From NCBI GenBank assembly GCA_030694425.1, contig JAUXYI010000082.1, positions 1 to 33,830 on the forward strand: a stretch of 33,830 bases of DNA, written 5' to 3'. Made by a program: the position numbers and the translations under genes. This document shows, in pieces, positions 1 to 33,830 of this stretch. The notes beneath the pieces were generated by a model. The model made no database searches and was not told where the DNA came from. It was given only the letters and a program-made list of their open reading frames with translations. The DNA comes from Thermodesulfovibrionia bacterium. Its GTDB lineage: Bacteria; Nitrospirota; Thermodesulfovibrionia; UBA6902; BMS3Bbin08. Each line of letters starts with the position of its first letter. The stretch's first letter is position 1.

Positions 1-2
1 AT

Positions 3-1472
3 TTACATTCTCAAGAAAAGGTTATCCCAAAGAAATCGCCGGAGATTCGTACCGAACCTTTAAAGTCCCAGTTTTTCTGCGGCTACTGTCATGTCCTGAC
101 ATATCCTAAAGTTATGAAGAAGGCGTATGAGTCATGGAAGATTGATAAACATAAAGATGTACCATGTGCAGATTGTCATTATCCACCCGAGAAAGCTGTA
201 ATCCCTGAGCATGAAAAGATTCCAACAACCGAAGAGGCTGCTTTAAAAAAGAAGACAGAATTTGAATTCATGAAGACTGAACTGGAGGCTCTCTCAAAGC
301 TTATAACTGTTTTAAATATGGAGGAGTCAATTCCAACAACAAAGCCCCCGATAGATGACAGAAGTTGCACTACCTCCAAGTGTCATCCGACAACCGGCAA
401 GGGCAAAGAAGGAGAGTTCTGGACCAAAAAAATCACTTTTACAGAATTTGTAAGAGAGGATAAGTCAAAAAGGGTAATTTCCTTTATACATAAGACTCAT
501 TTTGATAAGGAAAAATTGATAGAGGGTCAGGAGATGCACTGTGGCACCTGCCATAGACATGAGACAGAAAAAAAGCATCTTGAGGTCTCTAAAGAGAGCT
601 GTTATCTCTGCCACTTCAAGAATATTGCCCTCAATGAAAAACGGAGCAAATGCTCACTCTGCCATGAGGTTCCTACAAAGCCATTCAGAGAAGGAGAACC
701 CGAGCCCGGGAAAGTACTTGTTACACACCAAATCCTTGAAGAGAGAAAGGTATCATGCGCAGACTGCCACCTTCACATTGTAAAAGGCAAAGGTGAAATA
801 AAGCCGGAGAAGTGTCTTGACTGCCATGAAAATGAAAAGAATATTATGAAAGAGATGGAGAATAAAAAACTGATGCACAAGGAGCATGTGGCAAAACAGA
901 CTGCCTCCTGTTTTAACTGTCATGAGCCGATACAGCACAAATATCTTAAGGAATTTACATACGCCGATGCAGGGGTAAATATTTGCGTAGCCTGTCATTC
1001 AGAGCCGCATATTCAGCAGAAGCTTCTTATAGCAGGTGAGGGAGGCAAAGGCATAGAGAAGGCATTTCCCATTAAACATCATGATATGAAGACAAACTGC
1101 ATTGCCTGTCATACGCAAGAGGTTGCTGACATAAAAGGCAGGAAGGTAAAGAGGGGTGAAGTGAAGACCTGTGTGGCATGTCATACGGAAAATGAGGCAA
1201 AACTGGCAGAGAATTGGAAAGCCGATGTTGCAGATGAACTACAGAGTGCGAGGGAGATTGAGAAAAATGCAGTAGAGGCAGTTGAGAAAGCAAAAGGCAA
1301 AGCGCCTGAGAAGACCATTCAGAAGGCAATGGCGCTTTTAAAGGATGGGCAGGAGAACCTCAGACTTGTGGATATCGGAGGGGGTGTGCATAACAAAAAA
1401 TATGCCATGCTGGTAATTGAAACAGCGGTAGAAAACTTTGAGGGTGTAATTGAAGAGCTTAAGAAAAAATAA
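3..1472 (+). CDS. Multihaem c-type cytochrome (12 haem sites visible, 5' end outside window)
   Basis: Probable periplasmic electron-transfer cytochrome. The frame is open from the first bases of the window, so the gene starts upstream; the ATG at 114 is internal, because a CGYCH haem motif lies before it at 78-92. The visible part holds eleven CXXCH motifs (CGYCH, CADCH, CGTCH, CYLCH, CSLCH, CADCH, CLDCH, CFNCH, CVACH, CIACH, CVACH) and one CX4CH (C-TTSK-CH), giving twelve covalent haems. The first two motifs are spaced like the start of NapC/NirT-type quinol-oxidising cytochromes (haem motif, Tyr-x-Ser-x-Lys stretch, CXDCH). The last ~90 residues are haem-free, charged and helical. It lies about 230 bp upstream of the molybdoenzyme gene on the same strand. 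I infer that it links the quinone pool to that enzyme, since no NrfD-type membrane subunit is seen. The haem count is certain; the partner is inferred. Confidence 0.9.
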   Translation, partial: LHSQEKVIPKKSPEIRTEPLKSQFFCGYCHVLTYPKVMKKAYESWKIDKHKDVPCADCHYPPEKAVIPEHEKIPTTEEAALKKKTEFEFMKTELEALSKLITVLNMEESIPTTKPPIDDRSCTTSKCHPTTGKGKEGEFWTKKITFTEFVREDKSKRVISFIHKTHFDKEKLIEGQEMHCGTCHRHETEKKHLEVSKESCYLCHFKNIALNEKRSKCSLCHEVPTKPFREGEPEPGKVLVTHQILEERKVSCADCHLHIVKGKGEIKPEKCLDCHENEKNIMKEMENKKLMHKEHVAKQTASCFNCHEPIQHKYLKEFTYADAGVNICVACHSEPHIQQKLLIAGEGGKGIEKAFPIKHHDMKTNCIACHTQEVADIKGRKVKRGEVKTCVACHTENEAKLAENWKADVADELQSAREIEKNAVEAVEKAKGKAPEKTIQKAMALLKDGQENLRLVDIGGGVHNKKYAMLVIETAVENFEGVIEELKKK

Positions 1473-1504
1473 ATTGACAAAAGGTATTTTTTGTTTTAGT
1501 GTTT

Positions 1505-1522
1505 ATATGATTTAAATCATAT
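1505..1522. promoter_or_regulatory. 18-bp perfect palindrome, possible CRP/FNR-family operator
   Basis: ATATGATTTAAATCATAT is a perfect dyad containing TGAT-N4-ATCA, which is the core of the FNR/CRP-family half-site layout TTGAT-N4-ATCAA. It sits about 180 bp upstream of the arrA-like start and just after the cytochrome gene. A TTGACA at 1474-1479 lies upstream, but the matching -10 (TAGTGT after 17 nt) is weak. An oxygen- or nitrogen-oxide-responsive regulator would suit an anaerobic reductase, but this is inference from the motif. Confidence 0.4.
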
Positions 1523-1623
1523 TTAGAGGATTTTTTGAGGGGAGTGGAATAACCACAGAGACACAGAATTTAGAATTAGCCACTGACTTACACAGATAAA
1601 TATTAAAGAAGTTTATCTTTAAA

Positions 1624-1678
1624 AATCTGTGAAAATCTGTGGCAAAAAGATTTAATCTGTGAAAATCTGTGGCAAAAA
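1624..1678. repeat. Two 25-bp direct repeats, 30-bp period
   Basis: Two identical 25-bp copies (1624-1648 and 1654-1678) each contain a doubled AATCTGTG-type unit and end in GGCAAAAA. They fill most of the leader between the palindrome at 1505 and the ribosome-binding site of the molybdoenzyme gene. No function is evident. Confidence 0.75.
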
Positions 1679-1703
1679 ACTAAACTTTTGAAAGGAGGGT
1701 AAT

Positions 1704-4268
1704 ATGAGAATTACCAGACGAGATTTTTTGCAGGCGACTGCAGCAGCAGGCGTACTGACTGCCATGGATGGACCAATATTCAATTCTCTTGCCTTTGGTG
1801 CTGAAGGCGGCGCTGAGGGAGGGAACTGGATACCATCAACCTGCCAGGGCTGCACCACATGGTGTCCCGTGGAGATTTTTGTTCAGAACGGCAGGGCAGT
1901 GAAAGTAAAGGGCAACCGTTATTCAAAACAGAATGACGGCTACGTATGTCCGAGAGGACATCTTGGCTTGCAGGAGGTTTATGACCCTGACAGGGTAAAG
2001 GTCCCGATGAAGAGGACCAATCCCCAGAAGGGCAGAGGGGTTGACCCAAAATTTGTGCCAATTTCATGGGACGAGGCATTAAACACTGTCGCCGATAAGA
2101 TGATGGAACTGAGGAATAACGGCGAGTCCGAAAAGTACATGCTCATGCGCGGCAGATATTCGTATATGAGGGATGTCATTTATGATGTGATGACCAAGGT
2201 ATACGGCTCACCGAACAACATATCCCACAGCTCCATATGCGCAGAGGCGGAGAACTTCGGCGCATATTATACAGAGGGAATGTGGGGTTACAGAGATTAC
2301 GATGTATCCAATTCCAAATATGTTGTGATATGGGGATGCGACCCTACAAACTCAAACAGGCTGGTCCCTGCAATCATAAAGAGGTTCGGTGATGTCCTTG
2401 ACAATGCAACAGTTGCAGTTGTCGATCCGAGAATGCAGACAACGGCGTCAAAGGCGCATGAATGGCTGCCGATAATACCCGGTCAGGACGGCGCACTCGC
2501 AACTGCGCTTGCACATGTAATCCTTACGGAAGGACTCTGGAGCAGGGAGTTTGTCGGAGATTTCAAAGATGGCAAGAATCAGTTCAAGGCCGGGCAGACA
2601 GTTGACGAAGCCGCTTTTGAAGAGAAGGAAACACATGGCATTGTGAAGTGGTGGAATATTGAGCTTAAGGACAGGACGCCAGAGTGGGCAGCCCCTCTTA
2701 CAGGCATCCCTAAGGAGCAGATAGTAAGGGTTGCAAAGGGAATGGGCAAGGCTGCGCCTAATGTTGTGGTATGGCTTGGCCCCGGCGCCGCAATGCAGGT
2801 AAGGGGCGGCTACAGCGCGATGGCGGTACATGCATTGAACGGACTGCTTGGAGCGGTTGACAACGTGGGCGGCACCCTCGGAGGAGCAAAACAGGCCGCA
2901 AACAAAATGCCGAAGATCGACAAATATCTGGATGAAGTGGCCCAAAAGCACGGCAAAATGAAAAAGATAGACCAGAGGGGAACAAAGGCAATGCCTGCCA
3001 TGAATGAAGGGAAGTCAGGCGGCGGTTCTATTGCGAATAATGTGGCTACCGGCATGCTGGAGAAAAACCCTTACGAGATCAAGATGGCCATCGGCTACAT
3101 GAACAACTTTGCCTTCTCCTGCACCGGCGCGCAGAGATGGGAAAAGGCTATGGAGCAGTTGCCTTTCTTCGTGCATATCACAACTAATGCGGCTGAGATG
3201 ACGCAGTATGCAGACATAGTCCTTCCTGCAAAGATTACCATGTTTGAGAAATGGGCGTATGTAAAGCAGAAACAGAACAGGTATGCTCATGTTTCGCTTA
3301 TACAGCCCGTTATCAAGCCGATGTGGGATGTCAAGGCAGATGAAACAGAGATCCCTTTCCTGATAGCCGAAAAGCTTAAAGAGAGGGGTTTTTCCAATCT
3401 TTATGACTGCCTGGTCAATGAGTTCAAAGATCCCGAGACCGGTAATGCACCGAAGACAGCTGAGGAGTTCGGTCTTTATTCGGTAAAATACTACACTGCA
3501 CCGGCATGGTCGGCCGAGGGGGCAAAACTCGGCGACACGATCAACGGCTGGCAGGAATATACTCAGAAGGGCGTGTGGAATTCAAAACCTTATGAGTACA
3601 AGAAAAGATGGGGCGGCAAGTTTGGGAAGGATGAGGAAAAAGACGGCAAGAAGACAACTACAGGAACGGTAACTCATAAGTTTGAGTTTTACAGCGAGAC
3701 GCTGAAGAAGGCTCTGACCGGCCACGCGGAGAAACATAAAACCGATGTGGACGACATCCTTAATGTCTGTAACTATACAGCCAAAGGAGAACTCGCCTTC
3801 GTGCCTCACTATGAGCCCCCGTTCAGGCATGGAAATGAGAAAGAGTATCCGTTCACTTTTATTGATTACAAGTCAAGGCTCAATAGAGAAGGCAGGAGCC
3901 AGAACCTGCCGTGGTACTATGAGTTTAAGAAAGTTGATTTCGGCGATGAGAGCCATGAGGATGTCATCCAAATTAACCCTGCCGATGCCTCAAGGCTCGG
4001 TATAAAAAATGGAGATATGGCCAAAGTAACCTCTGTGACAGGGAGTTATCTGATAAAGGCCAAGCTCTGGGAGGGTATCCGTCCGGGCACGGTGGCGAAG
4101 TGTTACGGCCAGGGCCACTGGGCCTATGGGAAAACTGCTGCGAAGGAGTTCGGCAAGACCCCGAGGGGCGTAAACAACAACGAGATTATGCCCTTTGATA
4201 CAGAGCGTCTTAGCGGCGCCAATGTAAGAAACGGCGGCTTTACGGGAGTGAAAATACAAAAAGCGTAA
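1704..4268 (+). CDS. arrA: Molybdopterin oxidoreductase, probable respiratory arsenate reductase catalytic subunit (ArrA-type)
   Basis: 854-residue periplasmic molybdoenzyme of the DMSO-reductase superfamily. It starts with a twin-arginine signal (TRRDF at 4-8, then a hydrophobic stretch). A [4Fe-4S] motif follows (C47-x2-C50-x3-C54, then C82). The Mo ligand should be C179 in SSICAEAEN. Closest remembered family is ArrA: the blocks FVGDF (~283) and RTPEW (~324) used to recognise arrA genes are both present and correctly spaced, and with an offset of 14 the ArrA active-site residues I recall (R165, Y166, H189, C193, Y210) map to R151, Y152, H175, C179, Y196. The position of ArrA K198 is N184 here. 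The start has a clear site (AAAGGAGG, 5 nt before ATG). ArrB and a TorD chaperone follow. Arsenite-oxidising ArxA or another PsrA/PhsA-like activity cannot be excluded; the superfamily is certain, the substrate about two-thirds likely. Confidence 0.75.
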   Translation: MRITRRDFLQATAAAGVLTAMDGPIFNSLAFGAEGGAEGGNWIPSTCQGCTTWCPVEIFVQNGRAVKVKGNRYSKQNDGYVCPRGHLGLQEVYDPDRVKVPMKRTNPQKGRGVDPKFVPISWDEALNTVADKMMELRNNGESEKYMLMRGRYSYMRDVIYDVMTKVYGSPNNISHSSICAEAENFGAYYTEGMWGYRDYDVSNSKYVVIWGCDPTNSNRLVPAIIKRFGDVLDNATVAVVDPRMQTTASKAHEWLPIIPGQDGALATALAHVILTEGLWSREFVGDFKDGKNQFKAGQTVDEAAFEEKETHGIVKWWNIELKDRTPEWAAPLTGIPKEQIVRVAKGMGKAAPNVVVWLGPGAAMQVRGGYSAMAVHALNGLLGAVDNVGGTLGGAKQAANKMPKIDKYLDEVAQKHGKMKKIDQRGTKAMPAMNEGKSGGGSIANNVATGMLEKNPYEIKMAIGYMNNFAFSCTGAQRWEKAMEQLPFFVHITTNAAEMTQYADIVLPAKITMFEKWAYVKQKQNRYAHVSLIQPVIKPMWDVKADETEIPFLIAEKLKERGFSNLYDCLVNEFKDPETGNAPKTAEEFGLYSVKYYTAPAWSAEGAKLGDTINGWQEYTQKGVWNSKPYEYKKRWGGKFGKDEEKDGKKTTTGTVTHKFEFYSETLKKALTGHAEKHKTDVDDILNVCNYTAKGELAFVPHYEPPFRHGNEKEYPFTFIDYKSRLNREGRSQNLPWYYEFKKVDFGDESHEDVIQINPADASRLGIKNGDMAKVTSVTGSYLIKAKLWEGIRPGTVAKCYGQGHWAYGKTAAKEFGKTPRGVNNNEIMPFDTERLSGANVRNGGFTGVKIQKA

Positions 4269-4280
4269 CCCCCATTTATT

Positions 4281-4301
4281 CCCCCCTTTAGTAAAGGGGG
4301 G
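4281..4301 (+). repeat. C-rich/G-rich hairpin between arrA and arrB
   Basis: CCCCCCTTT and AAAGGGGGG form a 9-bp stem around AGT. A second GTAAAGGGGG copy followed by ATTTTT comes directly after, so the left arm could pair with either copy; the second pairing looks like a weak terminator. It may lower arrB expression relative to arrA or simply be an intergenic palindromic repeat. Confidence 0.5.
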
Positions 4302-4334
4302 TAAAGGGGGATTTTTAGAAAGGAGGTTTAACTA

Positions 4335-5180
4335 ATGGCGAATAAACAAATGGCAATGGTCATAGATTTACAAAAATGTGTTGGGTGTGGTGCGTGTGCG
4401 CTGGCATGTAAGACAGAAAACAACACGCAGATGAGGGCAAGAGGACAGACGTTCAACTGGGCTGATTTTGTTTATAAGACGGAAGGGACATTCCCTAATG
4501 TGAAGTTTACGGCAATACCTGTCCGCTGTAACCACTGCTCTGACCCTGCATGTGTGAAGCCGTGTCCGGAACCCAAGGCGCTGTACAAATCAGAAGAAGG
4601 CCTTACACTGTATAACAATAAATACTGCATTCAATGCAAGAAATGTCAGGATGAATGCCCTTACAGTGCAAGGGATATAGACAAAGAGGGCGACGCTTAC
4701 AGCATAATAAGCTTTAATGATGTTGGCAAGGACACGCATGAATTTTACAAGGACAAGACAGAATTGATAGCGGGTTGCACCTCTTCGCCTGCTGAGGTTG
4801 CAAGCAAGGCAGGCGGCGTTCCGCCGTACAAGAATGCGTATAAGTTTAAGGATACTACTGCGCCTCAGAATCCGAAACAGTCTAAGGGCAAAGGAGAAGT
4901 TATTGATGTAAGGAAAGACGGATGGGTTGAGAAGTGCCACTTCTGCGTTCACAGGATGAGAGATGGTTTGAAACCCTATTGTGTTGAGTCCTGCCCTGCA
5001 AATGCACGCATTGTAGGAGACATTAATGACCCGAACAGTGAGGTCAGTCAGCTTATCAAGAAACATAAGCCCAGTAGGCTAAAGAACAACAAAGGCGAAT
5101 TCCTGAAAGACGGAGAAGACGGCACCAAACCAAATGTATACTACATAAGGAGCTTCAAGGCAGAGGCAAAGGTAGCGTAA
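4335..5180 (+). CDS. arrB: Four-cluster [4Fe-4S] ferredoxin subunit (ArrB-type)
   Basis: 281-residue electron-transfer subunit of the preceding molybdoenzyme. Four cluster-binding Cys groups are visible in the usual order: C-VG-C-GA-C-ALA-C near residue 15, C-NH-C-SDPA-C-VKP-C near 64, C-IQ-C-KK-C-QDE-C near 97, and C-HF-C-VHRM with a later C-VES-CP near 208-227. This is the DmsB/PsrB/ArrB layout. There is no signal peptide, as expected if it is co-exported with the Tat-carrying catalytic subunit. It is longer than the ArrB proteins I recall (about 230-240 residues); the extra is a low-complexity insert around residues 140-200. The ATG is preceded by AAAGGAGG with 8 nt spacing. It would pass electrons between the multihaem cytochrome and the molybdenum site. 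The ferredoxin assignment is firm; the Arr label depends on the neighbour. Confidence 0.85.
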   Translation: MANKQMAMVIDLQKCVGCGACALACKTENNTQMRARGQTFNWADFVYKTEGTFPNVKFTAIPVRCNHCSDPACVKPCPEPKALYKSEEGLTLYNNKYCIQCKKCQDECPYSARDIDKEGDAYSIISFNDVGKDTHEFYKDKTELIAGCTSSPAEVASKAGGVPPYKNAYKFKDTTAPQNPKQSKGKGEVIDVRKDGWVEKCHFCVHRMRDGLKPYCVESCPANARIVGDINDPNSEVSQLIKKHKPSRLKNNKGEFLKDGEDGTKPNVYYIRSFKAEAKVA

Positions 5181-5214
5181 GAGTTTGCTCTGAAATGTCA
5201 TTCCGAGTCCCTTC

Positions 5215-5370
5215 GGGTGTGTCATTGCGAGCAAAGCGAAGCAATCTAAATATCAAACAGGGATGGGGCTGTTGAAAAGTTAGTCCCATCCCTGTCTTGA
5301 TTTTACTCTTTGTCATTCCGAGCGGAGCGAGGAATCTTCTCTGGTTTGCAAAGCGAAGAATCTTAAATGA
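5215..5370. repeat. Cluster of palindromic intergenic repeats, with an 11-bp stem-loop
   Basis: Contains a TCATTGCGAGCAAAGCGAAG repeat, a related TCATTCCGAGCGGAGCGAGG repeat, and between them a perfect 11-bp inverted repeat, ACAGGGATGGG (5257-5267) with CCCATCCCTGT (5285-5295), around a 17-nt loop. The loop contains GGCTGTTGAAAAG, like the ends of the MITE-like elements at 22543 and 29237. The element separates arrB from the torD-like gene and may act as a weak terminator. Confidence 0.7.
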
Positions 5371-5388
5371 CAAAATAAAAAGGCAAAA

Positions 5389-6039
5389 ATGAACATCAAT
5401 GACCTAATTCTACACGAAAAGACGCGGGAAAACTGTTTCCGGTTTCTCGCAGCCTGCTTTTACCTGCCGCAGAAAAACTTATTCGCAGAGAAAAACCTCT
5501 TAGTGAACCTCACGAAGTATCTGCAGGAGGTATGTCCTGATGCAGCGGTATTTTCCTCAGAGATGGAAAAGAACTTCCTTCAATTCAGCAACGAAGAGCT
5601 GTCCGTTGAATACTCTAAGCTTTTTGTAGGACCTTTTGAGCTTTTAGCTCCTCCATACGGTTCGGTATATCTTGAGGGCAGAAGGGTTATGGGTGATTCC
5701 ACCATGGAGGCCATAAAGGTATATCAGAAGGAAGGGCTTTCAAGGAGTGATGATTTTAAGGACCTCCCTGACCATATTGCAGTGGAACTGGAATTCATGA
5801 GCTATCTGATTTACAAAGAGATAAAGGCTCTTGAGAGTTCCGATTTTAAAACCACAGAGGAGTTTATTGACAAACAGGAAGATTTTCTGAACCGGTTTCT
5901 CAGGCGGTGGGTTTCACCATTCTGTGAGAAAATAAAAGAAGGTACCAATAACGGTTTCTATACCGCCCTCGCTGATTGTGTATCAACCTTTGTTTTGTAT
6001 TCTAACACCGAAAAAGAAGCTTTATTGCCTAAAACTTAA
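5389..6039 (+). CDS. TorD/DmsD-type molybdoenzyme chaperone (ArrD-like)
   Basis: 216-residue, soluble, helical protein of the TorD/NarJ chaperone family, which binds the signal peptide and apo-form of a molybdoenzyme before Tat export. The family hallmark is visible around residue 78-96: E-Y-S-K-L-F-V-G-P followed by PPYGSVY. Length is typical. The gene lies downstream of arrB on the same strand, separated by a 200-bp repeat cluster, so its client is almost certainly the arrA-like product. The start ATG is preceded only by an A-rich stretch (AAAAAGGCAAAA), with a weak ribosome-binding site. Such a dedicated chaperone is common in arr, arx and psr-type clusters, so it does not decide the substrate. 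Confidence 0.88.
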   Translation: MNINDLILHEKTRENCFRFLAACFYLPQKNLFAEKNLLVNLTKYLQEVCPDAAVFSSEMEKNFLQFSNEELSVEYSKLFVGPFELLAPPYGSVYLEGRRVMGDSTMEAIKVYQKEGLSRSDDFKDLPDHIAVELEFMSYLIYKEIKALESSDFKTTEEFIDKQEDFLNRFLRRWVSPFCEKIKEGTNNGFYTALADCVSTFVLYSNTEKEALLPKT

Positions 6040-6075
6040 GAGAAAATCTGAATAAAAAGCAGAGATATCTGTCTG

Positions 6076-6195
6076 ATGTCTGAATTTAACCTATTTTCAA
6101 ACATCCCGCCGATCGGTCACCTCTATTTCTTTTATGGTCTTACGTTTTTCTTTCTCAGTATCTCTATTTTATTTAAGGAAATAAAAGACCTTTGA
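6076..6195 (+). CDS. 39-residue membrane peptide, possible sensor-kinase remnant
   Basis: A short frame (ATG at 6076, TGA at 6193) encodes a peptide with one hydrophobic segment (GHLYFFYGLTFFFLSISILF). The pattern PPIGHLYFFYGL is similar to the first membrane helix of some sensor histidine kinases. It begins 37 nt after the torD-like gene. No partner domain follows in the next 200 bp, which are repeats. It could be a true small membrane protein or the broken start of a kinase gene; I cannot tell which. Confidence 0.35.
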   Translation: MSEFNLFSNIPPIGHLYFFYGLTFFFLSISILFKEIKDL

Positions 6196-6461
6196 GTGCC
6201 TTAAAATTTTAGAGACCCACCTTTCAACATAAAAAAATCAATATTTAATCTAACCCCCCAAATCCCGACATAGAATCGTATGACAGTGTATTAGCCTGTC
6301 ATTGCGAGTCCCGATACTTCGGGACGTGGCAATCTCAAGCGGGATTGCTTCGCGGAGTTTATCCTGAGCGTAACGACAAGATTCTTCTGCCGAAACTTCG
6401 GCATCAGAATGACAGAGAGCGAAGGACTCGCAATGGCGACTTTTCTAAACCGGGATTGGGG
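6196..6461. repeat. Intergenic repeat block (TCATTGCGAG / GTCCCGATACTTCGGGAC type)
   Basis: From about 6296 the sequence carries CATTGCGAG, the palindrome GTCCCGATACTTCGGGAC, GCAATCTC, GATTGCTTCGCGGAG and a further CTCGCAATGGCGAC. These are the same modules as in the MITE-like elements at 22543 and 29237. An open frame across it on the + strand is only the translated repeat. Confidence 0.7.
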
Positions 6462-6788
6462 CTAACTATAGAAGATGGGTTTAAACGCGCAGGTCAAGAA
6501 AGGCTTTTTAGAAATTCTATAGGGGTCAGAACCTCTTCTTCTCGTCCAATCCATCGCCTCCTTAAGATTTTTAAATTCGGGTTTACTCCTTTTAAGGGTA
6601 TTTTCTATATCTGTCCATGCGGTATCTATTGGTCGTAGATCTGACTTCTCCAGATTAGCTGTAGTAACAGGTAATATAAGTGCAAATGGTTTACCGCGTA
6701 AAGTTATAAGCACTTTTCTCCCTTTGGAAACTGTTCTTATTGCTTCACCTGTTTTGTTCTTTAATTCTTTTGCTGCCATTGTCTTCAC
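6462..6788 (-). CDS. Phd/YefM-family antitoxin, orphan
   Basis: 108 residues, GTG start at 6788 behind a strong GGAGGGGG site. The first ~45 residues fit the Phd/YefM DNA-binding fold (M-A-A-K-E-L-K-N-K-T-G-E-A-I, then KVLITLRGKPFALILP). Such proteins repress their own operon and neutralise a toxin. The later part (FKNLKEAMDWTRRRGSDPYRI) is typical of antitoxin tails. No toxin gene follows: downstream is a repeat block, and the last ~15 residues appear to run into it, so a toxin may have been lost. Alternatively this is a solitary antitoxin-like regulator. Confidence 0.75.
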   Translation of the reverse strand: MKTMAAKELKNKTGEAIRTVSKGRKVLITLRGKPFALILPVTTANLEKSDLRPIDTAWTDIENTLKRSKPEFKNLKEAMDWTRRRGSDPYRISKKPFLTCAFKPIFYS

Positions 6789-6924
6789 GATGCCCCCTCC
6801 TTTCTTAGATAGCTACTTTAATCTTAATTATAGCTATATTTTTAAACAAGTCAAGATTCTAATTGTGTGAAAAATTCTTTGCCCTATATTATAATGATAA
6901 TAATCAACAAAGGGAAAATCTGAG

Positions 6925-7860
6925 ATGGTATTAAAACGTTTAAGAATACTGATTATTATCGGTTTTGTGCTCATATCAATGGCTGGTTTGATTAGCTGTA
7001 GTCGTGAGCAAGAGCCTAAAAAGATAATCTTTGAAGAAGATATTGTATTAGAAGCAGAGGAAGAATTACCTGAAAAAAATCCTATTAGAATTGCAATTGG
7101 TTCTATGATGACTCCAAAAGAAGGATATGCTTACTATAAACATCTCCTAAATTATATCGGAGAAAAAATGGGGAGACCTGTAAAACTTATTGATAGAGAG
7201 AAATATGCTGAGATTATCGCTTTATTAAAAACAGGCTATCTTGATATTGCTTTTGTATGCAGTAAGCCTTATGTTGACGGGCATAAAGAATTTGGATTGG
7301 AACTTTTGGTTGTGCCCCAGGTTAATGGTAAGACGGAATACTACTCATATATAATAGTGCCTGTTGATAGCCCTGTGAAAACCTTTGAAGAACTGAGGGG
7401 TAAAACCTTTGCCTTTACTGACCCTGGCTCTAACACCGGCAAGTTAGTTCCTGCCCATATGCTTTTTAAAATGAATGAGACCCCGGATTCTTTCTTTAAA
7501 GAATATATCTTTACCTATGACCATGATAAGTCAATTAAGGCAGTTGCCAAAAAAATAGTTGATGGAGCATCTGTGGACAGTCTTATATGGGATTACTATA
7601 ATAAATTTAATCCTGAATTGACCTCAAAAACCAAAATTATCTTAAAATCTCCACCGTATGGCATCACGCCGGTTGTAGTTCCACCCGGGCTTGACCCCGA
7701 AATAAAAAACAAGCTAAGAAAGATATTTTTAGATATCCATAAGGATGAAGAAGGCAAAAAGATACTTGAAGGAATGATGATTGATAAGTTTGTTGCAGGA
7801 AATGATGCCTCTTATAATTCCATACGAGGGATAATTGCCTCGATGGAGCCAAGGAAATAG
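6925..7860 (+). CDS. PhnD-like periplasmic oxyanion-binding lipoprotein (AioX/ArrX-type sensor candidate)
   Basis: 311 residues. The N-terminus has a hydrophobic segment and lipobox (L-I-S-C25), so it should be a lipoprotein facing the periplasm. The rest is a PhnD/phosphonate-phosphite ABC-type binding fold (IRIAIGSMMTPKEGYAYYKHL; DIAFVCSKPYVDG; KTFEELRGKTFAFTDPGSNTG). No transporter genes follow; instead the next gene, touching it, is a membrane sensor kinase. This gene pair, close to an Arr-type cluster, matches the arrangement of the arsenic-oxyanion sensors AioX/ArxX/ArrX with their kinases. C112 in AFVCSKPY is near where AioX has its arsenite-binding Cys108, by memory of that family. 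The lipoprotein/PhnD fold is clear; the ligand is inferred and could be phosphite, phosphate or another oxyanion. Confidence 0.8.
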   Translation: MVLKRLRILIIIGFVLISMAGLISCSREQEPKKIIFEEDIVLEAEEELPEKNPIRIAIGSMMTPKEGYAYYKHLLNYIGEKMGRPVKLIDREKYAEIIALLKTGYLDIAFVCSKPYVDGHKEFGLELLVVPQVNGKTEYYSYIIVPVDSPVKTFEELRGKTFAFTDPGSNTGKLVPAHMLFKMNETPDSFFKEYIFTYDHDKSIKAVAKKIVDGASVDSLIWDYYNKFNPELTSKTKIILKSPPYGITPVVVPPGLDPEIKNKLRKIFLDIHKDEEGKKILEGMMIDKFVAGNDASYNSIRGIIASMEPRK

Positions 7861-9714
7861 GTGATTATGCGTTTTATTAGCTTACGGACTAAATTTCTAA
7901 TCGGAACGTTAGGAGTAATATTATTTTTGGGCGTGTTATTAATAATTTTAGTGAAAACTATAATGACCCAACGACTTGAAAGTGAACTTCAAAAAAGAGG
8001 GGTGTATATAGCTAAGAATATTGCTTCGGAAAGCATTGACAGTATAGTAACAGAGAACTTTTTAAATCTCAACTTACTCATTCTTGAGCATAAAGAAATT
8101 GATGAAGACATTGAATATATTTTTATTTTAGATGAGAAAGGCAAGGTTGTTGCTCACACATTTGAAAAAAAATTTCCGGCGGCTTTAAAAGAAGCAAACA
8201 TTGTTAAGTCAGGTCAGGCATATAATATCCAACCCTTAATTATGGGAGAAACGCACATACTTGATATAGCTTACCCAATATTAAAAGGTGAATTAGGAGT
8301 TTTACATTTAGGGATTTCTGAAGAACCCATTATGGGCGCTATTTCTGCTATAACTCAAACGCTCATGTTGATAATTATTGGTTTTTTAGTCTTGGAAGGT
8401 GTCATAACGGTTATTACAGCTACCGCAGTAACAAAGCCGCTTACAAAACTTATACACAGTGCAAAAGAAATAGGCAGCGGCAACCTGGAGCATAAGGTTA
8501 GCGTCAAAACAAATGACGAAATCGGTCAACTATCAGGTGCATTTAATAAGATGACAGAAGATTTAAGAGCAACTACTGTTAAACGTGATGAACTGACTCG
8601 TGAGGTTAATGAACGCAGGAAGGCTGAGGAAGCGCTTAAGATTTCCGAGAAGAAATACCGGGATCTTGTAGATAATGCCCTTGTAGGAATATTTAAAGGC
8701 AATCTTAATGGTGATATCCATTATGTAAATGATGCATTGTTAAAGATTTTTGAGTTTGAGTCAGCTGAAGAAATGATTGGGACCGGTGTTCTGCCAGGAT
8801 ATAAAAACCCAGGGGACAGTGAGATTTTAATTGGAAATCTTAAAAGAACAGGTAAAGTTAACAATTTAGAGTTTGAAGCGCTTACAAAAAAAGGAGAAAC
8901 TAAAAATATACTTTTAAGTGCAACACTTGATGAGGATGTCATATCAGGAATGGTTATGGACATTACTGAACACAAGCAAACTGAGAAGGCACTGCAGAGG
9001 GCAGAGCATTTAAAAATGCTTGGTGAACTGGTAATAGGACTTGCGCAGGAGATTAGAAATCCGCTTGCAGGTATCCAGCTGTCAGTAGAAACACTTTCTA
9101 AGGAGGTATTCACATCAGAAGAGGATAGAGAAATTATATTAAAAATAATTAATGAGATTAAACGAATTGATTTGTTGCTAAAGAACCTTCTTGATTTTGC
9201 CAGACCATCTAAACCCCAACTCACACCTATAAATATGAATGATATTCTTGATAAAACCATTGCCTTTTCACTGAGACACCCCTCTTTCTCATCAAATACC
9301 GTAACAGCAATAAATGTTTTGAAGAATTTTGACAAAAATCTTCCAGAAGTAATAGCTGACCCTATACAACTACAACAGGCATTCATGAATATGATACTCA
9401 ATGCAATAGATGCCATGCAGGATGGAGGGACATTAACTGTAAAGACATCATATGATGCAGAGCTAAACGTTATACAAATTGCAATCTCTGACACTGGCAA
9501 GGGGATAGATGAAAAAGTTAGAGACAGAATCTTCCAGCCGTTTTTTACAACCAAGGCAAGACACAGGGGGATGGGGTTGGCTATTACTAAACGACTTATT
9601 GAGGAGCATGGAGGTGACATATGTGTAGAAAGCAGCCCGGGTAAAGGAACAACGTTTATTGCCCTGTTCCCCATTAAACAAGTGAGAAAGGAACAGATAA
9701 CATGCTTGGTATAA
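7861..9714 (+). CDS. Membrane sensor histidine kinase with Gln at the phosphoacceptor site
   Basis: 617 residues. TM helix at ~10-33, periplasmic sensor region ~34-160, TM helix ~163-188, HAMP ~190-240, a PAS domain ~262-375, a HisKA-type dimerisation helix ~380-440 and an HATPase domain to the end. The N box (NMILNAIDAM), G1 (DTGKGID), F box (FQPFFTTK) and G2 (GMGLAI) are all present. The H box reads G-L-A-Q396-E-I-R-N-P, where kinases have G-L-A-H-E-I-R-N-P, so the phosphoacceptor His is missing (CAG at 9046-9048). GTG 7861 directly follows the lipoprotein stop; ATG 7867 (MRFISLRTKF) is the more likely start. No response regulator is in the window. The domain order is firm; whether it still signals is open. 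Confidence 0.88.
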   Translation: MIMRFISLRTKFLIGTLGVILFLGVLLIILVKTIMTQRLESELQKRGVYIAKNIASESIDSIVTENFLNLNLLILEHKEIDEDIEYIFILDEKGKVVAHTFEKKFPAALKEANIVKSGQAYNIQPLIMGETHILDIAYPILKGELGVLHLGISEEPIMGAISAITQTLMLIIIGFLVLEGVITVITATAVTKPLTKLIHSAKEIGSGNLEHKVSVKTNDEIGQLSGAFNKMTEDLRATTVKRDELTREVNERRKAEEALKISEKKYRDLVDNALVGIFKGNLNGDIHYVNDALLKIFEFESAEEMIGTGVLPGYKNPGDSEILIGNLKRTGKVNNLEFEALTKKGETKNILLSATLDEDVISGMVMDITEHKQTEKALQRAEHLKMLGELVIGLAQEIRNPLAGIQLSVETLSKEVFTSEEDREIILKIINEIKRIDLLLKNLLDFARPSKPQLTPINMNDILDKTIAFSLRHPSFSSNTVTAINVLKNFDKNLPEVIADPIQLQQAFMNMILNAIDAMQDGGTLTVKTSYDAELNVIQIAISDTGKGIDEKVRDRIFQPFFTTKARHRGMGLAITKRLIEEHGGDICVESSPGKGTTFIALFPIKQVRKEQITCLV

Positions 9715-9782
9715 GCGGAATTGTATCAAAAAGCCTGTTTTTTTAAAACCAAAAAATATTTATTATTTTAGCATTTTCATGC

Positions 9783-9811
9783 TTGACATGCTGTCCAAAT
9801 AGGTATATAAC
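9783..9811 (+). promoter_or_regulatory. Sigma-70-type promoter for the GYD gene
   Basis: TTGACA (9783-9788), a 17-nt spacer and TATAAC (9806-9811) give a near-consensus promoter 44 nt upstream of the GYD gene start at 9855, which also has an AAAAAGGAGG ribosome-binding site. Confidence 0.75.
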
Positions 9812-9854
9812 TTAAAATATAATTAAAAATAAAACCCTATAAAAAGGAGGCATT

Positions 9855-10139
9855 ATGGCTATTTACATTGTATTAAGCACACTCACTGATGAAGGAAGGA
9901 AGACAATAAAAGAGCGCCCTGGCAGGATTAAAGAGGTAAATAAGGAAATAGAGGCAATGGGCATTAAGGTTCTGGAGCAATACGCAGTATTAGGGCTTTA
10001 TGATTTCGTAACACTGCTTGATGCCCCTAATAATGAAGCAGTATTGAAAATGTCAGTTGAGCTTGGCTCAAGAGGAACAGTACAGCTTATGACCCTTCCG
10101 GCGCTTTCTATAGATGATTTTATAAAGACACTTAAATAG
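9855..10139 (+). CDS. GYD domain protein
   Basis: 94 residues, small alpha/beta protein of the GYD family (dimeric ferredoxin-like fold). The motif that names the family is seen as G-L-Y-D-F-V around residue 52, followed by the usual VELGSRGTVQLMTLPAL. Function of the family is not established. It has its own strong promoter and an inverted repeat after the stop, so it seems to be a single-gene unit. Family assignment is firm; no role can be given. Confidence 0.88.
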   Translation: MAIYIVLSTLTDEGRKTIKERPGRIKEVNKEIEAMGIKVLEQYAVLGLYDFVTLLDAPNNEAVLKMSVELGSRGTVQLMTLPALSIDDFIKTLK

Positions 10140-10179
10140 AAGCCGTGATGAGTGATGCGTAATGGGTATTTATTTTACT

Positions 10180-10200
10180 CGTTACGCTTTGCGCGTAACG
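10180..10200 (+). terminator. Stem-loop after the GYD gene
   Basis: CGTTACGC (10180-10187) and GCGTAACG (10193-10200) form a perfect 8-bp stem around a 5-nt loop, 40 nt after the GYD stop. A short T run (GGTTTTTAC) follows after 8 nt rather than immediately, so it is a weak or factor-aided terminator at best. A second AT-rich inverted repeat (AAATAAAAGA 10232-10241, TCTTTTATTT 10278-10287) lies before the ruvX remnant. Confidence 0.45.
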
Positions 10201-10302
10201 GACTACGGTTTTTACACTTCTAACCTATCAAAAATAAAAGAATTTTTTTGCAATAACCCCTCGTGGGTTTACTTTTATCTTTTATTTCTGTCATGCTAAT
10301 TA

Positions 10303-10410
10303 AATGAGAATAATAGGACTTGATGTAGGAGATAAAAATATTGGTGTTGCTGTAAGCGATAAGGTCTCTGCAGTGGCAATCCTTCAAAGTTACCTTGACA
10401 GCATAAACTG
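10303..10410 (+). pseudogene. ruvX: RuvX/YqgF remnant with internal deletion
   Basis: A 35-codon frame reads as the first 19 residues of RuvX (M-R-I-I-G-L-D-V-G-D-K-N-I-G-V-A-V-S-D) joined directly to what looks like its last ~15 residues (VSAVAILQSYLDSIN; compare the usual ...AAxxILQxYLDS end). About 90-100 internal codons are missing, in frame. The position is right: the stop overlaps the start of mltG (TGATG), and ruvX-mltG neighbours are common. RuvX is the Holliday-junction resolvase-like nuclease involved in 16S rRNA processing; this remnant has lost most of the fold. It may be a real deletion or an assembly error. Confidence 0.6.
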
Positions 10411-11445
10411 ATGAAAAAACGTTTTATTGGTTTACCAGAGATAGTCTTTATAGTTTTTAGCTCTGTCTTTTTGTCAGTGATTTTCATTTATTTAAGCCTT
10501 GTTACGCCTGTTTCTTTTGAAAACAAGTGGAAAGAAGTTAAAATCCCTGAAGGCTCTACATTCTCACATGGCATCAGCATATTAAAAAAAGAAGGAATCA
10601 TAAAAAATGAATTTGTCTTCTTTATATTAAGCAGAATAACAAGGACTGACAGAAGGCTGAGGGCAGGTTATTACAACCTTAACACCTCCATGAGCCATTG
10701 GGAAGTATTTGATCATTTAAGAAAGGGCATGATTATCCAGTATGCTATTACCGTACCCGAAGGCTCTACACTGGAGGATATTAAATTAAAACTGAAAAGT
10801 CTGAATCTTATAGATGACAATTCATGGCAGCTTGTAACCAGCAAAGATTTCCTTGCTTTTCTTAATGTAGATGCCCCGAGCCTTGAAGGTTATCTATATC
10901 CGGATACATATAATCTTGCAAAAGGAGCCGACCCCAAAGATATCTTCAGAATGATGATTCAGAAATTAAGGGAAAATTTTGACCAATCATTAAAGGAAAA
11001 AGCAAAAAAACTTGGCATGAACGAAAATGAGATTCTGACGCTTGCCTCAATAATAGAAAAAGAGGCGCAGGTGGACAGCGAAAGACCTATAATCTCTGCT
11101 GTCTACCACAACCGTTTAAGGAAAAAAATGCGTCTTCAGGCAGACCCGACAGTTGTCTATGGTATAAAAAGAATTAGTAACGGGATTACAAAAAGCGATC
11201 TCAGGAAGGATACTCCTTATAATACTTACGTTAAAGAGGGGTTACCGCCAGGTCCTATCGCATCCCCGGGAATAAAATCCATTAAGGCTGCTCTTTACCC
11301 TGCGGATGTTGGCTATATATATTTCGTTTCCAAGAATGACGGGACACATTATTTCTCCAGAACAAGCGAGGAACATATAAATGCCGTAATGCTTTATCAA
11401 CGGAATAATAATGGAGATACAAGTGAAAAGAAAACAGGTAACTAA
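10411..11445 (+). CDS. mltG: Endolytic murein transglycosylase MltG (YceG-like)
   Basis: 344 residues, typical length. One N-terminal TM helix (~10-30) anchors a periplasmic domain that cuts nascent peptidoglycan strands and so terminates glycan synthesis. A LysM-like region (KIPEGSTFSHGISILKKEGI) precedes the YceG catalytic domain. The catalytic Glu is E218 in LASIIEKEAQ, followed by the conserved VYHNRLRKKMRLQADPTVVYG and GLPPGPIASPG blocks. The ATG overlaps the TGA of the ruvX remnant. Its 3' end overlaps the start of ispG, so the two are translationally linked. Confidence 0.96.
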   Translation: MKKRFIGLPEIVFIVFSSVFLSVIFIYLSLVTPVSFENKWKEVKIPEGSTFSHGISILKKEGIIKNEFVFFILSRITRTDRRLRAGYYNLNTSMSHWEVFDHLRKGMIIQYAITVPEGSTLEDIKLKLKSLNLIDDNSWQLVTSKDFLAFLNVDAPSLEGYLYPDTYNLAKGADPKDIFRMMIQKLRENFDQSLKEKAKKLGMNENEILTLASIIEKEAQVDSERPIISAVYHNRLRKKMRLQADPTVVYGIKRISNGITKSDLRKDTPYNTYVKEGLPPGPIASPGIKSIKAALYPADVGYIYFVSKNDGTHYFSRTSEEHINAVMLYQRNNNGDTSEKKTGN

Positions 11446-12475
11446 ACAGATAACTCTCGGGAACCTTAAAATCGGCGGCGGAGCGCCTGTTGTTGTCCAG
11501 TCAATGACAAAAACTGATACGCGGGATGCAGCCTCTACAGTAGCCCAGATAAAAAGACTTGAAGCTGCCGGCTGTGAAGCAGTAAGGGTTGCGGTTCTGG
11601 ACTACAATGCAGCTAAGGCAATAAAGGCTATTAAAAAGGCGATTAAAATCCCTCTGATTGCCGATGTTCATTTTGACTACAAACTTGCCCTTGAATCTAT
11701 AACAAATGGTGTAGACGGCTTGAGAATAAACCCCGGAAATATAGGAGACAAACTCAAAATAAAAGAAGTGGTCAGCGCCGCTAAAGACAAGGGTATTCCT
11801 ATTAGAATCGGGGTAAACGCAGGTTCCTTAGAAAAAGATCTCTTAAAAAAGTATGGACACCCGACAGCTGAAGCGCTTGTTGAAAGTGCAAAAAGGCATA
11901 TAAAAATCCTTGAGGACTTGAATTTCACCTCAATCAAAGTTTCTCTTAAAGCCTCTGATGTAATGAAGACAGTTGAAGCCTACCGGCTTTTTTCCAAAAA
12001 ATTTAACTACCCGCTTCACATAGGGATTTCAGAGGCAGGTCCTGCTTTTTCAGGAACAATAAAGAGCGCAGTTGGTTTAGGAATACTCCTTTCAGAGAGT
12101 ATCGGAGATACAATAAGGGTATCTCTTACAGCTGACCCTGTTGAAGAAGTCAGGGTCGCATATGAAATTTTAAAATCCCTGCATTTAAGGCAGAAAGGTC
12201 CGGAGATAATCTCATGTCCTACATGCGGGCGATGCCAGATAGATATAAAAGGGCTTGTTAATAAGGTTGAGGCAGAACTCACCAATATAAAAAACCCTAT
12301 TAAAGTAGCTGTAATGGGATGTGTTGTAAATGGCCCTGGAGAGGCGCGAGAGGCTGACATAGGCATTGCAGGAGGGAAAGGCATAGGAATTCTTTTTAAG
12401 CACGGAAAGGTAGTAAAAAAATTTAAAGAGCAAGAATTGTTTAAAACCCTTATGAAAGAGATAAAGAAGTTTTAG
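11411..12475 (+). CDS. ispG: 4-hydroxy-3-methylbut-2-enyl diphosphate synthase IspG
   Basis: Iron-sulfur enzyme of the non-mevalonate (MEP) isoprenoid pathway that converts ME-cPP to HMBPP. The TIM-barrel part starts with GGGAPVVVQSMTKTDTRDA; the cluster Cys are C269 and C272 (S-C-P-T-C-G) and C304 (V-M-G-C-V-V-N-G-P-G-E-A), as in all IspG. Bacterial short form (about 350 residues). The longest frame starts at ATG 11411, but a GTG at 11423 has a GGAG 6 nt upstream and gives an N-terminus (MKRKQVTKQITLGNLKIGG) more like relatives, so 11423 is my preferred start. Both starts lie within the end of mltG. Confidence 0.96.
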   Translation: MEIQVKRKQVTKQITLGNLKIGGGAPVVVQSMTKTDTRDAASTVAQIKRLEAAGCEAVRVAVLDYNAAKAIKAIKKAIKIPLIADVHFDYKLALESITNGVDGLRINPGNIGDKLKIKEVVSAAKDKGIPIRIGVNAGSLEKDLLKKYGHPTAEALVESAKRHIKILEDLNFTSIKVSLKASDVMKTVEAYRLFSKKFNYPLHIGISEAGPAFSGTIKSAVGLGILLSESIGDTIRVSLTADPVEEVRVAYEILKSLHLRQKGPEIISCPTCGRCQIDIKGLVNKVEAELTNIKNPIKVAVMGCVVNGPGEAREADIGIAGGKGIGILFKHGKVVKKFKEQELFKTLMKEIKKF

Positions 12476-12484
12476 AAGAGAGCC

Positions 12485-13360
12485 TTAAGGTATTACTTTA
12501 TTCAGCGGATACTCCACAATTCCTTCTGCCCCTGCTGCTTTAAGTTTCGGGATAAGGTCGCGAACAATCTTCTCATCTGTCATAACCTCAAGCGCAAACC
12601 ATCCTTTATCTGAAAGCTGTGAAATAGTCGGAGAGTGCATGGAAGAAAGAAGGCTCATTACCCTTTTCAGCGATTTTTCAGAAACATTCATCTTAAGTCC
12701 AACCTTTTCTTCTGCTGCAAGAGCGCCTTTTAATAGAAGCACAATATTTTCCATTTTCTGTCTTTTCCATTTGTCTTTCCACGACTTTTTATTTGCGATA
12801 AACCTTGTGCTTGATACAAGTATGGTTTCAATTACTCTCAGATTATTTGCCTTTAGAGATGACCCAGTTTCAGTCAGTTCAACAATTGCATCAGCAAGAT
12901 AAGGAGGCTTTACTTCAGTTGCTCCCCATGAAAAATCTACCTCTGCCTTAATTCCCTTAGACTTAAGATATTTCCTTGTAAAGCCGACGAGCTCTGTTGC
13001 AATGCGCTTGCCGTTTAAATTTTTGACGCTTTTTATTTTAGAATTCTCCGGGACGGCAATAACCCACTTTACAGGTCTCAACCCGCCTTTTGCATAGTTA
13101 AGCTCTGCAACCTCATATACATCAGCCTCCTGCTCAAGTATCCAGTCCTTGCCCGTAAGTCCGGCGTCAAGCGCTCCGTCATCAACATATCTTGCCATTT
13201 CCTGCGCCCTTATAAGCAGAGCTTCTATCTCTGCATCATCAAAAACAGGATAATAAGAGCGTGAATCAATAGATATGTTATATCCTGCTTTTTTAAAAAG
13301 CTTCAGTGTTGATTCCTGTAGACTTCCCTTTGGAAGTCCGAGTTTTAATGTCTTGCCCAT
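12485..13360 (-). CDS. hisG: ATP phosphoribosyltransferase HisG, long form
   Basis: 291 residues. First enzyme of histidine synthesis, joining ATP and PRPP. N-terminal catalytic part begins [23 protein letters not shown]; the PRPP loop is in [25 protein letters not shown] (~165-190). The last ~75 residues form the regulatory HisG_C domain ([36 protein letters not shown]), which marks the long, self-sufficient form that is feedback-inhibited by histidine and needs no HisZ. It faces ispG convergently with only 9 nt between stops, and stands alone with no other his genes here. The 120 bp upstream is AT-rich with TATAAT-like boxes. Confidence 0.96.
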
Positions 13361-13484
13361 TATTTAATTCCTCATTATTAAAATTATAAATAATTATACT
13401 TCAAGCGTTAAAATTATGCTATCATTGACAAAAAAGGTCTTTTGAACTCATTACACATGACACATCACGCACTACGGTTTTAAT

Positions 13485-13622
13485 ATGACGGCTGAACACG
13501 AAAAACTGAAAAAAATTTCAATCTCCATTGAAGAAGAAGTCCTTGAGGCCATTGAGGAACTTGCAGGAAAATATTCAAAAGAAACAGGGCAGAAATGGTC
13601 CAAAGGCGCTATTAACCCCTGA
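13485..13622 (+). CDS. Truncated ribbon-helix-helix-like protein (45 residues)
   Basis: Short frame MTAEHEKLKKISISIEEEVL... ending in TGA at 13620-13622. The segment KKISISIEEEVLEAIEELA looks like the strand plus helix of a CopG/RHH DNA-binding domain, and KWSKGAI suggests the start of the second helix, where it stops. The end overlaps the last codons of the converging VapC-like gene by 11 bp, so the RHH gene may have been cut by insertion of that toxin-antitoxin pair. Not certain to be expressed. Confidence 0.35.
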   Translation: MTAEHEKLKKISISIEEEVLEAIEELAGKYSKETGQKWSKGAINP

Positions 13623-14034
13623 CCCTCTTAAACCCTGCCTGTTCAAAATGTAGGTCGTTTGTAAGGACTTCGGTTATTCTGAGTTCTTTCATTACAATAA
13701 AAGATGACAGATCAAAAAATGAAATTTCTGGTTTGTCAGAATATTTCTTGCTTAATTGCCAAGCCTTCTCCCATCTTACCTCATCAACCCTCTCAAGAAT
13801 AATCATATTATTCTTTGTGGCCTCAAGGATATTGTCCATAAAAATTATTACCCCTTTAGGCTCGGTCTTGGCTCTGAGAAGTGTAATTGTTTCTGCAAGA
13901 ACATAATCGGTTGTTACAGGGATACAACCCGTCAGGATAGATGCCTTATAAAACTCCGAGACTTTTTCGTGGTGGTCGTCATTTTTGTGGGCAATGGCAA
14001 TCCATCCCCATGTATCAAAGAATATTTTTTTCAC
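13612..14034 (-). CDS. PIN-domain toxin (VapC-type ribonuclease)
   Basis: 140 residues. PIN fold metal-dependent ribonuclease. The first acidic residue is D8 (K-K-I-F-F-D-T-W-G-W-I-A), then E in DYVLAETITLL (~49) and the C-terminal D in ISFFDLSSFIVMKEL and TNDLHFEQAGF, which together make the acidic Mg2+ site. The start is GTG at 14034, overlapping the TGA of the upstream antitoxin gene (GTGA), the usual coupling of antitoxin and toxin. Target RNA unknown. Confidence 0.9.
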   Translation of the reverse strand: MKKIFFDTWGWIAIAHKNDDHHEKVSEFYKASILTGCIPVTTDYVLAETITLLRAKTEPKGVIIFMDNILEATKNNMIILERVDEVRWEKAWQLSKKYSDKPEISFFDLSSFIVMKELRITEVLTNDLHFEQAGFKRVRG

Positions 14035-14297
14035 CGCTTATCTATACCGTAGAGATAGAAGTCATGCTTATCAGCAAGGTCTTTGGGTCCGCCCTTACAG
14101 GCTCCAACTATTGAAAGAAGTTTTTTTGCTGATTTGTCTTTAATAGAAATCTCTTTTTTCTTTTCCTTTGTCTGAAGAAAAAAATCAATAGCATTTCTAA
14201 TAAGTTCGGCGGTTGAGACTTTAGAATCCTGATGAATTTTTTCTAAAGCATCCTTTTGGTACTCTTCTATAAACATTTGAAACCTTACTTTGCCCAT
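14031..14297 (-). CDS. RHH-type antitoxin partner of the PIN toxin
   Basis: 88 residues. N-terminal ribbon-helix-helix region (KVRFQMFIEEYQKDALEKIHQ, STAELIRNAIDFFLQ at ~28-42) should bind operator DNA; the charged C-terminal half would wrap the toxin. It is the first gene of a two-gene operon with the PIN toxin, overlapping it by 4 nt. ATG at 14297 has a GGGGGCGCAAATG context with a usable ribosome-binding site. Upstream are AT-rich palindromic bits (GTATATACACATAT) that may be the autoregulatory operator. Confidence 0.82.
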   Translation of the reverse strand: MGKVRFQMFIEEYQKDALEKIHQDSKVSTAELIRNAIDFFLQTKEKKKEISIKDKSAKKLLSIVGACKGGPKDLADKHDFYLYGIDKR

Positions 14298-14411
14298 TTG
14301 CGCCCCCTTTGTATATACACATATTATAAAATAAGATGTGTGTATGTCAACTTTTATATTAAATGCATGAAGTTGGGGCAGGAAGAATTTAATAAGCTAC
14401 TGTTGCCAATT

Positions 14412-16166
14412 TCAAACCTTTTTCCCCACATCTTTCCATGCGCAGACCTGATTCCTGCCATTTTTCTTTGCGTGATAAAGCGACTGGTCTGCTTTGCTGA
14501 TAAGCTCATCTTTTGTTTTTGCATCATGCGGATATGCAGCTACTCCTACACTCAAAGTTAATGATAATTGTTTTTCTTCCACGAAAAAAGGTGTATTCAT
14601 CACATAGGTTCTAAGTCTTTCTGCTATCTTTTTAGCGCCGCTGACATCAGTATTTATCAATACAGCGGCAAACTCCTCTCCGCCATATCTTGCAATAATA
14701 TCTATCCCCCTGAGAGTCTTTCTTAGAATTTTTGCCAGATCTGCAAGAACCGCATCTCCGACAGGGTGTCCATAGGTATCATTTACCCTTTTAAAATAGT
14801 CTAAATCTATAAGCATTAAAGAAATGGGATGAGGGATTCTTTCAAGCCTTTGAAATTCCCCGTTAAGTCTTTCCTGAAAATGTTTGTGATTATAAAGCCC
14901 TGTTAATCCGTCTGTCACAGCAAGCTTTTCAACTTCTTTATGAAGCTGTGCATTAGTTATAGACAAAGCTGCCTGATCAGCCATTATATTCAGCAGATGT
15001 CCGTAAAAAGAACTTATGGCATCGGGTTCTTTTGAAACAACTGCGATAATTCCCTGTATATTTTTTCCAGAGATAATGGGAATCCCCAGAAAGGTTTTAG
15101 TATCGGGAATGTTAAACGGATATACTGCCTGTTTTTTATCCAGACGTGAAAAATGCAGATGCTGTTTATTTTTAATGATTAAATCAAAAAGTGTACCTTT
15201 TGCATAGAAACTTTCCTTCTCAGGCTCAAACCCTTTTTTGGCAATAATTTTCAGCTTTCCCTTATCTGGAAGAAAAAAACCTACTGCTGAGGAACTCACC
15301 ATTCCAGAAACAAGCTCTACAAGCTTATCCCCGATTTCTTCAACCCTTAAAGAAGCACTGAGCATTTTACTTGTCTCAAGTAACGACTTAAACCCTTTTG
15401 CAAAGCGTTCTATCTCAATATAATTCCGCGCCTTTCTCAATATCTCTGCTATCTGAAGCGCAAAACTGACTGTAATATCTTTTTCATGCTCGCTAAAGGC
15501 AGCTATCCTGCTGCTTATTGCTGTAATTACACCAAGGGGAACTTTACCGTCAAGCACAGGAACACACAAAGAAGAACCTGTTTTCTGAGAAAAAAGTGGA
15601 TATGAAGAATCACCGCTTAGTTTTGACTGTATCAAGGGCTTTTCCCCTTTTATTACAGTCAACAAATACCCTTCTGAAGGATATGCTGCATTTGCACCTG
15701 CATCTCCTGCAGATGCTTTCTTAACAAGATTATCTCCCTCAAGGACAAAAAATGTAACGGAGTCCGCATTTATTACTTTTCTTGTAAGATTAAGCATCTC
15801 TTTTATGTCCTTTTCTGTCTCAATAACAGATTTAACTAAATGAGAGAACCTGTCCTCATCAAAAAAAGAGCCCTCAGTAGAAGATTCAAGATTCAAAGCG
15901 CTGTCTTTAAGTTTTTCAAGGTCTTCAAGGGCTTTTTTTGATGTCTTTATCTTCTTGTATAAAATGCCGTAAGATATGATGCCCGTAGCTAATATGGATA
16001 AATAGATACTGCCTTCCTCGGTAAAAATTCCGTTAAGCCACCACAGCGTTGGCGTCCCTAACAAAAAAATCGCTGCCATGCAACTAAGAACAATTTTGTG
16101 CGACAGGCAGCCTGAAATAATAACAATAAAAGGGATATAAGCAAGATGGAATAATGGTTTACCCAA
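14412..16166 (-). CDS. Membrane GAF-GGDEF diguanylate cyclase (start uncertain)
   Basis: Predicted to make the second messenger c-di-GMP. The C-terminal ~165 residues are a GGDEF domain with the active GGEEF signature (ARYGGEEFAAVLI) after VTDGLTGLYNHKHF. Two GAF-like sensory regions precede it (~105-235 and ~270-415). The N-terminus is membrane: hydrophobic segments at LAYIPFIVIISGCL, IVLSCMAAIFLLG and IYLSILATGIISYGILY. The only ordinary start in frame is TTG 16166, yet the frame stays open upstream to about 16515 and codes for three more convincing membrane helices between 16166 and 16400 with no ATG, GTG or TTG. So the true start is probably near 16400, just behind the second DUF507 gene, by a rare start codon or hidden by a sequence error. 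Last gene of the rpsF operon. Confidence 0.88.
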   Translation of the reverse strand: MGKPLFHLAYIPFIVIISGCLSHKIVLSCMAAIFLLGTPTLWWLNGIFTEEGSIYLSILATGIISYGILYKKIKTSKKALEDLEKLKDSALNLESSTEGSFFDEDRFSHLVKSVIETEKDIKEMLNLTRKVINADSVTFFVLEGDNLVKKASAGDAGANAAYPSEGYLLTVIKGEKPLIQSKLSGDSSYPLFSQKTGSSLCVPVLDGKVPLGVITAISSRIAAFSEHEKDITVSFALQIAEILRKARNYIEIERFAKGFKSLLETSKMLSASLRVEEIGDKLVELVSGMVSSSAVGFFLPDKGKLKIIAKKGFEPEKESFYAKGTLFDLIIKNKQHLHFSRLDKKQAVYPFNIPDTKTFLGIPIISGKNIQGIIAVVSKEPDAISSFYGHLLNIMADQAALSITNAQLHKEVEKLAVTDGLTGLYNHKHFQERLNGEFQRLERIPHPISLMLIDLDYFKRVNDTYGHPVGDAVLADLAKILRKTLRGIDIIARYGGEEFAAVLINTDVSGAKKIAERLRTYVMNTPFFVEEKQLSLTLSVGVAAYPHDAKTKDELISKADQSLYHAKKNGRNQVCAWKDVGKKV

Positions 16167-16401
16167 AAACTGAATTAAGCTTTCAATGAGAAGCAGTAAG
16201 GGCAGTAAAAATTCAAGGCTTTTCCATCCTGTTAAGGCGGAATTGGCTTTTAAATGGCGTGTATAAAAATATAAACCCGTGATAATAACTATGCCTAAGA
16301 TTACAAACCATGTAATTAGAACGGGCTTTGTCTTCAGAAAATTGGTGCGGAAAATGAATACAGTATAGAGGAGTAATAATATAACGCGTAAGACAACCTT
16401 T

Positions 16402-16680
16402 TTACGTTCTGCCTTTTTTAGTTGCCTCTTCGTGGAAAAATTTTTGATACAGAACCTCCCACTCAGGGCTCCCTTCCGGTATTTTCCTCGAATAGGAGTG
16501 CAGTTTGGTTTTAACTAAGGAATCTATGTCTTCTGCAATCTTTAATTCTTTTACTATTACCCTCTTTATCTCCCGCCTTATATCACCATCTTCAGCCAAC
16601 GGAGTAATAATTTCTTTCTCCAGAAGCGCTTTAAATACAACATGGGTCAGGTGGCTGATTTTTTCATCAGAGAGTCTCAC
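16402..16680 (-). CDS. DUF507 family protein (second copy)
   Basis: 92 residues, GTG start at 16680 overlapping the TGA of the preceding DUF507 gene. It begins MRLSDEKISHLTHVVFKALLEK and carries the basic/acidic helical pattern of DUF507 (REIKRVIVKELKIAEDIDSLVKTKL, then KIPEGSPEWEVLYQKFFHEE). Function of the family is unknown. Two tandem, diverged copies overlap by 4 nt, suggesting a heterodimer. They are co-transcribed with ribosomal protein genes. Confidence 0.85.
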   Translation of the reverse strand: MRLSDEKISHLTHVVFKALLEKEIITPLAEDGDIRREIKRVIVKELKIAEDIDSLVKTKLHSYSRKIPEGSPEWEVLYQKFFHEEATKKGRT

Positions 16681-16958
16681 AAAATAATATTTCGCTCCTT
16701 AACAAGTTTTTGTTTTGTAAGCTCAAAAAGTTTGCGGTAGTCAAGACGGCCTTTTTCTATCTCTACATCATATTTCTTTAACAGCTCTTTTACTTCTTTA
16801 TTAAGTCTGTCCTCTATTGTAAATTCATCAAGTATTACATCATGTAATACTTCAACTGCTTTCCCCTGCGCAATTTTTAATTCAACAAGTTTCTTCTTGC
16901 ACAGGGCAGTGACTATCTCTTTTGTGAGAGGAGATACCCAGCCCTTAGGTACCCTCAT
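16677..16958 (-). CDS. DUF507 family protein (first copy)
   Basis: 93 residues from ATG 16958 ([25 protein letters not shown]), which overlaps the TAA of rpsR (TAATG) and has GGAG 5 nt upstream; a longer frame upstream runs through rpsR and is not real. The pattern resembles the next gene: helical N-terminus, central VILDEFTIEDRLNKEVKELLKKY, and a C-terminal DYRKLFELTKQKLVKERNIIL. No known function. Confidence 0.85.
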   Translation of the reverse strand: MRVPKGWVSPLTKEIVTALCKKKLVELKIAQGKAVEVLHDVILDEFTIEDRLNKEVKELLKKYDVEIEKGRLDYRKLFELTKQKLVKERNIIL

Positions 16959-17188
16959 TACTTCTCCACAAACGGCAGAAGGGCTATATTCCTTGCCCTT
17001 TTTATGGCAGTGGTCAATACCCTCTGGTGTTTTGCACAATTACCTGTCATTCTTCCGGCCAGGACCTTGCCTCTTTCAGTAAGATAACCTTTAAGCATTT
17101 TGATATCCTTATAATCTATAAAAGCTACCTTATCTGTACAGAATTTACAGAATCTTTTTACCTGAAATTTTCTACGATATTGTTGCAA
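16958..17188 (-). CDS. rpsR: 30S ribosomal protein S18
   Basis: 76 residues, full length. Recognised by [63 protein letters not shown]. It retains four Cys (C-K-F-C near 14-17, plus later ones), so it is the zinc-binding form. Third in rpsF-ssb-rpsR order; S18 pairs with S6 on the 30S platform. Stop TAA overlaps the start of the DUF507 gene. Confidence 0.97.
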
Positions 17189-17220
17189 TTTCTATAACCC
17201 CTTTCTATCCAAAAATTAAT

Positions 17221-17234
17221 CCCGAAGCATCGGG
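17221..17234. repeat. CCCGA-N4-TCGGG palindrome between ssb and rpsR
   Basis: CCCGAAGCATCGGG forms a 5-bp stem with a 4-nt loop in the 59-bp gap between ssb and rpsR. Two further copies lie in the rpsF leader. It could act as a small RNA hairpin, but is more likely one unit of the repeat family scattered in this window. Confidence 0.6.
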
Positions 17235-17247
17235 ATGCATTTTTTAT

Positions 17248-17643
17248 CTAAAATGGTTCTAAATCTGTTGTTTCATCAGGAGGCGCTATGTCTTCTCCCT
17301 CGGGAGAAGAAGCAACGCCGGACTTCTTAGAGAGAAAACGTACAGTCTGTGCAACTACCTCATATTTACTTCTCTTCTGTCCATCTTCTGTCTCCCAGCG
17401 TCTCTCCTGCAGCCTGCCCTCTACAAGGACGCTGCTGCCCTTATTTAAATATTGGCCGCATGTGTCAGCCTGCTTGCCAAAGACCACCACATTTATAAAA
17501 GTAACTTCTTCTTTTAATGCATCTCCCTGCTTGTACCTGCGATTAACAGCGATCCCAAAATTACATACAGATGTCCCCTGCGGTGTATATCTGATCTCAG
17601 GGTCTCTTGTAAGATTTCCTATGAGTATTATTTTATTGAACAT
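17248..17643 (-). CDS. ssb: Single-stranded DNA-binding protein
   Basis: 131 residues. OB-fold part is clear: MFNKIILIGNLTRDPEIRYTPQGTSVCNFGIAVNR, VTFINVVVFGKQADTCGQYLNKGSSVLVEGRLQERRWE. The acidic tip ends DLEPF rather than the common DDIPF, but keeps acidic plus terminal Phe, the contact for partner proteins. ATG at 17643 overlaps the end of rpsF (ATGTTCAATAA). Confidence 0.97.
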   Translation of the reverse strand: MFNKIILIGNLTRDPEIRYTPQGTSVCNFGIAVNRRYKQGDALKEEVTFINVVVFGKQADTCGQYLNKGSSVLVEGRLQERRWETEDGQKRSKYEVVAQTVRFLSKKSGVASSPEGEDIAPPDETTDLEPF

Positions 17644-18016
17644 CTTTATTCTCCTCGGCTAAAGGCGCTGGCGCTGGTGTTTTACTGCTGCCTGCTTCCG
17701 GCGCAGCTGGCAGTGCCGCTTCTATTTGTTTCTTTTTTAATTTTATGATTAAAAATTTAATGAGGGGTTCAAAAACTTTATAAAATCTTTCAAGCTCTAC
17801 AATAGCATGGGAGGGGGCTTTGAAAAGCAGCAGTACATAGATACCTTCTTTACGTTTCTTTAATTCGTAGGCGAGTTTTTTGCGGCCCCAGTTTTCTGTT
17901 TTAAGAACTTCTCCGCCTTTTTTGGTTACTACGTCTTTTATCCGCTCTACTGCTTCTTCTGCCGCTTTGCTGTCAAGCTTTGGGTCAAGAATTATGAGGT
18001 TCTCGTAAAAGTTCAT
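17633..18016 (-). CDS. rpsF: 30S ribosomal protein S6
   Basis: 127 residues. NFYENLIILDPKLDSKAAEEAVERIKDVVTKKGGEV and NWGRKKLAYELKKRKEGIYVLLLF are characteristic. The C-terminal ~25 residues are Ala/Pro-rich (ALPAAPEAGSSKTPAPAPLAEE), a lineage-specific tail. ATG at 18016 follows AAAAGGAGACG. First gene of the operon rpsF-ssb-rpsR-DUF507-DUF507-GGDEF. Confidence 0.97.
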   Translation of the reverse strand: MNFYENLIILDPKLDSKAAEEAVERIKDVVTKKGGEVLKTENWGRKKLAYELKKRKEGIYVLLLFKAPSHAIVELERFYKVFEPLIKFLIIKLKKKQIEAALPAAPEAGSSKTPAPAPLAEENKDVQ

Positions 18017-18044
18017 CTTTCGTCTCCTTTTGGGTTAATCTCTT

Positions 18045-18087
18045 CCCGAAGTATCGGGATAGATAAGCCCTTTCCCGAAGTATCGGG
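18045..18087. repeat. Two CCCGAAGTATCGGG palindromes in the rpsF leader
   Basis: Identical 14-bp palindromes at 18045-18058 and 18074-18087, 29 bp apart, upstream of rpsF on its transcribed side. The remaining sequence up to 18300 is AT-rich, with no recognised gene. The third copy in this operon is at 17221. Confidence 0.7.
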
Positions 18088-18307
18088 ACAAATTCAGAAT
18101 AAGGGCAAAGAGTATATTTTATATCATAAACGAAAAACAAAAAGCAATATTTTGAAGTTTTAATTCATGGTTCTTTATTGGCAACGCATTAGAGCTGGTA
18201 AACTTCTTACACCTATTCACTGCCGTGTCTGTGCTCTATAAGGAGATCTGTTTTTAGTCGAAAAGTAAATCACAAGAGATTTTTATAATTTTATAAATAA
18301 ATTAAAT

Positions 18308-18335
18308 TTGACAATTGGAGAAGTTGTGATATTCT
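18308..18335 (+). promoter_or_regulatory. Possible promoter for the multicopper oxidase
   Basis: TTGACA (18308-18313), 16 nt, TATTCT (18330-18335). The transcript would have a leader of about 350 nt. The rest of 18340-18560 is AT-rich without recognised features. Confidence 0.4.
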
Positions 18336-18694
18336 TGAATTAGAATAGTTCCTTACAAATAATATATAAAACTGAAGATTTATTTTACATATAATTATAC
18401 CTAACCAAAACAAAAGATATAAAAATCAACAAGTTAATAGAGTAGCATAATTTTTGCTTTAAATATATTTGGTTAAAATTTTTGGAAAGTTTTTTGATTT
18501 TTTAATCCCTTATAAGGCTTGTTTTCCCCTGAAGAGAATAGCTGTCTAAAGAAAAGGGGGTGGTTTCAATTAAAAAGGAAAAGGCTTTATTTTTAAACGT
18601 AAAAACCTTTAATAAACAGGAGGTGATGAACCGTATGTGTTTCAGGAAGGTATTTGCTGTAACCGCATTACAAGAAATTATACGAAGAGGAGGT

Positions 18695-20593
18695 ATGAAA
18701 AATATAAGTATTAAGCTTAGTATTTTGGTAATTATGATATTGCTTGCATTCGGCGCAGGCAATGCATTGGCTGCGCAAAGCCCACAGATTCCGCTTCCTG
18801 GCAGCGCTATCCCACAGTTTGTCAGCCCGTTGCCGACCCTGAAAATCGCACCCCAGAACAGCACCATAACCACTGTGTTTGGCAATGTACCTCTCACTAT
18901 AAGAATGTGCGAGTTCCAGGTAAATATGCTGCCGGCTCCATTACCTCTAACCTGGGTGTGGGGATATCTTGTGGATCCGACAGGAACAAGCACATGCGCC
19001 CAACTAATCGATCTGCATTTCGACGGGACTATCAATGGCATTTCAGGACCCCTTGACACCTCCATTGGCCCTGTGATTGTTAACCAGCGAGGAGGTGCTT
19101 CAACCGACATAACTTTTGTAAACGATTTGGGGTTCGCTTCCACGACCAATCTTTTAGCCTATAAGTACTCCACTGACCAGACCCTGCACTGGGCTGACCC
19201 GCTTGCGCCACAGGTCGACGGGTCCGTGAACTTGTGCAACATGAAGGTCGACATGTGCATGTTCTGGAATCCCGATACCTTAACGTTTCAGTGCTATCCT
19301 CATCCCAGTGATCCTTGCGCTCAAAACTACAGTGGCCCAATTCCTGCGGTTGTTCACATTCACGGCGGTGATGTGCCGCCAGAACTTGACGGAGGGCCGG
19401 ATGCATGGTTCACCAGCGACGGGCTGAATAAGGGACATAAGTACTACTCTTTTCCAGGCGCTCCAGCCAATGGAGCTCTCTATAAGTACCCAAACAGACA
19501 GGAAGCAGCTCCAGTCTGGTTTCATGACCATACTTTGGGCGCTACCCGCCTGAATGTTATCATGGGAATGGCAGGCGCCTATTACATCTATGACCCTGCC
19601 ATCATCCCGGTTGCTGCTGGCGGAACATGTCTTACAGACTGCCTGCCTGCTAACCTGCAACCGCTAAATGAGGTTATACTAGTTGCCATACAGGACCGCA
19701 TGTTTGATACTAACGGACAACTCTTTATGCCCGCAGACAGCGCCGGAGGCATTCTCTGGAGTCTAAATCCCGAACATCCCTATTGGGTGCCGGAATTCGA
19801 AGGCGACGTCAATATCGTCAATGGGAAGGCGTGGCCATTTATCAATGTTCAACCAAAGCGCTACCGTTTCTTATTCCTGAATGGTAACACAGCCCGCGCC
19901 TATGAGATGTTTCTCGTAAACCCGGTAACCAAGGTCATGGGTCCACCCATGTATGTGATCGGCACTGATGGCGGTTATCTGGATACCCCTGTCAAGATAG
20001 ACCCAAACCTCGGACAGAAGCTGGTCATGCAGCCCGGCGAGCGCTATGAGGTTATCATAGACTTTGCTGGTTATGCAGGAACCAATCTTATATTGCGCAA
20101 CGTTGCAAAGCATCCCTTTCCAAACGGTGTGGCACCACAAGGTTCCACTATTGGCCGTATAATGCAGGTCAGAGTCAGTGCTACACCTGTCATAGACAAC
20201 AGCTACGACCCTGTCAGCGGAACGCCACTGCGCACTGGTACCCAGACAATCCAGCGTCTGGTCAATCCTGTTGCAGGGATGCTGGCACCTGGCGTAATTG
20301 TGAATAAGAGGCGTCAGATTACACTCAATGAGATTATGGGTATGCCGATGACGGCTATTGATCCAGTCACTGGTTTGTTGACGGCTTATCCCGGTGGACC
20401 TCTGGAGGTACTACTAAACAACACAAAGTGGGCAGGTGTAGCACCGGGCGGCACTCCGAGACCAGACTTCACGCCCATCACAGTGAACGGGGTCACAACT
20501 TATTTCTCCGAGTTACCACAAGAGGGCGACACCGAGGTATGGGAGATTGTCAACCTGACTGCTGATGCTCACCCTATCCACACACTCACCTGA
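18695..20593 (+). pseudogene. Multicopper oxidase, 5' part (frameshifted in copper motif 3)
   Basis: Secreted multicopper oxidase of the CotA/bilirubin-oxidase type. ATG 18695 gives a clean Sec signal peptide (MKNISIKLSILVIMILLAFG...ALA-AQ); the frame is open back to 18560 but that extension puts ~45 residues before the signal. Copper motif 1 is H-I-H-G-G (19355-19369) and motif 2 W-F-H-D-H (~19517-19531). Motif 3 begins H-P-I-H, then the frame runs into TGA at 20591. Two extra bases (an AC unit in CCACACACTCACC) near 20582 explain the break: without them the sequence reads H-P-I-H-T-H-L-T-Q-F-Q-L and continues into the next frame. Oxidation of metals such as Mn(II) or Cu(I), or of phenolics, is possible; substrate unknown. 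Confidence 0.85.
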
Positions 20594-21081
20594 CACAGTT
20601 CCAGCTCATGAACCGGCAGAAATTCGACGTCAAGAAGTACAATGCTGTCTATAATGCTGCCTTTCTTGGCGGTGTGTACATCCCAGCTTATGGACCACCC
20701 CTGAATTACAACACAGGTAATCCTGTCGCCCTTGGTGGCAACCCGGATGTCACAGGAACTGTGAAAGGTCCGGTAATACCGCCTGATCCAAAAGAAGCCG
20801 GGTGGAAGGACACAGTAATCGCGTATCCTGGTCAGGTGACCCGTTTTGTTGTGCGTTATGCGCCGACAGACATACCTACGACTGCACCCCCTTCAATGCT
20901 GTACTACTCATTTGATCCCAGTGGCAGCAGCGGCGGTGTTCCTTTTGAGTACGGCTATGTATGGCACTGTCACATTGTTGACCATGAGGATAACGAGATG
21001 ATGAGACCTAATGTTGTGCCGCTGAATCCATTAGCACCTATTCCGAGCTTGAGACCCTTACAGAGGGGTATAGACTATTAA
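20584..21081 (+). pseudogene. Multicopper oxidase, 3' part
   Basis: Continuation of the oxidase in the shifted frame, from T-H-L-T-Q-F-Q-L-M-N at 20584; an ATG at 20608 is internal to the original protein. It contains the type 1/type 3 copper motif W-H-C-H-I-V-D-H-E-D-N-E-M-M (20962-21003) with the axial Met, so all copper ligands are intact across the two frames. Together the parts give about 795 residues. The preserved ligands and a strong terminator downstream suggest a recent lesion or a sequencing error in the AC run rather than an old pseudogene. Confidence 0.85.
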
Positions 21082-21099
21082 GTCATGCTTGTAACACAT

Positions 21100-21136
21100 A
21101 ATAGGGCTGCCCGAAAGGGCGGCCCTATTTTTTTTA
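21100..21136 (+). terminator. Intrinsic terminator of the multicopper oxidase
   Basis: AATAGGGC-T-GCCC, loop GAAA, GGGC-G-GCCCTATT and then an unbroken T run to 21136. The 12-bp stem with one mismatch, GNRA loop and 10-T tail make a textbook rho-independent terminator 19 nt after the stop. Confidence 0.93.
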
Positions 21137-21250
21137 TTCTGACAGAAAACATCTATTATTACAAAATCAGGCTATGGCTGGTTGTGTTTATTATCCCTTT
21201 TCCGATACAGCAGCCGGAGAGAGATGAGAAAAAAATTTTCACGTTAAGAA

Positions 21251-21325
21251 CCCTGCGCCAAGAGCGCAGGGCGTAAAAGTCAAAAAAACACCCCCACCCT
21301 TACCCTCCCCCGTCAAGGGGGAGGG
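21251..21325. repeat. Two palindromic repeats between the oxidase and rlpA
   Basis: CCCTGCGC (21251-21258) with GCGCAGGG (21264-21271) around CAAGA, and CCCTCCCCC (21303-21311) with GGGGGAGGG (21317-21325) around GTCAA. The second, preceded by CACCCCCACCCTTA, belongs to the same C-rich/G-rich family that is inserted twice inside mnmG. They may serve as a terminator for rlpA-side or read-through transcripts, but no T run follows. Confidence 0.7.
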
Positions 21326-21369
21326 ATTACAAGGTAACCCTGCGGCAAGACCACAGGGAGTTTCATTCA

Positions 21370-22068
21370 TTAATCCATTGTTGTTATAAACGTACTATAA
21401 CCTTCTTCCGCCAGGTTCCTTGCAAATGAATAGGCTCTGTCTCTATCGTTGAAACTGCCTATCCTTACTCTATAAAACTTCTTCCCATTTATATAAGCAG
21501 TGGTCATAAAAACATCTTTATATTTCAGTTCAAGCCCCTGTTTAAGATGCAGGGCATTGGATTCTTCCTGAAATGCCCCAATCTGAATCGTAAAAGGACC
21601 AACTGATATTAAAGGAGCAAATTCAACTCGTTTTACATAACGCATATTCCTTCCGAGATGCTCTATTTTTACCCTTGAAACCCCCGGGCCTATAAGCCCT
21701 ATTTCCCTTGCCGCAGCATACGAAAGGTCCAAATCCCTTCCCGGGATAAAAGGCCCCCGGTCATTCACAGTAACTATCACTGATTTATTATTCCTTAAAT
21801 TAGTCACCCGTAGATCTGTACCAAAAGGGAATTCTTTATGTGCACAGGTCATGTTATACATATCAAATCTTTCGCCAGAGGAAGTCTGTCTTCCATGGAA
21901 TTCAGGTCCATACCACGAAGCATTAACATAATCAACTCCAGGCGGCTGAACCATTGAAGGCCGAACAGAGGCGCATGAGGAAAGATAAAATAAGATACAT
22001 AGCAACAGCAGGCTTTTCAGCAGAAATTTAATATTTAACCGCTTACCCATATTTGCAAAGAATTTCAA
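21370..22068 (-). CDS. rlpA: RlpA-like septal lipoprotein (DPBB plus SPOR domains)
   Basis: 232 residues. Signal with lipobox L-S-S-C32 gives a lipoprotein. The double-psi beta-barrel domain (ASWYGPEFHGRQTSSGERFDM..., VTVNDRGPFIPGRDLDLSYAAAREIG) is that of RlpA lytic transglycosylases, which cut glycan strands lacking stem peptides; the active-site Glu and Asp regions (SSGE, NDRG, LDLS) are present. The last ~70 residues form a SPOR domain (FTIQIGAFQEESNALHLKQGL..., FYRVRIGSFNDRDRAYSFARNL), which binds denuded peptidoglycan at the septum. The frame begins ATG 22068; the DUF3467 gene ends 10 nt upstream, so the two are co-transcribed. Confidence 0.95.
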   Translation of the reverse strand: MKFFANMGKRLNIKFLLKSLLLLCILFYLSSCASVRPSMVQPPGVDYVNASWYGPEFHGRQTSSGERFDMYNMTCAHKEFPFGTDLRVTNLRNNKSVIVTVNDRGPFIPGRDLDLSYAAAREIGLIGPGVSRVKIEHLGRNMRYVKRVEFAPLISVGPFTIQIGAFQEESNALHLKQGLELKYKDVFMTTAYINGKKFYRVRIGSFNDRDRAYSFARNLAEEGYSTFITTMD

Positions 22069-22077
22069 ATAGACTTT

Positions 22078-22362
22078 TTAAGCGTTAAATTCAATAGGGC
22101 CTTTTAATTCATCTGCCTGTATAATCGTCCCGAATCTGGCCTCATATTTTTTGACATTTTCCTGCAATGCAGAGATAATGCGCTTCATATGCCCCGGGCT
22201 GGTTATAACGCGGGCGGTTACAGTTCCCGATGGAGGAACAATAAGGGAAAAATCCATTACAAATTCCTCCCTTGTGTGAGTAACCAGCATATTATTTGCA
22301 TAAGCGCCTCCCTGAAGATGCGCAGGAAAGTTTACCTTGATTTCATTCGGATTGTCAGCCAT
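22078..22362 (-). CDS. DUF3467 family protein
   Basis: 94 residues. Matches the DUF3467 pattern: H-L-Q-G-G-A-Y-A-N-N-M-L-V-T-H-T-R-E-E-F-V-M-D-F and VTARVITSPGHMKRIISALQENVKKYEARFG. Cytosolic; function unknown. ATG 22362 follows AGGAGGAATAGGA. Operon with rlpA downstream. Confidence 0.9.
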   Translation of the reverse strand: MADNPNEIKVNFPAHLQGGAYANNMLVTHTREEFVMDFSLIVPPSGTVTARVITSPGHMKRIISALQENVKKYEARFGTIIQADELKGPIEFNA

Positions 22363-22542
22363 TCCTATTCCTCCTTGTTTTTTTTAATTTAATTATACCA
22401 TTCCTGTATCAGCCGATGTTTAATAGAACAATGCAAAGGAAGAAAATGAAAAGTTAACTGATAAAATTATTGCTGTTCCGTGGAGATTTTTGTAATATTT
22501 TATCTATCCGAAGCAGGTATTCTTTAAAATGCTGAAAAGCAA

Positions 22543-22751
22543 CAGGCTGTTGAAAAACCCCTGAAATGTCATTGCGAGGAGTCCCGAAACATCGGGACGA
22601 CGAAGCAATCTTTAACTGATTGATTTCTTTAACTGCGAGATTGCTTCGCGGAGTTTACCCTGAGCAAGAATAAGGAGATTGCTTCACTTCGTTCGCAATG
22701 ACAGAAGCGAAGGGCTCGCAAAGACGGCAAAAATACTTTTTCAACAGGCTG
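22543..22751. mobile_element. MITE-like repeat element A (209 bp)
   Basis: Non-coding element with inverted ends: CAGGCTGTTGAAAAA at 22543-22557 and TTTTTCAACAGGCTG at 22737-22751 (14 of 15 match as inverted repeats). Inside are GTCATTGCGAGG, the palindrome GTCCCGAAACATCGGGAC, and GAGATTGCTTCGCGGAG modules. A shorter close copy lies at 29237-29383, and solo ends occur near 23235 and 5268. It carries no transposase, so it would move with a transposase acting in trans. Its right end lies inside the start of a DUF5615 gene. Confidence 0.75.
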
Positions 22752-22812
22752 GCAAGATCTGACCCTCTTTTTGCTTTGTTATTGGTAGATTTTCATCTAT
22801 CTTGAACTGCAT
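22741..22812 (-). pseudogene. DUF5615 PIN-like toxin, truncated by element A
   Basis: ATG at 22812 begins MQFKIDENLP, the characteristic start of DUF5615 PIN-like proteins (M-K-F-x-I-D-E-N-L-P). After ~11 residues the homology stops, and the frame ends in the inverted end of element A (TGA at 22743-22741). It directly follows the DUF433 gene, its usual operon partner, so a DUF433-DUF5615 toxin-antitoxin pair has been broken. Confidence 0.65.
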
Positions 22813-22818
22813 CTTTAC

Positions 22819-23404
<586 letters not shown>

Positions 23405-23893
23405 TCAAAGAACAGATGTAATTCCGCTGAGCAGTAACACCATTATTCCCAAGCCGCAATTCACTTTGACCAGACTAATGGATAATTTTTGCAAATTCGT
23501 TTTTTCGGTGGCAGAATCTGCTCTCCCAATTTTTGGAGTTAGCACCAACCCTCTATAAAAATGGATAACAACCATTACTAAAATTATAATATGTTTTAAG
23601 GTTAAAATCCAAGTCCATTTGTTTTCAAAAATCCCAATTCCTAAAAATTGTTTATTCAACCCGGTCAATGCAATCCCAGTAACAATCAAAAAAAGTATAC
23701 TATAGTTTGCTATGGGAGTAAATCTTTTGGAAATTTCACCCATCAGCTTACCTGCCTCTGCACCTAAAACTTGTTTGGCTGATGGTATTGCAATAAAGAG
23801 GATAAAAATAATTCCTCCAATCCATATAACTGTTGCTATGATATGTAGCCAGTAAATTGCCGCTAACATTAACTCTCTCATTTTGACCTCCAT
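23405..23893 (-). CDS. CopD-like / DUF2269-type integral membrane protein
   Basis: About 158 residues from MRELMLAAIYWLH (start ATG ~23881; the longer frame adds four residues). Four membrane helices: ~7-30 (IYWLHIIATVIWIGGIIFILFIA), ~58-80, ~93-115 (LTLKHIIILVMVVIHFYRG) and ~140-160. His residues in W-L-H, L-K-H and V-I-H are typical of CopD-type haem/copper membrane proteins. It is the third gene of an arsR-led unit, so a role in metal or redox handling is likely, but the ligand is unknown. An 11-bp hairpin precedes it. Confidence 0.75.
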   Translation of the reverse strand: MEVKMRELMLAAIYWLHIIATVIWIGGIIFILFIAIPSAKQVLGAEAGKLMGEISKRFTPIANYSILFLIVTGIALTGLNKQFLGIGIFENKWTWILTLKHIIILVMVVIHFYRGLVLTPKIGRADSATEKTNLQKLSISLVKVNCGLGIMVLLLSGITSVL

Positions 23894-23907
23894 GTGATTT
23901 TTAGATT

Positions 23908-23939
23908 GAGGTGGCAGACTGTTATTAATCTGCCACCTC
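23908..23939 (-). terminator. 11-bp perfect stem-loop between the Cys peptide and copD
   Basis: GAGGTGGCAGA (23908-23918) and TCTGCCACCTC (23929-23939) pair perfectly around a 10-nt loop. On the minus strand it is followed by AATCTAAAAATC, not a T run, so it is more likely an RNA-stabilising or processing hairpin, or a leaky terminator, that separates expression of the small peptide from copD. Confidence 0.5.
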
Positions 23940-23948
23940 CCTGTTTAC

Positions 23949-24059
23949 CTATTTCGTTTTCAATAGACAACCACAACCACATGAACCTTTTGTTCCGCTT
24001 TTAGCTTCCGACTTCTTTTCTTCAGGCTTTTCTTTGATTTCTTTAATGCCTTTTGCCAT
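23949..24059 (-). CDS. 36-residue Lys/Glu-rich peptide with CGCGC tail
   Basis: ATG 24059, TAG at 23951-23949, with a strong AAAGGAGG 10 nt before the start. The peptide is highly charged (MAKGIKEIKEKPEEKKSEA...) and ends SCGCGCLLKTK, three closely spaced Cys suited to binding a soft metal or arsenic/antimony. It sits between arsR and copD on the same strand. The good ribosome-binding site and the metal-type context argue that it is a real small gene. I know no name for it. Confidence 0.65.
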   Translation of the reverse strand: MAKGIKEIKEKPEEKKSEAKSGTKGSCGCGCLLKTK

Positions 24060-24123
24060 GGTTAATCACCTCCTTTCTGATTAAGTTAATGCTTACTAAC
24101 TTATATATATGGGTAAAATTTTT

Positions 24124-24450
24124 TTACTGCTTTACCTGTGAACCTTTTTTGTGTATTCTTTTCATACTTACCTGTCCTCCTAAACAACCACAGGTGCAAA
24201 TACGATTGAGTCTCTCTCGGCATTTTTCAAGTGCGTCTCGATTTAAAGAATAATATATCCAATACCCTTGCCTTTCATCTTTCACAAAACCATTACTTTT
24301 GAGCACACGCAAGTGTTGTGATACTGCTGATTGTGTTATTCCCAAAGCCTCAGCTAAAGCGTTAACGCTCATAGATTTTTTCTTTAGCAGTTCGATAATC
24401 TCTATTCTTTTATCAACAGAAAGAATTTTAAATAAATCTGCTTCCTTCAC
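24124..24450 (-). CDS. ArsR/SmtB-family transcriptional repressor
   Basis: 108 residues. Winged-helix fold: LFKILSVDKRIEIIELLKKKSMSVNALAEALGITQSAVSQHLRVLKSNGFVKDERQGYWIYYSLN, with the recognition helix TQSAVSQHLRVLKSNG. The usual alpha-3 C-V-C metal site (ELCVCDL) is absent; instead Cys cluster at the C-terminus (E-K-C-R, R-I-C-T-C-G-C-L), pointing to a different ligand site. It leads the unit arsR-Cys peptide-copD and has a consensus promoter overlapped by an 18-bp palindrome, so autorepression is likely. Ligand (As, Cd, Zn, Cu) cannot be decided from sequence. Confidence 0.9.
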   Translation of the reverse strand: MKEADLFKILSVDKRIEIIELLKKKSMSVNALAEALGITQSAVSQHLRVLKSNGFVKDERQGYWIYYSLNRDALEKCRERLNRICTCGCLGGQVSMKRIHKKGSQVKQ

Positions 24451-24471
24451 AAGTTACCTTTCTTATAAGTT

Positions 24472-24489
24472 TATTAGTATATACTAATA
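24472..24489. promoter_or_regulatory. 18-bp palindromic operator of the arsR unit
   Basis: TATTAGTATATACTAATA is a perfect palindrome just downstream of, and touching, the -10 box of the arsR promoter, 22 nt before the arsR start. ArsR-family operators are short AT-rich dyads in this position, so it is the likely ArsR binding site. Confidence 0.65.
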
Positions 24490-24515
24490 TTAACTCTACA
24501 CAATTATATTGTCAA
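24487..24515 (-). promoter_or_regulatory. Sigma-70-type promoter of the arsR unit
   Basis: On the minus strand: TTGACA (24515-24510), 17 nt, TAATAT (24492-24487). A perfect -35 with correct spacing and a fair -10. Confidence 0.75.
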
Positions 24516-24548
24516 GCGATTTCTGAAGATTATTGATTCCCGTCTTTC

Positions 24549-24755
24549 AAAATGGCTGGTAATTTTCGCACAACGTTCGCAGACGAATAGTTCGCTTTTT
24601 ATACAATGCAAGAAACAAGACCTGACCCCCTGGTTAACTATTTGACAACATTTTAATTTCATAGTTAATGGTTTGTCATTCCCCGACTCGATCGGTGAAT
24701 CCAGAGATAAAAATCCTAAGAACTGGATTCCCGCTTAAGAACTGCGGGAATGACG
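24549..24755. repeat. Repeat-rich gap between arsR and hyaD
   Basis: Starts with the right arm (24549-24574) of the inverted repeat flanking the arsR module. From ~24676 to 24755 it contains GTCATTCCCC...GGATTCCCGC...GCGGGAATGACG, the TCATTCC/GGAATGA-type intergenic repeat also found at 25358-25427. No gene is seen between 24451 and 24771. Confidence 0.6.
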
Positions 24756-24771
24756 AAAAGGTGGACATTGC

Positions 24772-25281
24772 TTATGCAGTTTTCAATAAATCTCTCTCTG
24801 CTTTTCTCTTTGGAATTACTTCCACTCCCCATTCTTTCAATTTCTGCAAAACTCTTTCTAAAAGAGTTTCCATTCTGGCATTTATCTCTTCCGACAAGTC
24901 AATGCCGGATTCCATAGACTTTGGTTGAATACCGATAAGGCACATTTCAGTGGGAGTGATTCCCATTAATCTTGCTGCAAAGAGCATGTCAGGAAGGCCT
25001 ATCTGATGAACAGAGAGTTTAGAGGTAAGAAAGGCCGGGATTTTGTCTCCTTCTATAATGTCAATTATTCCGGGTTCTTTTCGGAAGTTAACTGCATCAA
25101 TAATTAAAACTTTATCATTGCCCTCAAAAAAAGGAAGGAGGTCAAGCCCCATTGTACCGCCGTCAATGAGCCTGACGTATTCAGGGAATTCGTATTCATC
25201 TTTCAATTTATTTATTGCATGAACACCAATGCCTTCGTCACTTAAAAGTATGTTGCCTATGCCCAAAATTGCTATGTTCAT
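24772..25281 (-). CDS. hyaD: Hydrogenase maturation endopeptidase (HyaD/HybD type)
   Basis: 169 residues. Nickel-dependent protease that trims the C-terminus of the hydrogenase large subunit after the active site has been built. The three Ni ligands of the family are seen: E16 (L-L-S-D-E-G-I-G-V-H), D62 (L-I-I-D-A-V-N) and H92 (S-V-H-Q-I-G-L). Follows hyaC on the same strand across a 330-bp repeat-bearing gap. Its substrate is the HyaB C-terminus, cleaved after the D-P-C-M-A-C-A-V-H motif; HyaB has a 15-residue tail there, consistent with need for this protease. Confidence 0.95.
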   Translation of the reverse strand: MNIAILGIGNILLSDEGIGVHAINKLKDEYEFPEYVRLIDGGTMGLDLLPFFEGNDKVLIIDAVNFRKEPGIIDIIEGDKIPAFLTSKLSVHQIGLPDMLFAARLMGITPTEMCLIGIQPKSMESGIDLSEEINARMETLLERVLQKLKEWGVEVIPKRKAERDLLKTA

Positions 25282-25357
25282 AAGGAAATCCTAAGTTCTA
25301 ATATCTAAATCCTAAAAAATTCAAAAAAGTTTTGCTTCAAAATATTCATTAAATGCC

Positions 25358-25600
25358 GTCATTCCTGCGGAGGCAGGAATCCATCCATTTCATTTTCCCT
25401 GGATTCCCGCTTTTGCGGGAATGACATTCTTTATTTCGGGATTGCGCCTTTGTAATTGTTTAGAATTTGGAATTTCGGATTTATTTATCTTAATGGGCCC
25501 TCCTACAATCAAGTGGGAGGGAGAGCGGGGAGGGACAATCTTCTTTTTTCTCCTCCCCATTATCCCCTCTTTTATTCCTGCGAGCCAAAAACTCTCAAAG
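25358..25600. repeat. Intergenic repeats between hyaC and hyaD
   Basis: TCATTCCTGCGGAGGCAGGA...GGATTCCCGC TTTTGCGGGAATGACA (25358-25427) is an inverted repeat of the TCATTCC/GGAATGA family. A further GGGGAGG...CCTCCCC inverted repeat lies around 25528-25557. No gene is seen in 25282-25610. Confidence 0.6.
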
Positions 25601-25610
25601 GAGGGGAATG

Positions 25611-26282
25611 TTAAATATCTGATTCTTTTCCTGTTATAAATTTATACCCGTTGAAAATAGAGAGCATCAAACCATTTTTCTCCCTGCTGTCGGAATACCA
25701 TGAAAAATAAACATGGATAAGGGTAAACGCTATTAGCACATACATGACGAGATCGTGATAGAGCCTGATAATCGGAAGAGCCATTATGCCCACAAGCCAT
25801 CCACCAAGTGCCTGCCAGATTGCGCCTTTGTGATTTACAGAGTACAGAGCGAATCCGGAAACTATCTCAAAGACGAACAGCAAATACACAATCAGGTAAG
25901 TGAATCCTGCAAGCGCATGATGACCAACAGTATAGGGCGGCTTTTTGCTGAGGAATAAATAAAACTTGAGGGCATCAAAAAATTCTCCAAGTTTCTTGCC
26001 TGAAAATGGGAACCAGACCGTATAGCATGCATATTTATTCCCCATAAAAGCCCAGTAAATCCTGATTATCATGCTCATCAGAAAGGCATAGGCGGCTATG
26101 AAATGGATAAGCCTCATCCAGCCCATTATGTACTGCTTTGATGATACAGCGTACATGAATGGATTGCCGACATAGAACCCTGTGACGGAAAGGGCGACAA
26201 TGCAGATTACATTAATCCAGTGGGTAAATCTTATTGGAAATTCCCAAGCATATACTCTATTTCTTTCGTTTGCCATATCCAT
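25611..26282 (-). CDS. hyaC: [NiFe] hydrogenase b-type cytochrome subunit
   Basis: About 221-223 residues; MANERNRVYAWEFPIRFTHW is the usual start of HyaC/HupC. Four membrane helices with the His that hold two haems b: R-F-T-H-W, R-L-I-H-F, G-H-H-A-L-A-G and L-Y-H-D-L...L-I-H-V-Y. It anchors the small and large subunits at the outer face of the inner membrane and passes electrons from H2 to the quinone pool. ATG lies 9-ish nt after the hyaB stop, in the order hyaA-hyaB-hyaC. Confidence 0.95.
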   Translation of the reverse strand: MDMANERNRVYAWEFPIRFTHWINVICIVALSVTGFYVGNPFMYAVSSKQYIMGWMRLIHFIAAYAFLMSMIIRIYWAFMGNKYACYTVWFPFSGKKLGEFFDALKFYLFLSKKPPYTVGHHALAGFTYLIVYLLFVFEIVSGFALYSVNHKGAIWQALGGWLVGIMALPIIRLYHDLVMYVLIAFTLIHVYFSWYSDSREKNGLMLSIFNGYKFITGKESDI

Positions 26283-26290
26283 CCCCCTTT

Positions 26291-28003
26291 TTAAACAACC
26301 TTTATCCTTGTTATTTCGTTTCCATCAGGGTCAACTACATGGACAGCACATGCCATGCATGGGTCAAACGAATGAATCGTCCTTAATATCTCAACAGGTT
26401 TTTCAGGGTCAGCTACAGGAGTTCCAATAAGTGCGGATTCATACGGCCCTCTCTGGTCGCTGGCATCCCTTGGAGAACCATTCCATGTGCCCGGGACAAC
26501 GCACTGGTAATTTTCAATCTTTTTATCCTTGATTTTTACCCAGTGTCCAAGCGCGCCCCTTGGAGCCTCATGGAGACCATACCCTTTTGCCTCAGCAGGC
26601 CACTCAGATGGATCCCACTTTTCACCGCTGTGGATTTTCAAATCGCCTTTCTTCATATTAGCAGCAAGCTGATTTATCCACTCCGGTATCATCTCAGCAG
26701 TAACAAGCGTTTCAATACCCCTTGCAGCAACCCTTCCGAGTGTTGAGAACAATGCAGCAGGACCAACGCCTAATTTCTTAAGAACGCTGTTTACAACCTC
26801 CTGCACCCTCTTATGTCCGGAGCCATAGGCAACAAGCATTCTTGAGAGCGGGCCAACCTCCATGGATTTATTCTCATAACGAGGGGCTTTCAGCCATGAA
26901 TATTTTCCGTCTGTATTGAGATATTCATACGGCGGGTTTGGTCCAGTATATTTATAATTTGTCTCGCCGTCCCATGGATGCCTTGATTTATCATTGCCGT
27001 CAGAATACTCATACCATGAGTGTGTAACATATTCTGTTACCTTGGCGTGGTCAACTTTATGAACTGTTGACAGGTCTTTGTTGAGTATAATACCGCGAGG
27101 CAGCCATAGGTTTTCAGTATTGCTCACTGTATCATTCGGGAACTCTCCATATGCGAGGAAATTGCCAACGCCTGCTCCATAACCTGCCCAATCCTTATAA
27201 AAAGATGCTATTGCAAGCAGGTCCGGAATATATACCTTTTCCACAAATTCCTTAGCTATTTCAGCAAGCCCTGACATAAAGGCAATGCTTCCTGCATTTA
27301 ATGCGTTCTGGCTGTCAGGGTCAATAGGTATGGACATGCCGCCAACTAAGTATGTCTGTGCATGAGGATTTTTTGCACCAAGCAGAGCCTGGATTTTTAT
27401 GACCTCTCTCTGCCACTCAAGCGCTTCAAGATAATGTGCAACTGCCATGAGATTAGCCTCTGGAGGGAGTTTGTACGCAGGGTGTCCCCAGTAAGCATTT
27501 GCAAATGGACCGAGTTGTCCAGCCCCTACAAAAGATTTCAGCTTATCCTGAATACCTTTGAAATAGGCTGTGCTTGAGTTATGCCAGTCAGATATAGATT
27601 GTGCAAGCGCCGATGTCTTTGCCGGGTCTGCTTTTAAGGCGCTTACTATATCTACCCAGTCAAGCGCATGCAGATGATAAAAATGGACTACATGGTCCTG
27701 AACGTATTGAATCCCTGTAATTAGATTTCTTATAATCCTTGCGTTATCAGGGATTGTTATTCCCAAGGCATCTTCGACCGCTCTCACCGAGGCGGTTGCG
27801 TGAACCGTAGTTCAAACCCCTCATATGCGCTGCGTAAAAGCCCACGCATCCCTTGGGTCTCTGCCTTTGAGAATTATCTCAATTCCCCTGAACATTGTAC
27901 TTGAGCTCCACGCATCTGTAACCTTTCCGTTTTCAATCTGTGCCTCAATCCTGAGATGTCCTTCAATCCTTGTAATAGGGTCAATAACTATTTTTTTTGC
28001 CAA
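26291..28003 (-). CDS. hyaB: [NiFe] hydrogenase large subunit with two in-frame UGA codons at the L1 cysteines (putative selenoprotein)
   Basis: 571-codon frame for a group 1 uptake-type large subunit. Start is TTG 28003 behind GGGAGGTG; a stop lies just upstream in frame. Residues 1-60 ([21 protein letters not shown]...[14 protein letters not shown]) and the part after 27811 ([18 protein letters not shown]...) are continuous homology in one frame. Between them the L1 motif, normally R-I-C-G-V-C, reads R-I-UGA61-G-V-UGA64 (27823-27821 and 27814-27812). L2 near the end is D-P-C-M-A-C-A-V-H with both Cys. Insertion of Sec at both UGA would give a full protein whose nickel has two Sec and two Cys ligands. 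The part from GTG 27787 on cannot be an enzyme by itself, as it lacks L1. Homology is certain; readthrough is inferred from position, frame and the adjacent hairpin. Confidence 0.93.
27777..27796 (-). promoter_or_regulatory. Candidate bacterial SECIS hairpin in hyaB
   Basis: On the hyaB strand ACCGC-CTC, loop GGT, GAG-(A)-GCGGT: eight base pairs with one bulged A and a 3-nt loop starting with G and containing GU. The loop starts 23 nt after the second UGA and 32 nt after the first, inside the 16-37-nt spacing reported for bacterial SECIS elements, so one hairpin could serve both codons. A second hairpin just upstream (TGAAC-TACG-GTTCA, 27814-27801) contains the second UGA itself and could compete. 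Confidence 0.55.
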
Positions 28004-28109
28004 TGCTATTCACCTCCCTTTATTTTTTTGCCACTAATAAACACGAATTTACACAAAGAAAGTTTTGTGTTTCTTCTTATTCGTGTTATTCGTGTTGATT
28101 CGTGGCTAA

Positions 28110-29198
28110 TCACTCTTCTTCCTTTTTGGGCGACAATGCCCTGCCAATTCCATGAATTAAAATACCTGCGGCTGTTGCAGCAACAAGCCCTGCGCCGACC
28201 TTATCAGCAGTGGTTTCTATACTTACGCCAGGGACGCTTGGAAGCCTTCTGTAAAATGGGGTCATTGTATCCCAGAAATTAGGCTCTGCACATCCAATGC
28301 ATCCGTGGCCTGCCTGAACAGGCCAGCTTGTGCCTTCATTATATTTAACAGTAGGGCAGTTTTTGAAGGTCTCGGGGCCCTTACAGCCCATTTCATAAAG
28401 GCACCATCCTTGTCTGTGAGCTTCATCGCCCCACTGTCTTACAAATTGTCCGGCGTCAAAATGCGCCCTTCTCTCGCAATTATCATGAATCCTTTTGCCA
28501 TAAGCAAAATACGGCCTGCCGAATTTGTCTGTGTTAGGGAGTGAGCCGAATGTCAGGAAGTGAACAACACACGCAGTAATGTTTTCAACATTCACAGGAC
28601 AGCCCGGCAAATTAATAACTGTTGCATTAGGCACTGCCTCTTTGACACCTACAGCGCCTGTGGGATTGGGGTTTGCAGCAGGTATTCCGCCGTAAGCAGC
28701 ACAGGTGCCTACAGCAATTGTAGCAAGTGCATTGCCGCAGACCTCCTTTGCAATATCAACAGCGGACTTGCCGCTAATACAGCAATAAACGCCGCCGTCC
28801 TTCATAGGAATAGAGCCTTCTACAACTACAAGATAGTTACCTTTCTGATTTTTAACCACATCCATGAGTGACTTTTCTGCCTGATGACCTGCAGGCGCCA
28901 TTATTGTTTCATGATAATCAACTGACAGGATATCAAGAATAATCTTAGCTGCTGTGGGTTTAGTTGCCCTTAAAAGGGCTTCAGTGTTGCCTGCGCAATC
29001 CTGAAATTCAAGCCACACAAGGTAAGGTTTTTTACCGCTTATAGCCTCAGCTATTTTCGGGATAAATGAAGCAGGTAAAGCCAGTATAGCAGCCATCGTA
29101 GCGCAGAACTTCATGAAATCCCTGCGGGAGACCCCTTTCTGGCTTAGAGGCTCCATTGATTCTGCAATTTTATGCAGAGCATCATCTGAAAAATTCAT
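28110..29198 (-). CDS. hyaA: [NiFe] hydrogenase small subunit, Tat-exported
   Basis: 362 residues. Twin-arginine signal S-R-R-D-F-M-K-F near 24-31, mature part with three Fe-S clusters, and a C-terminal membrane anchor (VGAGLVAATAAGILIHGIG). Distal cluster: H238, C241, C266, C272. Medial cluster: C281, C300, C303 (GHGCIGC). Proximal cluster: C68, C166 (G-T-C-A-A-Y-G-G), C200 (L-P-G-C-P-V-N); the fourth ligand, normally Cys in E-C-T-x-C-T-E, is N71 (D-C-A-G-N-T-E). Electrons run from the Ni site in HyaB through these clusters to HyaC. ATG 29198 follows AAGGGGGTG. A MITE-like element sits directly upstream in the leader. The gap to hyaB (28004-28109) holds an imperfect inverted repeat around ACGAATTTAC / GATTCGTGG. 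Confidence 0.95.
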   Translation of the reverse strand: MNFSDDALHKIAESMEPLSQKGVSRRDFMKFCATMAAILALPASFIPKIAEAISGKKPYLVWLEFQDCAGNTEALLRATKPTAAKIILDILSVDYHETIMAPAGHQAEKSLMDVVKNQKGNYLVVVEGSIPMKDGGVYCCISGKSAVDIAKEVCGNALATIAVGTCAAYGGIPAANPNPTGAVGVKEAVPNATVINLPGCPVNVENITACVVHFLTFGSLPNTDKFGRPYFAYGKRIHDNCERRAHFDAGQFVRQWGDEAHRQGWCLYEMGCKGPETFKNCPTVKYNEGTSWPVQAGHGCIGCAEPNFWDTMTPFYRRLPSVPGVSIETTADKVGAGLVAATAAGILIHGIGRALSPKKEEE

Positions 29199-29236
29199 AT
29201 GTTCACCCCCTTATTTTATTGTAAGAATATAATTTG

Positions 29237-29383
29237 AGACTGCTGAAAAACCCCTGAAATGTCATTGCGAGGAGTCCCGAAACATCGGGACGACGAAGCA
29301 ATCTCTAACTCATTGATTTCTTTAACTGCGAGATTGCTTCGCTTCGCTCGCAAAGACGGCAAAAATACTTTTTCAACAGGCTG
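29237..29383. mobile_element. MITE-like repeat element B (147 bp)
   Basis: Shorter copy of element A, in the same orientation: left end GACTGCTGAAAAACCCCTG, then GTCATTGCGAGGAGTCCCGA..., and right end TTTTTCAACAGGCTG (29369-29383). It lacks about 60 bp that element A has between its two GATTGCTTCG modules. It lies between hyaA and a TTGACA box (minus strand, 29425-29420), so it is probably transcribed as part of the hydrogenase leader. Confidence 0.75.
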
Positions 29384-29792
29384 TTTATATGTAACATAAT
29401 TAACAGATATATTGATTTGTGTCAAGATGTTATTTTATTTGGCACTACTATATAAAAAAACTATACACAAATAGGATTTTAAAACACGAAATATTAACCA
29501 GGGAAATGCAGTTAAAAAAAATAAAAAACAGCAGCACACAGATTTTAAAAGATTTATCATGATTAACACAGATAATTCAAAGATATTTCTTTTTTAAATC
29601 ATGTAGTTTCTGTGTTTATCGTTCGACTGAGCTCACGACGAAGTCCGCGTCCAATTGCACTTTTTGGGTTAATGGTATTGCTAAGAAACACGAACATTAG
29701 GTATTGCAAAGTATTTATGAAGAATATAAAATTAGAGGATGGCAAGCTGGGCTGCCTGATAATTGTCTGGCATAAAAAAGGAGGGATAAGGA
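29384..29792. other. Gene-free stretch upstream of hyaA and the SOR-like gene
   Basis: AT-rich. Holds a minus-strand TTGACA (29425-29420) that may start the hydrogenase operon and, near 29540-29620, fragments of the AACACAGAT / TCTGTGTT-type repeat. Frames seen across it on either strand show no family features. Confidence 0.5.
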
Positions 29793-30236
29793 GTGAAGAC
29801 ATTTGTTTGTAGAGTTTGCGGTCATGTTGCATTTGAGCAGGCGCCGGTAGATTGTCCAGTCTGTAAAGCGCCAATAGAAAACTTTGATAATAATCCTGAA
29901 GCAATACATATGCCAGAAGACCCTGAGAATCTTACTGAGATGGAGAAAAAGCATATCCCTGTGATAACAATTTCAAAAGAATGCAAGTTGATTACTGGTG
30001 GTGAATGCATTGATGTTCATGTTAAGGTTGGAGAGATCGAACATGTAATGGAAAGTGAACACTACATCTCTTTCATTGATTTTTATATTAATAAAAGATA
30101 CCTTGCAAGATTTAATTTAAGATATAAAAGGCTTCATCCTGCGTTTGCACTGTGCTTAAATGTAGACGGGGGGCTCCTTACAGTTATTGATTGTTGCAGT
30201 GTCAATGGAAGTTGGATGGCAGAGGTTAATTTTTAA
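29793..30236 (+). CDS. Zinc-ribbon/superoxide-reductase-like protein with altered iron site
   Basis: 147 residues, GTG start at 29793 behind AAAGGAGGG. Residues 1-30 form a rubredoxin-like metal site (C6-x2-C9 and C21-x2-C24). The C-terminal part is a desulfoferrodoxin/neelaredoxin domain (KKHIPVITI; GEIEHVMESEHYISFIDFYI). Superoxide reductases hold iron with four His and one Cys; here H54, H84, H90 and C135 are present, but the C-N-x-H-G motif reads C135-S-V-N138-G, so the last His is Asn. It may be a weakened or repurposed superoxide reductase, or bind another metal. Detoxification of superoxide would fit an anaerobe with O2-sensitive enzymes. Confidence 0.82.
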   Translation: MKTFVCRVCGHVAFEQAPVDCPVCKAPIENFDNNPEAIHMPEDPENLTEMEKKHIPVITISKECKLITGGECIDVHVKVGEIEHVMESEHYISFIDFYINKRYLARFNLRYKRLHPAFALCLNVDGGLLTVIDCCSVNGSWMAEVNF

Positions 30237-30346
30237 TTAAATCCCAATGACCAAATCCCAAACACCAAATAAACTCCAATAATCAATAACCAAAATATAC
30301 ATGATTTCTGGTTATTGTGATTTGGTTATTGGTTATTATTTGATTT
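30237..30346. repeat. Imperfect palindromic repeat
   Basis: AATCAATAACCAAAAT on the left and ATTTGGTTATTGGTTATT on the right form an imperfect AT-rich inverted repeat between two plus-strand genes. It may act as a weak terminator for the SOR-like gene. Confidence 0.5.
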
Positions 30347-30793
30347 ATGCGCCCTGCAATACAAAAATATAATCCTGCAGTTGATAAAAAGGTTTTAATT
30401 GCCCTTTCAGGAATTATGTGGCTTGTTGTCGGCATAATCCTTTGCAGTCGCGCTGTTAACTGGTTATCACAGCCGGGTGTAAAAAACAGCATGTGGCTGC
30501 TTATATCAGGGATAATTCTTTCACTACTGATACATCATTTCGGCTTTTTAAGGCTTGTTTACAATAATCTTGAACGCATACTTTCCCAAAAAGATAAAGT
30601 ATGTATATTTGCTTTTCAAGCATGGAAGAGCTATTTAATCATTGCTATAATGATTGGAATAGGAATTGCACTGAGACATTCATCATTGCCAAAACCTTAT
30701 CTTTCAGTTATATACATAGGTTTTGGCGGCGCTATGATTCTGTCGAGCATAAGGTATTTCAGGGTGTTTATAAAACTATTTAACAATCCTTAA
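30347..30793 (+). CDS. Small integral membrane protein, unrecognised
   Basis: 148 residues with four likely membrane helices: ~17-34 (VLIALSGIMWLVVGIILC), ~48-64 (MWLLISGIILSLLIHHF), ~95-108 (SYLIIAIMIGIGIAL) and ~119-135 (SVIYIGFGGAMILSSI). Polar loops include RPAIQKYNPAVDKK at the start. No family motif is recognised. It is convergent with mnmG, 89 bp away. Confidence 0.7.
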   Translation: MRPAIQKYNPAVDKKVLIALSGIMWLVVGIILCSRAVNWLSQPGVKNSMWLLISGIILSLLIHHFGFLRLVYNNLERILSQKDKVCIFAFQAWKSYLIIAIMIGIGIALRHSSLPKPYLSVIYIGFGGAMILSSIRYFRVFIKLFNNP

Positions 30794-30882
30794 GAGTACT
30801 ATCATTAATTCAAAAATCAAATATCAAATATTAAAATTATGGAGAAAGCATTTATGAAAAATTAAAATTATTAAAAAATACC

Positions 30883-32859
30883 TTAATTTTGATTTTTGAT
30901 TTTTACATTTTGATTTTGTTCCCGTTTCCGCCTTTCCACTGCCACCATAAGAAGTGAGATTGCTGCGGGTGTCATGCCCGAAATCCTGCTTGCCTGTCCG
31001 AGATTAAATGGTCTTACCTCTTCAAGTTTTTCTACAATTTCTCTTGAGAGTCCGGGAATGCCTTTATATATAAAACCTTCGGGTATTTGTTTTTCCTCAA
31101 TTTTTTTGAATTTTTCTGCTAAATCCGCCTGACGCTGGATATAGCCTTTGTATTTTGTCTGAATTTCAACCTGAATTATCACATCATGAGACAGCTCCCC
31201 CCGCCCTTCACTTCCCCTTAGGGGGGAAGGGTTAGGGTGTGGGGCTGAAATCTTTGCTATATCCGCATATCTAATCTCAGGTCTTTTAAGCAGTTGATAC
31301 AGGCTGGCATTTTCTTTGACAGGTGTTCCGCCAAGTTTTGCCAATACAGGATTGATAATATCGGGCTTCACTCGCGTTGATTTAATCCTCTTAATCTCCG
31401 CCTCAATTAAAGTCTTTTTCTCAAGTAATTGATTGAACTGTTCATTATTGATAAGCCCGAGATTGAAGCCTTTTTCCATAAGCCGCAAGTCAGCATTGTC
31501 CTGTCTGAGCAGCAGCCTGTATTCAGCCCTTGATGTAAACATCCTGTAAGGCTCTTTTGTGCCCTTTGTAACAAGGTCGTCAATCAAAACCCCGATGTAT
31601 GCCTCGTGTCTGCCGAGGATGAAAGGCTCTTTACCTTTAATCTTCAATGCTGCATTTATCCCGGCAATGAGCCCCTGTGCAGCAGCCTCTTCATAACCTG
31701 ATGTCCCATTAATCTGTCCTGCAAGAAAAAGCCCCTGTATGGGTTTTGTTTCCAAAGTTGGCTTAAGCTGTGTTGGGTATACAAAGTCATATTCTATTGC
31801 ATATCCAAATTTTTTTATCTCTGCATTCTCAAGCCCTTTTATGCTTCTTACCAGTTTAACCTGAACCTCCTGAGGCAGACTCGTAGAAATGCCGTTGGCA
31901 TAATATTCGTCTGTATCAATGCCTTCGGGTTCAAGGAATATCTGATGCTTTGGTTTATCGCTGAACTTTACGACCTTATCTTCTATAGATGGACAGTATC
32001 TTGGCCCGATTCCTTTTATTACCCCGCTGTAAAGCGGAGAATATTTAAGATTATCAAGGATGATTTTATGTGTGCGCTCATTTGTGTAAGTCATGTAGCA
32101 CGGCAGTTGTGAGTTTGTTATCTCTTTTGTGAATAAGGACATAGCAGAAGATGGTACATCACCCTCCTGAATGCTCATAACTGAAAAATCAATGCCTTTT
32201 ACATCAAGCCTTGGAGGAGTTCCTGTTTTAAGCCGTCCAATTTTAAAACCAATATCACTGAGACTCTTTGACAGCCTTGTTGAAGGCGGCTCCCCAGCCC
32301 TGCCTGCGGGGAAGTTTTCTAACCCAATATGAATTAATCCATTCAGGAATGTACCTGCTGCGATTATTACAGCCTTTGCATTGTAGATCCTTTCACCCTC
32401 TCCCCTTGCGGGAGAGGGATGGGGTGAGGGGTTTCCGGTTGTTTTAATTCCGTAAACTTGGTTTTTATCAACAAGGAGTTCTTCAACCTTTTCCTGCCTT
32501 ATATCAAGACCAGCCTGCGTCTCAAGAGACTCTCGCATATATTTCCTGTAAAGGGCGCGGTCAGCCTGAACCCTTGTTGCCCATACAGCAGGACCTTTGC
32601 TTTTATTTAAAATCTTAAACTGGATGCCAGCCTTATCTGTTATCTTTGCCATCTCGCCGCCAAGTGCATCTATCTCTTTTACAAGATGGCTCTTGGCAAG
32701 TCCTCCAATAGCAGGATTGCATGACATCTGGCCTATGGTGTCGAGGTTCATGGTAAAAATACATGTGCTAAGCCCCATTCTTGCCGATGCAAGCGCTGCC
32801 TCGCACCCTGCATGTCCTGCGCCAATAACAATAATGTCGTAATCAGAATTGCTTTTCAT
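30883..32859 (-). CDS. mnmG: tRNA uridine-5-carboxymethylaminomethyl modification enzyme MnmG (GidA) with two palindromic insertions
   Basis: 658 residues, longer than the usual ~620-630. FAD enzyme that, with MnmE, modifies U34 of several tRNAs. N-terminal FAD site I-I-V-I-G-A-G-H-A-G-C-E; also SCNPAIGGLAKSHLVKEIDALGGEM, GLKTGTPPR-like GRLKTGTPPRLD and C-terminal GQASRISGMTPAAISLLMV. Two stretches break the family alignment: residues ~142-157 (GNPSPHPSPARGEGE) and ~538-556 (SAPHPNPSPLRGSEGRGE). Both are translated C-rich/G-rich palindromes of the intergenic repeat family, inserted in frame. The C-terminal tail NQNVKIKNQN is encoded by another AT-rich repeat. Confidence 0.96.
   Translation of the reverse strand: MKSNSDYDIIVIGAGHAGCEAALASARMGLSTCIFTMNLDTIGQMSCNPAIGGLAKSHLVKEIDALGGEMAKITDKAGIQFKILNKSKGPAVWATRVQADRALYRKYMRESLETQAGLDIRQEKVEELLVDKNQVYGIKTTGNPSPHPSPARGEGERIYNAKAVIIAAGTFLNGLIHIGLENFPAGRAGEPPSTRLSKSLSDIGFKIGRLKTGTPPRLDVKGIDFSVMSIQEGDVPSSAMSLFTKEITNSQLPCYMTYTNERTHKIILDNLKYSPLYSGVIKGIGPRYCPSIEDKVVKFSDKPKHQIFLEPEGIDTDEYYANGISTSLPQEVQVKLVRSIKGLENAEIKKFGYAIEYDFVYPTQLKPTLETKPIQGLFLAGQINGTSGYEEAAAQGLIAGINAALKIKGKEPFILGRHEAYIGVLIDDLVTKGTKEPYRMFTSRAEYRLLLRQDNADLRLMEKGFNLGLINNEQFNQLLEKKTLIEAEIKRIKSTRVKPDIINPVLAKLGGTPVKENASLYQLLKRPEIRYADIAKISAPHPNPSPLRGSEGRGELSHDVIIQVEIQTKYKGYIQRQADLAEKFKKIEEKQIPEGFIYKGIPGLSREIVEKLEEVRPFNLGQASRISGMTPAAISLLMVAVERRKREQNQNVKIKNQN
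31192..31248. repeat. Palindromic repeat inside mnmG (C-terminal insertion)
   Basis: Read on the mnmG strand: CACCCTAACCCTTCCCCCC then TAAGGGGAAGTGAAGGG; the arms CTTCCCC / GGGGAAG pair. It adds ~19 codons in frame between AKI and ELSHDV. Confidence 0.7.
32389..32436. repeat. Palindromic repeat inside mnmG (N-terminal insertion)
   Basis: On the mnmG strand: CCCTCACCCCATCCCTCTCCC, then GCAAGGGGAGAGGGTGA; arms CTCTCCC / GGGAGAG (with flanks) pair around GCAAG. Adds ~16 codons in frame. Same family as 21293-21325. Confidence 0.75.
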
Positions 32860-33100
32860 AGTATTTACTATAAGAAAAATCGCCGGGGTTATTCAAACGG
32901 AGCACATGAACCACCCTGAGGCAAGACCGCACGGTATCTAAAAATTTATTAAATCTTGTTCTCAGTCATTCCTGCAAAAAAAATATTAAGAGTATCACCT
33001 ATTTTTTATCAGAAACAAAGATGAACATTTGACAATATGATGTTGATTTAGATACCGAGGAATTTGTGAGTCAAAAAGAGCCAAAAAAGGGGTCACTCAT

Positions 33101-33830
33101 TTAAACTACTTTAATTGCTATCCTTAGTTCATGCAATATGTCTTGGATTAAATTCATACTGATTCTTTTTGTAAATCGTATTTCATCAATGTATTTTGCA
33201 TCTTTCACGATAACGATTAAATCAGCCTTGTGAATAACATTATGAGGCGGGATGTTATATAGTTCTGCATACTTTTCTCTAATATCAAAAACTCTTCGGA
33301 AAACACTCTTTTCGTCCTTTTGAAGTCTGCTATATCCGTTTATCTTTCTGTATTTATCTTCCGGATCCCTGGTATAATTTTTGTTCTGGATTTGCAAGTT
33401 CTTCAAGAGAAAGGGCTCCAACAATTTCTTTGCGAACAGTTTTGCTAAAATGATATCTTTCAATGCAAGTAGATGCATTACATCATTGAGAGCATAATCA
33501 ATCGCATGCTCAGAAACAGGTCTTCTTACCCAATTATATTTCTGATATTTCCTTTTCTTTTCTAAGAAAATTCCAAGTTCAAAAGCAATTACTGAATGAA
33601 GGTCTTTCTTTTCATAATTAAGAAGCTCAGCAGCCGGTCTTAAATCCAGTATTGATTTTATTTCTATATCAGCAGTGTTTTTAAGTAACGATAAGTCGCT
33701 CCCTGCATCGTACATTACTTTTAGAATGTTCGTATTCTCAAAGAGAAGTTTAAGAGTATTATTATCTATTTTGAACGGATCAATGATTATATTGTTCACT
33801 CCATCGAAGATTTGCGTTAAGCATAATTTT
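33101..33830 (-). CDS. rnd: RNase D-like 3'-5' exonuclease with HRDC region (5' end outside window)
   Basis: The frame is open to the window edge: upstream of the GTG at 33799 it continues KLCLTQIFDG-VNNIIIDPF, which fits RNase D, so the start lies beyond 33830. The DEDDy exonuclease features visible are the second acidic motif (KVMYDAGSDLSLL) and the third (Y-A-L-N-D-V-M-H-L); the first (D-x-E) would be outside. KRKYQKYNWVRRPVSEHAIDYA is typical. The last ~90 residues (SVFRRVFDIREKYAELYNIPPHNVIHKADL) form an HRDC-like domain. Role: 3' trimming of tRNA and other stable RNAs. mnmG lies 240 bp downstream on the same strand, with no gene between. Confidence 0.85.
   Translation of the reverse strand, partial: KLCLTQIFDGVNNIIIDPFKIDNNTLKLLFENTNILKVMYDAGSDLSLLKNTADIEIKSILDLRPAAELLNYEKKDLHSVIAFELGIFLEKKRKYQKYNWVRRPVSEHAIDYALNDVMHLLALKDIILAKLFAKKLLEPFLLKNLQIQNKNYTRDPEDKYRKINGYSRLQKDEKSVFRRVFDIREKYAELYNIPPHNVIHKADLIVIVKDAKYIDEIRFTKRISMNLIQDILHELRIAIKVV

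Follow-up and report, generated by a model that had tools for sequence, protein, structure and literature searches.

A sensor kinase gene in the 33,830-nt stretch of DNA analysed here (hereafter the window) carries glutamine in place of the phosphoacceptor histidine, and is best, if only tentatively, explained as encoding a histidine pseudokinase comparable to DivL. As judged from its residues, the protein would be devoid of autokinase activity and, if still functional, probably signals through contact with a partner protein and not by transfer of phosphate. Action by another route, as an allosteric or phosphatase partner, had been proposed in the first, sequence-only reading of this DNA and was the leading reading in the follow-up. 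The evidence counted for a pseudokinase comprises the glutamine codon shared with a sister copy, constraint on the dimerization and histidine phosphotransfer (DHp) region, a lesion of the G2 box also shared with the sister, the pattern of missing regulator genes, and the conserved pocket of the adjacent binding protein. Counted against it are the broken state of the sister copy, a G2 lesion that plain decay would equally produce, and the lack of a regulator beside a close relative that has kept its histidine (L107). The features concerned are listed in Table 1.

Table 1. Location of the sensor pair and of the neighbouring operon in the window
Feature	Position	Strand	Remarks
Multihaem c-type cytochrome	114..1472	+	cluster head
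ArrA-like molybdoenzyme	1704..4268	+	best solved relative ArrA 6cz7, 979.6 bits
ArrB-like iron-sulfur subunit	4335..5180	+	NCBIfam ArrB 244 bits, cut-off 450
TorD-like chaperone	5389..6039	+	upstream of sensor pair
ArrX/AioX-type periplasmic oxyanion-binding protein	6925..7860	+	PF12974 209.9 bits; adjoins candidate pseudokinase
Candidate histidine pseudokinase ORF	7861..9714	+	617 aa; sCache_3_2, HAMP, PAS, HisKA, HATPase_c (Pfam)
Sensor half	7966..8970	+	sCache_3_2 residues 36-164, HAMP 187-237, PAS_9 275-370 (Pfam)
HisKA (DHp) domain	9019..9207	+	HExxN motif: E397, N400 retained
Gln396 codon CAG, phosphoacceptor His site of H box	9046..9048	+	family alignment
HATPase_c domain	9358..9678	+	N, G1, F boxes retained, G2 not
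Degenerate G2 box, residues 568-572 HRGMG	9562..9576	+	most relatives GTGLG or GTGMG

The H box of the kinase reads GLAQEIRNP, with Gln396 at the phosphoacceptor position, as had been noticed from the letters alone. Across 42 aligned family cores, this site is occupied by His in 36, Glu in four and Gln in two; these cores are what remained of 50 kinase ORFs after eight had been left out before counting (five from other kinase groups, two truncated or partial, both with His and an adjacent regulator, and one duplicate fragment of the sister). The same genome yielded 19 HisKA domains, of which 18 carry His here, the window kinase being the sole exception. A search for further Gln orthologues in GTDB r220 contigs, in the whole order (47 genomes), in the class (230) and in a sample of the phylum (395) returned the sister copy only, while ten phylum-level matches (L220-L229) all combine His with a GTGLGL box. 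The earlier proposal to look for Gln in orthologues that follow PhnD-like proteins thus receives a mixed answer: Gln is kept in the single close orthologue, more distant orthologues carry His, and Glu occurs in a related group. The HisKA and HATPase_c domains were matched in Pfam at 51.9 bits (cut-off 26.9) and 93.6 bits (cut-off 26.4), respectively, and PAS_9 at 26.2 bits, just below its 27-bit cut-off. The GTG start codon (7861-7869 region) reads GGG in the sister copy, which makes the ATG at 7867 (codon 3) the likelier one, and the true start of the kinase may therefore lie there.

The closest relative (L037, on contig G009:C12, JACQXB010000029.1) belongs to a Nitrospirae metagenome-assembled genome (MAG), and its DNA is 94% identical to that of the window (1744 of 1854 aligned bases). 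It carries the identical CAG, and since the two copies stand at a dS of 0.18, the Gln codon is most simply taken to predate their split, so that the very recent single-base change envisaged at the outset is not borne out. Nor is a sequencing or assembly error at 9046-9048, the other early suggestion, a credible source of the codon: an independent contig at only 94% DNA identity has the same CAG, and a second lesion, at residue 569 in the G2 box, is also common to both copies, and this explanation was discarded.

As both copies carry Gln, their whole divergence postdates the loss of His, and it can be used to ask whether the protein remained under constraint. The dN/dS ratio (Nei-Gojobori) for the kinase as a whole is 0.162; for the DHp region (residues 376-450) it is 0.03, the latter value resting on ten differences between only two Gln sequences, one nonsynonymous and nine synonymous, a split with a binomial P of 1.6e-5 under neutrality. 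Judging from these substitutions, purifying selection on the phosphoacceptor domain persisted after the loss of His. The pair formed by the binding protein and the kinase has, on the evidence of its reading frames, since been lost in the sister genome: the kinase gene there has a nonsense mutation at codon 279 and Val for Phe in its F box, and the binding-protein gene has four frameshifting deletions (10, 10, 11 and 1 nt). With both genes broken, that genome at least can do without the pair. The 29-kb contig G009:C12 (L037 / L105) differs from the genome of the window by a dS of 0.06-0.34, versus 1.1-2.4 for G009 core genes, which suggests recent lateral transfer or mis-binning, either of which would fit its dS.

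The ATP-binding boxes, initially described as all kept, proved to be so in part only. Of these boxes, N, G1 and F are retained, whereas G2 is lost through the replacement of Gly568 and Thr569, and reads HRGMGL in the window and RRGLGL in the sister, versus the GTGLGL usual in relatives. Residue 568 is Gly in all 40 other aligned rows, His in the window and Arg in the sister; residue 569 is Arg in both Gln copies and Thr in 31 of the 36 His-bearing relatives. The lesion is therefore present in both Gln copies and in none of the 40 other rows, its codons being CAC-AGG in the window and CGC-AGG in the sister, with GGN-ACN in four His-bearing relatives inspected. The claim that all ATP boxes are kept was discarded on this ground, and with it falls the argument that the kinase is for that reason not simply decayed, G2 being replaced in both Gln copies and the sister being a pseudogene. 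Two elements required for ordinary autophosphorylation chemistry, the phosphoacceptor His and the G2 loop, are thus altered, and their joint loss makes autophosphorylation by the window kinase very unlikely.

A further peculiarity concerns the regulator. The remark that no response regulator is adjacent was borne out, as an in-house receiver profile found none in the 33.8-kb window. Elsewhere in the phylum, a common unit comprises a PhnD-like protein, a histidine kinase and a regulator of the NtrC type, some 463 residues long. In three other genomes (L190, L191 and L192), the arr-like operon is preceded by a set of X protein, His-bearing kinase and regulator, so that a regulator encoded beside X and S, a feature of ArrXSR systems, is present in these loci and absent in the window. 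The genome of the window itself holds intact X-S-R sets (C48:52.6-56.5 kb and C9), and a kinase at C48:25.8 kb with a regulator and no X protein, which is 55% identical to the window kinase over the core and 58% in the DHp region. Counted over 41 readable rows (L105 was left out, its contig ending there), an adjacent regulator is absent from six of six His-less rows versus two of 35 His rows (Fisher 6e-6). Once relatedness is taken into account, this link amounts to one independent contrast on supported branches (two if the best tree is used) and loses its significance; L107, likewise without adjacent regulator, is the nearest His form. The association between the loss of His and a missing regulator gene is, at the level of these gene neighbourhoods, a pattern and not proof. 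Sigma-54-like sites (33 found versus 27.9 expected) were uninformative as a pointer to a regulated operon.

The four Glu-bearing relatives form two pairs, L108/L109 (GLAEDIKN) and L110/L111 (GLSEGIKN), from two genera and four genomes. Like the window kinase, they have no phosphoacceptor His, adjoin a gene for a periplasmic binding protein and have no adjacent regulator; they differ in having Glu and not Gln, an intact G2 box, a PBP_like_2 protein as partner and, in the two that were scanned, multiple PAS domains with no Cache or HAMP match. Their HisKA domains show dN/dS ratios of 0.055 and 0.07 within the pairs. The six His-less copies represent two or three lineages: on the tree, Gln and Glu require two changes from His, although the AU test did not reject one common loss (p-AU 0.305). 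This distribution suggests repeated loss of His within a single protein family.

What could such a protein sense? The sequence-only reading had taken the neighbouring gene product for a PhnD-like protein; it is not a transport PhnD, and its closest counterparts are the arsenic-oxyanion sensors ArrX (best solved relative, 6x6b, E 3.9e-55) and AioX, which comes next. Six of seven AioX pocket residues, as given in PMC5908839, are identical, including Cys106, and Ser163 is replaced by Thr; closest relative and pocket residues together place the protein in the AioX/ArxX/ArrX subfamily. The ArrA-like enzyme scores 1135 bits with the NCBIfam ArrA model, below the cut-off of 1600, which none of the 47 genomes of the order passes, so that its substrate and direction can only be inferred. 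Arsenate is, from this ArrAB-like neighbourhood, the likeliest oxyanion. A lone gene (6462-6788, minus strand), which separates the arr-like genes from the sensor pair, matches the PhdYeFM antitoxin family below threshold, at 24.6 bits (cut-off 29.8). Farther along the window, two consecutive ORFs (18560-21081, plus strand) resemble a single multicopper oxidase interrupted close to its C-terminal copper site; two genes on the minus strand (26291-29198) look like those for the small and the large subunit of a hydrogenase, the ORF for the large one starting late, with its N-terminal part seemingly out of frame; and two small overlapping genes (13612-14297, minus strand) resemble a VapBC-type toxin-antitoxin pair.

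The binding protein and the sensor half of the kinase most resemble a pair of genes on contig C37 of the same genome (L186:5862-9743). The first encodes the nearest paralogue of the binding protein (409 bits), and the second a 975-aa protein with sCache_3_2, HAMP, PAS and HD_5 domains, in which the HD domain takes the place of the kinase. As the window sensor half is nearest to this protein, the window kinase is probably a chimera of a C37-type sensor half and a PhnD-linked kinase core.

In the mechanism that we propose, the binding protein would detect the oxyanion and dock on the sCache domain, thereby altering the DHp dimer, whose output would be delivered by protein contact. Two forms of contact may be envisaged: pairing with a His-bearing paralogue encoded in the same genome, or holding the regulator of such paralogues, as DivL does with DivK~P. 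Candidate partners are the C48:25.8 kb kinase with its NtrC-type regulator, and the ArrX-kinase-regulator set at C48:54 kb. Rewiring of this sensor would probably have been accompanied by the joint loss of His and of the regulator gene that belonged with it.

The main rival is a sensor system in decay, in which the regulator was lost first, followed by His and G2, and whose window copy is merely still open. It is possible, though on the whole we doubt it. The nonsense codon and the four deletions in the sister pair, the disappearance of the G2 box from both Gln copies, and L107, a close His form that is already without an adjacent regulator, are all what decay would leave behind. However, the low dN/dS of the kinase, and of its DHp region in particular, was accumulated entirely after the loss of His, the window kinase runs through 617 codons with neither stop nor frameshift, and its binding protein retains the pocket. 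Measured against what characterizes a DivL-type protein, the catalytic residues are replaced, constraint is seen in two sequences, and the sister copy is broken.

Two other readings would leave the protein some catalytic role. A sensor acting as a phosphatase only, which would strip phosphate from a regulator belonging to a paralogous system by means of E397 and N400 (the companions of His in the HExxN motif), is compatible with the presence of both residues in the two Gln copies and of N400 in all four Glu copies, but two of these four have Gly at the acidic position. In HK853, moreover, the phosphoacceptor His is itself active in the phosphatase reaction and the H260A substitution reduces it, according to PMC5727384, and the GXGXG loop, damaged here, binds an ADP cofactor that regulates phosphatase activity, as stated in PMC5897336, which makes phosphatase-only action less likely; DivL, too, is described in PMC4211667 as having neither kinase nor phosphatase activity, while still binding DivK~P. 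Altogether we regard this reading as improbable. More improbable still is a half-dead heterodimer, in which the ATP-binding domain of the window kinase would phosphorylate the His of a paralogue: the preserved N, G1 and F boxes, and a DHp region so similar to that of the C48:25.8 kb kinase, would permit a mixed dimer, but the degenerate G2 should weaken ATP handling. If the pseudokinase reading holds, a broader scenario may be considered, which we find unlikely as a whole: binding-protein-coupled kinases of Nitrospirota would repeatedly have become pseudokinases, losing His together with the regulator gene, and would form a class of inputs that respond to a ligand, here an arsenic oxyanion, and adjust paralogous two-component systems without phosphorylating.

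Several known systems offer points of comparison. As in ArrXSR, AioXSR and ArxXSR, an X-type binding protein and a membrane sensor kinase are encoded side by side next to an ArrAB-like operon, but in the window S has neither His nor an intact G2 box, and R is missing; its kinase core also belongs to a PhnD-linked group different from that of the arr-adjacent kinases of L190-L192 (HKcore 89-141 bits). The ChrS variant of Corynebacterium glutamicum likewise associates an inactive kinase with a functional paralogue; strains with this pseudokinase tolerate more heme than strains lacking ChrS altogether, HrrS being the paralogue through which the output passes (PMC9491836), but the variant results from a laboratory-evolved frameshift in the CA domain and keeps His, while the window case is natural. 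With respect to DivL of Caulobacter crescentus, an orthologous relationship was considered and discarded, since DivL (4q20, E 1.4e-16) is one of many weaker PDB matches, outranked by ZraS (9jfj, E 7.4e-36) and others. The two proteins nevertheless share a replaced His, the retention of HisKA and HATPase_c, and an expected poor handling of ATP. Nor is the regulator of DivL known to be encoded adjacent to it. They differ in that DivL has Tyr at the His site and senses DivK~P, whereas the window protein has Gln, a degenerate G2 box, a periplasmic sensor and a dedicated oxyanion-binding protein. No published account of a pseudokinase that has a periplasmic binding protein as its partner emerged from a literature search limited for the most part to non-subscription journals. 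In the literature cited here, DivL is the natural histidine pseudokinase; next to it, the window system would represent a small pseudokinase with a definable chemical input, a binding protein of known class and His-bearing relatives in sister genomes, in which it would be possible to test what signalling remains without phosphotransfer, and how pseudokinases arise.
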